Shown: one piece after another, positions 1 through 64,000 of the stretch
How positions within the stretch are numbered: position 1 is the stretch's first letter
How the letters are laid out: each line of letters begins with the position of its first letter
Origin: an uncultured Acetatifactor sp.
GTDB taxonomy: Bacteria; Bacillota; Clostridia; Lachnospirales; Lachnospiraceae
DNA: 64,000 nucleotides
Assembly (NCBI GenBank): GCA_947586055.1
Contig: CANPXL010000003.1
Span: forward strand, 1-64,000
Direction: 5' to 3'
Made by a program: the position numbers and the translations under genes
The notes under the pieces: generated by a model
The model's database searches: none
Seen by the model: only the letters and a program-made list of their open reading frames with translations
What the model was told of the DNA's origin: nothing

Positions 1-102
1 CCATTATACAGGAGTGAGTGCCAGACTTAAATCTGGTATGGGTATATGAACTGGAATTTACTTTGGCATTCTAGGCATGTAAAAATGCGCTGATATTTTT
101 CA

Positions 103-131
103 TTGCAACGGTCTTCGTTTTCCTATATAAT
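103..131 (+). promoter_or_regulatory. SigA-type promoter of the hydratase gene
   Basis: A TTGCAA -35 box (103-108) and a perfect TATAAT -10 box (126-131) are separated by 17 bp. The start codon of the hydratase lies about 50 bp downstream. An imperfect hairpin (CCAGA...TCTGG, about 22-37) precedes the promoter and may end upstream transcription. Confidence 0.75.
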
Positions 132-184
132 ATCTTCTGTACGGTGTATTCTGAAAAGATAAAATGCCAGAGGAGGATTTCGAT

Positions 185-2476
185 ATGATCACATTACAAC
201 AGGGCGGCGCTTACCTGATAAACGGGACAAAAATTGTGCCCGACGGCCCGGAGGCGGCCGCGGCGGTCAGATCAGAGACGGGGAAGGAGATCACCCGGGA
301 AGAGGCGGCTGAAAACACCATCGCCTACGGTATTCTGAAGAGCCATAACACTTCCGGCAATATGAAGAAGCTGAAGATCCGTTTCGACAAGCTGACCAGC
401 CATGACATTACCTTTGTGGGGATTATTCAGACCGCAAGGGCGTCGGGACTGCAGAAGTTCCCCATGCCCTATGTGCTCACAAACTGCCACAATTCCCTTT
501 GCGCGGTGGGCGGCACCATCAACGAGGATGACCATATGTTCGGCCTGACCTGCGCAAAGAAGTACGGCGGCGTCTATGTTCCCCCTCATCAGGCGGTGAT
601 CCATCAGTTCGCAAGGGAGATGCTGGCCGGAGGCGGCAGAATGATCCTGGGCTCCGATTCCCATACCCGGTACGGCGCGCTGGGAACCATGGCCATGGGA
701 GAGGGCGGCCCGGAGCTGGTGAAACAGTTACTGAATCAGACTTACGACATCAACATGCCCGGCGTGGTAGGCGTGTATCTGACGGGCGCTCCCGTAAAGG
801 GCGTGGGCCCTCAGGATGTGGCGCTTGCCATCATCGGCGCCGTTTTCCAGAACGGATATGTAAAGAACAAGGTCATGGAGTTCGTAGGCCCCGGCGTGGC
901 GTCCTTGAGCGCGGATTTCCGGATCGGCGTGGACGTGATGACCACGGAGACGACCTGCCTGTCCTCCATCTGGAAAACGGATGAAAAGATCGAGGAATTT
1001 TATGAGATCCACGGCAGAAAAGAAGAGTATAAGGAATTAGCCCCCGGGGACGTGACATACTATGACGGAATGATCGAGGTGGATCTGTCCAGGGTGCGGC
1101 CCATGATCGCAATGCCGTTCCACCCCAGCAACACTTATACCATCGACGAGCTGAACGCAAACCTGATGGATATTCTGGATGAGACGGAAAAGCGCGCGCA
1201 GGTCAGTCTGGACGGGGCGGTAGAGTTCCATTTAAAGGACAAGGTAAAGGACGGAAAATTCCTGGTGGATCAGGGAATCATCGCGGGCTGTGCGGGGGGC
1301 GGCTTTGAAAATATCTGCGCCGCCGCCGACATCCTGAAGGGAAGATACATCGGCTCCGATGGATTTACCTTAAGCGTCTATCCCGCTTCCATGCCCATCT
1401 ACATGGAACTGATCCGGAACGGCTGCGCCGCTTCGATCCTGGAGACAGGCGCCGTGATCAAGACGGCGTTCTGCGGGCCCTGCTTCGGCGCGGGGGACAC
1501 GCCGGCAAACAATGCGTTCAGTATCCGCCATTCCACAAGAAATTTCCCTAACCGGGAGGGAAGCAAGCTTCAAAATGGTCAGATCTCGTCCGTGGCGCTG
1601 ATGGACGCAAGGTCCATTGCCGCAACCGCGGCCAACAGAGGCGTATTGACGCCTGCCACCGACTTCGACGGCGAGATCGGGAAATACAGGTATCACTTTG
1701 ACAGCAACATTTACGCAAACCGGGTGTTCGATTCTCACGGCGTGGCGGACCCGAATGTGGAGATCCAGTTCGGCCCCAACATCAAGGACTGGCCGGCTAT
1801 GGGCGAACTGCCGGAAAATCTGGTGCTGCAGGTGGTCAGCGAGATCCATGATCCCGTCACCACCACCGACGAGCTGATCCCCTCCGGAGAGACCTCTTCC
1901 TACCGCTCCAATCCTCTCGGACTGGCGGAGTTTACTTTAAGCCGCAAGGATCCGAATTATGTGGCGAGGGCAAAGGAGATTCAGAAGGCGGAGAAAGAGC
2001 GCATGAACGGCGGGCATCCCTGTCAGGCGCTGCCCGTGTTAAAGGAGATTATGGGCACGGTCAAGGCGCAGTATCCGGAAGTCAATCACACCAATACCGG
2101 TTTCGGCTCCACCATCTTTGCGGTGAAGCCGGGAGACGGCTCCGCCAGAGAGCAGGCGGCATCCTGTCAGAAGGTGCTGGGGGGATGGGCGAACATCGCC
2201 AATGAGTACGCCACCAAGCGCTACCGCTCCAACCTGATCAACTGGGGTATGCTGCCCCTCCTGATAAAGGAGGGTGAGCTTCCCTTTGCCAATCTGGATT
2301 ATCTCTTTGTCCCGGGCATTAAAAAAGCCGTGCAGGAGAAAGCGGAGACGATCACCGCGTATAGAGTGGGAAAAGACGGGATGACCGGTTTTGAACTGCG
2401 GCTGGGCGAACTGACCGACGAGGAGAGACAGATTATCCTGAAAGGGTGTCTCATCAACTATAATCGTGTGAGTTGA
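185..2476 (+). CDS. Aconitase-family hydratase (YbhJ-like)
   Basis: 763-residue cytosolic iron-sulfur hydratase of the aconitase superfamily, closest in layout to the poorly characterised YbhJ type rather than citrate-cycle aconitase. Cluster ligands are visible as GCAGGGFEN (one Cys) and CGPCFGAGD (CxxC), followed by the aconitase-like stretch [13 protein letters not shown]. The length fits the family. I start it at ATG 185 because AGGAGG sits at 171-176; an ATG at 164 lies upstream of that site and is unlikely. A promoter at 103-131 and a 31-bp gap to the next gene suggest cotranscription with the SseB-like gene. The substrate cannot be read from sequence; (de)hydration of a small di- or tricarboxylate is inferred from the family. 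Confidence 0.85.
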
Positions 2477-2507
2477 ACGCGCCGGGGACTGACGGAAGGA
2501 AAAAGGT

Positions 2508-2999
2508 ATGGAATTAAAGAAAAGCGTATCGAACCCCATGCTGGTGGGCAGTATGGAGCTGTTGAAAGCAGACAACACACAGAACCATCTGGCAATGTTT
2601 CTGACAGAGCTGCAGAAAGCGGAACTGCTGGCGCCGGCGCTGATAGACCCGGAGCCTGTGGAAGAGGAAGAGGGAAAGCAGAAGATCCTGCCGGGAAGCA
2701 AGGTACAGTTTCCCATGTTGTCGGCATCGGACGGCAACAGGTACTTTATGGGCTTTACCGACGAGGGCGAATATCGTCTGTGGGAGGAAAAAAATCGGCC
2801 CTGTCCTACCTTTGCGTTAAAGTTTGACGATTATATCGGAATGATGATGCGAAAGAACGCCGACGGTAAGATGAGCGACGCCCAGGGCATCGTCGTCAAC
2901 CCCTACGGTGCGAATCTTGTGCTGCATAAGGACCTTTTGGCAAATCTCATGGCGGGCAGGATGATTCATTTCATCCGGAAGCAGGATGACGGAAAATAG
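2508..2999 (+). CDS. SseB-family protein
   Basis: 163 residues matching the SseB N-terminal domain, a small alpha/beta fold whose molecular role is unknown. The N-terminal half includes PTFALKFDDYIGMMMRK-like and VVNPYGANLVL segments typical of the domain, preceded by an acidic linker (PVEEEEG). There is no signal peptide or membrane segment, so it should be cytosolic. The start follows an AAGGAAAAAGG ribosome site. It lies 31 bp after the hydratase and is probably in the same transcript; no functional link to the hydratase is evident. Confidence 0.7.
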   Translation: MELKKSVSNPMLVGSMELLKADNTQNHLAMFLTELQKAELLAPALIDPEPVEEEEGKQKILPGSKVQFPMLSASDGNRYFMGFTDEGEYRLWEEKNRPCPTFALKFDDYIGMMMRKNADGKMSDAQGIVVNPYGANLVLHKDLLANLMAGRMIHFIRKQDDGK

Positions 3000-3271
3000 G
3001 GCCGCGCGCTAAAGAATTACGAAGATGTGTCGATATATTCAGTACAGGAGAGCGGTCAGGCCAGCCGCTGCCGAGTAAACATATGGACACCACGGACGGT
3101 AATTTTTCGGAAAAAGGATTTTTCCAGAAAAACTGCCGTCCTTTTTTACGCGAAAGCGGGGGGACAGGGAGGGAATCCGAAAAATTCCGCGCTGCGGGGG
3201 CGGCATCGTCAGGGAGGATGAGACTGCCCGCGGGCGACGGAATGGGTGGACATGAAGGAGAGAAGAAAGGA

Positions 3272-4330
3272 TTGAGGATTGATTCCAGTGCAGTAGGAAT
3301 GGAATCCGCAAGAAGCTACAGAGCTTCCCGCACAACAGTCACACGCTTTTCCGTAACGGATTATCGGGAAAGCATGACGCAGGGCAGGAACGCCCTGCAC
3401 ACACAGATCGGAAACGAAAATCAGGCAAACGAGGAAAATGAGCCCCTGACAGCGCAGCAGAGAGAAAAACTGGAGGAGATCCGGGGACGTCTGCAGAGAT
3501 TCGGGATTCATTTTTCGGTCAGAGACACGCCCGCTCAGACATACAATTCCATCAGAAACCAGACTGTCAATTACATTCTGGATCTGTTTTTCGGTTATCG
3601 CCGGAGCAATTACCAGCTTCAGCCCATGGAGCTTCAGCCGGTGAATGCGCAGCAGTTTGACCTGTATCAGGAGAGCGCATATTACGAGTCGGAGACCACG
3701 AATTTTTCCACGCAGGGAATGGTGCGCACTTCGGACGGCAGAGAGATCACCTTCCAGGTAAACGTGGGAATGAGCCGGGAATTTCAGCAGCAATATCAGG
3801 AAGAACTGAAGATGTCGCAACTGCAGCTGACGGATCCCCTTGTGATCAATCTGGACGGGGATGTGGCGGATGTATCGGACCAGACGTTCTTTTTTGATCT
3901 GGACGGCGACGGCGTTCTGGATAAGGTGAACCAGCTGGGATCCGGCAGCGGATTTCTGGCGCTGGACAAAAACGGGGACGGGACGATCAACGACGGAACG
4001 GAACTGTTTGGAACCGCCAGCGGAAACGGGTTTAAGGACCTGGCGCGGTATGACGACGACGGGGACGGCTGGATCGACGAGGACGACGCCGTCTGGTCAA
4101 AGCTGCGGATTTGGTGTAAGGACGAAAACGGAAAAGACGTATTGTACAGTCTGGCGGAAAGCGGCGTGGGAGCGATCTGTCTGCAGAACGTGGGAACGGA
4201 ATTCACGCAGCAGGCGCAGGACGGAAGCGTGAAGGGCGTAGTCCGCAACACCGGCGTTTTTCTGTATGAAAACGGGACGGCGGGAACCGTACAGCATGTG
4301 GATCTGGTGAATCACTCTTATTCCGCATGA
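3272..4330 (+). CDS. Calcium-loop (EF-hand-like) protein, TTG start
   Basis: About 352 residues. The N-terminal part is low-complexity and polar. The C-terminal part carries three Asp-rich loops (DLDGDGVLD, LDKNGDGTINDG, DDDGDGWIDEDD) joined by the ELFG..SGNGF pattern that accompanies such loops in large secreted calcium-binding proteins. I choose TTG 3272 (MRIDSSAVGMES) because AAGGAG lies 12 bp upstream; the open frame extends to 3083 but the added residues look non-coding and a GGAGG site is missing there. There is no signal peptide, so export, if any, uses another route. It is followed by a clear terminator. Calcium binding is inferred from the loops; the biological role is unknown. Confidence 0.65.
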   Translation: MRIDSSAVGMESARSYRASRTTVTRFSVTDYRESMTQGRNALHTQIGNENQANEENEPLTAQQREKLEEIRGRLQRFGIHFSVRDTPAQTYNSIRNQTVNYILDLFFGYRRSNYQLQPMELQPVNAQQFDLYQESAYYESETTNFSTQGMVRTSDGREITFQVNVGMSREFQQQYQEELKMSQLQLTDPLVINLDGDVADVSDQTFFFDLDGDGVLDKVNQLGSGSGFLALDKNGDGTINDGTELFGTASGNGFKDLARYDDDGDGWIDEDDAVWSKLRIWCKDENGKDVLYSLAESGVGAICLQNVGTEFTQQAQDGSVKGVVRNTGVFLYENGTAGTVQHVDLVNHSYSA

Positions 4331-4372
4331 TCCGTGAAAACGGTATTTTTGCAATCATATTGGAACTTTTTG

Positions 4373-4414
4373 AAACTGCTTCGGCGCAATCGGCGTCGGA
4401 GCAGTTTGGTTTTG
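4373..4414 (+). terminator. Rho-independent terminator
   Basis: A long GC-rich hairpin, AAACTGCTTCGGCGC pairing with GGCGTCGGAGCAGTTT, followed by a short T-rich tail. It closes the hydratase-SseB-calcium-protein group. Confidence 0.75.
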
Positions 4415-4509
4415 TATAATTCCCTTTGATTCGGGCAAACTGGTAGCAGGAAAAACAATTTATGCTTTCTGAAACACAAAGCATGCGCGAAAAGGAAGGG
4501 AAATCAGCA

Positions 4510-5487
4510 ATGAGAAGGAACAGAAAAGACAATACAAAAAAAGAACGGATCATTATGATCGCTTCGTCGGTCTTTGTACTCACGGCTCTGACCATGACGG
4601 GAGTGTATCTGCAGTCTGAGGAACGGAAGTCCCAGGATGACGGCTATACCATAGATTTCTCCGCGCTGGAAAACAGCGCGGATGACAAAACGAAAGAAAT
4701 TGCGGAAAACAAAGAGGGAAACGGGGGCGCGCCGATACGCGACAATATTCTGGAGGATGCCGCGGATCAGATTTCGGGAATGGAAGACGATCTGGACTAT
4801 CTGCCCATGGAAGCGGGTTCCGGTCTGGTAGAGATTCCGGGAGTGACCGACGGAAAAGACCAGGATGATTCCAGGACAGAGGAATCAGAGACGCCGCCGC
4901 AGGAGACGGAGGACCGGACGGAATCGGAAGAGACGGCAGGTTCTGCAGAAGAGATAACGGAGCCGTCCGTGCAGAATGAGCCGGAGAGCCTGCCGGAAAG
5001 TCTGCCGGAAGCCGACGGGGCCGCAGTGGAAGAATCGACGCCCGCCGCGGAACAGGAGACGCTGCATTTTTCGGAGAGCGGCGGACTGCTCCGGCCGCTG
5101 CAGGGAGAGCTTCAGGTCCTGATCCCCTTCAGCATGGCGGAGAGCGTCTATTTTGAAACGCTGAGACATTACAAGAGAAGCGACGCCATGGTGATCGCCG
5201 CGCCTCAGGGGGCGCCTGTGGCGGCCTGCGCGGAAGGCAAAGTCACAGATATCTCTCAGGACGCGGAGCGGGGGCTCGCGGTGACGATGGATCTGGGAGA
5301 CGGTTATCAGCTCACATACGGCCAGCTGCGGGACGTCAACGTGGCTGTGGGAAGTCATGTAAACGCCGGGGATATCTTTGCGGCGGTGGAGAAGACGACA
5401 AAGTATTATGTGAAGGAAGGCGACAACCTTTACCTGCAGCTGACGGCGGACGGAGAGGCAATGGATCCCATGTCTCTGTTCCAGTGA
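4510..5487 (+). CDS. Membrane-anchored LytM/M23 protein, catalytically dead (SpoIIQ-like)
   Basis: 325 residues: a short basic N terminus, one membrane segment (about 13-33), a long acidic Glu/Ser/Pro linker (about 40-190) and a C-terminal LytM fold. The zinc-peptidase signature is lost. HPGID-like is RSDAMVIAAP, YGHL is YGQL, and the LHFE-like HxH is LYLQL, so the metal-binding His residues are absent. This is the situation in Bacillus SpoIIQ, a forespore anchor of the engulfment channel, and the topology agrees. I start at ATG 4510, with AGGAAGGG upstream, rather than 4462. SpoIIQ identity is plausible but not proven: other dead LytM proteins act as scaffolds or amidase activators. Confidence 0.6.
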   Translation: MRRNRKDNTKKERIIMIASSVFVLTALTMTGVYLQSEERKSQDDGYTIDFSALENSADDKTKEIAENKEGNGGAPIRDNILEDAADQISGMEDDLDYLPMEAGSGLVEIPGVTDGKDQDDSRTEESETPPQETEDRTESEETAGSAEEITEPSVQNEPESLPESLPEADGAAVEESTPAAEQETLHFSESGGLLRPLQGELQVLIPFSMAESVYFETLRHYKRSDAMVIAAPQGAPVAACAEGKVTDISQDAERGLAVTMDLGDGYQLTYGQLRDVNVAVGSHVNAGDIFAAVEKTTKYYVKEGDNLYLQLTADGEAMDPMSLFQ

Positions 5488-5538
5488 CGGATCGGTGGGA
5501 AGACGGCGGATGCGCAGGGCTCCGGAAAGGGACGACGG

Positions 5539-6708
5539 ATGTATATTGTTGGCGGCGTCATGAAGACGATGACAGGAGAAGATATCAAAGACGGCTATAT
5601 CCGCATTGCGGACGGGAAAATAGCCGAGATCGGAAGGCGGGATGAAGGCAGGATTCATCCCGCCGCCAATGAGCGGGTGCTGGAGATCGCGGACGGCATC
5701 ATTATGCCCGGCATCATTGAAGCGCATTGCCATATGGGAATCACGGAGGAAAAGAAGGGCGCGGAAGGGGACGACTGCAACGAGACGGTGGACCCCATCA
5801 CGCCATGGCTGCGGGCGGTGGACGCCATTCATACCATGGACGCGGCCTTTGACGACGCGGTACGGGCCGGAATTACCGCCGCCATGATAGGGCCGGGCAG
5901 CTCCAACGTGGTGGGCGGTCAGTTCGCCTTTTTAAAGACTCATGGCCGCAGAGTGGACGACCTGATCGTAAAGGCCCCCGCCGCCATGAAAGTGGCTTTC
6001 GGGGAAAATCCCAAGGTGAATTACTCCGGACAGGGACAGAGCCCCTCTACCAGAATGGCCATCGCCGGTATGCTGCGCAGAGAGCTTTACAGGGCAAAAC
6101 AGTACCAGGCGGACAAAGAGAAAGCGGCGAGAGAAGGGGAGACGTTCCGGGAGGATTTTACACTGGAATGCTGGCTGCCCGTGCTGCGAAAGGAGATCCC
6201 GCTGAAAGCGCATGTTCACAGGGTGGACGACATTTTTACCGCGATCAGGATCGCAAGGGAATTTGACCTGAATATGACGCTGGACCATTGCTCGGAAGGC
6301 CATCTGATCGCCGAAGAGCTGGCGGCGGAGGGATTTCCCGCCATTGTGGGGCCGGATTTCGCCAGCCGGAACAAGATTGAGGTGCAGAATATGGCGTTCA
6401 AGACCGCGGGCATTCTGAACCGGGCCGGCGTCATGACGGCGATCACAACGGACCATCCGGTGTCTCTGATCCAGTCTCTGCCCCTGTGTGTGGGAATGGC
6501 GGTCAAGGCCGGACTTGAGATGGAGGAAGGCTACAGGGCCATGACTCTTTACGCGGCGGATATCTGCGGCGTCGCAGACAGAATGGGAAGTCTTGAGCCG
6601 GGGAAGGATGCCGATCTCGCCGTTTTTGACGGAAATCCCATGGAGGTGTTCACAAAGACGCTTTATACCATCATAAACGGCGAGATCGTGTACGAAGCCG
6701 GCAAATAA
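5539..6708 (+). CDS. Metal-dependent amidohydrolase (imidazolonepropionase-like)
   Basis: 389-residue TIM-barrel amidohydrolase. The metal ligands are visible: HCH at residues 63-65, a Lys-containing strand (KAPAAMKVAFGENP), His in KAHVHRVDD, His in LDHCSEG and the final Asp in TTDHPVS. The C terminus has the usual GSLEPGKDADLAVFDGNP return strand. It is most like the uncharacterised imidazolonepropionase/prolidase-like group. No histidine-degradation genes are nearby, so the substrate stays open. It lies 51 bp after the LytM gene and before a strong promoter, so it may share the LytM transcript. Confidence 0.8.
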   Translation: MYIVGGVMKTMTGEDIKDGYIRIADGKIAEIGRRDEGRIHPAANERVLEIADGIIMPGIIEAHCHMGITEEKKGAEGDDCNETVDPITPWLRAVDAIHTMDAAFDDAVRAGITAAMIGPGSSNVVGGQFAFLKTHGRRVDDLIVKAPAAMKVAFGENPKVNYSGQGQSPSTRMAIAGMLRRELYRAKQYQADKEKAAREGETFREDFTLECWLPVLRKEIPLKAHVHRVDDIFTAIRIAREFDLNMTLDHCSEGHLIAEELAAEGFPAIVGPDFASRNKIEVQNMAFKTAGILNRAGVMTAITTDHPVSLIQSLPLCVGMAVKAGLEMEEGYRAMTLYAADICGVADRMGSLEPGKDADLAVFDGNPMEVFTKTLYTIINGEIVYEAGK

Positions 6709-6710
6709 AT

Positions 6711-6739
6711 TTGCACTCCGGGAAAAGCTGTGGTAAGAT
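6711..6739 (+). promoter_or_regulatory. Promoter of the lipoprotein-ddl-murF operon
   Basis: TTGCAC (6711-6716), a 17-bp spacer and TAAGAT (6734-6739) preceded by TGG, an extended -10. It lies 28 bp before the GTG start of the lipoprotein gene. Confidence 0.7.
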
Positions 6740-6766
6740 GTCTGTATCATATCCGGAGGTAACGCC

Positions 6767-8056
6767 GTGAAAAACAACGGACGGTTTTTGGCTCTTCTCT
6801 GCAGCGCGTCGCTGGCTGTTTCTGCGGTCGGCTGCGGCCGGAGAGCGGAGATTGGAAACGGTACAATTCCATCAGCGGCCGTCGTCGGCATGGAGGAAGC
6901 GCCGGTCGTCGATTATGCGGTTCCGCGCATGTCCGCCAATATTCTGGCGGATCTGCGGGGCTATTCTGCGTTGGGGGTCAAGCGCGCCGCCCTGAAGGGA
7001 AAGGAGCTGCCGGAGACCTTCCGGCTGGTGGACGTCCGCACCGGGGAGACCGTGTACAGCGGAGCCGTCGAAAAAGCGGAGTATGACGGGCAGACGCAGC
7101 GATATCGGGGGTATGCCGATTTCAGCGATTTTACAGACGAGGGAGAGTATTACCTTGTGTGCGATCTCATCGGCCGGTCGTATCGGTTTGAGATCCGGGA
7201 AAAATATTATCTCAAGCTGTTTCGGGAAAACCTTGAGAGCCTGACAAAAGCCTGCGAGGACGGTACCCTTTCGGTGGCGGCCGCGGCGGATCTGCTGGAA
7301 GCGTTTGAGTGGTACGGGGCGCTGTTTGAAGACGGGGACGGGCTGCCGGATGTGCTGAAAGCCCTGAAGACCTGGGTCGCCTGTCGGGAGTCGGAGGGCG
7401 TGGAGGAGAGCGAAACGGCGCTGTATGCGGCGTTTCTTGCCAAATTCGGTTACAATTATCAGAATTATGACAGATCATACGCCACGGACTGCCTGAAGAG
7501 AGCTTCCACGGTGTTCGGCGAGGCGGAGAACGGGGCCGGAAAAGACGCCGACAGTTTTTTTGCGCTGACGGAGCTTTACAGGGCCACGGGCCTTGCAGCA
7601 TACCGGGATCAGATCGCGGATTACAGAAGCCGCTTCGGAAACGGCGGCGGTTATCTGGATGAGAGGGGATACCGGATGGGGATTATGACTTACCTTGCCA
7701 CCCGGCAGAAGGTGGATGTGGAAATGTGCGAGACCTTTATGGCGGATCTGATGGACAGGGCGGAGGACATCTCCGGGCGCTGCGGCAGGATGACGGATCC
7801 CGTAACGGCGGCGGACAACACACCGGAAGAATTGCTTGGGCAGGCAATTCAGGTGTCATGCGTAAACTATGTCATGAATATTTATCAATATACAAGGATT
7901 GTGGAAGAGTTCCTGCATTACCTGATGGGGATAAATCCGGAATCGGTCAGTTTTTATGAAGAGACTTCGGACAGATCCGAATATCTGCTGCTGCTGGCGC
8001 AGCTCGCGGCCGCCGAGGAAGAATTTCTGCAGGAACAGAAAGGACGGGATGGTTGA
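6767..8056 (+). CDS. Lipoprotein with GH9-type N-terminal Ig-like domain
   Basis: 429 residues from a GTG start with GGAGG at 6754-6758. The signal peptide ends in an AVGC lipobox (Cys about 23). Residues of about 55-145 resemble the Ig-like domain that precedes family 9 glycosidases (ADLRGYSALGVKRAAL...TGETVYSG...EGEYYLVC). The remaining 280 residues are alpha-helical, with LPDVLKALK and YRMG segments reminiscent of an (alpha/alpha)6 barrel, but I cannot find the catalytic Asp/Glu signatures of GH9. It may be a non-enzymatic relative or a decayed glycosidase. Its TGA overlaps the TTG start of ddl, which argues for translational coupling and a cell-envelope role. Confidence 0.55.
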   Translation: MKNNGRFLALLCSASLAVSAVGCGRRAEIGNGTIPSAAVVGMEEAPVVDYAVPRMSANILADLRGYSALGVKRAALKGKELPETFRLVDVRTGETVYSGAVEKAEYDGQTQRYRGYADFSDFTDEGEYYLVCDLIGRSYRFEIREKYYLKLFRENLESLTKACEDGTLSVAAAADLLEAFEWYGALFEDGDGLPDVLKALKTWVACRESEGVEESETALYAAFLAKFGYNYQNYDRSYATDCLKRASTVFGEAENGAGKDADSFFALTELYRATGLAAYRDQIADYRSRFGNGGGYLDERGYRMGIMTYLATRQKVDVEMCETFMADLMDRAEDISGRCGRMTDPVTAADNTPEELLGQAIQVSCVNYVMNIYQYTRIVEEFLHYLMGINPESVSFYEETSDRSEYLLLLAQLAAAEEEFLQEQKGRDG

Positions 8057-9108
8057 AGATCATTGTTTTGGCAGGGGGGAACAGCACGGAACGGGATGTT
8101 TCCCTCAGTTCGGGAAGCATGATATACAAAGCCCTGAAAGCCAGAGGACATAAGGCGGTTCTTCTGGATGTATACCTAGGATACGAAGGAGAACTGAGCG
8201 ATATCTTTGAGCGGGACACGGACTGGGCAGCCAGAGTGGGCGCCATCGGCGAGGTGAATCCGGATCCGGAGACTCTGAAAGCCCTGAGGAAAGACGGAGG
8301 AACCCGGTTTTTCGGCCCCAACGTGCTGGAACTCTGCAGCCAGGCGGACTGCGTTTTCCTGGCGCTTCACGGCGCGAACGGAGAGGACGGCAAGATACAG
8401 GCCTGCTTTGAACTGCTGGGAATTCCGTATACGGGAGCGGACGCCGTAAGTTCCGCCATGGCCATGGATAAGGGAATTTCCAAAGATATGTTCCGGGCGT
8501 ACGGCATTCCTGCGCCGGCGGGATTCCGGCTGAAGAAGGGAGCTTTGGAGGAGGAACCCCCGGTTTTCCCCTGCGTGGTCAAGGCCTGCTGCGAAGGCTC
8601 CAGCGTGGGCGTGAGCATAGCGAGGAACGAAGAGGAGTACCGGGCGGCCAAAGAAGAGGCGTTCCGCTACGGCAGGGAGGCCATTGTGGAGCGGTACATA
8701 AAGGGGAGAGAGTTCTCTGTAGGCATTCTTTCCGGGAAGGCGCTTCCCGTGATCGAGATGGTGCCCAAAATGGAATTTTACGACTACAAGGCGAAGTATC
8801 AGGCTGGAAGCGCCGTAGAAATCTGTCCGGCTCCCCTTTCCAGAGAGAAGACGGAGGAAATACAGGAGATCGCGGAGCGGGTTTTTCGGGTTCTCCGGCT
8901 GCAGAGTTACGCGAGGATCGACTTTGTGATGAGCGATACGGAAGAACTGTTCTGTCTGGAAGCCAATACGCTTCCGGGCATGACGGCAACCTCTCTGCTT
9001 CCGCAGGAAGCGGCCGCGGCGGGCATGGATTTCGGGGAGCTGTGCCAGCGGATTCTGGACGATGCCATGGAGAGAGATGAGACAGAAGGCGGTTTCTCCG
9101 GGCGGTGA
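8053..9108 (+). CDS. ddl: D-alanine--D-alanine ligase
   Basis: 351-residue ATP-grasp ligase that joins two D-Ala for peptidoglycan. Visible are LAGGNSTERDVSLSSG at the N terminus, LALHGANGEDGK, the ATP-grasp core KACCEGSSVGVS, and the ANTLPGMT metal-binding end. The omega loop reads FYDYKAKY; the Tyr fits D-Ala-D-Ala synthesis, whereas D-Ala-D-Lac ligases (VanA type) carry a His there. It begins at a TTG that overlaps the upstream TGA by 4 bp. The next gene is murF, which uses its product. Confidence 0.9.
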   Translation: MKIIVLAGGNSTERDVSLSSGSMIYKALKARGHKAVLLDVYLGYEGELSDIFERDTDWAARVGAIGEVNPDPETLKALRKDGGTRFFGPNVLELCSQADCVFLALHGANGEDGKIQACFELLGIPYTGADAVSSAMAMDKGISKDMFRAYGIPAPAGFRLKKGALEEEPPVFPCVVKACCEGSSVGVSIARNEEEYRAAKEEAFRYGREAIVERYIKGREFSVGILSGKALPVIEMVPKMEFYDYKAKYQAGSAVEICPAPLSREKTEEIQEIAERVFRVLRLQSYARIDFVMSDTEELFCLEANTLPGMTATSLLPQEAAAAGMDFGELCQRILDDAMERDETEGGFSGR

Positions 9109-9222
9109 GCCGGGACGGCAGGCGCTGTGTCTGCGCCGCCGGTTCGGGACCCGGGTCAGGTTTGCCGTCCGGCGAATGTCTCCGGGGCCGGATATGCGCC
9201 GACGCGCGAAGGGAGTGAAAAA

Positions 9223-10644
9223 ATGGATCTGACGATAGAAGAGATCGCCGCGGCCTGCGGCGGAAAACTGGTTTTGTGTGGCGACCAGAAAAAAGACACG
9301 CATGTCACATCCGCCGCGGTGGATTCCAGAAAAGTGTCGGAGGGCGGTATGTTTTTTGCGGTGCCGGGAGAGCATGTGGACGGACATGAATTTGTCCCCT
9401 CGGCCTTTGAAAAAGGGGCGGCTGTGGCCGTCGTGGCAAAGGAGCCCGGGACGGCGTCTCGGGAAGCGGAGAAAGCGGCGCAATGGGGCAGCTATATTCT
9501 GGTGGAGGATACGCTGCAGGCGTTAAAACAGATTGCGGAATACTACCGGGAGAAGCTGGGGATCAAGGTCGTGGGAATCACGGGAAGCGCCGGAAAGACC
9601 AGCACAAAGGAATTTATCGCCGGCGTGCTGGCAGAAAAGTACAGTGTCCTGAAGACGGAGGGCAATTTCAACAATGAGATCGGCGTACCCCTGACGCTTC
9701 TTCGCATGGAGCGGTCTCATCAGGTGGCCGTGGTGGAAATGGGAATCAGCGACTTCGGAGAGATGCATCGGCTGAGCAGAATGGCAAAACCTGACATTTG
9801 TGTCATAACTAACATCGGGCAGAGTCATCTGGATCATTTAAAGTCCAGGGACGGGATTCTGAAGGCAAAATCGGAGATCTTCGATTTCATGGCGCCGGAC
9901 GGGGAGGTCTGTCTCAACGGCGAGGACGATAAGCTTGTGCCCATCCGGGAGATCAGGGGACACAGACCGCATTTCTTCGGATTTGGAGGCAGCCCGGATC
10001 AGGAAGTCAGCGCGCAGGAGATAGAGGGAAAGGGACTGTGGGGCAGCGACGCGGTTCTGAAAATGAAGGGCGTTTCCTTCCGGGTTCATGTACCCCTTCC
10101 GGGAATCCACATGGTATTGAACGCCGCCGCGGCGGCGTGCGTGGGAGGACTTCTGGGGCTTACAAAGGAGCAGATCGCCGCCGGGATCGAAAAAATTGCG
10201 CCGGTCAACGGCCGGGATCATTTGATCCCTCTGAAAAACTATACGCTGCTCGACGACTGCTATAACGCAAATCCCGCGTCCATGCGGGCGGCGCTGGATC
10301 TGCTGGACATGGCGGATACGGAAAAGACGGCCATCCTGGGGGATATGTTCGGACTGGGAGAAGAAAACGAAGACGAGCTGCACCGGCAGGTGGGCCGGTA
10401 TGCCGCGGAAAAGGGGATCGGCCGCATCCTGTGCGCCGGCGGGCGCTGTATCCATTTATTCCGGGCTGCCAGCGAACATGCTTCCGCCGGGCAGCAGGTT
10501 TTTTATTTCCCCACGCTTGACGAGCTTCTGAATGCGCTGGAGAGGGAGCGGGAAAAGTATGTGCCGGACGGCTGTACGGCGCTGATCAAGGCATCCCACG
10601 CCATGGAATTTGAAAAGGTTCTGGCGCTTCTGGTTCAGGAATAG
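9223..10644 (+). CDS. murF: UDP-MurNAc-tripeptide--D-alanyl-D-alanine ligase
   Basis: 473-residue cytosolic Mur ligase that adds D-Ala-D-Ala to the UDP-MurNAc peptide. The P-loop ITGSAGKTSTKE, the EGNFNNEIGVPLTLL segment, the NIGQSHLDHL strand and the C-terminal ILGDMFGLGEENEDELHR motif are all present. I start at ATG 9223 (MDLTIEEIA) with AAGGGAG just upstream; the frame is open back to 9127 but that part does not look like the family. It follows ddl by 114 bp, in the same direction and pathway. A promoter-like region for the two-component pair follows its stop. Confidence 0.93.
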   Translation: MDLTIEEIAAACGGKLVLCGDQKKDTHVTSAAVDSRKVSEGGMFFAVPGEHVDGHEFVPSAFEKGAAVAVVAKEPGTASREAEKAAQWGSYILVEDTLQALKQIAEYYREKLGIKVVGITGSAGKTSTKEFIAGVLAEKYSVLKTEGNFNNEIGVPLTLLRMERSHQVAVVEMGISDFGEMHRLSRMAKPDICVITNIGQSHLDHLKSRDGILKAKSEIFDFMAPDGEVCLNGEDDKLVPIREIRGHRPHFFGFGGSPDQEVSAQEIEGKGLWGSDAVLKMKGVSFRVHVPLPGIHMVLNAAAAACVGGLLGLTKEQIAAGIEKIAPVNGRDHLIPLKNYTLLDDCYNANPASMRAALDLLDMADTEKTAILGDMFGLGEENEDELHRQVGRYAAEKGIGRILCAGGRCIHLFRAASEHASAGQQVFYFPTLDELLNALEREREKYVPDGCTALIKASHAMEFEKVLALLVQE

Positions 10645-10649
10645 AAAAG

Positions 10650-10702
10650 TTTCATAATCTTATGAAAATCTTAATCCTTTTTTGGCGCCGCCGCGGTATG
10701 CT
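10650..10702 (+). promoter_or_regulatory. Palindrome and -10 box before the vanR-like gene
   Basis: Right after murF there is a perfect 8-bp inverted repeat, TTTCATAA/TTATGAAA with a 2-bp centre (10650-10667), then AAAATCTTAA (10665-10674), then a TATGCT -10 box (10697-10702). Its position upstream of a response-regulator gene fits an autoregulatory operator; this is inference. Confidence 0.45.
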
Positions 10703-10751
10703 GAAAAAGGATTTGGTTTTTTATACTGTCCGGAACGGAGCGTAACACAAA

Positions 10752-11447
10752 ATGAGTGAAAAAATTCTGATCGTGGATGATGAACGCGAGATTGCGGATC
10801 TGGTGGAGCTGTATCTGGTCAACGAGGGATTTCAGGTATGGAAATGCGGCAGCGGTCCGGAAGCCATGGAAATCATGGAACGGGAGCGCCCGGATCTTGC
10901 CATTCTGGACGTGATGCTGCCGGGGATGAGCGGGATGGAGATCTGCAGACGCATCCGCGAAAAATATACCTATCCGGTCATCATGCTGACCGCGAAGGGA
11001 GAAGAGACGGACAAGATCACAGGTCTGACGCTGGGCGCGGACGACTATATCACAAAGCCGTTTCTGCCCCTGGAGCTGGTGGCAAGGGTGAAAGCGCAGC
11101 TGAGACGGTATAAGCGCTACAATGCGTCGGAAGAATGGGAAAAGGACGTAATGGAGATCGGAGGGCTGACGCTCAACGAAAAGACGCATCAGTGTACCCT
11201 GAACGACAGGCCCCTGAACCTGACGCCCACGGAATTTTCGATCTTGCGGATCCTGTGTGCCAGAAAAAATCAGGTGGTGAGCGCGGAGGAACTGTTTCAT
11301 CTGATCTGGGCGGACGAATACTATACGAAGAACAATAATACCATAACGGTTCACATCAGGCATCTCAGGGAAAAAATGGGAGATTCCTTTGAACATCCAA
11401 AGTACATTAAAACGGTCTGGGGGTGCGGATATAAAATTGAAGACTGA
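10752..11447 (+). CDS. OmpR-family response regulator, VanR-like
   Basis: 231 residues: a receiver domain (VDDE near residue 9, phosphoacceptor Asp in AILDVMLPG, Thr in IMLTAKGEE, Lys in DYITKPF) followed by a winged-helix output domain (NLTPTEFSILRIL, NNTITVHIRHLREKMGD, YIKTVWGCGYKIED). The sequence and the partner kinase resemble VanR of glycopeptide-sensing systems. The adjacent ddl and murF suggest it senses or adjusts cell-wall synthesis. No vanH, vanX, vanT or D-Lac/D-Ser ligase is nearby, so resistance is not implied. Confidence 0.8.
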   Translation: MSEKILIVDDEREIADLVELYLVNEGFQVWKCGSGPEAMEIMERERPDLAILDVMLPGMSGMEICRRIREKYTYPVIMLTAKGEETDKITGLTLGADDYITKPFLPLELVARVKAQLRRYKRYNASEEWEKDVMEIGGLTLNEKTHQCTLNDRPLNLTPTEFSILRILCARKNQVVSAEELFHLIWADEYYTKNNNTITVHIRHLREKMGDSFEHPKYIKTVWGCGYKIED

Positions 11448-12579
11448 AGCGAATGTTCGGCGTATTGTGGTCACGGTCCTGATCATGACGGGCGCTTTGT
11501 TTGCGTGCAGGATGCTGTTCTTTTTTTTCGACCGGTTTCTGAACGGATTTTTTGTGGACTGGTTTGAACAGAATTACGTCAGTCAGGAATGGCGGCAGCT
11601 TAACGGTTCGGGGGCCGGATATTATTACAGGAGTATCCGCTGGCCGGAGGTGAAGGTGCTGCTTTTGGAGACGATGATCGTGATCGTGTTTTTATGGGTT
11701 CTGTCCGTGCGCGTCTTGTCGTATTTTTACAGCGCCTACCGTGAGCGGAAGCTTCTGCACAGGGCGGGGGAACTGATCGGCGAATACATGGACAGCGACA
11801 GGGAAGCGGGAAAAGTGTTTCCGCCGGAGTACGCGGAGGTGGCGGCGCGGATGTCGGAGATCCGATCCGGTTTCCAGAGACAGGAGCAGCTTCTGAGAGA
11901 AGAAGCCGGGCGGAAAAACGATCTGATCACTTATCTGGCCCATGATCTGAAAACCCCGTTGACGTCCGTAATCGGCTATCTGAGCCTTTTGGAGGAAGCC
12001 CCCGACATGCCGGCGCAGCAGAGGGCGAAGTACGTGCATATCGCATGGGACAAGGCGTTGCGGCTGGAAAAGCTGATCGATGAATTTTTTGAGATTACAA
12101 GGTATAATCTTTCGCAGATTGTACTGGAACATGAGACGGTGGATCTGTCCTTTCTGCTGGTGCAGCTTGCGGACGAGTTTTATCCCATCCTGAACGCCCA
12201 CGGGAATACGGTCAGACTGGAAGGCTGCGGGGAACTGAGCGTACAGGGAGACGGAGAGAAGCTTGCCAGAGTGTTCAACAATATTCTGAAAAACGCGGTA
12301 GCTTACAGCTATCCGGATACGGAGATCCTGATCCGCGGGGAAAAGGGGGAAGACACCTTGAAGATCTGTTTTCAGAACCGCGGCAGGACCATTCCGGCGC
12401 AGAAGCTGAACGCCGTGTTTGAAAAGTTCTACCGGCTTGACGAGACCAGAAATACCAATACGGGCGGAGCCGGACTGGGACTTGCCATTGCAAGGGAGAT
12501 CGTGACGCTTCACGGAGGCGCCATTACGGCCCGGAGCGGGGACGGGGTGACAACTTTTACCGTGGAACTGCCGCTGTGA
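11437..12579 (+). CDS. Sensor histidine kinase, VanS-like
   Basis: About 380 residues from a TTG (11437) that overlaps the regulator's 3' end by 11 bp, with GGGGGTG upstream. There are two membrane segments (about 8-30 and 75-98) around a short extracellular loop, then the H-box YLAHDLKTPLTSVIGYLSLL, which closely matches VanS, an N-box (NNILKNAVAYS) and a G-box (GGAGLGLAIARE). It should autophosphorylate on the H-box His and pass phosphate to the adjacent regulator. The open frame continues upstream to 11389, but that start would lie deep inside the regulator gene with no ribosome site. Confidence 0.8.
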   Translation: MKTEANVRRIVVTVLIMTGALFACRMLFFFFDRFLNGFFVDWFEQNYVSQEWRQLNGSGAGYYYRSIRWPEVKVLLLETMIVIVFLWVLSVRVLSYFYSAYRERKLLHRAGELIGEYMDSDREAGKVFPPEYAEVAARMSEIRSGFQRQEQLLREEAGRKNDLITYLAHDLKTPLTSVIGYLSLLEEAPDMPAQQRAKYVHIAWDKALRLEKLIDEFFEITRYNLSQIVLEHETVDLSFLLVQLADEFYPILNAHGNTVRLEGCGELSVQGDGEKLARVFNNILKNAVAYSYPDTEILIRGEKGEDTLKICFQNRGRTIPAQKLNAVFEKFYRLDETRNTNTGGAGLGLAIAREIVTLHGGAITARSGDGVTTFTVELPL

Positions 12580-12663
12580 ACGGTTCCCGCAGACGGCGCG
12601 GCGGAACGGATGTCTGTCTGGAAGTTCGGAGGGAGGAATACAAAAGGCGGGAACAGAAAAAGG

Positions 12664-12690
12664 TTGTCACGGGTCCACGGACAGTATAGT
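12664..12690 (+). promoter_or_regulatory. Possible promoter of the GH95 gene
   Basis: TTGTCA (12664-12669) and TATAGT (12685-12690) with a 15-bp spacer, shorter than ideal, 44 bp before the start codon. Confidence 0.4.
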
Positions 12691-12733
12691 ATGGAAGTGA
12701 CGGTAAGACGGCAAAAGGGACGGGAGGGAAGAG

Positions 12734-14989
12734 ATGGAGACGATTTTCTTTGATCATCCGGCCGCGCGCTGGGAGGAAGCGCTGCCCATCGGAAACGGCC
12801 GGCTGGGCGCGATGGTCTTTGGGGGTATCCGGCGGGAGCGGCTGTCGCTGAATCAGGACAGCATCTGGTATGGGGGCCCGGTGGATCGCGTGAATCCGGA
12901 CGCAAAAGGCCATCTGGAGGAAGTGAGACGGCTGCTTCTGGCGGGAAAAATCCCGGAAGCGGAGAAACTGCTCTGCCTGGCGTTTTCCGGAACCCCTCAG
13001 GGAGAACGGCCTTATCAGACGCTGGGGGACCTTGAACTGTTCTATCCGGACGCGTTAGAAGGACCAGACGGCGCGGCGGAGGGAGCAGACGCCGGGAAAG
13101 CGCGGGAAAACGGCGGGGAGACGCCCTATTGTCGAGAGCTGAATCTCCGGGAGGGCATGGTTACGGAGCAGTATGCTCTGGCAGGCTGCAGGGTGAGGAA
13201 GGAGTATTTTGCCTCTTATCCCCACGGCGTCATCGTTCTTCGTATGAAGGCCTCGGAGGGGAGCATTTCTCTGGAAGCCAGACTGAGCCGGAGAAAGTTT
13301 TTTGATCATTCCGGGAAGCTGGACGACGAAACCATTTTTATGGACGGCACGCTTGGAAAGGGCGGCGTGTGTTGGATGGCGGCGGTGCGGGCCAGGGTAA
13401 AGGGCGGCGTGCGGCGTGTTGTGGGAGAACACCTTGTGATCCGGAACGCGGAGGAAATCGTGCTGTATCTGGGCTGCGAGACCTCCTTTTACGAGAAGGA
13501 TTTCCGGCAGGCTCTGCGCGCCCGGCTGGATGCTGCCGCCCAGGCCGGCTATGAGGAAGTGAAGCGGCGGCATCTTGCGGATTATCAGGATCTGTACGGG
13601 CGGGTGTCGCTGCGCATTGAGACGGAGGAAGAAGGCGGGGAACTGTCCGGCGCGCCACAGGGTTTTGACGGTTCCTTCGCGTCGCTGTATTTCCAGTTCG
13701 GAAGGTATCTTCTGATCTCTTCCAGCCGCCCGGGGAGCCTCCCGGCCACGCTGCAGGGGATCTGGAACGATTCCATGGAACCCTGCTGGGATTCCAAATA
13801 TACCATCAACATCAACACGGAGATGAACTACTGGCCGGCGGAAATGTGCGGGCTGGCCGAATGTCACCTTCCGCTGTTCGACCATCTGTTCCGGATGTGG
13901 GAGAACGGACGGCATGTAGCCCGGGAAATGTATGGCTGCAGAGGGTTTGTGGCGCACCATAATACCGATATCTGGGGGGACTGCGCGCCTCAGGACATCT
14001 ATGTTCCGGCTACCTACTGGGTCATGGGGGCGGCCTGGCTCTGTACCCATATCTGGCGCCACTATCTCTATACCCTTGATCTGGCGTTTTTGAAAAAGAT
14101 GTATCCCATTCTGGAGGACGCGGTGCTGTTCTTTCATGACTTTCTGATCGAGGTGGACGGCAGGCTGATGACGTGTCCTTCCGTCTCCCCGGAAAACACC
14201 TACATTCTGCCGTCCGGCGCAAGGGGCTGTGTGGGCGTGGGAGCAGCCATGGATAACGAGATTCTGCAGGATCTGATGGAGGAATACCTGAAAGCCTCCG
14301 AACTGCTCGGCATCCATACCGACATGGAGGAAAAAACAAAGCGGATACTGGAAAAAATTCCGAAGCTTTCCATCGGGCGCCACGGCCGGCTTCTGGAATG
14401 GCGGGAAGATTACGAGGAACAGGAGCCGGGCCACCGGCATATTTCCCATCTGTACGCCCTGTATCCTTCCGGCCGGATTACGCCGGATCGGACGCCTGAG
14501 CTTGCGGAGGCGGCGCGCAAAACGCTGGAGAGAAGACTTTCCTGCGGCGGCGGGCACACGGGCTGGAGCTGCGCATGGATTGTGAATTTTTACGCCCGGC
14601 TGGGCGACGGGGAAAAGGCGCTGGAGAACCTGAATAAACTGTGGACGAAGTCTACTTTTGTCAATCTGATGGACAACCATCCCATGGGTGACGGCTATGT
14701 GTTCCAGATCGACGGAAATCTGGGAGCTGCCGCCGCCATTGCCGAAATGCTGGTGCAGAGCGACGAGGAGAGGGTGAAGCTGCTTCCGGCCCTGCCGAAG
14801 TATTGGAAGCGGGGCAGCCTGAAAGGAATCGTGTCCGCAGGCGACGTGGTTCTGGATGTGGACTGGCGGGACGGAAAGCTGACGGAGTGTACGGCGCTGT
14901 CCCGGAGGGATCTGGAGATGACATTCCAGTATGAAGGGGAGCGAAAGGTCTGTCGGCTGAAGGCGGGGGAAAAATGTAAGGTGTTCTGA
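12734..14989 (+). CDS. Glycoside hydrolase family 95 (alpha-L-fucosidase/galactosidase type)
   Basis: 751 residues spanning the whole GH95 fold: the N-terminal beta-domain (ALPIGNGRLGAMVFGG, LNQDSIWYGGP), then the (alpha/alpha)6 barrel with GIWNDSMEPCWDSKYTININ, HNTDIWGDCAPQ and GHRHISHLYALYPSG, and a C-terminal domain. The family removes alpha-1,2-L-fucose, or in some members L-galactose, from glycans. There is no signal peptide, so it would act on imported oligosaccharides in the cytosol. It stands alone, without transporter or regulator beside it. Confidence 0.88.
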   Translation: METIFFDHPAARWEEALPIGNGRLGAMVFGGIRRERLSLNQDSIWYGGPVDRVNPDAKGHLEEVRRLLLAGKIPEAEKLLCLAFSGTPQGERPYQTLGDLELFYPDALEGPDGAAEGADAGKARENGGETPYCRELNLREGMVTEQYALAGCRVRKEYFASYPHGVIVLRMKASEGSISLEARLSRRKFFDHSGKLDDETIFMDGTLGKGGVCWMAAVRARVKGGVRRVVGEHLVIRNAEEIVLYLGCETSFYEKDFRQALRARLDAAAQAGYEEVKRRHLADYQDLYGRVSLRIETEEEGGELSGAPQGFDGSFASLYFQFGRYLLISSSRPGSLPATLQGIWNDSMEPCWDSKYTININTEMNYWPAEMCGLAECHLPLFDHLFRMWENGRHVAREMYGCRGFVAHHNTDIWGDCAPQDIYVPATYWVMGAAWLCTHIWRHYLYTLDLAFLKKMYPILEDAVLFFHDFLIEVDGRLMTCPSVSPENTYILPSGARGCVGVGAAMDNEILQDLMEEYLKASELLGIHTDMEEKTKRILEKIPKLSIGRHGRLLEWREDYEEQEPGHRHISHLYALYPSGRITPDRTPELAEAARKTLERRLSCGGGHTGWSCAWIVNFYARLGDGEKALENLNKLWTKSTFVNLMDNHPMGDGYVFQIDGNLGAAAAIAEMLVQSDEERVKLLPALPKYWKRGSLKGIVSAGDVVLDVDWRDGKLTECTALSRRDLEMTFQYEGERKVCRLKAGEKCKVF

Positions 14990-15059
14990 GAGACGGGACT
15001 GCCGGGCTTAAGCGGGACGGCTGCCGGACGCGCGCTGCGGAGAAAGGAGAGAGATTCCA

Positions 15060-15527
15060 ATGTCAAAACTGCAATGGGGGTCTGGATATTACGGAAGAGA
15101 TAAGGCGGGGGCCATACGCGCCCGGAAGGAGATCTACCCCGGGATCGTCACACCCTCGGACCTGTATGACGCCCTGGCCGGATTATGGTGCGCGGATACC
15201 TGCGCGCCCCGCATGAGAGCGGAATGGACGCCGGAAAACAGGACGCTGGGACAGTGCTCCATAACCGCTTTTCTCGCGCAGGATATTTTTGGCGGGGAAG
15301 TGCGGGGGATGACTACGGATAACGGCAGCATACACTGTTACAATGTAGTAAACGGCGTGACGTTTGACCTGACCAGCGAACAGTTCGGGGAAAAAGCAAA
15401 GGATCTCGTCTACGGGGACGATCCCGTTCAGGACCGCGAGTCCCCGTATCATTTCGGCAAGGCGGAGAAGAGACAGCGGTATGAATTCCTGAAAAACGCG
15501 CTGGGGGAAAAACAGGGGGAATCTTAA
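15060..15527 (+). CDS. YunG-like protein
   Basis: 155 residues resembling the YunG family, small cytosolic proteins without known function. Family-like features are the LGQCSITAFLAQDIFGGEV stretch with its Cys, the HCYNVVNGVTFDLTSEQF strand and the C-terminal RYEFLK helix. The QCxxTA and HxxN arrangement recalls papain-like or transglutaminase-like folds, but activity has not been shown to my knowledge. AAGGAG precedes the start. Its 70-bp spacing from the GH95 gene allows cotranscription. Confidence 0.6.
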   Translation: MSKLQWGSGYYGRDKAGAIRARKEIYPGIVTPSDLYDALAGLWCADTCAPRMRAEWTPENRTLGQCSITAFLAQDIFGGEVRGMTTDNGSIHCYNVVNGVTFDLTSEQFGEKAKDLVYGDDPVQDRESPYHFGKAEKRQRYEFLKNALGEKQGES

Positions 15528-15625
15528 TCATTTATTAGGAAAACGGCAAGGAAAAATTAATCCGCCCGTCCTTTGGGACGTCTATCATGGAAACTGTTCC
15601 AAAAAGAACAGGAGGCGGAAGAACG

Positions 15626-16645
15626 ATGCGGAAAGTTTTATGTTATCTGGTGTTGACGGCACTTTGCGTTATTTTGATCTGGCGGCTGGCGGAAGGAGGA
15701 AACGGGGACGCAGAAGCGAGATTCCCTGTTCCGAACGTCATTCTCATGGATGAGGACGGGGAAGATGCGGCGGAGAAGAGCGGCGGGGCGGCTCCGGAAT
15801 TCGGAGACATTGCGCTGGACGCCCTTTACAGTCCCTGCGCGGCGCTGGTAGACGTGGAATCGGGACAGATACTGGCGGAGAAGAACGGCGATGAAAAAAT
15901 GTATCCCGCGTCCATGACCAAGCTGATGGCGGCGCTGGTAGCGGTGGAACACACGCAGGACTGGAGCGGGACGATTGAGATCCCTCAGGAAATTTTTGCG
16001 GCTCTCTATGCGGCGCATGCTTCTCTGGCAGGATTTGAACCGGGAGAGAAAGTGACGCCGGAGGATCTGCTCTACGGGATGCTTCTGCCGTCCGGGGCGG
16101 AGTGCTGTACGGTTTACGCCGCGTGGCTGGCGGGAGACGAAGAGACCTTTGTGGAGTGGATGAACGAAAAGGCGGCGGAGCTGGGAATGGAACATACTCA
16201 TTTCTGTAATACCACCGGACTGCACGACGACGGGCATTATTCCACGGCGGAGGATATGGCGGTTCTGATGCGGGAGTGCCTGAAAAACGAGACGCTGCGG
16301 CGCGCGCTGATGACGAAGGAATACCGGACGGGGGCTCTGGCGGGACATCCGGACGGGCTGGTCATGGAGAGCACCCTGTTTCAGGTGATCGACGGGAGCG
16401 AGGACCTTGCCGGGATGCTTGAGAAAGCGGAACGTGCGGGAGCGGCGCTGCTCGGCGGAAAGACAGGATACACCTCTCAGGCGGGGCTTTGTCTGGCAAG
16501 CTTTGGCCGGGCGGGCGGCAGAGAATATGTTCTGGTCACGGCGGGGGCGGAGGGAAACCACAACACGGAACCCTTTCATGTGGAAGACGCGTTGGCAGTA
16601 TACGCTCAGCTCGGGGGAAAATCGGAAACGGGTCAGGAAAAGTAG
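15626..16645 (+). CDS. D-alanyl-D-alanine carboxypeptidase, S11 family
   Basis: About 339 residues: an uncleaved-looking N-terminal membrane segment (about 3-20) and a penicillin-binding S11 domain that trims the terminal D-Ala of peptidoglycan stem peptides outside the cell. The catalytic SxxK is SMTK, the KTG is KTGYTS. The second motif reads PSGAECC, so the usual Asn of SxN is replaced by Ala. I start at ATG 15626, just after AGGAGGCGG, not at 15587. Its stop lies inside the 3' end of the convergent plsC. Confidence 0.85.
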   Translation: MRKVLCYLVLTALCVILIWRLAEGGNGDAEARFPVPNVILMDEDGEDAAEKSGGAAPEFGDIALDALYSPCAALVDVESGQILAEKNGDEKMYPASMTKLMAALVAVEHTQDWSGTIEIPQEIFAALYAAHASLAGFEPGEKVTPEDLLYGMLLPSGAECCTVYAAWLAGDEETFVEWMNEKAAELGMEHTHFCNTTGLHDDGHYSTAEDMAVLMRECLKNETLRRALMTKEYRTGALAGHPDGLVMESTLFQVIDGSEDLAGMLEKAERAGAALLGGKTGYTSQAGLCLASFGRAGGREYVLVTAGAEGNHNTEPFHVEDALAVYAQLGGKSETGQEK

Positions 16646-17373
16646 GTCTCCTTCAGCGCAAAGTACCGCTGGGACAGGATCCCGCTTACGTAACCGCCCA
16701 GATTCTTTTTTATTTCCCGGTCCAGGCTGTCAGGGCGGACAGGTTCCAGAAATTCGATGACGACCCGGGCCTTTTTTATCTTTGGGAAGTGGTCCTCGAA
16801 GACGCCGGCGGAATTGACGATGACCATGGGCACTACGGGAACCTTTCCCTTTTCCGCGATCTTGAAGCTGCCGTCGTGGAAGGGAAGAAAAGTGTCGTTG
16901 ACTTTGTTGCGGGTCCCCTCAGGGAAAATGCAGAGGGAGATGCCCTTTTTTACCTCTTCGGCGCCCTTCAGGATGGTTTTCAGCCCTTCTTTTATGTCGG
17001 AGCGGTCCAGAAACAGGCAGTGGATGTTCTTCATCCAGAGATTTAACAGCGGCCAGGTCCGCATTTCCGCCTTTGCCACATAGCCTGTCACCCCGGGAAA
17101 AACAGGGCTGGAAAGCACAATGTCAAAATAACTGCGGTGGTTGCCCACATAGAGCACCGCCGTGTCGTCCGGGATATTTTCCCGCCCGAGGACGATCAGC
17201 TCGGTTCCGGCCAGCCGCCGGATGCATCGAAAGCCCCAGTTTACAATGGCTCTGGAGCTTCGGTCCTTTACGCCCGGGTTGCATTTGCCGATGATCCACT
17301 CTGCGATCAGAACAGGGATGGAAAGGACCAGAAACAGTATCAGATAGAGGACAAGGATAATAAAACGGAACAT
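16633..17373 (-). CDS. plsC: 1-acyl-sn-glycerol-3-phosphate acyltransferase
   Basis: 246-residue membrane acyltransferase making phosphatidic acid. The N-terminal hydrophobic segment (about 3-27) is followed by the HX4D motif NHRSYFD (His79, Asp84) and the substrate-binding FPEGTR near residue 150. It runs convergently to the carboxypeptidase gene and their 3' ends overlap by 13 bp, without room for a terminator hairpin between them. Confidence 0.88.
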   Translation of the reverse strand: MFRFIILVLYLILFLVLSIPVLIAEWIIGKCNPGVKDRSSRAIVNWGFRCIRRLAGTELIVLGRENIPDDTAVLYVGNHRSYFDIVLSSPVFPGVTGYVAKAEMRTWPLLNLWMKNIHCLFLDRSDIKEGLKTILKGAEEVKKGISLCIFPEGTRNKVNDTFLPFHDGSFKIAEKGKVPVVPMVIVNSAGVFEDHFPKIKKARVVIEFLEPVRPDSLDREIKKNLGGYVSGILSQRYFALKETYFS

Positions 17374-17433
17374 ACGGAAATCTCTCTTTGCTTTCTTTTT
17401 TGCGCACGGCGTTTTGCCGTCCCGCTTCTTCCC

Positions 17434-17462
17434 ATCTTATCATAAAACAGCCCGGGTGTACA
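17434..17462 (-). promoter_or_regulatory. Candidate promoter of plsC
   Basis: On the minus strand TGTACA and TAAGAT are separated by 17 bp, about 60 bp before the plsC start. The -35 box is weak. Confidence 0.4.
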
Positions 17463-17498
17463 TAGAATAGAGCAAAAGAAAAAGGGTTATGCAAAGAA

Positions 17499-17930
17499 AT
17501 GATGAAAAAGCGGGGAAAGAGACCTCGCCTGCCAAAGGTGTTGCTGTGCCTGTTTACGGCGGCGCTGCTTCTGGCAGGATGCGGTTTTTTAAAGGAAGAG
17601 ACCATAAAGCTGCGGGATCTGGAATTTACGGTGCTCAGCGAGGAAAAGATACCTGCGGAACTGCTGACGATCATAGAGGAGAAAAAGGCCGATCCTTTTC
17701 AGATTACCTACAGCGACAACCAGTATCTTTATATCTGCGTGGGCTACGGGGAGCAGGAGACGGGAGGCTACAGCATCGCGGTCGATGAACTGTATCTGAC
17801 GCAGACCAATATCTGCGCCGGCACGAGTCTTCTGGGACCGGAAGCATCGGAGAAGTCGAACAAAACGCCTTCCTATCCCTACATAGTGATCAAGACGGAA
17901 TATCTGGATATGACGGTGCTGTTTGAATAG
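17499..17930 (+). CDS. PrcB-like lipoprotein
   Basis: 143 residues: a basic N terminus, a hydrophobic segment and a lipobox LLAGC (Cys about 28), so a surface lipoprotein. The mature part matches the PrcB C-terminal domain (YLYICVGYGEQETGGYSI..., then ...SYPYIVIKT), named after the accessory subunit of the PrtP/dentilisin protease complex. No protease gene is adjacent. The start (ATG ATG) has AAAGGG about 11 bp upstream. Confidence 0.7.
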   Translation: MMKKRGKRPRLPKVLLCLFTAALLLAGCGFLKEETIKLRDLEFTVLSEEKIPAELLTIIEEKKADPFQITYSDNQYLYICVGYGEQETGGYSIAVDELYLTQTNICAGTSLLGPEASEKSNKTPSYPYIVIKTEYLDMTVLFE

Positions 17931-18033
17931 GCACGGCTGAATTGTTACTGTGGGAAAGCGCGTCGGTGCGGTGGCTCTTTTCTTTTTGCCGGATTCGTGA
18001 TAAACTGTAGAAAAAGGTTTCAGGGAGGCGCTT

Positions 18034-19326
18034 ATGCTGCTGATCAAAAACGGGTATATGATCGATCCCAAATCCGGCAGGGACGGGAAGTACGACATTC
18101 TCACGGAAAAGGACAGAATCGTGAAGATCGGAAAGAATCTTGCGGCGGTCTCCGGACGCTGCAGGGTGATCGATGCGGAAGGACTTCTGGTGGCGCCCGG
18201 CCTGGTGGACGGACATGTGCATTTCAGGGAACCGGGCTTTACGCAGAAGGAAGACATTGCCACCGGCGCGGCCGCCGCGGCGAAGGGCGGTTATACGTCG
18301 GTAGTGATGATGGCGAACACAAGGCCGCCTGTGGATAACAGGGAGACCCTGCAGTATGTGCTGGACCGGGGCCGCAGCACGGGGATACATGTGTACGCCT
18401 GCGCCTGCGTGACGGCGGGGATGCAGGGCAGGGAGCTGACTCCCATGAGAGAGCTGGCGGAGGCCGGCGCGGTGGGATTTACCGACGACGGCAGGCCGCT
18501 GACAGATCCCGGGATCGTGAGAGCCGCCATGGAACAGGCGGCGGCTCTGGATCTGCCGGTCAGTCTTCACGAGGAAGATCCGGCGCTTATTTCGGAAAAC
18601 GGGATCAACCATGGGGAGGCCAGCGAAAAGCTGGGCATTGCGGGATCTCCCAGAGAAGCGGAGATCGCGCTTGTGGAGCGGGATATAAAGCTGGCTCTTG
18701 AGACCGGGGCAAGCGTCAACATTCAGCACATCAGCGCCGCGGAGAGCGTGGAACTGGTGCGGAAGGCAAGCCGGAAGGGAACCAATCTTCATGCGGAGGC
18801 CACGCCCCATCATTTCACGCTGACGGAACAGGCGGTAGAAAGGTACGGTTCTCTGGCAAAGATGAATCCTCCGCTGCGCAGAGAAGAGGACAGAATGGAG
18901 ATCATAAGGGGACTGGTGGACGGCACCATCGACATGATCGCTACGGATCATGCGCCTCATACCGCGCAGGAAAAGGCGCAGCCCATCGCGGAGGCGCCCA
19001 GCGGCATCATCGGCCTGGAGACGGCGCTTGCGCTGGGAATTACCGAGCTGGTGGACAAGGGGTATCTCACAATGTGCCAGCTTCTGAGACTGATGAGCAC
19101 GAATCCTGCCGCGCTGTATCATCTGGACGCGGGCTATCTGGAGGAGGGCGGTCCGGCGGATCTGATCCTGATCGATACCTACGCGCGCATGGTGCCGGGC
19201 GATTATGCCTCAAGGGCGGACAATACGCCTTTTACGGGATGGAACCTGAAGGGAAAGGTGGTCAGGACCATCGCTTCCGGCGTGGAGGTCTATAAGGCGA
19301 AAAAAGAAAGGGGCGGAAGGATATGA
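18034..19326 (+). CDS. pyrC: Dihydroorotase
   Basis: 430-residue type I dihydroorotase of pyrimidine synthesis. Metal ligands are visible: HVH (His61, His63), SLHEED, NIQHIS and IATDHAPHT. GGGAGGCG precedes the ATG. Its stop overlaps the start of pyrK by 4 bp, so pyrC-pyrK-pyrD form a coupled set. No carAB, pyrB, pyrE or pyrF genes are in the window, and I see no convincing PyrR-type attenuator in the leader. Confidence 0.94.
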   Translation: MLLIKNGYMIDPKSGRDGKYDILTEKDRIVKIGKNLAAVSGRCRVIDAEGLLVAPGLVDGHVHFREPGFTQKEDIATGAAAAAKGGYTSVVMMANTRPPVDNRETLQYVLDRGRSTGIHVYACACVTAGMQGRELTPMRELAEAGAVGFTDDGRPLTDPGIVRAAMEQAAALDLPVSLHEEDPALISENGINHGEASEKLGIAGSPREAEIALVERDIKLALETGASVNIQHISAAESVELVRKASRKGTNLHAEATPHHFTLTEQAVERYGSLAKMNPPLRREEDRMEIIRGLVDGTIDMIATDHAPHTAQEKAQPIAEAPSGIIGLETALALGITELVDKGYLTMCQLLRLMSTNPAALYHLDAGYLEEGGPADLILIDTYARMVPGDYASRADNTPFTGWNLKGKVVRTIASGVEVYKAKKERGGRI

Positions 19327-20111
19327 AGAGAAGGGTATCGGCGGAAGTGATCCTTAACCGGGAGATCGCTCCCTCTATTTATGACATGTGGATCCAGCCG
19401 GTTCAGAAGCTGCCCGAGGTCAATCCCGGACAGTTCATCGGCGTCTTTCTGAAGGACAAGAGTCTGCTGCTTCCCAGACCCATCAGCATCTGCGAGGTGA
19501 GCGCGGACAGGACGGCGCTGCGCATCGTCTACCGGATCGCCGGGGCGGGAACCCACGAAATGTCTCTGCGCCGTCCAAACGACGGACTGGGATATCTCAC
19601 CGTTCTTGGACCTCTGGGAAATGGTTTTCCTCTGGAAAGGGGAGAAGGGAAGAGAGCGCTTCTCATAGGCGGAGGGATCGGCATCCCGCCCCTTCTGGAG
19701 CTGGCGAAGCGTCTGAAGGCGGAGAAACAGATTGTGGTGGGATACCAGAACTGCAACACGGCCGGATTTTTGCAGAAGGATCTCGCGCAGTACGGCACGG
19801 TGCATGTAGCCACGGAGGACGGCAGCGTGGGGACGAAGGGAAACGTTCTGGACGCCATCCGGCAGAAGGCGCCGGAAGCCGATATTCTCTATGCCTGCGG
19901 GCCCATGCCGATGCTCAGGGCGGTCAAGGCCTATGCGCAGGAGAAGGGGATCCCGGCGTATATCTCTCTGGAGGAACGTATGGCCTGCGGCGTGGGGGCT
20001 TGTCTGGGCTGTGTGGTGAAGACCAATAAGGTGCATCACCATACCAACGTAAACAACGCGCGCATCTGCACGGACGGTCCGGTGTTTGAAGCGGGCGAAG
20101 TGGATATCTGA
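19323..20111 (+). CDS. pyrK: Dihydroorotate dehydrogenase electron-transfer subunit
   Basis: 262 residues: an FAD-binding domain (RPISICE), an NAD-binding domain (GGGIGIPPLLELAK, CGPMPML) and a C-terminal [2Fe-2S] site with four Cys (ACGVGACLGC ... ARIC). It passes electrons from dihydroorotate oxidation on PyrD to NAD. It overlaps pyrC by an ATGA and is followed by pyrD after about 40 bp. Confidence 0.94.
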   Translation: MKRRVSAEVILNREIAPSIYDMWIQPVQKLPEVNPGQFIGVFLKDKSLLLPRPISICEVSADRTALRIVYRIAGAGTHEMSLRRPNDGLGYLTVLGPLGNGFPLERGEGKRALLIGGGIGIPPLLELAKRLKAEKQIVVGYQNCNTAGFLQKDLAQYGTVHVATEDGSVGTKGNVLDAIRQKAPEADILYACGPMPMLRAVKAYAQEKGIPAYISLEERMACGVGACLGCVVKTNKVHHHTNVNNARICTDGPVFEAGEVDI

Positions 20112-20150
20112 GAATGGGCCGGCCTCTTGCGCCGGCGGAAAAGAGGTTTT

Positions 20151-21059
20151 ATGAATACGCAGATAACGATCGCAGGCGTGACTTTCAAAAATCCTGTGAT
20201 GACGGCTTCCGGAACCTTCGGGTCCGGTATGGAATATGCCGAGTTTGTGGATCTGAACAGGCTGGGAGCGGTGGTTACGAAAGGTGTGGCGAACGTGCCG
20301 TGGCCCGGAAATCCGACGCCCAGAGTGGCGGAGGTCTATGGAGGCATGCTCAACGCCATCGGATTGCAGAATCCGGGCATAGACGTTTTTCTGGAGAGGG
20401 ACATCCCCTTTCTGAAGCAGTTTGACACAAAAGTCATCGTCAATGTCTGCGGCAGGACGGTGCAGGATTATGTGGAAGTGGTGGAACGGCTCGGGGAAGA
20501 ACCGGCGGTGGCGATGCTGGAGATCAACGTCTCCTGTCCCAACGTAAAAGAGGGCGCCATTGCTTTTGGACAGAATGCGGACGCGCTGTCCGGGATTACC
20601 CGGGAGATCAAGCGTCACGCCAGACAGCCTGTCATCATGAAGCTGAGTCCCAATGTCACCGACATCGCGGAAATGGCAAAGGCGGCGGAGGAAGCGGGGG
20701 CGGACGCCCTTTCGCTGATCAACACGATCATGGGCATGAAAATTGATATCCGGAAACGGAAATTTGCCCTTGCCAACCGGACCGGCGGACTGAGCGGGCC
20801 CGCGATCAAGCCCATAGCGGTACGGATGGTCTATCAGGCGGCCCACGCGGTGAAGATCCCCATTATCGGCATGGGAGGCATTGCAAACGGGGAGGACGCC
20901 GTGGAGTTTCTGCTGGCGGGAGCCAGCGCGGTCAGCGTGGGCGCCATGAATTTTGCGGATCCCTGTACAACGGAAGTGGTGCTGGACGGAATCGAGTGTT
21001 ATATGCGGCGTTACAAAGTGGAAAATCTGAGCGACCTGATCGGCGCCGTGGAAGACTGA
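20151..21059 (+). CDS. pyrD: Dihydroorotate dehydrogenase, class 1B catalytic subunit
   Basis: 302-residue FMN TIM barrel. The class 1 catalytic Cys sits in EINVSCPNVKEG; GTFGSG and the phosphate-binding GMGGI follow. Class 1B is assigned because pyrK lies directly upstream. I start at ATG 20151 (MNTQITIAGV) after AAGAGG, not at the TTG at 20127. Confidence 0.94.
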   Translation: MNTQITIAGVTFKNPVMTASGTFGSGMEYAEFVDLNRLGAVVTKGVANVPWPGNPTPRVAEVYGGMLNAIGLQNPGIDVFLERDIPFLKQFDTKVIVNVCGRTVQDYVEVVERLGEEPAVAMLEINVSCPNVKEGAIAFGQNADALSGITREIKRHARQPVIMKLSPNVTDIAEMAKAAEEAGADALSLINTIMGMKIDIRKRKFALANRTGGLSGPAIKPIAVRMVYQAAHAVKIPIIGMGGIANGEDAVEFLLAGASAVSVGAMNFADPCTTEVVLDGIECYMRRYKVENLSDLIGAVED

Positions 21060-21126
21060 ATCAGACATATCATGGAAGATACCTTCATATATATACTTAT
21101 ATCAGTATATGTTTGGAGGTATTTTT

Positions 21127-22677
21127 GTGGAGCTGATACGGAGAAACATACATATGGATCGCGTCAGAGCGGAAGCGGTCATCCAGTCCGCCCTGGAAGA
21201 TGATGTGAACGTGCCGGAAAATAAGCCTGATGTGAGTACACTGAATCTGGAGAGGGGAGAAGTCGCCGTTGATGAGATCCGGCCGGGAACAGACTGCGTC
21301 ACCGTAAAAGGACGGCTTTGTTACCGCGTGCTGTACCATACTGCGGAAGAGGGCGGCGGTCTTGCCGTGCTGGAAGGAAAGATGCCCTTTGAAGAGAAAA
21401 TCAATCTTCAGGGAGCCACGGCTGCGGATACGGTAACGGTGGAGAGCGAGACCGAGGATCTGACGGTGGGGATCATCAATACAAGAAAGCTGAAGATACA
21501 GTCTCTGATCACCCTGACGGCCAGGGTGGAAGAACTCTACGACGAGGAAGCCCCCATCGCCCTGCGCGGGGAAGAGAAGGCGGAGTACCGCCAGATGCCT
21601 CTTGAGCTTGCGCAGATTGCAATTTGCAAAAACGACATTTTCCGGCTGAAGGAGGAAATGACGCTGCCCTCCAACTATCCCAACATCTTCCAGATCCTTT
21701 GGAGCAATCTGTCGCTGGGAGACGTGGAGTTTAAGGCGATGGAGGAAAAGCTTGCCGTCTCGGGAGACCTGCATGTTTTTCTCCTGTATGAAGGAGAGGG
21801 AGAGGAACATCCCGTCCGCTCCTTTGAAAGTACGCTTCCCTTCAGCGGCGAGCTGGAATGCCATGGATGCAGGGAGGGGATGACGCCGGATATCAGGTAT
21901 CGCATGGGCCAGCAGGAGCTGACGGTGCGCCCGGATTTTGACGGGGAAGAACGCGGGATCGGACTGGAGCTGGTACTGGATATTTCCGTCCGCGTCTACG
22001 AGGAGGAAAAGCTGGAGATCATATCGGACATTTACGGCGTCTCCAGCGAGATCAGCACGGTTTCCCACCGGGCCGGCCTGCGCAGACTGCTTGCCAGAGT
22101 CACGGGAAAAACCAAGGTTACGGACCGGATCCATGTAAGCGAAGGAAGCGTACTGCAGCTTCTGCACAGCGAGGGGAGCGTCCTGCCGCCGCAGCAGAGC
22201 GTTGTGGAAAACGGCATTCTGCTTCAGGGCAGCATGTCCGTAAAGGTGCTTTACATCACGGGGGAGGACGACGCGCCCTACGGATGTACCCAGGCGCAGA
22301 TTCCCTACCGTTACACGCTGGAGGTGCCCGATATCGCGCCGGAGGATCTGGGGAAGGTACACGCGGAGGTGGAGCAGCTGCAGGTTACCATGCTGGACGG
22401 GGAAGAGATGGATGTAAAGGCTGTCTTAAGCTTTTCCACCGTTGTGTTCCAGAATATTTCCGTGGAACTGATCGGACAGGTGACGGTCTCCGAGCTGGAC
22501 AGCGGCAGGATGGGCAGTCTGCCCGGCATGGCGGCGTATGTGGTGAAACCGGGGGATAACCTCTGGAATATCGGGAAAAAATATTATGTTCCCGTGGAGA
22601 CGCTGCGGGAATTAAATTCCCTGGACAGCGACGAACTGACGCCCGGCCAGAAACTGCTGGTGGTAAAGGGCGGCTGA
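21127..22677 (+). CDS. SPOCS (DUF3794) and LysM domain protein
   Basis: About 516 residues from a GTG with GGAGGT 7 bp upstream. Three DUF3794/SPOCS-type repeats (about 20-150, 170-310, 330-450) end in one LysM (VVKPGDNLWNIGKKYYVPVE, residues about 465-510). This domain pair is typical of clostridial sporulation proteins of the SpoVID/SipL type. In C. difficile, SipL ties the coat protein SpoIVA to the forespore. The assignment to coat morphogenesis is inferred from the architecture; several paralogs are usual in these genomes. Confidence 0.75.
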   Translation: MELIRRNIHMDRVRAEAVIQSALEDDVNVPENKPDVSTLNLERGEVAVDEIRPGTDCVTVKGRLCYRVLYHTAEEGGGLAVLEGKMPFEEKINLQGATAADTVTVESETEDLTVGIINTRKLKIQSLITLTARVEELYDEEAPIALRGEEKAEYRQMPLELAQIAICKNDIFRLKEEMTLPSNYPNIFQILWSNLSLGDVEFKAMEEKLAVSGDLHVFLLYEGEGEEHPVRSFESTLPFSGELECHGCREGMTPDIRYRMGQQELTVRPDFDGEERGIGLELVLDISVRVYEEEKLEIISDIYGVSSEISTVSHRAGLRRLLARVTGKTKVTDRIHVSEGSVLQLLHSEGSVLPPQQSVVENGILLQGSMSVKVLYITGEDDAPYGCTQAQIPYRYTLEVPDIAPEDLGKVHAEVEQLQVTMLDGEEMDVKAVLSFSTVVFQNISVELIGQVTVSELDSGRMGSLPGMAAYVVKPGDNLWNIGKKYYVPVETLRELNSLDSDELTPGQKLLVVKGG

Positions 22678-22689
22678 AGAGTTTCTGTG

Positions 22690-22848
22690 GTGACAGTTCA
22701 GCCGGCAGCCGGATGCATCGAAAAATCATGTTCGCATGAATTTTTCGATGAATACGACTGCCGAGGGAGCGCCATTTCATGAGCAAAGGCAGGCGCGCGG
22801 CGCCGGATAGCGCGTTAGCGCGGCTTTGCGAATGGCGCGGGCTGAACC
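22690..22848 (-). repeat. Structured intergenic repeat, copy 1
   Basis: About 159-bp member of the repeat family described under 56449-56612, in the opposite orientation. It begins GTGACAGTTCAG, has the hairpin with AATTTTTCGATG, then the arm GCGCCATTTCATG...GCGAATGGCGC, and ends GGGCTGAAC; its last bases have diverged from the usual TGTTAC. Confidence 0.85.
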
Positions 22849-22890
22849 ACAGTTTTCTGCAGCTATGCGGGGATTTTTGCATGACAGGCA

Positions 22891-22935
22891 AAAAGACAGC
22901 CATATCCGGAAATCAACCCGGGTATGGCTGTCTTT
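22891..22935 (-). terminator. Terminator of the 22956-23600 gene
   Basis: AAAGACAGCCATA pairs with TATGGCTGTCTTT. On the minus strand the hairpin is followed by a T-run, so it closes the gene read leftward. It is nearly symmetric and may stop plus-strand transcripts too. Confidence 0.8.
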
Positions 22936-22955
22936 CGATCGCTTCGTTTTCCGGA

Positions 22956-23600
22956 CTATTTGGTGGGATCTTCCTCCTGAACGGCCTGAGTCTTTGTCTT
23001 TGCTTCCTCGGCCATCTTGTTGAATTTCTCCATCACGGCGTCGTAAGTGCGCTGGGAGATATCGGGAAGGGATCCGCCCCAGGCCCTTTCCGCCTGCTTA
23101 AAGCCCTTTTTAAAGGCGTCGCGCATTTCCTCGATTTTGTCGGGGTCGCCGCCGGTCAGCGCGTTTGCGAAATCAATGATCCTGTCGGAAGTCTGCTTCA
23201 CACCCCAGTAACCGTCTTCCGCGATATCCGCCTGCGCCTGCAGCTTTGTGGCGGGATCCACGGTATAGTTGCCGGAACGCAGGAACTGCCAGATATCGTT
23301 GGCCTTTCCGTAAGCGTTGGCCTGTCCGCCCATCATCTTTTCCACCAGACTGCGCAGCTGAGCGGTGCGGGCTTCGGCGTCGGCCTTCAGCTTATTGATC
23401 AGATTTGTGTCGGGGGTATACGTTTTCTTTGCGGAGGAAGCAGCCTGCGCTTCTGCGGAAGGCTCGTAAATAACGCCGGAATCCTCCTTCTTTTCTTCCG
23501 CTGCGTTTGCAGCTTTGGTCTCTTCAGCGGCTTTCGTGTCGATCGTATTGTAGCTGTAGGCAGCCGCGGCCTGTGTCGATGTAACTCCGTTTACACTCAT
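22956..23600 (-). CDS. Conserved protein of unknown function
   Basis: 214 residues. It opens MSVNGVTSTQAAAAYSYN, has an Ala/Glu-rich low-complexity stretch (about 20-70), then a helical domain rich in charged residues (NKLKADAEARTAQLRSLVEKMM, YGKANDIWQFLRSGNY, EDGYWGVKQTSDRIIDFANALTGGDPDKIEEMR). There is no signal peptide or membrane segment. I believe similar proteins are widespread in Lachnospiraceae. The N-terminal MSVNGVTS style recalls flagellar or secreted rod proteins, but that is only an impression. The start at 23600 has AGAGGG upstream. Confidence 0.65.
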   Translation of the reverse strand: MSVNGVTSTQAAAAYSYNTIDTKAAEETKAANAAEEKKEDSGVIYEPSAEAQAASSAKKTYTPDTNLINKLKADAEARTAQLRSLVEKMMGGQANAYGKANDIWQFLRSGNYTVDPATKLQAQADIAEDGYWGVKQTSDRIIDFANALTGGDPDKIEEMRDAFKKGFKQAERAWGGSLPDISQRTYDAVMEKFNKMAEEAKTKTQAVQEEDPTK

Positions 23601-23699
23601 TTTTTCCCTCTTTCCGGCGTAAAACGCCACTTCTGCCCGTCGCCGGGCGCAACATCATCCATGATCTCACTTTCTATATCGGTCTGCTAAAATAAAAAA

Positions 23700-24122
23700 T
23701 TAACCCCTGTTCTGAACGAAAATGTAAATTTCGCAGTGGGAGATGGGCTCTCCGTGGTCCGTCAGCGTGTAGCGGGCGGATATCTTCGTCCGGTCCGTCC
23801 CGCAGTCTGTTTCTACGGCGGCGGTTCGGACGCCGAGTCTCAGCAGGCCGAAGGGAGTCGCGTAGTCCGTGGTGTGCTCCCGGCCGGGTTCAAAGATCAT
23901 GCGGGTGGTCACCGCTCCCTGCCTTGTCAGCTCCAGCAGCGGTTCCCTGTACTTTATTCGGTTTCTGATCCGGCCGCCGTCCTGCGTCTTTTCCTCATAG
24001 AGAAGATAAAGAGCTCCGTTGCGTTCGCTGTACTGCGCTTCCGCGGACTGTTCCGTAACGGTCTCTTCTCCTTCCGGGCTGCGCTGACGCCCGACGAGGG
24101 TAAGAAAAACCTGTTTTTCCAT
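23700..24122 (-). CDS. DUF1934 (YwiB-like) protein
   Basis: 140 residues matching DUF1934, a small lipocalin-like beta-barrel family without known function. The alternating strands end in the pattern ARYTLTDHGEPISHCEIYIFV. AAAGGAC lies 9 bp before the start. It follows murI by 18 bp and is probably the last gene of the 27.4-23.7 kb minus-strand run. Confidence 0.75.
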   Translation of the reverse strand: MEKQVFLTLVGRQRSPEGEETVTEQSAEAQYSERNGALYLLYEEKTQDGGRIRNRIKYREPLLELTRQGAVTTRMIFEPGREHTTDYATPFGLLRLGVRTAAVETDCGTDRTKISARYTLTDHGEPISHCEIYIFVQNRG

Positions 24123-24140
24123 GGGACTGTCCTTTCCGAT

Positions 24141-24977
24141 TCAGTAGGCTTCGATGTTCACGGTCTTTGCCGAGAGGATGCCGTATTTGATGATGGAATT
24201 GGCAAAGCGGACAAATTTATCGGCTTTGTCGCTGACATAAAAACGGTACTGGTTCGCGCCCAGTCCGGGCGGATCCTCGTTCAGCAGGTCCATTGCCTGC
24301 AGCATGTTCTTTAATTCCAGAGCGGTCTCGTATGCAGGATTGACCAGTGTGACTTTATCTCCGACGATCCGGGAAAGGGTGGAGCGGATCAGGGGATAGT
24401 GGGTACAGCCGAGAAGCAGGGTGTCAATGTCGATATCGATCAGTTCCGCCAGATACCGTCCTGCGATTTCATCTGTGACGGGATCCTCCAGAAGTCCCTC
24501 CTCCACCAGAGGGACGAAGAGAGGACAGGCACGGCCATAGATGGACACGTTTTTGTCCAGCTTGCTTATGTATTCCGCGTAGATCTGGCTTCCGATCGTA
24601 GCCTCCGTGCCGATCACGCCGATGCGTCCGTTTCTTGTGACGTTGACGGCGGCCCTTGCGCCGGGCTTGACCACGCCGATAATGGGGATATCGATATTCT
24701 GTTCCAGCGTTTCCAGCGCGCAGGCGCTGGCCGTATTGCAGGCTGCCACAATGGTTTTGACGTGAAAGGTGCGCAGGAATCGGACGATCTGTTCGGAATA
24801 GCGCGTGACGGTCTCTTTGGATTTACTGCCGTAGGGAACCCGGGCGGTGTCGCCGAAGTATATGATTTTTTCATTGGGAATCTGGCGCATGATTTCCCGG
24901 AATACGGTCAATCCGCCCACGCCGGAATCAAAAACCCCGATGGGGGCGTTTTTTTTCAGTTCGTTATCTGTCTCCAT
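24141..24977 (-). CDS. murI: Glutamate racemase
   Basis: 278-residue cofactor-independent racemase supplying D-Glu for peptidoglycan. Signature elements are IGVFDSGVGGLTV (with its catalytic-region Asp/Ser), YFGDTARVPYGSK, AACNTASA with the first catalytic Cys, and LLGCTHYPLI with the second. Its start overlaps the upstream 93-residue gene by 14 bp. Confidence 0.93.
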   Translation of the reverse strand: METDNELKKNAPIGVFDSGVGGLTVFREIMRQIPNEKIIYFGDTARVPYGSKSKETVTRYSEQIVRFLRTFHVKTIVAACNTASACALETLEQNIDIPIIGVVKPGARAAVNVTRNGRIGVIGTEATIGSQIYAEYISKLDKNVSIYGRACPLFVPLVEEGLLEDPVTDEIAGRYLAELIDIDIDTLLLGCTHYPLIRSTLSRIVGDKVTLVNPAYETALELKNMLQAMDLLNEDPPGLGANQYRFYVSDKADKFVRFANSIIKYGILSAKTVNIEAY

Positions 24978-25245
24978 GCTCCAATGCCTCCAGAAGTGAG
25001 CCGAAATCCGTCAGGAGTCTGCTGCGGAACGTGATCCTTTCCGGGCCGGCGTCCAGCAGATCCCGGTACAGAGCGCTGTCAAATTCCCAGTCATACGCCT
25101 GTTCTCTGCGGACTCCGCCGTCCTCGTTCAGCCTCAGGACGACAGTGTCCGGAGTAAGCGTCAGTTCGGGGTAAAGAAAACCCCACCAGCCCAGCGCGGC
25201 GCACAGAGCGGCCGCAATACGAATTCCGATCCATCTTTTTTTCAT
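24964..25245 (-). CDS. Small single-pass membrane protein
   Basis: 93 residues: a basic start MKKRW, one membrane segment (about 6-26), then a short outside domain with the pattern TPDTVVLRLNEDGGVRREQAYDWEF. No family recognised. The 14-bp overlap with murI suggests coupled translation. Confidence 0.55.
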   Translation of the reverse strand: MKKRWIGIRIAAALCAALGWWGFLYPELTLTPDTVVLRLNEDGGVRREQAYDWEFDSALYRDLLDAGPERITFRSRLLTDFGSLLEALEHGDR

Positions 25246-25335
25246 GCAATAACCTCGTTTCTGTCCCTCACAGGGACCGGGATACCGAAATTATTGCCCG
25301 TGTCTTTCCAGTTTATTCCAAAGCGTACGCAGAAA

Positions 25336-26025
25336 TTACTCTCCGCTGCCCGCCCTGTCCAGCCGGATCTGCCGGATGATGGCTTTTTCCTGATTGTCAA
25401 TATGAGTTCTGGCGGCTTCCGCCGCAGTCTTTTTGTCCTTGCGCACGATGCTCTGATAGATGATCCGGTGTTCCTCCACCAGAGTTTGGTGCTGGCTGCT
25501 GTCCTTGATATATTCAAACCGATACCGGTACATCTGCTCGGAAAGGTTGTTGACCAGCTGGATCAGGCGCTGATTTCCTGTGGCCCGGACAATGATGTCG
25601 TGCAGTGCGACGTCCGCCTGGGCAATTTTTTTGCTGTCGCCTGTCCGGACGCATTGTTCAAAACGGTCGCAGGCTGTCTTCAGGTCCGCCAGTTCCTCTT
25701 CCGTGATGCGGTCGCAGGCAAGCTCCACACAGAGGGCGTCCAGCGCGCGGCGCACTTCCAGAACGTCGTTCATGCTTTTTTCCGTGATCTGGGCGACCTC
25801 AGCGCCGCGCCGGGGCACAATGGTGACAAGTCCCTCGCGCTCCAGCTTGTGGATCGCTTCCCGGATGGGAGTGCGGCTTACGCCAAGACGGTCCGCGAGA
25901 TGAATCTCCATCAGACGCTCGCCCGGCTTCAGTTCGCCGATCAGGATGGCCTGGCGCAGCGTGTTGAAGACCACGTCCCGCAGGGGGAGAAAAGCATCCA
26001 TATTGGTCTGAAAAGTTTCCTGCAT
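25336..26025 (-). CDS. GntR-family regulator, FCD subfamily
   Basis: 229 residues: an N-terminal winged helix (LRQAILIGELKPGERLMEIHLADRLGVSRTPIREAI-type segment, about 15-60) and a C-terminal all-helical FCD ligand domain with the metal-binding Asp and His residues (VALHDIIVRATGN, EEHRIIYQSI). It starts 13 bp after ispE ends. FCD regulators usually sense small carboxylates or sugars acids; the ligand here is unknown. Confidence 0.88.
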   Translation of the reverse strand: MQETFQTNMDAFLPLRDVVFNTLRQAILIGELKPGERLMEIHLADRLGVSRTPIREAIHKLEREGLVTIVPRRGAEVAQITEKSMNDVLEVRRALDALCVELACDRITEEELADLKTACDRFEQCVRTGDSKKIAQADVALHDIIVRATGNQRLIQLVNNLSEQMYRYRFEYIKDSSQHQTLVEEHRIIYQSIVRKDKKTAAEAARTHIDNQEKAIIRQIRLDRAGSGE

Positions 26026-26038
26026 AGTCGCCGCCTTT

Positions 26039-26896
26039 CTAGGTGGGTGTGGTCAGAAAGACCTGTTTTGCCGACGGTTCGCTTTTTAACTGCTCGCACG
26101 CAAATTCCGCCATCCGCTCGGACAGAAAAATGCCGAATACGGTGGGGCCGCTGCCGCTCATCAGGCTGTTTACCGCCCCCAGCTCCCTGAGTCTGCGCTT
26201 CAGGGTATCGATCACCGGATGGGCCGGAACGGTCACCGATTCCAGCACGTTGCCCATGCGGTCCAGGATCCCCTGAAGGCTTCCGGATTCTATGGAGAGA
26301 ACCATGCCGTCAATGTCCGGGTGTTTTTGGATGCCGGCAGCATCCAGATGTTCGTAGACATATTTGGTAGAAACGCTGATGTCCGGCTTTGCGCCGACGA
26401 TAAAGAAATCCGGCGCCGGGGTGAGGGGCGTCAGCTTTTCTCCGATCCCTTCCGCAAGTGCCGTACCGCCGAGGACACAGTAGGGGACATCCGCGCCCAG
26501 CGTCATGCCGAGTTCCATCAGCCCGGAAAGGGAAGTGTCCAGATCATACAGACGGCAGATGCCCTTCATGGCTGCCGCCGCGTCCGCGCTGCCGCCCGCC
26601 ATGCCTGCGGCGATGGGAATTTTTTTCTGAAGATGGATGTGTACGCCTCCCGGGACGGGAAAGGTGGAAAACATAAGCTTTGCGGCCCGAAAGACCAGAT
26701 TGTCTTCTCCGCAGGAAAGTTCCGGATCGTCCGTGGTGAGAAGGATTCCGTCCGGAATTTTCTGAAGCGTCAGCTCGTCGCAGAGCCCGACGCTCTGCAT
26801 GACCATTTTTACTTCGTGATAACCGTCGGGCCGCCGGCGGAGTACGTCCAATCCCAGATTGATCTTTGCGTGTGCCTTTATCCGATATTCGTCCAT
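26039..26896 (-). CDS. ispE: 4-diphosphocytidyl-2-C-methyl-D-erythritol kinase
   Basis: 285-residue GHMP kinase of the methylerythritol-phosphate isoprenoid pathway. Visible are AHAKINLGLDVLRRRPDGYHEV at the substrate end, the ATP loop PIAAGMAGGSADAAAAM and the C-terminal LMSGSGPTVFG. It sits between a small membrane protein and the GntR regulator, all in the same direction. Confidence 0.93.
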   Translation of the reverse strand: MDEYRIKAHAKINLGLDVLRRRPDGYHEVKMVMQSVGLCDELTLQKIPDGILLTTDDPELSCGEDNLVFRAAKLMFSTFPVPGGVHIHLQKKIPIAAGMAGGSADAAAAMKGICRLYDLDTSLSGLMELGMTLGADVPYCVLGGTALAEGIGEKLTPLTPAPDFFIVGAKPDISVSTKYVYEHLDAAGIQKHPDIDGMVLSIESGSLQGILDRMGNVLESVTVPAHPVIDTLKRRLRELGAVNSLMSGSGPTVFGIFLSERMAEFACEQLKSEPSAKQVFLTTPT

Positions 26897-26929
26897 GTGG
26901 CTCTTACGCTCCCGTTATTTTCCATTCAT

Positions 26930-27406
26930 TTATTTGATGGGTTTTGCGCCGGCTTTTTCCTGGGCGGCTTCCAAAGCCCGGCGGAAACGGCCTTTTTTCT
27001 TTGCGGGCGGCGCTTCGACCCTGCCGTGGAGTCCTTTTACGTCCAGAACGTAGAGTCCGCTCACAACGGCCTTGACTTCTTTTTTCACGGGGACGGCCTG
27101 AAAAATTTTTTCGTCGCAGATCAGCGACAGGATCTGGGGGCCCACCTTCGCCTTTATGATGGGAAGTTTGGATCCGCGCAGGGCCTTCGGCGTCTGATCC
27201 AGCACAGCCTGCGGAAGGCCGGCGTCCCGGAGTTTCATGCGTTTTTTGTCAATGATCAGCATGGAGACGGTCTGCTTGTTGGCCTCCATGAGCTCCTGCT
27301 GTTCGGCCTGCTTTTTCTGGGCCTTTTTCCCGAGAAAATATAACAGAACGGCCACCGCAGCCACAACAACTGTAATTACGATCAATACGATCATCCATGG
27401 TTTCAT
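26930..27406 (-). CDS. Single-pass membrane protein of unknown function
   Basis: 158 residues: one N-terminal membrane segment (about 4-24), a coiled, Lys/Gln-rich stretch (GKKAQKKQAEQQELMEANKQ), a compact domain with VSMLIIDKKRMKLRDAGLP and LPIIKAKVGPQILSLICDEKIF, and a basic Ala/Lys-rich tail. I start at 27406 because GGAGGT lies 7 bp upstream; the longer open frame is not supported. No named family recognised. Confidence 0.65.
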   Translation of the reverse strand: MKPWMIVLIVITVVVAAVAVLLYFLGKKAQKKQAEQQELMEANKQTVSMLIIDKKRMKLRDAGLPQAVLDQTPKALRGSKLPIIKAKVGPQILSLICDEKIFQAVPVKKEVKAVVSGLYVLDVKGLHGRVEAPPAKKKGRFRRALEAAQEKAGAKPIK

Positions 27407-27541
27407 GGAAAAGTACCTCCTGTCGTGCAATGTTGTGCATCGCCGTTTACGGCTATGAGAGTATTCTATCACAGAAAGCCGCCGGCAGGCAACAAAACAT
27501 TTTCTTTCTTTTACAAAATAAGGTGCAAAAGAAGGCCGGCT

Positions 27542-27656
27542 GTGGTATAATGATTCTGCTGTCGCAGAATCCATGGCCATTTCATGGCCATGATGCCGCA
27601 TACGCGGCGCTTCCTTTTCTGCGCTGGTGGTATCATGATTCTGCTGTTGCAGGAAT
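27542..27656 (+). promoter_or_regulatory. Promoter and multi-hairpin leader of the foldase gene
   Basis: An extended -10 (TGGTATAAT, 27543-27551) is followed by three tandem perfect hairpins: GATTCTGC/GCAGAATC (27552-27571), CATGGCCAT/ATGGCCATG (27572-27592) and GCCGC/GCGGC (27595-27608). At 27627-27656 the segment GTGGTATCATGATTCTGCTG repeats 27542-27570 with few changes. The divergent gene starts at 27406, so this 340-bp gap holds both promoter regions and no gene. Confidence 0.5.
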
Positions 27657-27745
27657 TTATGGAAAAACGGACGGCGACGGACGAAACGCAGGTATCGGGG
27701 ATCTTTTCAGGATCGTTTGATAAACAGAGAAGACAGGAGAGCGGA

Positions 27746-28813
27746 ATGTTAAGGAGAAGACTGAGACGGGGAGCGGCCGCCGCGCTGCTTGCCGCCATGT
27801 TGTTGGTCAGCTGTGGCTCGGAAAAGGATCTGCCTCTGGCGCAGATAGATACGGAGCGATATGTGACGTTGGGGGACTATCAAAATCTGTCGGTCACGGT
27901 GGAAAAGCCGAAGGTGGAGGATGCCGAAGTGGTACAGACGATGCTGAATCTGTACCGCCGGGGGATCTCCGCCGAATTGGGCGGGATCACGGACCGGGCC
28001 GTTGCCCGGGGAGATACGGTCAATATCGATTACGTGGGAAAGATGAACGGAGAGCCGTTTGAAAACGGATCGGCGTCAGGCACCCAGCTGACGATCGGAA
28101 GCGGCAGCTTCATCGACGGGTTTGAGGACGGACTGGTCGGGGCCATGCCCGGAGAGACCGTAGAGCTGGATCTGGCGTTCCCCGATCCTTATCTGAACAA
28201 TCCGGATCTGTCCGGACAGGCCGTGGCGTTTACGGTGACCGTGAATTTTATTCTGCCGCCGCTGGAGAGCGAAGCGGATCTGCTGGACGAGGTGGCCGCC
28301 GCAGCCGGATTGGAGGAGGTGTCCACTGTTCAGGAACTTCGGCAGTATGCGTATGACTCTCTGAACCGGAACGCGCAGATCCAATATGAAAGCAATGTCC
28401 AAAATGCCATGATCCAGGAACTGCTGGCGCAGTGCGATTTTAAGAAACTGCCCGAAAATATGCTGGAGCGAAGCAGGAAGACGCTTACGGAGAATCTGGA
28501 ACAGGCGGCTGCCCAGCTTGGAATTTCGGCGGAAGATTTTGCTAATTTTAACGGAATGTCCCTTTCGGATTTTGTGGAGACTTATGCTCCGGACTCCGTA
28601 AAGCAGAATCTGGCGATGCAGGCTGTGGCGAACAGGGAAGGGCTGAATGTAAACGACGAGGAACTGCAGACCCGGATGGAAGATTATGCGGCGAAGAACG
28701 GCTATGCGTCGGTGGACGAACTGTTAAACGGCGCCTCCAGAGAGGATTACCGCAATTATTTTATGACGCTGAAGGTATTGGATTTCCTCGCGGATCATAC
28801 AAAAGTAAACTGA
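27746..28813 (+). CDS. Lipoprotein peptidyl-prolyl isomerase (trigger-factor-like foldase)
   Basis: About 355 residues. The signal peptide ends in a LLVSC lipobox (Cys about 21). A trigger-factor-like N-terminal piece is followed by an FKBP domain (GDTVNIDYVGKMNGEPFENGSA, SFIDGFEDGLVGAMPGETVELDLAFPDPY) and a C-terminal helical domain of trigger-factor type (about 205-345). It should fold exported proteins at the outer face of the membrane. I start at ATG 27746 after AGGAGAG; upstream in-frame ATGs lie inside the hairpin leader. Confidence 0.82.
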   Translation: MLRRRLRRGAAAALLAAMLLVSCGSEKDLPLAQIDTERYVTLGDYQNLSVTVEKPKVEDAEVVQTMLNLYRRGISAELGGITDRAVARGDTVNIDYVGKMNGEPFENGSASGTQLTIGSGSFIDGFEDGLVGAMPGETVELDLAFPDPYLNNPDLSGQAVAFTVTVNFILPPLESEADLLDEVAAAAGLEEVSTVQELRQYAYDSLNRNAQIQYESNVQNAMIQELLAQCDFKKLPENMLERSRKTLTENLEQAAAQLGISAEDFANFNGMSLSDFVETYAPDSVKQNLAMQAVANREGLNVNDEELQTRMEDYAAKNGYASVDELLNGASREDYRNYFMTLKVLDFLADHTKVN

Positions 28814-28864
28814 CGGCGAAATGCCGGGATCAAACGCTGCTGCAGCAGCAGAAAAGAGGAGAAA

Positions 28865-30256
28865 ATGGAACTGACGGATATTCGGGAACTCTACCGTAAT
28901 ACAGAGACTTATATTGGAAAAGAGATCACAGTGGGAGGGTGGGTCAGAAGCAACCGGGATTCCAAAAGCTTCGGCTTTCTTGTCATCAACGACGGCACCT
29001 TTTTTGAGCCCCTCCAGATAGTGTACGGGGACAAGCTCTCCAACTTCCAGGAGATCAGCAGGTTGAACGTAGGCGCCGCGCTGGTGGTGAGGGGAACGGT
29101 TGTGGCGACGCCGGACGCAAGGCAGCCTTTTGAGATGCAGGCGGCGCAGGTGCTCGTGGAAGGGCCTTCCACGGCGGATTATCCTCTGCAGAAAAAACGG
29201 CACAGCTTTGAGTACCTGCGCTCGATCCCGCATCTGCGCCCCAGGACCAATACCTTTCAGGCGGTGTTCCGCGTGCGCTCCCTGATCGCTTATGCCATCC
29301 ACAGCTTTTTCATGGAGAGAGGCTTTGTCTATGTCCATACGCCCCTGATCACGGGCAGCGACTGTGAGGGCGCGGGAGAAATGTTCCAGGTCACTACGCT
29401 GGATCTTGACAACATTCCCAGAAAAGAGGACGGAGCGGTTGATTACAGCAAGGATTTTTTCGGCAGGGAGACAAATCTTACCGTGAGCGGACAGCTGAAT
29501 GTGGAAACCTACGCGTTTGCCTTTAAAAACGTGTATACCTTCGGCCCCACGTTCCGGGCGGAAAATTCCAATACCACACGGCACGCGGCGGAGTTCTGGA
29601 TGATCGAGCCGGAGATGGCGTTTGCGGATCTGAAGGACGATATGCGGCTGGCGGAGGATATGCTGAAATATGTGATCCGTTATGTGCTGGAGCATGCGCC
29701 GGAGGAGATGGCTTTCTTTGGACAGTTTGTGGACAAGGGGCTCATCGAGAGACTGGAGCATGTGGCAAATTCCGATTTCGCCCATGTGACGTATACGGAA
29801 GCGATCGAGATTTTGGCAAAGAACAACGATCACTTTGACTATAAAGTTTCCTGGGGCTGCGATCTGCAGACGGAGCATGAGCGGTATCTCACGGAGGAAG
29901 TGTTCAAACGCCCGGTGTTTGTGACGGACTATCCCAAGGAGATCAAGGCCTTTTATATGAAGCTGAATGAGGACGGAAAGACGGTGGCGGCCATGGATTG
30001 TCTGGTCCCGGGGATCGGAGAGATCATCGGAGGCAGCCAGCGGGAAGATAAGCTGGAACTGCTGGAGCGGAGAATGGATGAGCTGGGCCTGAAAAAAGAG
30101 GATTATGATTTTTATCTCGATCTGCGCCGGTACGGCTCCGTGCGGCATGCGGGATTCGGTCTCGGATTTGAGCGCTGCGTCATGTATCTGACGGGAATGA
30201 GCAATATCAGGGACGTCATCCCGTTCCCCAGAACGGTGAACAACTGCGAACTGTAG
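28865..30256 (+). CDS. asnS: Asparagine--tRNA ligase
   Basis: 463-residue class IIb synthetase. An N-terminal OB fold ([23 protein letters not shown]) precedes the catalytic domain with motif 2 ([22 protein letters not shown]) and motif 3 ([15 protein letters not shown]). AGAGGAG precedes the start. I see no T-box leader in the 51-bp gap before it. Confidence 0.95.
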
Positions 30257-30263
30257 GTTTTAT

Positions 30264-30323
30264 AAAATCTTAAGGATTGCCCGCGGCGATTTTGGTGAAA
30301 CAGGCGTAAAAATGTGGTATGCT
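30264..30323 (+). promoter_or_regulatory. Promoter region of the NlpC/P60 gene
   Basis: An extended -10, TGGTATGCT (-10 box at 30318-30323), lies only 6 bp before the likely ATG (30330). AAAATCTTAA (30264-30273) repeats a motif found before the vanR-like gene at 10665-10674. No good -35 box is visible. Confidence 0.4.
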
Positions 30324-30329
30324 GAAAAC

Positions 30330-31583
30330 ATGAGAAGAAAATGGTCGAAATGGTTAAACCTGATATTGATTTTCTGCATCACGGCGGGAGGATTCCGGTA
30401 CGGCATCTCCCGCTCTCTGACGTCGGAAGCCGCCACCATCTCCGGCATTCAGCAGGAGATCGACAGGCTTCAAAAACAGCTGGAGGAGGAATACGGAAAG
30501 ATATCCAGTCTGGAGGCGGAACAGGATCTGATTCTGGAAAAGATGGAGGACGCCGATTCCGAACTGATCAATACCATGGCCAGCATCAGCCTGAAGGACG
30601 AGGAAATCGCCGAGAAGGAAGGCGAGATTGCCGTAAAGGAAGGGGAAATTGCGGAAAAAGAGCAGCAGATCGCCCTGACGGAAGCGGAGTATGAGGAAAC
30701 CCGGCAGCAGGAACAAAAACAGCGGGAGGATATGGCCATCCGGACGAGAATGCTCTATGAGCAGGGAACGGACACCTACCTGAACGCGTTTCTGGAGGGA
30801 GTCGGGTTTTCGGATATCCTTAACCGCATGGATTATGTGGAGAGAATTTACGAATACAGCAAGTGCAAGCTGGACGGTTTTATTGAGACGGCAAATCAGC
30901 TTCAGGATCTTTGGGACCTGCTGGAGAAAGAGAAGGCCGATCTGGAGGAAAGCAGGAAGCTGCTGGTGGAGGATCAGGCCGCGCTGGAAGCGGAGAAGGA
31001 TAATCTGAAGGAACAGAAGGAAAATCTGAATGCGATGCTCGCAAAGCTGAAAAAGGAATCCGCGGATTATGATGCGCGGATCAGCAAGGCGCGTCAGGAG
31101 GCAGCGGCGGCAAAGACACTGCTGAAGCAGAATCAGGACAGACTGACGCAGATGCAGACGGCCCAGGCGATGGCAAACGGCACATACACTTCGGATTATG
31201 CTTCCATCATCAACAACGCCGCAGGCAGCGATCTGGGAAAGAAGATCGCAAACTATGCTTGTCAGTACATCGGGAATCCTTACAAAGCGGCGGGAACCAG
31301 CCTGACGGACGGGGCGGACTGTTCGGGGTTTACATACAGGGTGTACAGCAACTTTGGTTACAAGCTTCCGAGGACTTCCTATGAGCAGAGAAGCGCCGGC
31401 ACCGGCGTGACTTACGCGGAGGCTCAGCCAGGCGATCTGATCTGCTATGACGGACATGTGGCAATGTATATCGGAGGCGGGCTGATCGTCCATGCCAGCA
31501 ACAGCAACCCGTATCCACGGGGCGGAATCAAGATCAGCAACGCTCAGTACAGGACCATCCTGGCTGTGAGAAGGATCCTGTGA
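30330..31583 (+). CDS. Secreted coiled-coil NlpC/P60 peptidoglycan hydrolase
   Basis: About 417 residues: a signal peptide (about 1-36), a long coiled coil (about 38-270) with a repeated Glu/Lys-rich patch (EIAEKEGEIAVKEGEIAEKE), then an NlpC/P60 domain. Catalytic Cys331 sits in DGADCSGF and the His in GHVAMYIGGGLIVHASN. The family cleaves stem peptides, typically at D-Glu to the diamino acid. The coiled coil resembles that of PcsB/CwlO-type hydrolases controlled by FtsEX. The start is uncertain: ATG 30330 gives a normal signal peptide but lacks a ribosome site, and ATG 30312 would add six residues. Confidence 0.85.
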   Translation: MRRKWSKWLNLILIFCITAGGFRYGISRSLTSEAATISGIQQEIDRLQKQLEEEYGKISSLEAEQDLILEKMEDADSELINTMASISLKDEEIAEKEGEIAVKEGEIAEKEQQIALTEAEYEETRQQEQKQREDMAIRTRMLYEQGTDTYLNAFLEGVGFSDILNRMDYVERIYEYSKCKLDGFIETANQLQDLWDLLEKEKADLEESRKLLVEDQAALEAEKDNLKEQKENLNAMLAKLKKESADYDARISKARQEAAAAKTLLKQNQDRLTQMQTAQAMANGTYTSDYASIINNAAGSDLGKKIANYACQYIGNPYKAAGTSLTDGADCSGFTYRVYSNFGYKLPRTSYEQRSAGTGVTYAEAQPGDLICYDGHVAMYIGGGLIVHASNSNPYPRGGIKISNAQYRTILAVRRIL

Positions 31584-31683
31584 TTCCAGATTTTAAAGAA
31601 GAATCAGCGCCCGCAGGATGTCGGGTCCCGCAGGGGGCTTTTGACGCGCGGATTCCGCGCTGATTTGTTTCGGAGGGAGAATC

Positions 31684-32517
31684 ATGTTGAGAATCGGATG
31701 TCATCTGTCCTTCTCCAGGGGATTCCTCGCCATGGCTGGGGATGCGGAGAAGATCGGTGCGACAACATTTCAGTTTTTTACCAGAAATCCAAGGGGCGGC
31801 GCGGCAAAGAACTGGGAACAGGAAGACATACAGGCCATGCTGGATGTTTTTCGCCGCGCCGGAATTGCCAAACCGCTGGCGCATGCGCCGTATACGTTAA
31901 ATGCCTGCGCAAAGGACGGGAATATCCGCCGTTTTGCGCGGGAGACCATGGCGGACGACCTGAAACGGCTGGAGAGGATTCCGGATGTCATGTATAATTT
32001 CCATCCCGGCAGCCATGTTGGACAGGGAACGGAGGAAGGCATCCGGCTGATTGCGGATACCCTGAATCAGGTTCTGTGGGAGGAAATGCATACTACGGTG
32101 CTTCTGGAGACCATGGCGGGCAAGGGGAGCGAGGTGGGCCGCAGTTTTCAGGAACTTCGGGCCATTCTGGACCGGGTGGAGCTTTCCCATAAGATGGGGA
32201 TATGCCTGGATACCTGCCATGTCTGGGACGGAGGGTACGATATTGCAGGGGATCTGGATGGCGTCCTCGGAGAATTTGACCGCGAGATCGGTCTTGAAAA
32301 GCTGAAGGCCGTGCACCTGAACGATTCCATGAATCCTTTCGGAAGCCATAAGGACAGACATGAAAAGATCGGGAAGGGCTGTATCGGTCTGGAAGCCTTT
32401 CGGAGGATCGTGAACCATCCCGCCCTGCGCGGACTGCCGTTTTACCTTGAGACGCCCAATGAACTGGAGGGGTATCAGGAGGAAATCGCAATGCTGAAAG
32501 GTATGGCCGCAGGATGA
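31684..32517 (+). CDS. nfo: Deoxyribonuclease IV (AP endonuclease)
   Basis: 277-residue TIM-barrel endonuclease IV of base-excision repair. Metal-ligand segments are present: [60 protein letters not shown] and FYLETPNE. It starts after GGAGGGAG. The 100-bp leader contains the inverted repeat AATCAGCGC/GCGCTGATT enclosing a GC-rich stretch. Confidence 0.93.
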
Positions 32518-32642
32518 GTGACCTGTCGCGGAACAAGCGGACGGACATGCCGCGGATGAAAAATCCGGGAAGAGCTGCCCCGGCACAGTGGTTTCACCTT
32601 TGGCGTCCTGAGACAGATCTTCCCGGTCGTTCGGAAAAGAAC

Positions 32643-33077
32643 TTAAAGGTATTTTCTCAGGTCTGTGCAAAGTTCTTCCTCGATGGAGATCAGCTCTTTA
32701 CAGAGACCTTTTGAAGTTTCGTCGGCGGCCTGGTACTGGTTCAGATATTTGTGGAGGGTTTTGATTCCCATATTGCATCCGTCGGTCACAAGGTCTGCGA
32801 TGGTGGCGTCGCTGTTGTCCATGCCGAGTTTCATGTTGGTCTTCATCCAGGACATGCTTTTTGCCATGACGCCGGGATCTTTCTCTTCCGTGTGGTGTTC
32901 GATCAGCTGGGAGTGGATCTCGTTTCCGAGTTTTTCATGGTGCTCCCTGCTTTCGGTCAAAAGCTGTTTCATCTCCGAATCACTGATTTTTTCAATGACC
33001 TCATCGATTGTGGAAACCGCCATTTTGGAGCCGGAATCACATTCCTTGAGTAGATAGATTGTATCGTTGTCTGCCAT
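32643..33077 (-). CDS. Helical-bundle protein of unknown function (DUF2383-like)
   Basis: 144 residues predicted almost entirely helical, without membrane segments. The spaced Glu/His pattern (KLLTES-type helix QLLTESREHHEKLGNEIHSQ) recalls ferritin-like or DUF2383 four-helix bundles, but I cannot confirm metal ligands. I believe close relatives occur across Lachnospiraceae. GGAGG precedes the start. It is convergent with nfo; no clear hairpin terminator lies in the 125 bp between them. Confidence 0.65.
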   Translation of the reverse strand: MADNDTIYLLKECDSGSKMAVSTIDEVIEKISDSEMKQLLTESREHHEKLGNEIHSQLIEHHTEEKDPGVMAKSMSWMKTNMKLGMDNSDATIADLVTDGCNMGIKTLHKYLNQYQAADETSKGLCKELISIEEELCTDLRKYL

Positions 33078-33207
33078 CCGTAAAACCTCCGTTTTTGTTT
33101 TTTAGGGTGCCCGGATCGGAAGATTCTATTCACGGTTTTGCGGGTCAAAAGGTATCCGACGCTTCACTGCGGGGCAGACGGCGCGGGACGAAAAGAGAAG
33201 CGGACCG

Positions 33208-33235
33208 TTTACAATTTTTGGTGATGTGGTATAAT
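33208..33235 (+). promoter_or_regulatory. Promoter of the glycan locus
   Basis: TTTACA (33208-33213), a 16-bp spacer and a perfect TATAAT (33230-33235) preceded by TGG. Transcription would begin at about 33242, at the very first bases of the repeat copy that follows. Confidence 0.75.
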
Positions 33236-33240
33236 GGTTC

Positions 33241-33404
33241 GTAACAGTTCAGCCGGCAGCCGTATACAGCGGAAAATCGTGCTTGCACGCATTTTCCGCT
33301 GTATACGGCTGCCGAGGGAGCGCCATTTCATGAGCAAAGGCAGGCGTACGGCGCCGGAGAGCGCGTTAGCGCGGCTTTGCGAATGGCGCGGGCTGAACTG
33401 TTGC
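33241..33404 (-). repeat. Structured intergenic repeat, copy 2 (in the leader of the glycan operon)
   Basis: 164-bp full-length copy in reverse orientation. It begins GTAACAGTTCAG and ends CTGAACTGTTGC. Its long hairpin is CCGTATACAGCGGAAAAT pairing with ATTTTCCGCTGTATACGG. It lies between the promoter at 33208-33235 and the first gene. Confidence 0.9.
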
Positions 33405-33459
33405 AATGATTCTGCCATTTTGTGTTCATGTTCGGAAGAGAGACAAAGGAAACTGGTCT

Positions 33460-34395
33460 ATGAGTAAAATTTCAATTGTGGTACCTGTATATTATAATGC
33501 CGACACGCTGGAGCTTCTGTATGAAGATATGCGGGAAAAGATTCTGGACAGGCTCGGCGACTATGAGATTGTCTTTGTGGATGACGGCTCCGGGGATAAT
33601 TCATGGGAAGTTATGAATCGGATTCGGGAGAAGGACGAGCGGGTCCGCTGTGTCAGGCTTTCCAAAAATTACGGAGAGCACGCGGCGATCCTGGCCGGAT
33701 TTTCCGTCTGTACCGGAGACTGCGCGGTGACAAAACAGGCGGACCTTCAGGAGGACTCGGCCATTATTCCTGAGATGTACGAGAGCTGGAAACGCGGGAA
33801 CAAGGTTGTCCTGGCGGTTCGCAGGGAGCGTAAGGAGAACGGCCTGAAGGTATTTCTGGCCAACAGGTATTATTCTCTGGTGCGCAGGATGATCAATAAG
33901 AACATGCCCGCCGGCGGATGCGACTGTTATCTGGTGGACCGAAAGGTGATCGAGGTTCTGGAGCGCCTGGATGAAAAGAATTCGTCTCTCACGCTTCAGG
34001 TTATGTGGGTGGGGTTTCAGACCGATATGATTTATTTTGTGCGCAGGGACAGAGAGATCGGGAAGTCCCGGTGGACATTGTCCAAGAAGGTAAAGCTGGC
34101 GATGGATTCCGTTTTCAGTTTTACCTATCTGCCGCTTCGGCTTATGATGGGATTGGGCGTCGTGTTCGATCTTGCGGCTTTGATTCTTTTTATATCCGTT
34201 CTGGTGGAAAAGTTTACGGTCGGCACGCCGATTCAGGGGTGGGCGTCTATTATGTGCGTTCTGCTCTTCGGATTCGGAATGCTGATGCTGATGCTCGGTA
34301 TTATCGGCGAATATATCTGGAGGGTTCTGGACGCGGCCAGAAACCGACCTACCTATATCATCGATGAGATTAAGGACAGGGATTCTGAAAAATGA
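33460..34395 (+). CDS. GT2 polyprenyl-phosphate glycosyltransferase (DPM1/ArnC/GtrB type)
   Basis: 312 residues: a GT-A domain (IVVPVYYN, FVDDGSGDNS, and a DLQED sequence in the place of DxD) followed by two C-terminal membrane helices (about 225-255 and 265-295). This layout belongs to enzymes that load a sugar onto undecaprenyl phosphate at the inner face of the membrane. ATG 33460 has AAAGGAAA upstream. It overlaps the next GT-C gene by an ATGA, and a GtrA protein lies four genes downstream, completing the three-part Gtr/Arn-type logic: loader, flippase, outside transferase. Confidence 0.85.
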   Translation: MSKISIVVPVYYNADTLELLYEDMREKILDRLGDYEIVFVDDGSGDNSWEVMNRIREKDERVRCVRLSKNYGEHAAILAGFSVCTGDCAVTKQADLQEDSAIIPEMYESWKRGNKVVLAVRRERKENGLKVFLANRYYSLVRRMINKNMPAGGCDCYLVDRKVIEVLERLDEKNSSLTLQVMWVGFQTDMIYFVRRDREIGKSRWTLSKKVKLAMDSVFSFTYLPLRLMMGLGVVFDLAALILFISVLVEKFTVGTPIQGWASIMCVLLFGFGMLMLMLGIIGEYIWRVLDAARNRPTYIIDEIKDRDSEK

Positions 34396-36062
34396 TTGCT
34401 TTTCTGGAAAAACACAAAAAAATCTGTATCCGGCTTCTGTGGGCGGCGGTGGCGCTGGCGAGCATAAAAAGTATCTTTACGGATACGGGGTTTGACAACG
34501 CTTATATCACCGCAATGTCTTATCGGCATTTACAGGGAGACGGCATGTTTCAGCAGATGTGGGAACCGCATCAGACGTCGGCCTTCTTCACGGATTTTTT
34601 TATGTGGATCTATCATTTGTTTGTGCCGTCATACGCCGGGGTAATGTTCTATCTGCAGATCGTGGGGACTCTGTTTTTTGCGGGAATCGCGTATCTTCTT
34701 TACCGGTTGTTAAAAAGCGTGACGGGAAGCGGCATCGCACAGCTTGCGGTGATGTTTTTTCTCATGTTCCGTCCCAAGCAGACGCCGTTTCCCGATTTTT
34801 CCAATCTCCAGGTGGGATTTTCGGCTCTGCTGCTTGTGTCTCTGGTCTGTTTTTTCCGGAATCAGCAGAAAAAAAGGTACCTGTGCCTTGCCGCGGTTTT
34901 TCTGTGCCTTGAAATTTTATCTTACCCGTCCTGCCTGCTGGCTTATTTCCCGGTGGTCGGAATTCTGTTGTTCAGGACAAAAGAGAAGGGGAAGAACGCC
35001 GGTATTTTTACCGGGCTGTGCGCGGGAATGGGCGCGGCGTATCTGGGTTATTTTGCAGGCAGGATAGGGCCGCGGAAGTTTCTCCGGAATCTCAGAGGAA
35101 TTTTTTATTCGGATTCTCATAGCGGAGAAGCGTTTGTCAGCCGCTGGAATTATTTCAGCGGCCTGTTGACGGCGGTTGTGTGGATTGCAGTGTGTGCGGC
35201 GCTTGCGTGGATTCTGGCCCGGCTGGTGCGGAAACTCTGGAAAAAGTCGGTGGATCCTCTGGCCGTATATGGTCTTTTGCTGTTTCTTTCAGAGTTCTGC
35301 CTTTTATTTCTGCAGAAGAGGACGGGGCTGGACTGGACATGCACGTTTTATATTCTTCCCGCCCTGCTGATGCTCCTGGGTTTTTCCGCCTACAGGGAGA
35401 TGGACGGGCAGGAAAGGATACTGTGGCTGACAGGCGTTCTTCTGGCGCTGTCGTCCTTGCTTGCGACGTGGCTGCTGACGGACCTGGGACTGATTACCAT
35501 GATGTCTTACATGGTTCTGGGAGGGACGGTTTCTTTTGTCGCGCTGCGCCACAGAAAGAAACAGACGGAAATCTTTCTGATGGCCGTCTGCGCTCTGGTT
35601 GTCATGCACCGCGGACTGGTGGTGTGGGGATACGCGAACAAAGGCAATATCTGGATGGTGCAGGATGTGGATGCCATCATCCGTTCCGGGCCGTCCGCGG
35701 GTATTGTCTGCGATTATATGACTTATTATCAGATCACACACGATGCGGAAGACCACAAAATGTTTGTGACGCCGCAGGATTCGCTTCTGCTGGTCGGCGG
35801 CTGGCTCATTGATCCCATGGAATTTCTGCTGACGGATGCCGGGATCAGTAACTATTCCACCATAGATACTCCGGTTTACAACGAAAAACTGCTGGATTAT
35901 CTGGAATATTACCCGGAAAAGACGCCCACCGTGGTGGCGGTCAGCTGTTACTACGGCGTCATGCAGGTGCCGGAAACCTCCTGGATCATGGAGTGGGTCA
36001 ATGAACATTATGAAGAGGCGGGGGACGGGAGATACTGGCGTTATTACCGCCCCAGACAATAG
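34392..36062 (+). CDS. Polytopic GT-C-like membrane protein
   Basis: 556 residues with roughly 11-12 membrane helices over the first 410 and a soluble C-terminal domain. The first outside loop carries acidic residues (SIFTDTGFDNAY), the position where GT-C enzymes keep the catalytic Asp/Glu. By context it would transfer a lipid-linked sugar made by the overlapping GT2 gene to an external acceptor. No named family recognised, so function rests on topology and neighbours. Confidence 0.6.
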   Translation: MIAFLEKHKKICIRLLWAAVALASIKSIFTDTGFDNAYITAMSYRHLQGDGMFQQMWEPHQTSAFFTDFFMWIYHLFVPSYAGVMFYLQIVGTLFFAGIAYLLYRLLKSVTGSGIAQLAVMFFLMFRPKQTPFPDFSNLQVGFSALLLVSLVCFFRNQQKKRYLCLAAVFLCLEILSYPSCLLAYFPVVGILLFRTKEKGKNAGIFTGLCAGMGAAYLGYFAGRIGPRKFLRNLRGIFYSDSHSGEAFVSRWNYFSGLLTAVVWIAVCAALAWILARLVRKLWKKSVDPLAVYGLLLFLSEFCLLFLQKRTGLDWTCTFYILPALLMLLGFSAYREMDGQERILWLTGVLLALSSLLATWLLTDLGLITMMSYMVLGGTVSFVALRHRKKQTEIFLMAVCALVVMHRGLVVWGYANKGNIWMVQDVDAIIRSGPSAGIVCDYMTYYQITHDAEDHKMFVTPQDSLLLVGGWLIDPMEFLLTDAGISNYSTIDTPVYNEKLLDYLEYYPEKTPTVVAVSCYYGVMQVPETSWIMEWVNEHYEEAGDGRYWRYYRPRQ

Positions 36063-36101
36063 AGAAACGGAAAACACTGTAAAAACAAAGGGAGGATCCG
36101 G

Positions 36102-36530
36102 ATGCAGTATCAGGGACCGCAGATGTTGGAATTTCAGGAAAAGGGAGACGAGAGAGGGCATCTTATCGTCTGTGAGGGCGAGGGAAAGGACATTCCGTTT
36201 TCCATTAAAAGGATCTTTTATATTTACGGCTCCGCCCCCGGAATTGCCAGAGGCCAGCATGCCAACAGGGAGACGGAATTTGTCATCATCAATGTTGCCG
36301 GTTCCAGCAAGGTCCGGGTCAGGGACGGAAAGGGAAACGAAGCGGTGTTTTTGCTGAACCGGCCCAGAACGGGCGTGTATATTCCCAGAATGGTGTGGAA
36401 GGAAATGTACGACTTCAGCGAAAATTCCGTGCTGCTCTGTCTGGCCTCGGAGCATTACAAGCCGGATGAATATATCAGAGATTACGAAGACTTTCTGAAA
36501 ATTGTCCGGGAAGAGGATTCGGAGGTGTGA
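36102..36530 (+). CDS. WxcM/FdtA-like sugar 3,4-ketoisomerase
   Basis: 142-residue cupin resembling FdtA/QdtA, which convert dTDP-4-keto-6-deoxyglucose to a 3-keto sugar. The family core is visible as GIARGQHANRETEFVIIN, GSSKVRVRDG and GVYIPRMVWKEM. The second active-site His of the HAH motif is Asn here (HAN), a variant that may change which isomer is made. The next gene is a DegT aminotransferase, the usual partner. Confidence 0.78.
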   Translation: MQYQGPQMLEFQEKGDERGHLIVCEGEGKDIPFSIKRIFYIYGSAPGIARGQHANRETEFVIINVAGSSKVRVRDGKGNEAVFLLNRPRTGVYIPRMVWKEMYDFSENSVLLCLASEHYKPDEYIRDYEDFLKIVREEDSEV

Positions 36531-36536
36531 CGGTTT

Positions 36537-37649
36537 GTGGAACAGGCTGAAAAGTGCATGAGAGTGCCGGCGAACACTTTGGACAGAGGGTTTGCCATGT
36601 ACCAGCGGGAGTTTGAGGAAAAAGCGCTGGAGGTACTGCGGTCCGGCCGGTATGTGCTGGGCGGGGAAGTGAGCGCCTTCGAGGAAGAGTTTGCGGGTTA
36701 TGTGGGAAGCAGGCATTGCGTAGGTCTGGCCAGCGGACTGGACGCTTTGTGGATCGCGTTCCGGATCCTGGGCATAGGCGCCGGCGACGAGGTTCTGGTA
36801 CAGGGAAACACTTATATTGCTTCTGTAATGGGAATCACGATCAATGGGGCGACTCCTGTTTTTGTGGAGCCGGATGCGTATTTTAATCTGGATGCGGCAA
36901 GGCTGGAAGAGAAGATCACGGAGCGGACGAAGGCCATTCTGGTCGTACATCTCTATGGACAGGCCTCCCGCATGGATGAAATCATGAAGATCGCGGAGAA
37001 ATACCGTCTCAGGGTGGTAGAGGACTGCGCGCAGTCCCACGGGGCAAAATTTCACGGCAGGACTACCGGAACCTTTGGGGATATCGGCTGTTTTTCCTTT
37101 TATCCGTCCAAAAATCTTGGGGCGTTCGGCGATGCCGGAGCCATTGTGACAGACGACGGCAGAATTGCGGAGGATGTGAGAGTCTTCCGAAACTATGGCA
37201 GCGAGAAACGCTACTACAATAAAGTAGTAGGGGCAAACTCCAGACTGGACGAACTGCAGGCGGGGCTGCTTCGGGTGCGCCTGAGCCATCTTGAGGAACT
37301 GGAAGCCGGGAGAAGGGAAATCTGTGACAGATATCTGAGAGAACTGGACAGGGAAAAATTTGAACTTCCCGGGATTCGGGAGGGCGCGACGCATATATGG
37401 CACCAGTTTGTAATCCGCTCCAAAAGACGGGATGAGCTCAAAAGATATCTGGAAGACAAAGGCATCGGCACCATTATCCATTATCCCATTCCCCCTCATT
37501 TGTCAGAGGCGTACCGATATCTTGGATTCCGGGAGGGCTCTTTTCCCGTCACCGAGGAATATGCGAAAACCGTTCTCTCTCTTCCGCTGTACTATGGGAT
37601 GACGGAAGAAGAACAAAATTATGTCATCCGCTGGATGAACCGATTTTAG
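36537..37649 (+). CDS. DegT/DnrJ/EryC1 sugar aminotransferase (FdtB-like)
   Basis: 370-residue PLP enzyme. GLASGLDALWIAFRILG, EDCAQSHGAK and the PLP Lys in FSFYPSKNLGAFGDAG are clear. Together with the upstream ketoisomerase it should make a 3-amino-3,6-dideoxyhexose on dTDP (Fuc3N or Qui3N type). The matching acetyltransferase and RmlA/RmlB are not in the window. The GTG start lies 9 bp after GGAGGTG, which overlaps the previous stop. Confidence 0.85.
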   Translation: MEQAEKCMRVPANTLDRGFAMYQREFEEKALEVLRSGRYVLGGEVSAFEEEFAGYVGSRHCVGLASGLDALWIAFRILGIGAGDEVLVQGNTYIASVMGITINGATPVFVEPDAYFNLDAARLEEKITERTKAILVVHLYGQASRMDEIMKIAEKYRLRVVEDCAQSHGAKFHGRTTGTFGDIGCFSFYPSKNLGAFGDAGAIVTDDGRIAEDVRVFRNYGSEKRYYNKVVGANSRLDELQAGLLRVRLSHLEELEAGRREICDRYLRELDREKFELPGIREGATHIWHQFVIRSKRRDELKRYLEDKGIGTIIHYPIPPHLSEAYRYLGFREGSFPVTEEYAKTVLSLPLYYGMTEEEQNYVIRWMNRF

Positions 37650-37657
37650 AGGTGGAC

Positions 37658-38128
37658 ATGGAGGAACAGGCGAAAAAAACAACGAAAAGCGCAGGATTCA
37701 GGCTGCTGTGTCAGCTGATAAAGTATTGTCTGGTGGGAGCCAGCAATACCGTGGTTTACTATGTGCTGTATGCGGCGATTATTTTTCTTCTTCGGGATTT
37801 TTCCTGGGAGCAGGATTACATCCTGGCGAACGTGGTATCTTTTACCATCAGCATTCTCTGGGCGTTTTACTGGAACAACCGGTATGTTTTCAAAGAAGAG
37901 GATACCGGGAAGCGCAATAAATGGAAGGCGCTGGGCAAATGTTTTCTGTCTTACGGATTTACAGGCTATATTCTGGATAATATTCTGTCTTATATCTGGA
38001 TTCAGAGACTGGGCCTGACGCGGTATCTGGCGCCGCTCTTTAACCTGCCGTTTACCGTGCCGGTGAATTATCTTCTGAATAAGCTCTGGGCATTTAAGGG
38101 CCGGAAAGATCTTACGGGGGAGCGGTAA
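37658..38128 (+). CDS. GtrA-family membrane protein
   Basis: 156 residues, four membrane helices, with the GtrA pattern KYCLVGASNTVVYYVLY at the first helix and NFVxNRxWVFK-like NNRYVFKEED and NKLWAFKGRK ends. GtrA proteins are thought to flip polyprenyl-phosphate sugars. ATG 37658 is preferred to the in-frame GTG at 37652, with GAGGTGG as ribosome site. Confidence 0.82.
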   Translation: MEEQAKKTTKSAGFRLLCQLIKYCLVGASNTVVYYVLYAAIIFLLRDFSWEQDYILANVVSFTISILWAFYWNNRYVFKEEDTGKRNKWKALGKCFLSYGFTGYILDNILSYIWIQRLGLTRYLAPLFNLPFTVPVNYLLNKLWAFKGRKDLTGER

Positions 38129-38149
38129 CCGTTCGGCGGGGGAAGGGAG

Positions 38150-38178
38150 TTGCCACCCTGGGAAAAATATGGTAAAAT
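38150..38178 (+). promoter_or_regulatory. Internal promoter of the glycan locus
   Basis: TTGCCA (38150-38155), a 17-bp spacer and TAAAAT (38173-38178) preceded by TGG. It would start a second transcript from 38252 onward. Confidence 0.7.
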
Positions 38179-38251
38179 CTACGGTGTTTGTCCACAGCGG
38201 GAAAGCCTGCGGGACTTTGTACAACAAGGACATGCGGAAACGGAGTAGAAG

Positions 38252-38938
38252 ATGACAGTAGCGCTTTGCCTGCTTACCTGGAATGAAATTGACGGCTGCA
38301 AACATGATGTGCCTTTGATTGACAGAAGTAAATTTGATCAGATCTACTGCATTGACGCCGGCAGTACGGATCATACCGTGGAATATCTGCAGGAGCAGGG
38401 AATCCCGGTTTACAGACAGACGCAGAAAGGGCTGAATCAGGCGTGCAGGGAAGGGGCGGAGCACTGCGAATGCGACGCGTTTGTGTTTTTCCATCCGAAG
38501 GGATCCGTTCCGGTAGCCGACACTTACAGGTTCCGGGAATATTTTGAACAGGGTTATGAGTTCGTGGTGGCGAGCAGAATGCTGAAGGAGAGCCGCAACG
38601 AAGAGGACGGCAGGCTGTTCAAGCCGCGGAAATGGTTTGTCCTTGGCCTGGCGCTGGCAGCGAGGATCCTGTTTCGCAGAGAGGGTAATACGATCTGGGA
38701 TTCTCTGCACGGATTTCGGGGGATGACGGTGGAGGCATTCCGAAGATGCGACATTTCTGACAGAAGTCCTTCCGTGGATATCGAAATGGTCTGCAGGAGC
38801 TATAAGCTGGGGATAAAGCGGGTGGAATTTCCCACTGTGGAATCTCCCAGAATTTCAGGGGAAACCCATTTTAAGGCGTTTGCAACGGGGAAAAAACTGA
38901 TCAGGTATCTGTTCTGGGAGATTGGCCGGAAAGGATAA
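38252..38938 (+). CDS. Short GT2-like protein without a canonical DxD
   Basis: 228 residues with a GT-A fold: LCLLTWNEIDG start, DAGSTDHT where DDGSTD is usual, HGFRGMT and CRSYKLGIKRVEFP ends as in polyprenyl-P-mannose synthase-like enzymes. The metal-binding DxD is replaced by FFHPKGS. There are no membrane helices. I believe this HPKGS form is conserved in relatives, so it may be a real subgroup rather than decay. The next two genes are EmrE-like half transporters. Confidence 0.65.
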   Translation: MTVALCLLTWNEIDGCKHDVPLIDRSKFDQIYCIDAGSTDHTVEYLQEQGIPVYRQTQKGLNQACREGAEHCECDAFVFFHPKGSVPVADTYRFREYFEQGYEFVVASRMLKESRNEEDGRLFKPRKWFVLGLALAARILFRREGNTIWDSLHGFRGMTVEAFRRCDISDRSPSVDIEMVCRSYKLGIKRVEFPTVESPRISGETHFKAFATGKKLIRYLFWEIGRKG

Positions 38939-38942
38939 CGCG

Positions 38943-39302
38943 ATGATCGAATCTTTAAAACGAAACAGGACGGGCATTCTTCTCATGGTGTGTTCCAGTA
39001 TCTGTGTCTGTCTGGGCCAGCTGCTCTGGAAGCTGTCCGGGAACGGAAAGCCGCTGGATCTGATTCTGGGATTTTGTTTTTATGGCATAGGGGCGCTGGC
39101 GATGATCGTGGCATATAAGTTCGGGAAGGTTTCTGTTCTTCAGCCCGTCTTAAGCTTAAACTATATTCTCAGTATCGTCCTTGCCGCCGTTGTGCTGAAG
39201 GAAAAGATCACATTGTTGAAGTGCATCGGCGTTCTGATCATTTTTGCAGGCGTTCTGCTGATCGCCGGCGGCGATGAGGGGGAAAAAGATGCTTCCGTAT
39301 AG
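38943..39302 (+). CDS. EmrE/ArnE-like four-helix transporter subunit
   Basis: 119 residues, four membrane helices covering nearly the whole protein, with the small-multidrug-type ending VLKEKITLLKCIGVLIIFAGVLLI. In the Arn system two such proteins (ArnE, ArnF) flip undecaprenyl-P-aminoarabinose. The start at ATG 38943 follows GAAAGGA. It overlaps the next half transporter by 14 bp, as expected for a heterodimer. Confidence 0.72.
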   Translation: MIESLKRNRTGILLMVCSSICVCLGQLLWKLSGNGKPLDLILGFCFYGIGALAMIVAYKFGKVSVLQPVLSLNYILSIVLAAVVLKEKITLLKCIGVLIIFAGVLLIAGGDEGEKDASV

Positions 39303-39642
39303 TTTGATTTTTCTGATGACCGTTATGGGGGCCGTCGCCAGTATGTTTTTAAAGCAGGCGTCCGGTTCCCTGAAGGGAGGATCGGCGGCGGAGAGTGTTC
39401 TGAATCTGCTGAAGGCGCCGGATCTTTATGTCGGGGGGATCCTTTATCTTCTGGCGTCGTTTTTAAACATTTATGTGTTGAGGATACTGGATTATTCCAG
39501 CGTTCTGCCCCTCTCCGCCTTTACCTACGTCTGGACCATGTTTCTGGCGAGACTGCGGTTTGGCGAGAAACTGACCGGAAGAAAGGCCGCGGGCGTTTTT
39601 CTGGTAATAATCGGTGCGGTACTGGTATCCGGAGTTTATTAG
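39289..39642 (+). CDS. EmrE/ArnF-like four-helix transporter subunit
   Basis: 117 residues, four membrane helices, the second half of the EmrE-like pair. ATG 39289 has GAGGGGG 5 bp upstream; the upstream ATG at 39274 has no ribosome site. The final helix has AAGVFLVIIGAVLVSG, typical for the drug/metabolite superfamily. Confidence 0.7.
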   Translation: MLPYSLIFLMTVMGAVASMFLKQASGSLKGGSAAESVLNLLKAPDLYVGGILYLLASFLNIYVLRILDYSSVLPLSAFTYVWTMFLARLRFGEKLTGRKAAGVFLVIIGAVLVSGVY

Positions 39643-39655
39643 GAGACTGCATTGC

Positions 39656-41362
39656 ATGAAAAAGATTTTGTATACAAAGGGACGGTATCTTTTCCCCATT
39701 GTCCATTTTCTCCTTTCTTTTTTTTATGAGAAGCATATTATGATCTTTGACCCGGATCGCGACAGGATTCTCAGTATACCGAGAAATTCCGTGATCAGCG
39801 ATGCGGGAGAGAGGATCATGGGCTATCTGCTGTCGAAGTTGTTTGCTCTGATTCTGATCTTTTCCCTTTGGTATCTGCTGTTCTGGATTATCAGGACCTG
39901 GACAGCAAAAAAGAATCTGCGTTTTTTCCTGCTGTTTTTTCTGGCGGGCTGCGCGGTCCTGCTTCTTCTGTGGCCGGAGCCGTTTGCCGCGAGCCGCGAC
40001 AACTTTATCACATACTCCTATGCCATAAGATTCTGGCCGGAGTACTGGCACAGCGCATATACGAGCTGTATCTATGCTGCAGTGCTGATGGCTGCGCCGC
40101 ATCCGGTGTTTCTTACGATATTTCAGTGGGCGTTTGCGGTATTTACGCTGGGATATGTATATAACCGGATTCTGGACAGCCCTGTGCTGAAAGGGAGGGG
40201 CAGATTCGGCGTATTCCTGATATTTTTTATGCCGGGAGTTTTCACCTTGTTTACAAATCCGTATCGGACGGAACTATATGCCCTTCTGTGCATGTTTCTT
40301 GTTTCCAGGACGGTTATGGATATGGTGGACGGGAAAAAAAGAGGCGGGTGCGGCCTGCTGCTGAATCTCCTGCTGTGTTCGTTTGTGGGGGTATGGAGGA
40401 CGGAAGGGGTAATATTGGGCGTGCTCCTGTTTGCCCTGCAGACTGTCTTTGTCTTCCGCTTCCGGCCGGCAAAGGCGATCCTCTGCTGCGTGTGCATGCT
40501 GACGGTGATGGGACTTTTTTCCGTCCCTCAGAAGCTGGGCGACAGGAAGTATTACGGAAAGGATTATTCCTTTATCAATTCTTTTCCTACCCTGCGGAAT
40601 ATTCTGGCGTCGTCCGACGGAAACCTGTCTTACGAGGGAGCCGAAGAGGATCTGGCCGCAATCGACGCGGTGGTTCCGGTCGAAATCCTTCGTTATTATG
40701 GAATGGACGGTTATCGGCGGTATAATTATGCGAACGGCAGAGGGGATATTAATCAGAGCCTTGCGGAGGATGGGACGGCCGAGGCGTATATGCGGGCCTA
40801 TTACAGAATAACGGCGCATAATCTTCCCATATACGCCAAAACGCAGATTTCCATGCTTCTGAAGGCTGTTATGCTGAGACCGGAGGAATATGTCGAAGCC
40901 GGCGGGACGCCGCCGGTAAACGATCCTGCTCCCTGGAAGCTGGCCTCCTGGGAGATGGGAGAGGAAGATTTTTACGCCGCCAGGGGCGCGGCGGCATGGA
41001 AGGATACGGCGGTCCACAGGATTTTTTGTGAAGCGGCGGACAGAATCGGAAACGGAATTTCAGGCTTCCTGCAGAGAACTTATTTTTACAGTCTGCTGCT
41101 GATCGCTGTTCCGCTGTATGAGATCTTTCTTTTTTTGTCAGAGATCATTCGGTGTATGAAAAAGAAACACAGTCTGCCGGGACTTGCGGGAATCGCGTTT
41201 GTCCTTCTGGGGCAGGCGGCGGCGATCTGTCTTGTGATGCCTGCGGGAACTCTGGTATATCTGCACGCATATTACTATTGTTCTTTTCTTTTGTGCCTGA
41301 TTCATATAAACTGCAGAAGAAAAACGGGAGGATGGGAGAACGGAGAAAATGGAGATATTTGA
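39656..41362 (+). CDS. Large polytopic membrane protein (GT-C-like)
   Basis: 568 residues, about 10-12 membrane helices with a soluble segment at about 300-440 between the helix blocks. The layout resembles the 46777-48447 protein and other GT-C-like or polymerase-like proteins of surface-glycan loci, but I find no recognised family motif. ATG 39656 follows AGGAG. It overlaps the next FAD gene by 14 bp. Confidence 0.55.
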   Translation: MKKILYTKGRYLFPIVHFLLSFFYEKHIMIFDPDRDRILSIPRNSVISDAGERIMGYLLSKLFALILIFSLWYLLFWIIRTWTAKKNLRFFLLFFLAGCAVLLLLWPEPFAASRDNFITYSYAIRFWPEYWHSAYTSCIYAAVLMAAPHPVFLTIFQWAFAVFTLGYVYNRILDSPVLKGRGRFGVFLIFFMPGVFTLFTNPYRTELYALLCMFLVSRTVMDMVDGKKRGGCGLLLNLLLCSFVGVWRTEGVILGVLLFALQTVFVFRFRPAKAILCCVCMLTVMGLFSVPQKLGDRKYYGKDYSFINSFPTLRNILASSDGNLSYEGAEEDLAAIDAVVPVEILRYYGMDGYRRYNYANGRGDINQSLAEDGTAEAYMRAYYRITAHNLPIYAKTQISMLLKAVMLRPEEYVEAGGTPPVNDPAPWKLASWEMGEEDFYAARGAAAWKDTAVHRIFCEAADRIGNGISGFLQRTYFYSLLLIAVPLYEIFLFLSEIIRCMKKKHSLPGLAGIAFVLLGQAAAICLVMPAGTLVYLHAYYYCSFLLCLIHINCRRKTGGWENGENGDI

Positions 41363-42572
41363 TTATCTGATTCTGGGGGCCGGACCCGCAGGCCTTACGT
41401 TTGCCAATCTGCTCAGGGAAAAGAAGCCGGAAGCATCTTTTCTGGTTCTGGAGAAAGAGACGCAGGCGGGAGGGCTGTGCCGCTCCGCAGATGTCGACGG
41501 CTCGCCGCTGGACATTGCCGGAGGGCATTTTCTGGATGTGAGAAGACCGGAGGTAAATCGATTCCTGTTTGGGTTTATGCCGGAGGAAGAATGGAATCTC
41601 TTTGAACGGGATTCCAGGATCGACATGGGAACTTACGAGACAGGACATCCCTTTGAGGCCAATATCTGGCAGATGCCGCAGGAGGAACAGGTAAAATATC
41701 TGAAATCCATTGCTCTGGCCGGATGCAATCTGGGCACACCCAAACCGGAGAAGTTTGTGGAATGGGTTACATGGAAACTGGGTGACAGGATAGCGCAGGC
41801 ATATATGCTTCCGTACAACGCAAAGATGTTCGGCGCGGATCTGGAGGCGTTGGGGACTTACTGGCTGGACAAGCTTCCGGATGTTTCCTTTGAAGAAACG
41901 CTGTTAAGCTGCCTGAACCGAAGACCCTACGGCACTCAGCCGGGGCATGCGCAGTTTTATTACCCGAAAAAATACGGATACGGCGAGCTCTGGAGAAGGA
42001 TGGGTGAGTCTCTGGGGGATCGGATCCTGTATCGGAAAAAGGCGGCGGGACTGGACCCGGAGACCGGAACCGTAACCTGTGAGGACGGCGCCAGGTTCCG
42101 GGCGTCCTGTATCGTTACGACGATCCCCTGGAGATCCGTGCAGCGGTATGAAAACTGCAGGGCGGATATTCCGGAAAAGATCGGGAGACTCCGCTCTACC
42201 GGAACAGAGATCCGGTATGTACCCAAACATTTGGATACGAAGGCCCATTGGATTTATGTCCCCGACCCGGAGATCTCCTACCACAGGATTCTTGTCAGAC
42301 ATAATTTCTGTATTGGCAGCAAGGGCTACTGGGTGGAGACCAATCTGGACAGAGTAACGGGGAATCGTGAGGGAACCGCGTTCCGGAATGAAACGACCTA
42401 TCCTCTGAACACTGTGGACAAGCCGGGGCTTATGGCTGACATCCTTTCTTACATGGAACAGAGACAAATTTATGGCCTTGGAAGATGGGGAGAGCATCAG
42501 CATTATAACTCGGACGCTGTGGTGGAGCGTGCCATGCGGCTGTTTGAAAGGATTGTGCTGCAGAGGGCGTAA
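41349..42572 (+). CDS. FAD-dependent oxidoreductase of the UDP-galactopyranose-mutase/amine-oxidase superfamily
   Basis: 407 residues with an N-terminal dinucleotide fold (LILGAGPAGLTFA, LEKETQAGGLCRS) and the C-terminal LGRWGEHQHYNSD, where family members bind FAD. Similar enzymes occur in polysaccharide loci and are related to UDP-galactopyranose mutase and protoporphyrinogen oxidase. It probably acts on a sugar or lipid-linked sugar; the substrate cannot be read. Confidence 0.72.
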   Translation: MEIFDYLILGAGPAGLTFANLLREKKPEASFLVLEKETQAGGLCRSADVDGSPLDIAGGHFLDVRRPEVNRFLFGFMPEEEWNLFERDSRIDMGTYETGHPFEANIWQMPQEEQVKYLKSIALAGCNLGTPKPEKFVEWVTWKLGDRIAQAYMLPYNAKMFGADLEALGTYWLDKLPDVSFEETLLSCLNRRPYGTQPGHAQFYYPKKYGYGELWRRMGESLGDRILYRKKAAGLDPETGTVTCEDGARFRASCIVTTIPWRSVQRYENCRADIPEKIGRLRSTGTEIRYVPKHLDTKAHWIYVPDPEISYHRILVRHNFCIGSKGYWVETNLDRVTGNREGTAFRNETTYPLNTVDKPGLMADILSYMEQRQIYGLGRWGEHQHYNSDAVVERAMRLFERIVLQRA

Positions 42573-42595
42573 ATCGCCCGGAAAGGTTTTGCGTT

Positions 42596-43627
42596 ATGTG
42601 GGAATGTGAATACGGCAGAGAGCCGTTGGATTACAGGCTGTTATGGCTGCGTTTTCTGAGAAGGATCTGGATTCTGCCCATTGCCGTTCTGGCGGGAACG
42701 GTTCTTGTGGGGGGAATTTACTATTATTCCAGAACGGCGGCAAGAGGAGGAAGAACCTATCAGGCCGAATCCGTCTTTTATATTGATTTTGCGGAGAATG
42801 CCCAGGGAGAAACGTATGACTATTACAATTATTTCACCTGGGGAGAAGTGATTCATACGGATTTCTTCATGGATCATGTATATGAGGAAATGAAAGATCA
42901 GTGTTCCCGCGAGGAACTGATTTCCTATATTACCGCTACGGTGGATTCGGATGTACGCTATCTTTATGTACGCTGCGATACCCACGACCCGGAGCTTTCC
43001 GTGAGACTGGCGTCCGTCATGGAGACGATCGTTCCGCAGTTTGCCAAGACGCGGAAGGAGATCGCATCGATTGAAGTGGTGAAGAAGGGAAATACGGCGG
43101 CGGACAGTTCCAAAATTCGCCTGGGAAACGCCTGCGCGCTGGGCGCATGTCTGGGATTGGCTGCAGCGGTGTTTGCCATTCTGACAGTTCTGATTCTTGA
43201 CACGGGCGTCTATCTTCCCGCCACGATCGAGAGACGTTATCATATGGTTTGTCTGGGAACGCCTTTTCTGCCGGAGTTTGCGCCTAACTGGAAGCTGTAT
43301 CTGAAGGATGCCGCCAAAGTCGCCCTTGTTTTTCTGGATGAGGAAATTCCCGCAGGATACTCGCAGCATGCGGAAACGGACGGGCCGGAATTTATGGAAG
43401 ACCAAAAGATCATGATATGCGGAAACCCGGTGGAACATGCGGAAGAATTGGAGAAGATCCGTAACTGCGACTGCGCGGTTCTCTGCCTGAAAGCCGGACG
43501 CAGAAACCAGGAAGCGTTTCAACGGCTGCTGGAGCAGCTTGGCCGTCAGAAAATTCCAGTGACGGCTGCCATTCTGATTTCGGCTGACCGGAAGCTGCTT
43601 TCCGCTTATTATAGAAGCAGGCTCTGA
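42596..43627 (+). CDS. Wzz-like polysaccharide co-polymerase with kinase-like C terminus
   Basis: 343 residues: a short N terminus, membrane helix (about 24-43), an extracytoplasmic domain (about 45-175), second helix (about 180-206) and a cytosolic domain (about 215-340). This is the topology of Wzz/CapA chain-length regulators fused to a BY-kinase-like domain. The Walker A of the kinase is missing and the domain is short (GTPFLPEF..., KIMICGN..., CDCAVLCLKAGRRN), so tyrosine kinase activity is unlikely. Followed by the EpsG/Wzy-like gene, its natural partner. Confidence 0.68.
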   Translation: MWECEYGREPLDYRLLWLRFLRRIWILPIAVLAGTVLVGGIYYYSRTAARGGRTYQAESVFYIDFAENAQGETYDYYNYFTWGEVIHTDFFMDHVYEEMKDQCSREELISYITATVDSDVRYLYVRCDTHDPELSVRLASVMETIVPQFAKTRKEIASIEVVKKGNTAADSSKIRLGNACALGACLGLAAAVFAILTVLILDTGVYLPATIERRYHMVCLGTPFLPEFAPNWKLYLKDAAKVALVFLDEEIPAGYSQHAETDGPEFMEDQKIMICGNPVEHAEELEKIRNCDCAVLCLKAGRRNQEAFQRLLEQLGRQKIPVTAAILISADRKLLSAYYRSRL

Positions 43628-43702
43628 GAGCCGGCGTTGAGATTGGGAAAGCAGAGGTTCTCTTTCGGAGGGTGTGCGCCGAAGCGGACAAGGGGTGTGG
43701 AT

Positions 43703-44797
43703 ATGGTTTTATATGTTATGATAACGGTTCTGACGGTGTCTGCGGCCTGTTTCGTCAACAGGGCGGCTGCGGGAAAGCACCGTGGGTTCATGCCGGAAAA
43801 CAGACAGGAGGCCTTGAACAGGATTCTTCTGGCAGGAATATTCATGACGCTTTTTGCGGTTTCGGCTTTGCGCATCGGCATTGGGAATGATTATTGGACG
43901 TATCGGTACAACTTTCTTCATATCTTAAGCGGGGACACGAAAGTGGCTTATGAGATTGGCTTTCAATGGCTTGTCAGAGCGCTGCAGACCTTGTTCGGCT
44001 ATGACAATTACCGCGTCGTGTTTGCGTTTATGGCGTTTGTGACCTGCGCCCTTTTTCTGAAAGGTTTGTACGATAATTCCGACTGGTTTGCAATGTCCTT
44101 TTTTCTGTTCATGGCAAACGGATTTTATTTTATGAGCTTTACAAATGTGCGTTACTATTTTGCCATTTCGGTCTGTCTTTATGCCATGAAATATCTGTTT
44201 CAAAAGGATTTTGTCAGATTTGTTTTGTGGATTCTGCTGGCGTCCCTCGTGCATAAGTCCGTACTTCTGACGATTCCCGTGTTTCTGGCGGCCTTTTACC
44301 TGAAATGGAACAGAAAAACCCTTTGGCTGATTCCCGCTGTCTGCGGGATATTGGCGCTGGGAAAAGAGGGTGTGAGGAGACTGGTGTTTTTCTTCTACCC
44401 CTATTATGAAGGAGACCTGATTTTGGATGTGGAGTCCGTCTCTTATGTCAATATCGCCAAATGTCTGGCTGTTCTGATTTTTGCGCTGCTTTTTTACAAA
44501 CGGGCGATTCAGGGAAATCCAAGAGCAGAGACGCTCTTTAACCTGAATCTGTTTTCACTGATCATTTACAGCTTTGGATTCTATATTCCGGAAACCTCCC
44601 GGGTGTGTTATTATATGGCGGCGGGCAACGTTTTTCTGATCCCTGTCATTCTGCGTTCCATGCAGAACAGGAAGCAGAGAGCTTTTTTTACCGGAGCCGT
44701 AGCGGTATGTTATGCGGCCTATTTCATGGTCTTTCTGGTGAGAAGCCGGGCTTCCACGATTCAGCTGCTTCCCTATCTGACATGGCTGTTTGACTGA
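43703..44797 (+). CDS. EpsG/Wzy-like polysaccharide polymerase
   Basis: 364 residues, about ten membrane helices. The EpsG-type segment ALRIGIGNDYWTYRYNF, YEIGFQWLVRALQTLFG and NVRYYFAISVCLYAMKYL are recognisable. Members polymerise capsule or exopolysaccharide repeat units outside the membrane. ATG 43703 with AAGGGGTG upstream is preferred to the TTG at 43637. Two structured repeats follow its stop. Confidence 0.8.
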   Translation: MVLYVMITVLTVSAACFVNRAAAGKHRGFMPENRQEALNRILLAGIFMTLFAVSALRIGIGNDYWTYRYNFLHILSGDTKVAYEIGFQWLVRALQTLFGYDNYRVVFAFMAFVTCALFLKGLYDNSDWFAMSFFLFMANGFYFMSFTNVRYYFAISVCLYAMKYLFQKDFVRFVLWILLASLVHKSVLLTIPVFLAAFYLKWNRKTLWLIPAVCGILALGKEGVRRLVFFFYPYYEGDLILDVESVSYVNIAKCLAVLIFALLFYKRAIQGNPRAETLFNLNLFSLIIYSFGFYIPETSRVCYYMAAGNVFLIPVILRSMQNRKQRAFFTGAVAVCYAAYFMVFLVRSRASTIQLLPYLTWLFD

Positions 44798-44847
44798 GGG
44801 AAAGCAGCGGGAAATCCCGGTATGCGGACTCCTGAGCGTAAATGACG

Positions 44848-45000
44848 CAGCAGTTTCGGCCCGCGCCATTCGCAAAGCCGCGCTGACGCGCTATTCGGCG
44901 CTGCGCGCCTGCCTTTGCTCATGGAATGGCGCTCCCTCGACAGCTATATACAGCGGAAAATTCGTGCGAGCACGATTTTCCGCTGTATACGGCTGTCGGA
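44848..45000 (+). repeat. Structured intergenic repeat, copy 3
   Basis: About 153 bp. The first arm (CGCGCCATTCGCAAAGCCGC) and the second hairpin (ACAGCTATATACAGCGG...) are intact, but both terminal inverted repeats have decayed. It lies 52 bp from copy 4 in the same orientation. Confidence 0.85.
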
Positions 45001-45052
45001 CGGATATGAGAAATGTAAAATAAGAAGAACGGACCAAATCGGAGAGAAAAAC

Positions 45053-45216
45053 GTAACAGTTCAGGCCGCGCCATTCGCAAAGCCGCGCTGACGCGCTGTC
45101 CGGCGCTGCGCGCCTGCCTTTGCTCATGGAATGGCGCTCCCTCGACAGCTATATACAGCGGAAAATTCGTGCGAGCACGATTTTCCGCTGTATATAGCTG
45201 TCGGCTGAACTGTTAC
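45053..45216 (+). repeat. Structured intergenic repeat, copy 4
   Basis: Full 164 bp with clean ends GTAACAGTTCAG and CTGAACTGTTAC. The second hairpin is nearly perfect over 27 bp: ACAGCTATATACAGCGGAAA... pairs with ...TTTCCGCTGTATATAGCTGT around a GA loop in TCGTGCGAGCACGA. It ends 5 bp before the stop codon of the minus-strand gene. Confidence 0.92.
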
Positions 45217-45220
45217 CAAA

Positions 45221-46576
45221 TTACAGTATGCTGGAGAAAACATTGTACAGAGACAAACCGGAATAGACATGCAGAAATAAAAGGAACCAGCTGAAAAGCA
45301 AATAGGCGGCGTGTTTTACGCCGGATTTCTGACGCAGGGTGGAGAGCGTCAGTCTGCACACGCTTACTGTAAAAAATATTGTCATGCCCGCCATCATGCA
45401 CCAGGAAAAATTACCTGCGTCTTTCCGGCTTCCGGATTCGGCAAGCACAGAAAATTCCAGTACCCCCATCATATAGCCCAGTACGCTGAGCCGTCCTTCC
45501 ACAGTCTCATAAAAGTAACCGAGATTTGTCAGAAGCATCCAGATCGGAAAGAACATGCCGAGCAAAATGGACGTCGGAACGTCGTATGAAAAGAAATGCC
45601 AGACTTCCAGGGGCTTGGTCAGGATGACGGAAGTGCCCTGCTCCTTACCGAAGAAAAACAGAGCCGTATACTCCGTCAGGATATAAGCGCAGCTGGGAAG
45701 GGCGGCGACGGCAAGCCGCCAGGCCGCGCTCCAAACGGCTTTTACGGACGGCGTCTTTTTCACCGCGGCCTTCAGGAGGTCGAGAAGCACCATGATGATA
45801 CCGGCGGGAAGCAGCATATACATAAAAGTCGGTTTTGCCAATACGGAAAAGAAGGAAAAAAGACCGAACCAAAAATATTGTTTTCCGCCTTTGAAAAACA
45901 GGGCTTTTTGATTGCGGTAACTTCTTATGATGTCGATTCCCGCCATCATTGCCAGCAGACCGAACCCCTTGCAGGCCGTATGGGTGGGATTATGCAGGGG
46001 ATTTGGCGTAAACTGTCCCGTATAACCGTCGGCATACCATCTCATGATCAGCGGCCCTGCAAAGGAGAGCAGCGATGCGCCGAAGGAAGCCAGTCCCAGT
46101 CTTTGCTGACCGGTGTAGGCTGAAATAAGCGAACAGAGAAACCATGCCGTAACCGCAAAGGAAAATACGCCGAACAGGGCGAAGGTCAGCGACGCGGCTT
46201 CCTCAAGGGGAATATGGATCCTGGATTGAAAGAATTTGACGATCAGGTGCCACAGCATATGCGGAACCCGGAGCCATGTCTTAAAAAACACTTCCGGCTT
46301 CAGATAAAATTCCAGAGCAAATTTAGCGTGCGCCTTCATGTCCTGCAGGCCTTCCGCAGTGCAGAAAGCATAAGCGATCTGATAGTACAGGAGAAAGACC
46401 AGCGCGGCCAGCCCGGCGCAGACGATAAAAGAAAACTGCGGAGAGGATGGGGGGCCTTGCACATAATGCGACTCAGAAGGATCCTTCCTGCTTTCTCTGA
46501 AACGGTCTGTCAGTTTGTTTGTCCTTTTTTTTATCATGTCTATTTCTGTTCCCACCGTTTTTTGTCTGCTTTCCAT
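45221..46576 (-). CDS. Polytopic membrane protein, GT-C-like
   Basis: 451 residues: a cytosolic basic N terminus of about 45 residues, then about ten membrane helices. An outside loop has WYADGYTGQFTPNPLHNPTH. No family recognised with confidence; size and neighbours suggest a glycan transferase. It is the only minus-strand gene of the locus and has its own strong promoter. The start could also be Met14 (46537). Confidence 0.55.
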   Translation of the reverse strand: MESRQKTVGTEIDMIKKRTNKLTDRFRESRKDPSESHYVQGPPSSPQFSFIVCAGLAALVFLLYYQIAYAFCTAEGLQDMKAHAKFALEFYLKPEVFFKTWLRVPHMLWHLIVKFFQSRIHIPLEEAASLTFALFGVFSFAVTAWFLCSLISAYTGQQRLGLASFGASLLSFAGPLIMRWYADGYTGQFTPNPLHNPTHTACKGFGLLAMMAGIDIIRSYRNQKALFFKGGKQYFWFGLFSFFSVLAKPTFMYMLLPAGIIMVLLDLLKAAVKKTPSVKAVWSAAWRLAVAALPSCAYILTEYTALFFFGKEQGTSVILTKPLEVWHFFSYDVPTSILLGMFFPIWMLLTNLGYFYETVEGRLSVLGYMMGVLEFSVLAESGSRKDAGNFSWCMMAGMTIFFTVSVCRLTLSTLRQKSGVKHAAYLLFSWFLLFLHVYSGLSLYNVFSSIL

Positions 46577-46629
46577 CCGCCGGCAGGAATGAAATCATGT
46601 CTGCCGGACCGTGGAAACGACATACTACA

Positions 46630-46658
46630 AATATAAAATAATTTATATATTCTGTCAA
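46630..46658 (-). promoter_or_regulatory. Promoter of the minus-strand membrane protein
   Basis: On the minus strand a perfect TTGACA and a TATATT are separated by 17 bp, 54 bp before the start codon. Confidence 0.75.
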
Positions 46659-46674
46659 CATGGAAAACAGATGC

Positions 46675-46703
46675 TTGACTTTCCGGATTCGGTATTTTAT
46701 GCT
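46675..46703 (+). promoter_or_regulatory. Promoter of the 46777 gene
   Basis: TTGACT (46675-46680), 17 bp, TATGCT (46698-46703). It is back-to-back with the minus-strand promoter; a short direct repeat (CAGTCTCAGT twice) follows at about 46729-46748. Confidence 0.7.
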
Positions 46704-46776
46704 TTATATATTATGAACGGAATTTCAGTCTCAGTCAGTCTCAGCCGGACGGCAGGCTGAAACGTGAGGAACAGAT

Positions 46777-48447
46777 ATGTCAAAACGTGCGAAACTGTTT
46801 TTTTCTGTTTTTCTTGCTTTCTTATACAGCATTGCGGATATGATAGCGGGGCCCATGGCTGTAGAACGGGAGAAAAGCTTCGACCGGTCGCGGATTCTGC
46901 CTTTTCTCCTGTGTTTTCTGCTCTGCTGCGTGATTAATTTTGCTGTTTTTTCCGTGATACCCAAGCTGCGCCTGCGGATCAAAGACGGGCGGATTTCCAG
47001 GCGTCTTGAAAGAATTGGGGACCGCAGGTTTTTTCTGGCGGTCTGGGCTCTTATTTTTGTTTCCTGGATACCGGCTTATCTCGTCTTATACCCCGGCGTC
47101 CTGTCTTACGATATGATATCGCAGGTGGACAGCGCGTTGAACGGAATCACGAACAATCACCATCCCGTCCTGCATACATGGCTCATACGGCTCTTTATGA
47201 AACTGGGAGATGCCTGTTTCTCCGGTTACGAATCCGGAATTGGTCTGTTGTCGCTGCTGCAGATGGTGCTTTTGAGTTATGCCCTTGCCCGCCTGGTTTT
47301 TTTGCTGAAGAAAAAGAAGGTCCCGATGCTGGTGGTTATAGCCACGGCCCTGCTTTCGGCGGGATGGTTCATGAATGCCTGCCTGTCTGTGACGATGATA
47401 AAGGACTGCCTGCACGCTGCTTTTCTTGTATTGTTTGTCTGTCATTTTGCGGAAATTGCAACGAATCCATCGAAATATTGTCTGCGGAAGCGAAATCTGA
47501 TCTTTTTCCCGATTATCAGCTTCCTGATGTGTGCGTTCAGAAATAACGGCATTCACATTTATATCTTCTGTTTTGCGGCGCTGTTTCTGCTGAGGTTGTC
47601 CCGGGTCAGGGGGGGTAAAAAACATATTGCCCTCGCAGCGGCGGTTCTGGCTCCGATTTTGATGTACGGAATCTATACCGGGCCTGTTTTTGACGCACTT
47701 GACATCGCGCCCACCGAGACGCGGGAAGCGCTGAGCGTGCCGATCCAGCAGCTGCAGAGTGTCGCTGTCAACAGGGAGGACAAACTGACAGACGCACAGC
47801 TGAAAAAAATGAAATATTATATCGACGATCTGGAGTGGATGAGCGCGAAGCCCCGTGAATACGAACCTTTCTGCGCAGATTACGCCAAAAGCTGCTTCTA
47901 TTCCGAACATTATGACGAAGATCCCATCGCTTTCTGGAAATTTTATCTGCAGATCGGGAAGCAGTTCCCAAAAGAATACGCGGCGGCTTTTCTGTCCAAT
48001 ACGCTGGGATATTGGTATCCCGGTTTTTATGCGTATTCGTATGTTATGTACGACAATTATGCGCCGGAAGTGTTTCCGGTACCGCTGGAACGCAAAAGTA
48101 TATGGAACTGGGAAATCCTGAAGAAGTATTATGAAAGTGTATGCAGTTCGGATTTCTGGCGGAGAACTCCTGTTTTGAGGCTGTTTTTTGTCCCGGGATT
48201 TTCGCTTTGGTTTCTGCTCTATGCGATGGCGCTGGCATGGGAAAAAAGAAATTATTTTACAAGGGTGTTTCCTCTTTTTTTACCGTTGATTGCCCAATAT
48301 GGCATCATGATCCTTTCTCCGATGTCATCGTTTCGTTATTCCTGGCCGTTTTATCTGATGCTGCCGCTTGCTTTTGCGGCTGTCTGGGGAGACACACAGC
48401 CGCAGACAGTAAACGCCGGGCAGGAGCAGGCGGATCCGACAGCATAG
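46777..48447 (+). CDS. DUF6020-like polytopic membrane protein
   Basis: 556 residues with about 12 membrane helices and a soluble stretch at about 310-410. Residues around YLVLYPGVLSYDMISQVDSALNG and NNHHPVLHTWLIRLFM match the DUF6020 pattern as I know it. Such proteins are common in clostridial glycan loci and resemble GT-C enzymes, with an acidic residue in the first long loop. Function unknown. Confidence 0.65.
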   Translation: MSKRAKLFFSVFLAFLYSIADMIAGPMAVEREKSFDRSRILPFLLCFLLCCVINFAVFSVIPKLRLRIKDGRISRRLERIGDRRFFLAVWALIFVSWIPAYLVLYPGVLSYDMISQVDSALNGITNNHHPVLHTWLIRLFMKLGDACFSGYESGIGLLSLLQMVLLSYALARLVFLLKKKKVPMLVVIATALLSAGWFMNACLSVTMIKDCLHAAFLVLFVCHFAEIATNPSKYCLRKRNLIFFPIISFLMCAFRNNGIHIYIFCFAALFLLRLSRVRGGKKHIALAAAVLAPILMYGIYTGPVFDALDIAPTETREALSVPIQQLQSVAVNREDKLTDAQLKKMKYYIDDLEWMSAKPREYEPFCADYAKSCFYSEHYDEDPIAFWKFYLQIGKQFPKEYAAAFLSNTLGYWYPGFYAYSYVMYDNYAPEVFPVPLERKSIWNWEILKKYYESVCSSDFWRRTPVLRLFFVPGFSLWFLLYAMALAWEKRNYFTRVFPLFLPLIAQYGIMILSPMSSFRYSWPFYLMLPLAFAAVWGDTQPQTVNAGQEQADPTA

Positions 48448-48457
48448 GGGAGGATTG

Positions 48458-50080
48458 ATGAAAATGAAATTTACGGCTTTAGAGAAAAAGACGAATCGCT
48501 GGTATGTTCCGGCGCTGGTACTTGTCATGCTCACCGCGGTGACCCTGCGCGTTGTGGGCGCAGGGTGGGGAATGCCGCATGGAAATCTGCACCCGGATGA
48601 GGGGCTGGTTTTTGAACAGGCTTATCAGTGCGCTCTGAACCACAATTTTGAGGTGCATGATTACTATCGGCCCAATCATGTTTCCATTAAGTTGAATACC
48701 CTTTTGTATATCGGCATACAGGAATTGTATTTTGCACCTCAGGGGCTCCATGATTTCGCCCTGAACTACAGGGAACACTTTGCGCTGTTTACTACCGCGT
48801 CCCGTGTTCTGACCGCCCTGTTTGGCGTGGGGGTAGTTATTTTTGCGTATCTTATCGCTCTTTTCCAGGGCAGGAAACAGGCCCTGTTTGCGGCCCTGCT
48901 GTTTGCGGTCTTTCCCGCGTTTATTGAACATTCTCATTATATCACGCCGGACATGCCGCTTTTGTTTTTCTTAATGGCTGTGCTATGGGCGGCGCTTTGT
49001 TATCAAAGAAAACCGTCTGTGGCATGGATTTTCTGGATGTCTTTCTTTACGGCGCTGGCTTTCTGCGAGAAATATCCGGGGGCTTACGGCTGTGTGATTA
49101 TAGCTGCGGCCATAGGCATCACTCATATCAGAAAACCGATCCGGATCATAAAGGACGGGCTTTTGGCGATTCTGTTTTTTGTGCTTGGGATCCTGGCTGT
49201 TTCACCAGTGCTTCTGGTCGATTTCAGGACGGTTCTTGAGGCAATGGAAGCGCAAAATCATTCGTATCATCTGGGAGCGGACGGGCTCAATTTTTGGGAG
49301 ACTCTGCTTTTTTATATAAAAACCACAGCGGCTCACCTGGGACTGCTTCTGACGGCAGGCAGTATATATGGGCTTGTGAAATCTTTTTTGAAAAATGCAA
49401 GGCAGACGCTCCTTTTATTGACTTTCGGCACATATATCATACCCATTTCCATGCTGAGCCTTCACTGGGAACGTTATTGCCTGCCGATATATGCCACGGG
49501 ACTTTTATTTGGGACTATGGGGATGTTTTATATTCTGGAGGATGCAGGGAAATTATTGAAAAAAGCGTCCGTTGTCTTCCGGATTGCAGGGCCTGTATTT
49601 TTACTGCTGCCGGTATGCAGTCTGCTGGCAGGAGCCATTGCGTTCTGCGGGAGATTTCTTGCGCCGGACAGCCGGATCCTGCTTCAGGATGTGTTTGCGG
49701 GAATTGGCGTAACCGCTGAAAATACTGTTTACGACTGCAACACGCCTTTAGACCCGGGTGGATATTACGGTGCGTTTTCCAACTTTGAGGACGGAGATCC
49801 GTATCAGTTTAAATATGGCGCTTTGCCGACGTTCGTAATGACGTCGTCGGCGCAGCGGGATCTTTTCCTGCAGGCTGACCCTGAAATATACGGAGGGGAG
49901 GCGGACTTTTACAGGCGACTGGATGAGCAGTGTCCATTGGTCTTTCTTTACCCGGTGGAGATGCCGGAATGTCATTTCCTGGAACTGCAGAATATCTGGT
50001 ATTCGGCGAGAAGCGTCTACAGATATATGCGTGGGGCGGCGGCCGGCTATGAGATCCGTCTCTATCAGCTGCATCCGTAA
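48458..50080 (+). CDS. GT39/PMT-like GT-C glycosyltransferase
   Basis: About 540 residues with 10-12 membrane helices. The first outside loop has the Asp-Glu catalytic signature in GNLHPDEGLVFEQA, and the following HYITPDMPLLFFLM matches the PMT/ArnT group. It should transfer a sugar from a polyprenyl-phosphate donor to an external acceptor. AGGGGAGG lies 4 bp before ATG 48458 and 10 bp before a second ATG (48464), so either may be used. It is the last gene before spoIIID. Confidence 0.78.
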   Translation: MKMKFTALEKKTNRWYVPALVLVMLTAVTLRVVGAGWGMPHGNLHPDEGLVFEQAYQCALNHNFEVHDYYRPNHVSIKLNTLLYIGIQELYFAPQGLHDFALNYREHFALFTTASRVLTALFGVGVVIFAYLIALFQGRKQALFAALLFAVFPAFIEHSHYITPDMPLLFFLMAVLWAALCYQRKPSVAWIFWMSFFTALAFCEKYPGAYGCVIIAAAIGITHIRKPIRIIKDGLLAILFFVLGILAVSPVLLVDFRTVLEAMEAQNHSYHLGADGLNFWETLLFYIKTTAAHLGLLLTAGSIYGLVKSFLKNARQTLLLLTFGTYIIPISMLSLHWERYCLPIYATGLLFGTMGMFYILEDAGKLLKKASVVFRIAGPVFLLLPVCSLLAGAIAFCGRFLAPDSRILLQDVFAGIGVTAENTVYDCNTPLDPGGYYGAFSNFEDGDPYQFKYGALPTFVMTSSAQRDLFLQADPEIYGGEADFYRRLDEQCPLVFLYPVEMPECHFLELQNIWYSARSVYRYMRGAAAGYEIRLYQLHP

Positions 50081-50165
50081 CCGTCGTTTTCGGAACATAC
50101 GGCAATGGATCCGGCTGTTTTGAACCTGTCCGACAAACGATGCCGTCGGCCTGAGGTTTTATGCG

Positions 50166-50193
50166 CATATCTCGCTCCGACTCTTCATAAGAT
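50166..50193 (+). promoter_or_regulatory. Candidate SigE-type promoter of spoIIID
   Basis: CATATC (50166-50171) and CATAAGAT (50186-50193) resemble the -35 and -10 of mother-cell SigE promoters, with a spacer near the usual length. A small hairpin AGATGT/ACATCT (50190-50205) follows. The assignment leans on the known SigE control of spoIIID. Confidence 0.4.
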
Positions 50194-50220
50194 GTAAAAA
50201 ACATCTGTAAGGGTATTCCT

Positions 50221-50352
50221 ATGAAAGAATATATCGAGGAGCGCGCCGTAAACATTGCGAATTACATTATCGACAGCAATGCTACGGTCCGGCAGACGGC
50301 GAAAGCCTTCGGAGTGAGCAAGAGTACGGTACATACGGTTGTAACGAATTAG
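50221..50352 (+). CDS. spoIIID: spoIIID, 5' part (interrupted gene)
   Basis: Codons 1-38 of the mother-cell sporulation regulator SpoIIID (MKEYIEERAVNIANYIIDSN, then RQTAKAFGVSKSTVH, the helix-turn-helix). After His38 the frame runs into element sequence (TVVTN, stop at 50350-50352), giving a 43-residue product that lacks the second, basic DNA-binding region. AAGGG lies 7 bp before the ATG. The missing half is intact at 55903-56058, and joining the GTACATA cores restores 87 codons in frame. Confidence 0.93.
   Translation: MKEYIEERAVNIANYIIDSNATVRQTAKAFGVSKSTVHTVVTN
50324..50345 (+). other. attL of the spoIIID element
   Basis: Left junction. Chromosomal GTACGGTA is followed by the central CA (50332-50333) and the element half site TACGGTTGT. 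The 7-bp core GTACATA (50329-50335) is identical to that at 55903-55909. Confidence 0.85.
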
Positions 50353-50535
50353 AACGGCTGGAAGGGAAGGCTGGTTGGGCGGTGAAGTAGAGAAGTGCGC
50401 CCCGCCACGGTTGAAAGCAAAATAGAAAAGGTTATTTTTGATATGCCTGTTGCATTTTTGAAACTCAGGCATTGCTTATAATTCGGTCAATGGCTGCAAC
50501 TGCTAAATATATATTATCCATCAAATAAAACGATA

Positions 50536-50562
50536 GTCAGGCAGTTCCTGTCAACTGTCTGA
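50536..50562 (-). terminator. Terminator of the tyrosine recombinase gene
   Basis: GTCAGGCAGTT pairs with AACTGTCTGAC around CCTGTC; on the minus strand a TTTT run follows. The 222 bp between the truncated spoIIID stop and the recombinase contain no other gene that I can support. Confidence 0.6.
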
Positions 50563-50575
50563 CCATCTTATGCGT

Positions 50576-51496
50576 CTATATGTGAAAATTCTTTCTCGGA
50601 TGCTTTTCTGTCAGGATGTTTCGTTGCTTTGATATTGCCACATGGGTATAAATTTCCGTGATATTAATGGAACTGTGTCCCAGCATTTCCTGAATATAAC
50701 GTATATCCACATCTGCTTCCAGCAGGCTGGTGGCGAAGGTGTGGCGGAACATGTGTGGAGTAATATGCAATTCTATTGCGGCAAGAGAGGTATATTTGTT
50801 TATCATTCTACGGACGCATTGATCGGATAATGCGCGGCCGTCCTGGTTTACGAAAAAGAAATTATTTTCCTGAATCTGCGGCAGAAATTCTCTTTTATAA
50901 TTTTCCAAAGCATGCATCACATCCTCATTTCCAATTTGCAGCCGACGTTCTTTGTCGCCCTTTCCATATATCAAAATGCTCTGATCCTGTAAATTGACAT
51001 CCTCTTTTTTGAGAGAACACAGTTCGGAAATCCTGATTCCTGTGGCAAAAAGCAGTTCGATTACGGCAGCGTCCCTTAATGCATTTTTTCGCTGGAATGT
51101 TGTCGGCGCTTCCCGGCACTGCCTGTATATAGTCGATAAAAGCGTTTCAACCGTATGTAAAGGAATGATCCTTGGCAACGTGATCGGCTCACGGAATTTT
51201 AACTGCATTTTATTAAAAGGATTTTTGTCAACGAGATCCCTGTATTCAAAATAGTGAAAAAGCGCCTTTACGGAAGCCAGTTTTCTCTTAACCGTTTTTG
51301 CTTTGTAATGGTGGTGCAGGGAAGAGATATAGTCCTCTAATACGGCAACGTCAATTTCTGAAAGGCTGGAAACCGAAATGCTGCCTATAAACTGGTTCAG
51401 GTCGATCCGGTAGGCTTTTAACGTTTTGCGGTCAAGTCTCTTTTGATTTTTACAGTAGTCTAAATAATGCTCCGTGAGTGTTTCCAAGTTGTCCAT
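50576..51496 (-). CDS. Tyrosine recombinase (XerC/D-like)
   Basis: 306 residues: an N-terminal SAM-like core-binding domain (about 5-95) and a catalytic domain with Arg155 (ATGIRISELC), the HxxR box (His248, Arg251 in HMFRHTFATSLL), His274 (MLGHSS) and the nucleophile Tyr283 (ITEIYTHV). All catalytic residues are present. AAGGAGAG precedes the start at 51496. It faces attL and is read away from the rest of the element. The serine recombinase is the better candidate for the spoIIID sites, so this enzyme may be a passenger or act on other sites. Confidence 0.9.
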   Translation of the reverse strand: MDNLETLTEHYLDYCKNQKRLDRKTLKAYRIDLNQFIGSISVSSLSEIDVAVLEDYISSLHHHYKAKTVKRKLASVKALFHYFEYRDLVDKNPFNKMQLKFREPITLPRIIPLHTVETLLSTIYRQCREAPTTFQRKNALRDAAVIELLFATGIRISELCSLKKEDVNLQDQSILIYGKGDKERRLQIGNEDVMHALENYKREFLPQIQENNFFFVNQDGRALSDQCVRRMINKYTSLAAIELHITPHMFRHTFATSLLEADVDIRYIQEMLGHSSINITEIYTHVAISKQRNILTEKHPRKNFHI

Positions 51497-51691
51497 TTTT
51501 ATCTCTCCTTCATTGTTTGGTTTGGCAGACTTTATGGATGTGCCATATAAATACATTAGCAGGCCTGTATTTTGAGTAAAGCGGAAAATGATAAATTTTA
51601 AGGCAGGCAGGGCTGGATTTAAAACAAGATATCAAAAGCGGATATCGTTTAAATGCAGCGCAGGCGGGTTGGCGCATCCGAGAAAAAAACA

Positions 51692-51719
51692 TTGACAAAG
51701 CAATATGGGGGGGTAAAAT
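51692..51719 (+). promoter_or_regulatory. Strong promoter inside the element
   Basis: A perfect TTGACA (51692-51697) and TAAAAT (51714-51719), 16 bp apart. It reads toward the terminator at 51886-51920 and the first small-protein gene. The 505 bp between the recombinase and that gene hold no other supported gene; one 18-codon frame (51811-51867) is too short to call. Confidence 0.65.
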
Positions 51720-51885
51720 ATAAAAAATAAAGGGAACGTTGTATGAAAAAGTAGAACGCAGAAGAGCAATAGAAGGCAGAACCTTTACTTTGACATGGGC
51801 AGGACAGTAAATGGGAGAATATTTTGTGAATGACCTCATTAAGGTAAACAGTGATCAGATGAACTGACACGGCGAAGGGACGGTC

Positions 51886-51920
51886 GCAGGCTTATGGGAA
51901 AAGTCTGCGGCTGTTTTTTT
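51886..51920 (+). terminator. Terminator or attenuator before the first small-protein gene
   Basis: GCAGGCTT pairs with AAGTCTGC (one mismatch) and is followed by a run of seven T. It would end a transcript of about 195 nt from the promoter at 51692-51719, which could be a small RNA or an attenuated leader. Confidence 0.65.
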
Positions 51921-52001
51921 AATTAAAAAAACAGTTAATAATTTCAGCCCGGTTTTCATAGAATGGACAAAGACCATAAGGGCAGGGAGGTGCTCTCCCC
52001 T

Positions 52002-52199
52002 GTGAGCGATTTTTTCCATGAAAAAAAGAGAAAGCTGAATTATACGATACATAATCCGAATACGGTGGAAGAAACGGTCAAGGTGCTGGTGGAGGTTTTT
52101 GTGCAGGCGAATATGGGGAAGGTGGAAAAGAAGTTAAACGAGGTAATTGAAATGACGGAAAGATTTGGACAGTCTGAAGCTATAGCGGTTGAGTTATAA
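52002..52199 (+). CDS. Small element protein, paralog A
   Basis: 65 residues from a GTG 9 bp after AGGGAGGTG. Its core KKRKLNYTIHNPNTVE, then a helix (VLVEVFVQANMGKVEKKLNE), is shared with paralog B at 53249-53437. The leader ATAGAATGGACAAAG (about 51956-51970) is also duplicated. No family recognised. Small basic-start proteins beside large serine recombinases can be directionality factors, but nothing here proves that. Confidence 0.6.
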   Translation: MSDFFHEKKRKLNYTIHNPNTVEETVKVLVEVFVQANMGKVEKKLNEVIEMTERFGQSEAIAVEL

Positions 52200-52370
52200 A
52201 TTGCAGATAAAAACGATTGTATCAGATGTGTAAGGTCATCAAAAAACGAAGAGAATTTCCGGTGCTCTTTTTGTTTTTGATATTGTGAAGCGGAAAGATT
52301 GAGGGTATAATTTAATCAGTGATATATAGATAAATCCATGAAAAGGGACAGATTCAGGAGGTATTCCGCA

Positions 52371-52694
52371 ATGTTATCCGAGGAAATGAGAGAAGAATTG
52401 GTGCGTGGATTGACAGATATCTTTCAAAATAATATTTCTATGATCATTTTATATGGTTCGGCGGCAAGGAATGAAGCAACGCTCGAGAGTGATGTTGCGA
52501 TCATTGTGAAAGATTCGATGGACAATGATACAAAAAGTCGCTTCGTCAGATGGGTTGCCTATATGGATCTCCGTTATGAAAGAGTATTTTCCATTGTGGA
52601 TATACAAGAAAGCAATCTAATGAAATGGGAAAAGGTACTGCCGTTTTATCAGAATATTCGTAAGGAGGGAATCGTCCTATGGAAGGCAGCTTAA
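52371..52694 (+). CDS. Degenerate MNT-domain nucleotidyltransferase
   Basis: 107 residues of the minimal nucleotidyltransferase fold. The motif GSX10DXD is present only in part: Gly29-Ser30 and Asp41 remain, but the second Asp is Ala43, so nucleotidyl transfer is probably lost. AGGAGG precedes ATG 52371. It overlaps a truncated HEPN start codon region, so this was once an MntA/HepT-like pair. Confidence 0.7.
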   Translation: MLSEEMREELVRGLTDIFQNNISMIILYGSAARNEATLESDVAIIVKDSMDNDTKSRFVRWVAYMDLRYERVFSIVDIQESNLMKWEKVLPFYQNIRKEGIVLWKAA

Positions 52695-52753
52695 AAGAGT
52701 TATCAGAATATCGCATGGCGAGAGCAAAAGAAATATATATTATGGATATTTGA
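52679..52753 (+). pseudogene. Remnant of a HEPN-domain gene
   Basis: Twenty-four codons (MEGSLKELSEYRMARAKEIY...) that look like the beginning of a HEPN protein, overlapping the MNT gene by 16 bp as toxin-antitoxin genes do, and then stopped by TGA. The rest of the HEPN domain is not found downstream. Confidence 0.6.
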
Positions 52754-53124
52754 ATGATTGAGAGTGCAGGTTTTGTTCGTATGGATGATAAGTTGACCAG
52801 TCAAATAGATATTATTGGATAAAGGATTTGTGAAACTCTGTCTGTGGACGCTCACAGGCAATGCTTGTCATTTTGTCTGTGTATATACGTAAGCAGTGCT
52901 TGCTGGGTGGAGAAAAATTTTCTTGATATGTGTATTGTGATATGACTTTAAGTATGTTGCTGTATAGATATACTGAGAAGTTAATTAATGTTGTAATTTA
53001 ATTGAGCGCTATGGAGTTACAGGAGACAATGGATTATCTGTGCTGAGCATAGCGACCGTAGAATAATAATTATATATAACACAGCGATAGGGCATTGACA
53101 GACTTGTGGAAACAGGTTTATTTG
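52754..53124 (+). other. AT-rich stretch without a supported gene
   Basis: I see no coding frame with a ribosome site. A TTGACA occurs at 53094-53099 but lacks a convincing -10. Short inexact repeats (GCAATGCTTG, GCAGTGCTTG at about 52859 and 52891) are present. It probably is debris between the two gene pairs. Confidence 0.5.
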
Positions 53125-53152
53125 ATGCTCTTTTTTATTATGAGCATTTTTT
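53125..53152 (+). terminator. Terminator before the second small-protein gene
   Basis: ATGCTC (53125-53130) pairs with GAGCAT (53142-53147), followed by TTTTTT. Like the first small-protein gene, this one is preceded by a terminator-like hairpin. Confidence 0.6.
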
Positions 53153-53248
53153 AAGTATATTGCACGGCCAGAGACATTTCTGATAATATTTTCAGATTGA
53201 TTCTCATAGAATGGACAAAGGTTATTAAGAGGGGAGGTGTGTCCCACT

Positions 53249-53437
53249 GTGCAAACTTTCTATGAGAAAACATTTTCTGAGAAAAAGAGAAAACTGAATT
53301 ATATCATACATAATCCAAACACAGTGGAGTATACTGCCCCAATGCTGCTGGATATATTGTTGCAGGTCAATGAGAAAAAGGTGGAGAGAAAGCTGCGGGA
53401 GATGGCGGGGGAGCATAATAAATTTTTGATTGTATAG
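53249..53437 (+). CDS. Small element protein, paralog B
   Basis: 62 residues from a GTG after GAGGGGAGGTG, placed as in paralog A. It shares KKRKLNYIIHNPNTVE, the following helix and the leader ATAGAATGGACAAAG (about 53206-53220). The two genes and leaders therefore arose by duplication inside the element. No known family. Confidence 0.6.
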   Translation: MQTFYEKTFSEKKRKLNYIIHNPNTVEYTAPMLLDILLQVNEKKVERKLREMAGEHNKFLIV

Positions 53438-53539
53438 TATCGGAACTTAAGGTAGAATAATGATATAGAGTTGATTTTGAATAGTTATGGAACGTCCATA
53501 GGATTTGCTTATGAAGATTGGAAAGGAAACTGGCAGTAT

Positions 53540-53833
53540 ATGTGTTACAGTATTGATGAAATAAAAAACAGAACTACACCTATTGCAAAGGCGTATGGAA
53601 TTGAACGGATGAGTCTCTTTGGCTCTTATGCCCGTGGGGAAGCGAACGATGACAGCGACGTGGATCTGTATATAGAGCGTGGCAAAATGAAAAGCCTGCT
53701 GCAGTATTTTGCATTTGTCGATGAATTAGAAGATGCTTTAGAGTGTCACGTGGATGTGGTTACGACAGGAATTGAGGACAAGCAGTTTCTGTCGGGGATT
53801 ATGCAAGAGGGAGTACTTTTGTATGAAGAATGA
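53540..53833 (+). CDS. mntA: MntA-like antitoxin nucleotidyltransferase
   Basis: 97 residues. The complete minimal-nucleotidyltransferase motif GSX10DXD is present: Gly28-Ser29, Asp40 and Asp42 (FGSYARGEANDDSDVDLYIE). In type VII toxin-antitoxin systems MntA adds AMP units to the HepT toxin and silences it. ATG 53540 has GGAAAGGAAA about 12 bp upstream. The gene overlaps hepT by 11 bp. Confidence 0.88.
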   Translation: MCYSIDEIKNRTTPIAKAYGIERMSLFGSYARGEANDDSDVDLYIERGKMKSLLQYFAFVDELEDALECHVDVVTTGIEDKQFLSGIMQEGVLLYEE

Positions 53834-54158
53834 GGATATTGCAATCATTAAGAAAATGATGAAATACTGCAATGATATTAATATTCTTATGGTTCGGTTC
53901 AATAAAAATTTTGAACAGTATAAAAAGGATATTTCTTTTCAATATGCCTGCAATATGTGCATTATTCAGATTGGAGAACTGGCCAATAGATTATCGGATG
54001 AAGTCAGGGAAGCTAATGAAGATATTCCGTGGCGTGCGATCAGAGGGATGAGAAATCTACACGCACATGATTATGAAAATGTTGATCTGGAGATTGTGTG
54101 GAATACATTAGTGGAGGATATTCCGATGTTAGAGAAAAGATTGGAAAAGTTGTTGTGA
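53823..54158 (+). CDS. hepT: HepT-like HEPN ribonuclease toxin
   Basis: 111-residue helical HEPN protein. The active-site motif RX4HXY is complete (Arg77, His82, Tyr84 in RNLHAHDY). The known HepT toxin cleaves RNA and is inactivated by AMPylation of the Tyr. The overlap with mntA indicates coupled expression. Inside an element that must stay in the genome, the pair could act as an addiction module. Confidence 0.88.
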   Translation: MKNEDIAIIKKMMKYCNDINILMVRFNKNFEQYKKDISFQYACNMCIIQIGELANRLSDEVREANEDIPWRAIRGMRNLHAHDYENVDLEIVWNTLVEDIPMLEKRLEKLL

Positions 54159-54251
54159 GAATATTACTGCAGGAGATATTGTATTTTTATATAACAATGG
54201 CATATAAAGTGAGAAAATACAAGGAATAGCATTTAAGGAAAGGCCATCTTC

Positions 54252-55910
54252 ATGAACATCGCCGCCTACTGCCGTGTCTCCACCGATAAAGCCGACCAAC
54301 TAAACAGCCTGGAAGCACAAAAAATTTTTTTCTCTGAATACACACAGCGCACCGGTGACAACCTTGTGCGTCTCTACGCCGACGAGGGCATATCCGGCAC
54401 GAAGATCAAGAACCGCAAGGAGTTTCTGCGCATGATGTCCGATGCGGAGCAGGGCCTGTTCGACATGGTGGTGGTAAAGGATATTTCCCGTTTTGCCAGA
54501 AATACGGTGGACTTGCTTCAAAATATCCGCAGGCTGAAGGCGCTTGGCATCGAAACGCAGTTTTTGACCGCCAATATGACCAGCATGGGCAACAGTGAAT
54601 TTGTGCTGACCATCTTTGGCGCGCTGGCGCAGGAGGAAAGCGCAAACACTTCCAAACGTGTGAAATTCGGAAAAAAGATGAACGCAGAAAAAGGCCGGGT
54701 CCCCAACATCGTCTATGGTTACGACAAGACCATAGGCGACTATTTCAATTTGGAGATCAATAAGCAGGAAGCGGATGTCATCCGACAGATCTATACATGG
54801 TATTTGCAGGAGGGGGACGGCGCTGCCAAGATTGCCAATATGTTAAACGAGAGAGGATTAAAAACAAAGCGGAATTGCAGCTGGAGCCAGAACGCGGTCT
54901 GCCGCATTTTGACCAACGAACTTTACACCGGAAAAGTAATCAACGGCAAGCAGGAAGTTGAGGATTTCCTGACCGGAAAGCGAAGGGAAAAGGATGAAAC
55001 GGAGTGGCTGGTCACAGAACGTCCCGACTTAAAAATCATAGAGCCGGAAGAATTTGAAAAGGCGCAGGAGATTCTTCACGGCAGGCATGCCGCCTTTCAC
55101 ATGAACAGAGAGCGCCAGAGCAACAAGTATCTCTTCTCCACGATCATACGTTGTAAGGAATGCGGCTGGTCTTTTCGCAGAACGGTGCGCACATACAAGA
55201 ATACTTATGTCCGCTGGGTATGTTCCGGGCACAACGGCAAAGGCGCGGACAGCTGCCCCAATGCGGTTACAGTGGATGAGGATGAACTGATTGATGTGCT
55301 GCAGGAGTATTTTAACTATATTCTCAGCCGGCGAAAAAAAGTAGTAAAGTATGTGGTGAATGAGTTTCAGCGTGTCTACAGGGCGAAGGATGAGAATCTG
55401 GAATATGAAAGGGAACTGAAAAGCCGGTTGAACAAGTTGACAAAAGTCCGCGAGAAATATATGGATATGTATGCGGATGATCTGATCACAAGGCAGGAAC
55501 TGAACGATAAGATTGGCGGTTTCAGGCAGGAGATGGAGCAGCTGGAAAAGGAACTGAAAATGGTGTCGTATCATTTGACAAAGAGAGAGCAGCTGGAAAG
55601 CGTTTTAAATCGTACTTTTAAAGAGATTGAGGATATCACGGATATCCGCGAAATGACGAACGCCCAGCTCAGGCGCTTGATCCGGAAGATCGAGGTAGAC
55701 AAAGAGGGCAATGTAGAGATCTTTCTGCGTTTGTTCGGAGAGCTGGGGCTGGAAGAGACGGTTCTGATTGAGGACAACTGCGCTATAGATGCGGATATTT
55801 CAGATATCAGCAGTTTGGCAGAACCGGACAAAGTGACAAAGTGCGACCTTCATGCGAAGGCTGATGAAAATTCTGCCCAAACCGTTCCAAATTATCACAA
55901 CCGTACATAA
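54252..55910 (+). CDS. Large serine recombinase (SpoIVCA-like)
   Basis: 552 residues: a resolvase domain with nucleophile Ser10 (YCRVSTDK) and the catalytic Arg region (KDISRFARNT), a recombinase domain (about 155-265), a zinc ribbon (CKECGWSF ... CSGHNGKGADSCPN, about 300-345) and a coiled coil (about 390-460). It has the domain order of SpoIVCA/phiC31-type integrases. AAGGAAAGG precedes the ATG. The TAA stop (55908-55910) lies in attR and needs the chromosomal AA. In the excised circle the frame continues into the attL side for 18 more codons (beginning YGCNELERLEG), so the integrated and circular forms encode different C termini. Confidence 0.93.
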   Translation: MNIAAYCRVSTDKADQLNSLEAQKIFFSEYTQRTGDNLVRLYADEGISGTKIKNRKEFLRMMSDAEQGLFDMVVVKDISRFARNTVDLLQNIRRLKALGIETQFLTANMTSMGNSEFVLTIFGALAQEESANTSKRVKFGKKMNAEKGRVPNIVYGYDKTIGDYFNLEINKQEADVIRQIYTWYLQEGDGAAKIANMLNERGLKTKRNCSWSQNAVCRILTNELYTGKVINGKQEVEDFLTGKRREKDETEWLVTERPDLKIIEPEEFEKAQEILHGRHAAFHMNRERQSNKYLFSTIIRCKECGWSFRRTVRTYKNTYVRWVCSGHNGKGADSCPNAVTVDEDELIDVLQEYFNYILSRRKKVVKYVVNEFQRVYRAKDENLEYERELKSRLNKLTKVREKYMDMYADDLITRQELNDKIGGFRQEMEQLEKELKMVSYHLTKREQLESVLNRTFKEIEDITDIREMTNAQLRRLIRKIEVDKEGNVEIFLRLFGELGLEETVLIEDNCAIDADISDISSLAEPDKVTKCDLHAKADENSAQTVPNYHNRT

Positions 55911-55915
55911 AGACG
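55893..55915 (+). other. attR of the spoIIID element
   Basis: Right junction. Element half site ACAACCGTA, central CA (55906-55907), then chromosomal TAAAGACGTAAC. With attL it rebuilds attP ACAACCGTACATACGGTTGT, with perfect 9-bp inverted half sites around CA. A CA centre is non-palindromic and so fixes direction. Confidence 0.85.
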
Positions 55916-56058
55916 TAACCGACCGCCTTGCGCAGATCAATCCCGCTCTGGCGAAGCAGGCCCGCCAGGTGCTTGATGTGAATAAGTCAGAGCGGCACAT
56001 ACGGGGCGGTATGGCAACGAAGGAAAAATATCTCCACAGGCAGCACACGGAAGACTGA
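55903..56058 (+). CDS. spoIIID: spoIIID, 3' part (interrupted gene)
   Basis: Codons 37-87 of SpoIIID, from the shared Val-His (GTA CAT) through KDVTDRLAQINPALAKQA, NKSERHIRGGMATKEKYL and the stop. This is the conserved C-terminal basic region that completes DNA binding. It has no start codon or ribosome site of its own in this frame. A strong terminator follows. Confidence 0.93.
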   Translation, partial: VHKDVTDRLAQINPALAKQARQVLDVNKSERHIRGGMATKEKYLHRQHTED

Positions 56059-56060
56059 CG

Positions 56061-56116
56061 AAAAAAGACCGAAATACAGGTATGCCCTGCCGGCACTGTA
56101 TCGAGGTCTTTTTTTG
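56061..56116 (+). terminator. Terminator of spoIIID
   Basis: AAAAAAGACC and GGTCTTTTTTT enclose a further paired stretch (ATACAG/CTGTAT), with a seven-T tail. Confidence 0.8.
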
Positions 56117-56158
56117 TCGGCTAATCTGCATCGGCATGTAATTTTCTGTCCTGACATG

Positions 56159-56303
56159 GTAACAGTTCAGCGCGCGCCATTCGCAAAGCCGCGCTGCCGC
56201 GCTATTCGGCGCTGCGCGCCTGCCTTTGCTCATGAAATGGCGCTCCCTCGGCAGTTATATTCGGCGAAAAATTTGTGCGAGCACCATTTTTCGCCCGGAC
56301 ATG
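56159..56303 (+). repeat. Structured intergenic repeat, copy 5 (tandem unit 1)
   Basis: First of three head-to-tail units with an exact 145-bp period. It starts GTAACAGTTCAG but lacks the right arm of the second hairpin and the right terminal repeat; the sequence CGGACATG joins it to the next unit. Confidence 0.9.
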
Positions 56304-56448
56304 GTAACAGTTCAGCGCGCGCCATTCGCAAAGCCGCGCTGTCGCGCTATTCGGCGCTGCGCGCCTGCCTTTGCTCATGAAATGGCGCTCCCTCGGCAGT
56401 TATATTCGGCGAAAAATTTGTGCGAGCACCATTTTTCGCCCGGACATG
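56304..56448 (+). repeat. Structured intergenic repeat, copy 6 (tandem unit 2)
   Basis: Second 145-bp unit, nearly identical to unit 1, with the same missing right end. The identical junctions point to tandem duplication rather than separate insertions. Confidence 0.9.
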
Positions 56449-56612
56449 GTAACAGTTCAGCGCGCGCCATTCGCAAAGCCGCGCTGTCGCGCTATTCGGC
56501 GCTGCGCGCCTGCCTTTGCTCATGAAATGGCGCTCCCTCGGCAGTCATGTTCGGCGAAAAATTTGTGCGAGCACCATTTTTCGCCGAATATAACTGCCGG
56601 CTGAACTGTTAC
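56449..56612 (+). repeat. Structured intergenic repeat, copy 7 (tandem unit 3, full length)
   Basis: Full 164 bp. Terminal repeats GTAACAGTTCAG and CTGAACTGTTAC enclose hairpin A (GCGCCATTCGCAAAG pairing with CTTTGC...AATGGCGC) and hairpin B (TTCGGCGAAAAAT pairing with ATTTTTCGCCGAA). This is the reference copy for the family. Confidence 0.92.
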
Positions 56613-56622
56613 CGAAAACATA

Positions 56623-56651
56623 TTTACATTTTTCGACAACAGAGATAAAAT
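56623..56651 (+). promoter_or_regulatory. Promoter of the MATE gene
   Basis: TTTACA (56623-56628), 17 bp, TAAAAT (56646-56651), just outside the repeat array. Confidence 0.7.
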
Positions 56652-56730
56652 GATACGGGATTCAGTACACCGAAAATACCGGAGACGGGGGATAACGCCG
56701 AACCGGACAAGTCTGCAGAGGATGGTGGAA

Positions 56731-58059
56731 ATGCTTTATTCAAACCGTGATTTGAGAAAACTGATCGTTCCGCTGGTTTTTGAACAGCTGCTGGCGCTTT
56801 TGGTGGGCCTTGCGGATACGCTGATGATTGCGGGCGTGGGAGAGGCCGCCGTATCGGGCGTGTCGCTGGTGGATACCATCAATATTCTGATCATTAATAT
56901 TTTCACCGCGTTTGGTACGGGAGGCGCCGTGATCGCCGGCCATTACCTCGGGAAGAAGAACGCAGACAGCGCAGGGAAAGCGGGATGGCAGGTTCTTCTC
57001 TTTTCCTTCGTAAGTTCTCTGGTAGTGACAGCGCTGTTTCTCCTGTTTCACCGCCAGCTGCTCGATTTGATCATCGGCAGGGTGGAAGCGGACGTCATGG
57101 AAAATGCGAAAGACTACCTTGTGGTGACGGCAGTGTCATTTATACCCCTGGCGGTCTATAACGCCTGCGCCGGCCTGTTCCGCACCATGAACGATTCCCG
57201 TACGACGCTGTATATTTCTCTGCTCATGAACGTGCTGAATGTGATCGGAAACGCCGCTTTGATCTACGGCGCGGGTATCGGTACGCTGGGAGCGGCGATT
57301 TCCACCACTTTTTCACGGACGGTGGCGGCGGTGGTGATTTTGGCGCTTTTATTTGACAGAAAGAGAGCCATCAACTTCCGGGGACAGGTAACGTTTCGCT
57401 TCCGGCCCGAACTTTTGAAAAAAATCCTTTATATCGGACTCCCAAACAGTCTGGAAAACAGTCTTTTTCAGCTGGGGAAAATACTGACCGTCAGTATGAT
57501 CTCCACGATGGGAACCTATGCCATAGCGGCGAACGCGGTCTGCAATACCCTTGCGTCCTTCAACATCCTGCCGGGAAGCGCCATCAACAGCGCCATCGTC
57601 GCGATCGTATCGGTCTGTATCGGAGCCGGTGAGACAAAACAGGCCCGATATTATACGAAAAAGCTGATGGGTCTTGCCGAGCTGTGCATGGTTCTGACGT
57701 CGGCGTTGATCATACTGGGAGCGGGATGGATCATTTCCTTCTATCGTTTGAGTCCGGAAGCCACGGAGCTCGCCAGACAGGTGATTACATACCATGCGGT
57801 GATGGCTGCATTTGCGTGGATCCTGTCCTTTGCCCTTCCGAACACTTTCCGGGCGGCGGGGGATGTGGTGGTGCCCATGGGTGTGGCAATTGCTTCCATG
57901 TGGGTGTTTCGGCTGGTTTTTGCCTACATTCTGGGGATTCGGCTTGAAATGGGGCTGATGGGCGTATGGATTGCGATGACGATAGACTGGGTATTCCGGG
58001 CAATCTGTTTCACAGTACGTTTTATGGGACACCGATGGGAAAAGAAACTGCTGTCCTGA
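56731..58059 (+). CDS. MATE-family efflux transporter
   Basis: 442 residues, twelve membrane helices in two related halves (LIVPLVFEQLLALLVGLADTLMI and KILYIGLPNSLENSLFQLGKIL mark the two first helices). It should be a cation-coupled multidrug or metabolite exporter. I start at ATG 56731, 10 bp after GAGG; the frame is open to 56650 but that ATG overlaps the -10 box. Confidence 0.87.
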   Translation: MLYSNRDLRKLIVPLVFEQLLALLVGLADTLMIAGVGEAAVSGVSLVDTINILIINIFTAFGTGGAVIAGHYLGKKNADSAGKAGWQVLLFSFVSSLVVTALFLLFHRQLLDLIIGRVEADVMENAKDYLVVTAVSFIPLAVYNACAGLFRTMNDSRTTLYISLLMNVLNVIGNAALIYGAGIGTLGAAISTTFSRTVAAVVILALLFDRKRAINFRGQVTFRFRPELLKKILYIGLPNSLENSLFQLGKILTVSMISTMGTYAIAANAVCNTLASFNILPGSAINSAIVAIVSVCIGAGETKQARYYTKKLMGLAELCMVLTSALIILGAGWIISFYRLSPEATELARQVITYHAVMAAFAWILSFALPNTFRAAGDVVVPMGVAIASMWVFRLVFAYILGIRLEMGLMGVWIAMTIDWVFRAICFTVRFMGHRWEKKLLS

Positions 58060-58183
58060 TTTTCCCTCAAAAAGTTGCCGAACAGGAAAATTTTTGCTAT
58101 ACTGTCCCTGAGGACAGGCGGCAGGGAAGGTTCCTGCAGGCACAATAAGGATGGCTGCCGAAAGGCGGCGGAAAGAGGAAGAC

Positions 58184-59410
58184 ATGACGTTAGCACAGGC
58201 GAAGGAAAAGCTGGAAAAGTATGGACAGCAGCATCTGCTGAAATATTATGAGGAACTTACGGCGGATGAGAAAAAAGCGCTTCTGGCCCAGATCGAGACT
58301 ACGGATATGGAGGTGCTTAAGTCCTGCAAGCACAGAGAAGAACTTGCAAAGAAAGGCGTGATCACGCCGCTGGCTGCCATGCAGCTGCCCGAGATCGAGA
58401 AATGTCGCGCATCCTTTACCGCTGACGGTCTTGATGCGATCCGGGCGGGAAAGGTGGGCGCGGTCCTTCTGGCGGGGGGAATGGGAACGCGGCTCGGTTC
58501 CGACAATCCCAAAGGCATGTTTAACGTGGGACTGACCAGAGAACTTTACATTTTTGAATGTATCATCCATAACCTGCTGGATGTGGTCCGGCAGGCAGAC
58601 GCATGGATCCATCTGTTTGTAATGACCAGCGACAAAAACCATGACGCCACCGTGAGTTTTTTGAAGGAACATGAATTTTTTGGCTATCGGGAAGAATATG
58701 TCCATTTCTTTACCCAGGAGATGGCTGCCGCGACGGATTATGAAGGCAGAATCTATCTGGAGGAAAAGGGAAGGCTTTCCACGTCGCCCAACGGAAACGG
58801 CGGCTGGTTTGTCTCCCTGAAAAAGGCGGGGCTTCTGGAACTGGTGCACAGCCGGGGCATTGAATGGCTGAATGTGTTCGCGGTGGACAATGTGCTGCAG
58901 AGGATAGCGGATCCCTGTTTTATAGGCGCGACGATTCAAAAAAACTGTGACGTGGGCGCAAAGGTGGTAAAGAAAAACGCGCCTGACGAGAGAGTCGGCG
59001 TAATCTGTCTGGAGGACGGCAGACCCTCCATCGTGGAATATTATGAACTGACGCAGGAGCTGATGGAGGCGAGGGATGAGAATGGCGATCCCGCCTATTA
59101 TTTCGGCGTGATCCTGAACTACCTGTTCCGTGTGACGGAACTGGAGCGGATTCTGGAAAAACGGCTGCCGCTGCATATCGTGGAGAAAAAGATCCCTTAC
59201 CTGAATGAGTCGGAAGAGCTTGTGAAGCCGGATGCGCCGAACGGATACAAGTATGAAAATCTTGTGCTGGACATGATCCATCAGATGAATAGCTGTCTGC
59301 CGTTCGAGGTAGAGAGAGAGAAAGAATTTGCGCCAATCAAGAACATGACAGGCATCGATTCCGTGGAAAGCGCGCGGGCGCTTCTTCAGAAAAACGGCGT
59401 AAAGCTCTGA
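58184..59410 (+). CDS. UDP-sugar pyrophosphorylase (UDPGP/UAP type)
   Basis: 408 residues of the eukaryotic-like UDPGP family: an N-terminal helical part, then the nucleotide loop [30 protein letters not shown], and [15 protein letters not shown] with the metal-binding region. It makes UDP-GlcNAc, UDP-GalNAc or UDP-glucose from the sugar 1-phosphate and UTP; which one is not clear. ATG 58184 follows AAAGAGGAA. The downstream galE would use such a product. Confidence 0.82.
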
Positions 59411-59502
59411 GCGGAGAAAACCGTTTCGCAGTTCACGGAGGAAGGACAGGGGACGCCGGCGCCGAAAGGCGGGAGACCGGCGCAGAAAGGCGGGTTATAA
59501 GG

Positions 59503-60519
59503 ATGAAGATTTTGGTGACAGGCGGCGCCGGTTTTATCGGGAGCCATACGGTGGTAGAGCTTCAGCAGGCGGGGTATGACGTTGTCGTGCTGGACAATCT
59601 GAGCAATTCCAGCGAAAAATCGCTGGATAGGGTGGCGGCGATCACGGGGAAAAAGGTCCCTTTTTACAAGGCGGACATTCTGGACAGGGATGCGCTGGAG
59701 AATATTTTTTCCGAAGAAAACATTGACGCTGTGATCCATTTCGCGGGGCTGAAATCGGTTCCCGAATCCACACGGAAGCCATGGGAGTATTATGAGAACA
59801 ATATTGCGGGAACGCTGACGCTGGTGGATGTGATGCGGAAGCATAACGTGAAGAATATCATCTTTTCCTCCAGCGCTACGGTTTACGGGAATCCTGCATT
59901 CGTACCGATCACGGAGGAATGTCCCAAGGGCCAGTGTACGAACCCCTATGGCTGGACGAAATCCATGCTGGAGCAGATCCTTTCCGATATCCAGAAAGCG
60001 GATCCGGAATGGAACGTCATTCTGCTTCGCTACTTCAACCCCATCGGCGCCCATAAGAGCGGAACGATGGGAGAGAATCCGAACGGTATTCCCAACAATC
60101 TGATGCCTTACATCACTCAGGTGGCAGTGGGAAAGCTGAAGGAGCTTGGAGTATTCGGCAATGATTACAACACGCCGGACGGCACCGGCGTCCGGGATTA
60201 TATCCATGTTGTGGATCTGGCGCTGGGTCATGTAAAAGCGCTGAAAAAGATTGAAGAGAAGGCGGGGCTGAAGATTTATAATCTTGGCACCGGGGTGGGA
60301 TACAGTGTGCTCGATATTGTAAAAAATTTCGAGGAAGCGTCCGGCGTAAAGATTCCCTATGTGATTAAGGAGCGCCGCCCCGGCGATATCGACACCTGCT
60401 ACGCAGATGCGTCCCTGGCGAAGAAGGAACTCGGCTGGGAGGCAAAATACGGCATCCGGGAGATGTGCGAGGACTCCTGGAGGTGGCAGAAAAACAACCC
60501 CAACGGATATGAGGACTGA
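59503..60519 (+). CDS. galE: UDP-glucose 4-epimerase
   Basis: 338-residue short-chain dehydrogenase-type epimerase. The NAD loop GGAGFIGSH is at residues 7-15, the catalytic YxxxK is YGWTK, and [10 protein letters not shown] and [13 protein letters not shown] match GalE closely. It supplies UDP-galactose (or UDP-GalNAc), probably for the surface glycans. The 90-bp leader contains an imperfect GC-rich direct repeat (ACCGGCGCAGAAAGGCGG and a variant). Confidence 0.93.
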
Positions 60520-60530
60520 TCGGGCCGCCT

Positions 60531-61181
60531 TCAGGCGACGTACAGATACATAAAGATAAAATGGCAGATGCTTCCGGCCATCACAAACAGGTGGAACACT
60601 TCATGGGAGCCGAATCCTTTGTGCTTTGCGTTAAACAGGGGCAGTTTCAGCGCGTAGATCACGCCGCCGGCGGTATAGATAAGACCGCCGGCCAAAAGCC
60701 AAACGAAGGCGGCGGCTGGGAGCGTGGACAGAAGCTGCCCGAATACAAGCAGACACACCCAGCCCATGGCGATATAGATCACAGACGAAAACCACTTCGG
60801 ACAATTGATCCAGCAGGCTTTCACCAGCATTCCGACCAGAGCGATGCCCCAGACCAGAGCGAGCAGCGCGTAGCCGGCTTTGTTGTCCAGAACGATCAGG
60901 CAGACAGGGGTGTAGGACCCTGCGATCAGCACAAAAATCATCATATGATCCAGCTTACGGAACAGATTCAGGACTCTGCCGGTCACATTCACCGTATGAT
61001 AGGCTGCGCTGGCGCCGTAGAGAAGGATCATGCTGGCCATAAATACCGAGAGGGCGCCAAGACAGCGGCCGCCGGAGGTAATCCCCGCTTTGACAAGAAG
61101 CGGCACTGCCGCGAACACCGCCAGCATCATGCCGATAAAATGAGTGATGGCGCTTCCGGGTTCTCTGATCGTGATCTGCAT
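60531..61181 (-). CDS. Hemolysin III/PAQR-like membrane protein
   Basis: 216 residues, seven membrane helices. The conserved metal-ligand His and Ser/Asp residues are visible in YGASAAYHTVN, RKLDHMMIFVLIAGSYTP and GSHEVFHLFVMAGSICHF. The family includes TrhA of E. coli, linked to membrane fluidity. It runs convergently to galE with 11 bp between stops. AGGAG precedes the start. Confidence 0.88.
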   Translation of the reverse strand: MQITIREPGSAITHFIGMMLAVFAAVPLLVKAGITSGGRCLGALSVFMASMILLYGASAAYHTVNVTGRVLNLFRKLDHMMIFVLIAGSYTPVCLIVLDNKAGYALLALVWGIALVGMLVKACWINCPKWFSSVIYIAMGWVCLLVFGQLLSTLPAAAFVWLLAGGLIYTAGGVIYALKLPLFNAKHKGFGSHEVFHLFVMAGSICHFIFMYLYVA

Positions 61182-61411
61182 AGGCTTCTCCTGTTCCGGA
61201 GCAATTCGTCGCTCCTGATTCCGTCAAGGTTGAAATATTTGAAACGTATTCCTATTATCTGCGGCAAAGCGTTTCGTCATACAACAAAGTTTAAAAAACA
61301 AGATGAAATAGTTGGAAAGTTTATCATGTAGTTTTAAAAACTACTTGTTGAATAAAATGATAGTACATCGAATGAAAGAACTTGTCAACAGAAAAAAACG
61401 TCTTTTTTTCG
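61182..61411. other. AT-rich intergenic region with a palindrome
   Basis: No gene. GTAGTTTT/AAAACTAC is a perfect palindrome at 61328-61344 and could be an operator or a small hairpin. AAAAAACGTCTTTTTTTCG at about 61394-61412 would act as a weak terminator for the minus-strand gene at 61412. Confidence 0.45.
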
Positions 61412-61678
61412 TCAGTCTTCTTCTATGATCTGAATTTCAAGATAGTCAAAGTCGATGGATTCGATAAAATTATCGCCTGTGAACCGAGTTTTGCTGAGAC
61501 GTTTAAAGTCGGCGATATTTTTGTCAAGCCAGATCGGTTTTGCGAGGTCGAACTGATAGCAGGCTTCTTCCAGCGCATGAAAGACCTTGTGGGTGCGTGT
61601 ATCGGCGCTGTCGTCCGCAATGCAGATATCCCGAAGCAAATGGTTGTTCTCAAAGATACGTGCCCAAAGTCGAAACAT
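61412..61678 (-). CDS. Small conserved protein of unknown function
   Basis: 88 residues, soluble, with pattern MFRLWARIFENNHLLRD at the start, a central Thr-His-Lys segment (TRTHKVFHALEEAC) and an acidic end (IQIIEED). I believe near relatives occur widely in Lachnospiraceae. GGGGAAA precedes the start. No function inferred. Confidence 0.6.
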   Translation of the reverse strand: MFRLWARIFENNHLLRDICIADDSADTRTHKVFHALEEACYQFDLAKPIWLDKNIADFKRLSKTRFTGDNFIESIDFDYLEIQIIEED

Positions 61679-61841
61679 GATTTCCCCGCTTTCCCGTGTC
61701 AGAACGGTGTCTCTGTGAAGCCTTCCTGAAGTTTCTGTATCCCCATGGTAATGGATTTTCGGATAAAGTGCAAGCGTTTTGAAAAATACGGCTCAAAAAC
61801 GGCAACAGTTCTATATTTTCACGGAAGGACATATAAATTTA

Positions 61842-62004
61842 GTAACGTTCAGTCCGCGCCATTCGCAAAGCTGCGCCGACGCGCTATCCGGCGCCGTACG
61901 CCTGCCTTTGCTCATGAAATGGCGCTTCCTCGGCGGCCGTATTCGGCGAAAAATTCGTGCGGGCACGATTTTCCGTCGAATGCGGACGCAGGCTGAACGG
62001 TTAC
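61842..62004 (+). repeat. Structured intergenic repeat, copy 8
   Basis: 163 bp. The ends are GTAACGTTCAG and CTGAACGGTTAC, and the pairing extends outward into AATTTA/TAAATT. Hairpin B is less perfect than in other copies. It sits upstream of the alarmone synthetase promoter. Confidence 0.88.
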
Positions 62005-62101
62005 TAAATTTAAGGTACGGCTCAACAGGCCGAAAATAATAATTTTATAAGAAAAGGATTAATTTTTTATTAATATCATGCAATGGAACAGCTTTATATG
62101 G

Positions 62102-62107
62102 TACAAT
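62102..62107 (+). promoter_or_regulatory. Extended -10 of the alarmone synthetase gene
   Basis: TGG followed by TACAAT (62102-62107); the -35 region is weak, as is common with an extended -10. Confidence 0.5.
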
Positions 62108-62173
62108 GAATTTAACAGGAACGGGCCATGGCCGGAAGGCAGCCCATGTGATCAGGCAAATGAAGGAGCAGCC

Positions 62174-62830
62174 ATGGAATTCAAGACAGACAACGGCGAG
62201 GGAGTCGACAGCTGGCGCGAGGTTACGTTGATCTACAATGCGGCGCTGAAGCAGGTGCAGACCAAGATGGAGATCCTGAACGACGAGTTTCAGCACGTGC
62301 ACCAGTATAATCCCATAGAGCACATCAAGTCCCGGATCAAGACGCCGGAGAGCATCGTAAAAAAACTGAAGCGCAACGGATATGAATCTACAATAGATAA
62401 TATGGTGAAATATGTAAACGATATTGCGGGGATACGGGTGATCTGTTCTTTTACTTCGGATATCTACCGAATTGCCGACATGATCGCGGAACAGAGGGAC
62501 ATCAAGGTGCTGGCGGTAAAGGATTACATTACGTTCCCCAAGGCCAGCGGTTACAAGAGTTATCATATGATCGTGACGGTGCCGGTGTACCTGTCCGACC
62601 GGACGGTGGATACGAAAGTCGAAATTCAGATCCGCACGGTAGCAATGGATTTCTGGGCCAGTCTGGAGCATAAGATTCACTATAAATTCGAGGGGGATGC
62701 GCCGGAGCATATCCGCAGCGAGCTGGTGGAATGCGCCAGAATGGTTTCCGACCTGGATGACAGGATGCTGCAGCTGAACAATCAGATCGCCGAAATCAGC
62801 CGTCAGGAGGAAGAGCGGAAACAGATTTAA
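62174..62830 (+). CDS. Small alarmone synthetase (RelQ/YjbM-like)
   Basis: 218-residue single-domain (p)ppGpp synthetase without the hydrolase domain of RelA. Conserved segments are SRIKTPESIVKKL, DIAGIRVICSFTSDIYRIADM, GYKSYHMIV and VEIQIRTVAMDFWASLEHKIHYK, with the catalytic Asp and Glu in place. It makes stress alarmones in the cytosol. ATG 62174 follows AAGGAG; the frame is open to 62078 but that lies inside the promoter. Confidence 0.9.
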   Translation: MEFKTDNGEGVDSWREVTLIYNAALKQVQTKMEILNDEFQHVHQYNPIEHIKSRIKTPESIVKKLKRNGYESTIDNMVKYVNDIAGIRVICSFTSDIYRIADMIAEQRDIKVLAVKDYITFPKASGYKSYHMIVTVPVYLSDRTVDTKVEIQIRTVAMDFWASLEHKIHYKFEGDAPEHIRSELVECARMVSDLDDRMLQLNNQIAEISRQEEERKQI

Positions 62831-62845
62831 AAAGAAGATGACTGC

Positions 62846-62928
62846 AAAAGGGCGCTCCGGTGCTGGACGGGGAGTCCTTTTTTGGCGCATAAAATGAGGA
62901 GTGCCCGGACACCTTACGGCATCCGGGC
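62846..62928 (+). terminator. Terminator of the alarmone gene and a second hairpin
   Basis: AAAAGGGCGCTCC pairs with GGGGAGTCCTTTT and is followed by TTTTTT (62846-62883). A second stem, GCCCGGA/TCCGGGC (62903-62928), has no T-run. The rest of the gap to 63101 shows no gene. Confidence 0.7.
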
Positions 62929-63101
62929 TATTATGAAAAAAGGTCTTGTGTGCTGTCTGTGCTTTCTTTTCTACAACAAAATCAGTATAGCAATCAAATA
63001 TGAATAAAATATGAACACGGTGTAAAGAGTTGGTGAATACTACAAAAAAAGAAACAAACAGGGAGCGGAATCTGTGCAATTTGAACAAAATAAGTTTTTC
63101 C

Positions 63102-63130
63102 TTGTGACTTATGGGAAAAAGTGATAAAAT
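63102..63130 (+). promoter_or_regulatory. Promoter of the hendecad-repeat gene
   Basis: TTGTGA (63102-63107), 17 bp, TAAAAT (63125-63130). Confidence 0.65.
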
Positions 63131-63205
63131 AACTGTACACAGTGACAAATCTTGGACGGACAGTACGGCGAAAAACAGGCGCCGGGCCTGTTTGGAGGAA
63201 AACAG

Positions 63206-63949
63206 ATGGATATGTTTATGGATAAGCTGTCGCAGAAGCTGACGGCGCAGGAGATCATCAGAGCAAACACCGCGGCTGAGACGGAGGAACTGAACCGGCT
63301 CCGCAACCAGATTGACGAATACGACAGATGTCTCCAGAAAATGAGACAGCTTGTGGAAGAGGGCGCCGATAAGCTGAAGGGAAACGCCGAGCAGAACGAG
63401 AAACTTCAGAGCCTGGTGACGGAGCGCCTGGGGGCTGTGGATGCCGCGCTGGGCAGACAGCTTGGCAGCATGGACGCCACTCTGGGCCAGAGACTTGGCG
63501 AGCTGAACAATGAGCTGGGACAGAGGCTGGGCGAGATGAACGACGAGCTGAAACAGCATCTGGGAGGGCTGAACAGCGATCTGGAACAGCGGTTGGGCGA
63601 CCTGAACAGCGCTGTGGAAAAGCAACTTGCCGAACTGAAAAAGTCTCAGGAAGAAAAACTGGACCGGTTGGACGGGAAACTGAGCGAAGAGCCGGACGGC
63701 CAGCTTGATGAAAAATTTCTTAACGTCACGGATTCCATCCATAAAGAATGCGTTAAGGTATACCGAAACGTACAGGCCGTTGTACAGGAGGAGGGCGGAA
63801 AGCAGGTTGAACAGCTGAACGGCGCCGCTGCCGGCGTACAGCGTCTGAAGAAAAAGCTGAATGTTGTGCTTGGCATCTCTTCGGCGGCACTGGTGGCTTC
63901 ACTGGTCAGCCTGATCGTGAATGTGCTGCATGCGCTCAATGTGTTTTGA
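63206..63949 (+). CDS. Tail-anchored coiled-coil protein with hendecad repeats
   Basis: 247 residues: a charged helical N terminus, eight consecutive 11-residue repeats (residues 75-162, pattern LGxLNxxLxQR, DNA 63428-63691), a linker, and one C-terminal membrane segment (about 218-243), so it is anchored by its tail with the repeats in the cytosol. Hendecads favour a right-handed or straight coiled coil. No family recognised. GGAGGAAA precedes ATG 63206. Confidence 0.65.
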   Translation: MDMFMDKLSQKLTAQEIIRANTAAETEELNRLRNQIDEYDRCLQKMRQLVEEGADKLKGNAEQNEKLQSLVTERLGAVDAALGRQLGSMDATLGQRLGELNNELGQRLGEMNDELKQHLGGLNSDLEQRLGDLNSAVEKQLAELKKSQEEKLDRLDGKLSEEPDGQLDEKFLNVTDSIHKECVKVYRNVQAVVQEEGGKQVEQLNGAAAGVQRLKKKLNVVLGISSAALVASLVSLIVNVLHALNVF

Positions 63950-63959
63950 CGGGGAAGGT

Positions 63960-64000
63960 ATGGAAAAGGAACTTTGGAAACCGGGCAACATGCTGTATCC
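63960..64000 (+). CDS. Probable flavin reductase-like protein, 5' end only
   Basis: Thirteen codons are visible before the window ends (MEKELWKPGNMLY). This beginning resembles flavin reductase-like FMN proteins, which often open with a WKPGTMLYP-type phrase. GGGGAAGG precedes the ATG at close spacing. The call rests on a very short stretch. Confidence 0.4.
   Translation, partial: MEKELWKPGNMLY

What the first reader, a model, noticed from the sequence alone, without database searches (positions are those of the whole stretch)
50221..56058. spoIIID is split by a 5.6-kb skin-like element
Seen directly: codons 1-38 of SpoIIID lie at 50221-50334 and codons 37-87 at 55903-56058, with identical GTACATA cores, and joining them restores one 87-codon frame. 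Between them is a 5,574-bp element with a large serine recombinase. Established: sigK in B. subtilis and C. difficile is interrupted by skin elements that a SpoIVCA-type serine recombinase removes in the mother cell, and spsM is split by SPbeta. Inference: the spoIIID element is excised during sporulation. I do not recall a described spoIIID case. SpoIIID acts early in the mother cell, so excision would have to come before or with SigE activity, unlike sigK. The alternative is a simple insertion that has ended sporulation.
Basis: partly seen in the sequence, partly recalled or inferred. Interest (0 to 1): 0.95.

Follow-up and report, generated by a model that had tools for sequence, protein, structure and literature searches.

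The report
Removable DNA insert splits sporulation regulator
In this bacterium, and in dozens of related species, the gene for an early spore-formation regulator (SpoIIID) is cut in two by a mobile DNA element that is predicted to be cut out again in the mother cell during sporulation, so spore development would likely depend on a programmed DNA rearrangement at an earlier step than in the described cases.

Summary
The split is real. Codons 1-38 of spoIIID (50221-50334) and the rest (from 55903) are separated by a 5,574-bp element with a large serine recombinase; joining at the shared GTACATA gives one 87-codon frame. PF12116 finds no other spoIIID in the genome (97% complete). It is not a one-off. 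Of 80 loci with the closest relatives of this recombinase, 75 have the 3' half of spoIIID directly downstream. In 393 genomes of the order, 29 carry the recombinase and 28 of these have only spoIIID halves. Halves stay open and under purifying selection. Split genomes keep spoIVA (42 of 44 tested, 16 of 16 with full spoIIID, 1 of 20 without). The elements share an undescribed ~60-residue protein (71 of 80 loci) whose upstream DNA resembles host spoIIID (sigma-E-type) promoters, whereas the recombinase's does not. Best reading: a recombinase made without sigma-E plus a sigma-E-controlled directionality factor excise the element in the mother cell, as for sigK in C. difficile but one regulatory step earlier. 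Excision itself was not observed. No spoIIID case turned up in eight literature searches. New variant of a known kind.

The parts
50165..50193 (+). sigma-E-type promoter of spoIIID (GCATATC-N14-CATAAGAT)
   Evidence: 23.7 bits with the matrix built from host spoIIID promoters (this one is in the training set); coordinates
50221..50334 (+). spoIIID 5' part, codons 1-38 (reads on 5 more codons into the element)
   Evidence: PF12116 positions 1-42
50329..50335 (+). left core GTACATA; crossover predicted at the CA (50332-50333) of His38 (CAT)
   Evidence: CA position inferred from the centre of the arms; codon 38 is CAT in 21 of 21 5' halves of related loci
50336..50357 (.). element-side arm of attL, CGGTTGTAACGAATTAGAACGG
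   Evidence: reverse complement matches the other arm at 17 of 22
50329..55902 (.). the intervening element (5,574 bp from core to core)
   Evidence: G+C 41.7%, flanking 500-bp steps mostly 46-56%
50576..51556 (-). XerC/XerD-like tyrosine recombinase, cargo; not part of the usual element set
   Evidence: close relative (80%) seen in 1 of the 80 related loci within the fetched flanks (L047)
51936..51964 (+). sigma-E-like promoter before the first small protein (TAATAAT-N14-CATAGAAT)
   Evidence: 17.5 bits; predicted
51963..52199 (+). small protein, first copy (start probably GTG 52002, after a Shine-Dalgarno-like GGGAGGTG); candidate directionality factor
52338..52694 (+). nucleotidyltransferase-like protein (Polbeta), cargo
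53184..53212 (+). sigma-E-like promoter before the second small protein (TAATATT-N14-CATAGAAT)
   Evidence: 15.7 bits; predicted
53237..53437 (+). small protein, second copy; candidate directionality factor
53471..53833 (+). nucleotidyltransferase (antitoxin-like) of a MNT/HEPN-type pair, cargo
   Evidence: pairing inferred from neighbourhood
53754..54158 (+). HepT-like RNase of the same pair, cargo
54252..55910 (+). large serine recombinase, 552 residues; its stop codon runs over the right core
   Evidence: Resolvase, Recombinase and Zn-ribbon domains
55882..55902 (.). element-side arm of attR, CCGTTCCAAATTATCACAACC
55903..55909 (+). right core GTACATA
55903..56058 (+). spoIIID 3' part, codons 37-87 and stop
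   Evidence: PF12116 positions 34-80

Best explanation
spoIIID is split inside its helix-turn-helix by a serine-recombinase element that is likely excised in the mother cell, where a sigma-E-controlled small protein is predicted to switch the recombinase from integration to excision and so restore an intact spoIIID. Steps: (1) shown: one element with a large serine recombinase separates two open halves that join in frame. (2) Inferred: the recombinase is made without sigma-E and by itself only integrates. (3) Predicted: when sigma-E becomes active in the mother cell, the small protein is made from a sigma-E-type promoter of the same build as spoIIID's own, acts on the recombinase and allows attL x attR recombination at the CA of codon His38. 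(4) Inferred: the joined spoIIID is then transcribed from its own sigma-E promoter, so SpoIIID appears only after a DNA rearrangement. (5) Inferred: the forespore, without sigma-E, keeps the element and passes it on. A SpoIIID-like box over the start of the small-protein promoter could let new SpoIIID shut the switch off; this is a lead only.
For: Joined frame and att arms. No other spoIIID in the genome. Same junction in 75 of 80 related-recombinase loci (the best 80 of 176). Recombinase found in 29 of 393 genomes of the order; 28 of the 29 are among the 46 genomes with spoIIID halves only, 1 among the 221 with full-length spoIIID: (Fisher p about 1e-24; genomes are related, so nominal). 77 of 79 3' halves scored were open and intact; dN/dS medians 0.19 (3') and 0.15 (5') for split genes, no internal stop in 78 and 22 sequences. 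Small protein in 71 of 80 loci and in 24 of 46 halves-only against 3 of 221 full-length genomes. Promoter contrast: small-protein upstreams above the 95% shuffle level in 53 of 70, recombinase upstreams in 3 of 78; the reverse for a sigma-A pattern, 1 of 69 and 31 of 78. SigE, SigG, uninterrupted SigK and SpoIVA present in the window's genome. SpoIVA over cut-off in 42 of 44 halves-only genomes, 16 of 16 with full spoIIID, 1 of 20 without spoIIID. Single-contig genomes with both halves on one contig: G251, G383, G080. Known precedent for the logic: C. difficile skin, with a sigma-A recombinase gene and a directionality factor under sigma-E and SpoIIID (PMC5025042, abstract and passages).
Against: Excision, circle or restored junction were never seen. 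The small protein has no known family and no meaningful sequence or fold match in the PDB, so its role is inferred. Its sigma-E promoter is a sequence match; 17 of 70 upstreams score below the 95% shuffle level, and the sequences are related. The window's own recombinase lacks a good sigma-A promoter (8 of 12 matches), and 47 of 78 recombinase upstreams stay under 10 of 12. 5 of the 29 recombinase genomes had no small-protein match; 18 of the 46 halves-only genomes had no window-type recombinase at E 1e-150, of which 5 showed a more distant one beside a half. dN/dS of split genes is higher than that of intact ones (0.06 and 0.11; different species sets). Three of the 80 recombinase loci sit at non-spoIIID sites (L067, L082, L083). 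Whether the host sporulates is not known.
Confidence: 0.8

Rival explanations
1. A plain insertion has inactivated spoIIID and ended or crippled sporulation; the element is a parasite that uses a conserved target.
For: No excision seen. SpoIIID is required for sporulation in C. difficile (PMC5025042 passage), so a fixed split should hurt. One extra 5' half is decayed (G036; that genome also has a full copy).
Against: Halves open and selected; spoIVA kept in 42 of 44; sigma factor genes kept in the window's genome; a sigma-E-like promoter on an element gene. In G006 and G349, where an element remnant has no recombinase match near it, an intact spoIIID is present.
Confidence: 0.1
2. The element excises, but at random or under stress like an ordinary mobile element, and a few sporulating cells happen to have an intact spoIIID.
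For: Elements carry varied cargo, one with mobilisation-like genes by eye (L154); serine recombinases serve many mobile elements. One related contig (L124, a k=127 assembly by its name) starts 127 bases before the left divergence point and ends 132 after the right one, as expected if the empty site was also in that sample; weak.
Against: The small-protein promoters look sigma-E-type and not sigma-A-type.
Confidence: 0.08
3. The split is an assembly or binning artefact.
For: Many genomes here are metagenome assemblies; two of the 46 halves-only calls are not insertions (G226 looks like a frameshift, G215 a contig edge).
Against: Both halves on one contig in the window and in single-contig genomes G251, G383 and G080; 17 of 17 genomes of the strains and isolates I chose among the 80 loci have halves only (one of them, G444, shows one half).
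Confidence: 0.02

Closest known systems
skin element of Clostridioides difficile sigK (CD1231 recombinase, CD1234 directionality factor)
   Same: Serine recombinase gene without sigma-E control, and a small element gene under sigma-E that sets direction (paper: PMC5025042; here predicted).
   Different: Target is spoIIID, one step earlier. The C. difficile switch itself needs SpoIIID, which cannot hold here. The small proteins are not shown to be related.
skin of Bacillus subtilis sigK (SpoIVCA)
   Same: Mother-cell regulator gene split by a serine-recombinase element.
   Different: There the recombinase gene itself is under sigma-E and SpoIIID (PMC5025042 passage). Target gene and gene content differ.
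gin element in gerE of Bacillus cereus ATCC10987 (GirC, GirX)
   Same: Non-phage element splitting a very small mother-cell transcription-factor gene, with recombinase and an extra factor (PMC5595907, passages).
   Different: gerE is late (sigma-K stage); gin is 28.6 kb with three recombinases.
SP-beta in spsM (SprA/SprB), vfbin, vrin, yin in yabG
   Same: Elements in sporulation genes removed by recombination (PMC4191935, PMC6957869, PMC10747680, passages).
   Different: Targets are structural or late genes; these are prophages or prophage-like.

Membership tests
Large serine recombinase | Resolvase, Recombinase and zinc-ribbon domains in one protein | tested here: met
Large serine recombinase | Catalyses attP x attB and attL x attR | not testable with these tools
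   needs a recombination assay
Sporulation-gene intervening element (skin, gin, SP-beta type) | Interrupts a sporulation gene so that precise removal restores the frame | tested here: met
Sporulation-gene intervening element (skin, gin, SP-beta type) | Encodes its own site-specific recombinase next to a core shared by both ends | tested here: met
Sporulation-gene intervening element (skin, gin, SP-beta type) | Target expressed in the mother cell | tested here: inconclusive
   spoIIID promoter has sigma-E form; expression not measured; mother-cell role known from B. subtilis and C. difficile
Sporulation-gene intervening element (skin, gin, SP-beta type) | Excised during sporulation | not testable with these tools
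   no cells or reads
Sporulation-gene intervening element (skin, gin, SP-beta type) | Directionality factor in the element, needed for excision | tested here: inconclusive
   recurrent small protein with sigma-E-like promoter; function not tested
Prophage or prophage remnant | Phage structural genes | tested here: not met
   none of the seven element proteins scanned hits a phage structural family in Pfam; no phage record over 60% identical to the recombinase
skin element proper | Inserted in sigK | tested here: not met
   SigK is one uninterrupted 209-codon frame in this genome

The most novel reading that the evidence does not exclude
In a sizeable part of the window's order of gut Clostridia (about one in six SpoIIID-bearing genomes), making SpoIIID requires a programmed DNA excision switched on directly by sigma-E through a new family of directionality factors. 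Several recombinase lineages have converged on the same codon of spoIIID, SpoIIID may then shut the switch off, and spoIVA is split in the same way in at least one species, so early mother-cell development in these bacteria is gated by DNA rearrangements.
Probability: 0.6. Interest if true: 0.9.

Novelty: new variant of a known kind. Interest (0 to 1): 0.82.

Why it matters
The programmed excisions in sporulation described in the passages I read act on late or structural genes (sigK, gerE, spsM, spoVFB, spoVR, yabG). A split spoIIID puts the switch at an early mother-cell regulator below sigma-E and removes the option of using SpoIIID to time it. It would also mean that many gut commensals look as if they lack spoIIID, because each half is short, and may be wrongly scored as non-sporulating. 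The recombinase, att sites and small protein are short and could be tested directly in laboratory strains.

Tried and rejected
Excised form in public data: an attP-like pattern in IMG/VR gave one match, without the flanking arms, judged chance. Seven of the 50 genomes hold an extra full-length spoIIID; each was compared with the split copy or element locus and is a different sequence (at most 84% identical, or no alignment), so these are not the excised form and probably reflect mixed bins or a second copy. The k=127 contig L124 is only a weak hint. Phage origin: no phage record over 60% identity; the four IMG/VR contigs at 68-71% carry the small protein but no spoIIID halves in the fetched stretches. 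Homology of the small protein to a solved directionality factor: none by sequence or fold (model mean pLDDT 76). First promoter matrix failed through a wrong spacing in my script (4 training sites); rebuilt with 52. Whether named isolates form spores: nothing found in two search listings (no paper of these opened for it).

Considered and rejected: two separate functional half-proteins (the cut lies in the helix-turn-helix); a spoIIID copy elsewhere.
Full report
Observation. The window carries SpoIIID codons 1-38 at 50221-50334 and codons 37-87 at 55903-56058, with GTACATA at 50329 and 55903, 5,574 bp apart; joined, they give one 87-codon frame. PF12116 matches only these two pieces in the whole genome (2.81 Mb, 57 contigs, 97% complete). 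The element's ends carry arms that are near reverse complements (17 of 22), centred on the core, as in attP sites of serine recombinases; the predicted crossover is the CA of the His38 codon. In G219 the 5' half carries CAA at this codon and the 3' half CAT, which fits exchange within CA.

Content. The element has a tyrosine recombinase, two copies of a small protein, a nucleotidyltransferase, a nucleotidyltransferase/HepT pair and a 552-residue large serine recombinase whose stop codon runs over the right core. None of the seven proteins scanned hits a phage structural family. A close relative of the tyrosine recombinase was seen in only one of the 80 related loci (L047), so it is taken as cargo.

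Recurrence. A scan of one-genome-per-species contigs with the serine recombinase gave 176 relatives, of which the best 80 were kept (by record title Lachnospiraceae, Blautia, Oscillospiraceae, Pseudoflavonifractor, Christensenella and others). In 75 of 80 the 3' half of spoIIID begins within 400 bp of the recombinase. The five others: L049 and L122, whose contigs end within about 50 bases of the core, and L067, L082, L083, where other DNA follows. Distances between halves within one locus ranged from 3.7 to 11 kb in 20 loci. Other genomes show 15.4 kb (G251), 11.6 kb (G383), 38.5 kb (G175) and 120 kb (G080). More distant serine recombinases (38-69% identical) sit beside spoIIID halves cut at the same codon in G042, G092, G126, G175 and G219; in G273 and G323 the cut is about one to two codons further on.

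Frequency. In 393 genomes of the order (at least 90% complete), 272 match PF12116: 221 full length, 46 halves only by E-value band, 5 weak (bands set by me, rows transcribed by hand). Two of the 46 are not insertions on inspection (G226, G215), and some show one half only. The window-type recombinase (E at most 1e-150) is in 29 of 393 genomes; 28 have halves only. The exception, G343, has a full spoIIID and a recombinase cut off by a contig end. Of the 18 halves-only genomes without it, five show a more distant recombinase beside a half; for the rest none was found beside a half in what I fetched, or nothing was fetched. In a phylum-wide sample of 398 genomes, 337 match and 5 fall in the halves band, the window's genome included (counted by eye, not inspected), so the trait is concentrated in this order. 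Of the 80 loci's genomes I tested 67 (17, 50; 13 not tested): 58 have halves only (several with one half found), 7 also a full-length copy of different sequence, 2 none.

Selection. Of 79 3' halves scored, 77 were open and of normal length; in one the script missed the start position (L054) and one ran off its contig (L124). dN/dS medians for pairs with dS 0.15-1.2 were 0.19 (3', 133 pairs) and 0.15 (5', 27 pairs) for split genes, and 0.06 and 0.11 for intact ones, from different species. Between the window and L057, both split, dS/dN were 0.53/0.023 (5') and 1.11/0.043 (3'). The higher values of split genes may mean weaker constraint; they are far from neutral.

Sporulation genes. In the window's genome SigE, SigG and an uninterrupted SigK frame are present by NCBIfam (SigE over both cut-offs, SigG and SigK each over one of two), and SpoIVA. 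Across 80 chosen genomes, SpoIVA was over cut-off in 42 of 44 with spoIIID halves (G183 had no match, G247 a piece at a contig edge; one of the 42, G054, has spoIVA itself in two pieces), in 16 of 16 with full spoIIID (13 from the window's genus) and in 1 of 20 without spoIIID (20 of the 121 genomes without a match, 13 of them from two genera). The split genomes therefore look like spore formers, not like the lineages that have lost the pathway, with the caveat that the control sets are small and uneven.

The small protein. A 55-80-residue family (consensus KKRKLNYRFHNPN) occurs in 71 of 80 loci after three rounds of search, a few as pieces at contig ends; of the nine without, six have under 800 bp upstream of the recombinase, three (L102, L103, L114) have 1.6-4.7 kb. 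It is in 27 of 393 genomes: 24 with halves only, 3 with full spoIIID. A profile search gives 3,593 proteins; of the best 120 listed, those with a name shown are called hypothetical. No Pfam, NCBIfam or PHROG family.

Promoters. A matrix from 52 host spoIIID promoters (of 55 distinct sequences, all with spacing 14) scored the upstream DNA of the small protein above the 95% shuffle level in 53 of 70 cases and above 99% in 30 of 70; for the recombinase 3 of 78 and 0 of 78. The window's two copies score 17.5 and 15.7 bits. A recalled sigma-E consensus gives the same direction (50 of 70 at 11 or more of 15, 25% in shuffles; recombinase 28 of 78, 31% in shuffles; host spoIIID 56 of 58). A sigma-A pattern is enriched before the recombinase (31 of 78 at 10 or more of 12, 6% in shuffles) and not before the small protein (1 of 69); the window's own recombinase does not show it. 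Many sequences are related, so these are not independent trials. A recalled SpoIIID box (WWRRACAR) follows the -10 in 38 of 68, 10% in shuffles.

Mechanism. In C. difficile, CD1231 is expressed constitutively and CD1234, under sigma-E and SpoIIID, is the directionality factor (PMC5025042, abstract and passages). The spoIIID elements show the same layout by prediction, with the difference that sigma-E alone must suffice. I infer excision in the mother cell after sigma-E activation.

Literature. Eight searches of the held library aimed at this (not all used the word spoIIID) and passages in twelve papers showed no split spoIIID; two further searches asked about the isolates. One survey lists spoIIID among genes missing in one or two genomes 'because of a frameshift or a possible sequencing error' (PMC3533761). 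Subscription papers, preprints and supplements were not searched.

Limits. Excision, expression and spore formation were not tested.

Noticed in passing
L174 (G054:C54:2800-12500), junctions near locus 1769 and 8658: In G054, where only one spoIIID half was found, spoIVA is in two open pieces 6.9 kb apart with a shared TATACATAT, a 527-residue serine recombinase (34% identical to the window's over part) and a large sensor-kinase gene between them: apparently a second split mother-cell gene, with a similar core.
   Followed up: partly
L172 (G451), L173 (G458), L034 (G006); G428: Repeats of spoIIID promoter plus 5' half plus an attL arm every few kb (211 of 211 bases identical in G451); in G006 the downstream copy is a full spoIIID and no recombinase is found nearby. 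How the host 5' half is duplicated is unexplained.
   Followed up: partly
L142 (G217:C1:5000-16000): The 5' and 3' halves of spoIIID lie about 2.1 kb apart in opposite orientation, as if inverted; no recombinase match nearby.
   Followed up: no
L143 (G126:C8:8000-15500): Serine recombinase (46% identical) inside a 6-kb spoIIID element but in the opposite orientation to the host gene.
   Followed up: no
L067, L082, L083: Close relatives of the recombinase at sites other than spoIIID; the genomes of L082 and L083 have no spoIIID match at all, that of L067 has a full one.
   Followed up: partly
window 56153-56600: Three tandem copies of a 145-bp G+C-rich repeat just downstream of the spoIIID 3' half (starts 56153, 56298, 56443).
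   Followed up: no
upstream of the recombinase in related loci: Paired AACAGA-type repeats within 120 bp upstream of the recombinase in 35 of 78 upstreams (0.4% in shuffles), possibly an operator.
   Followed up: no
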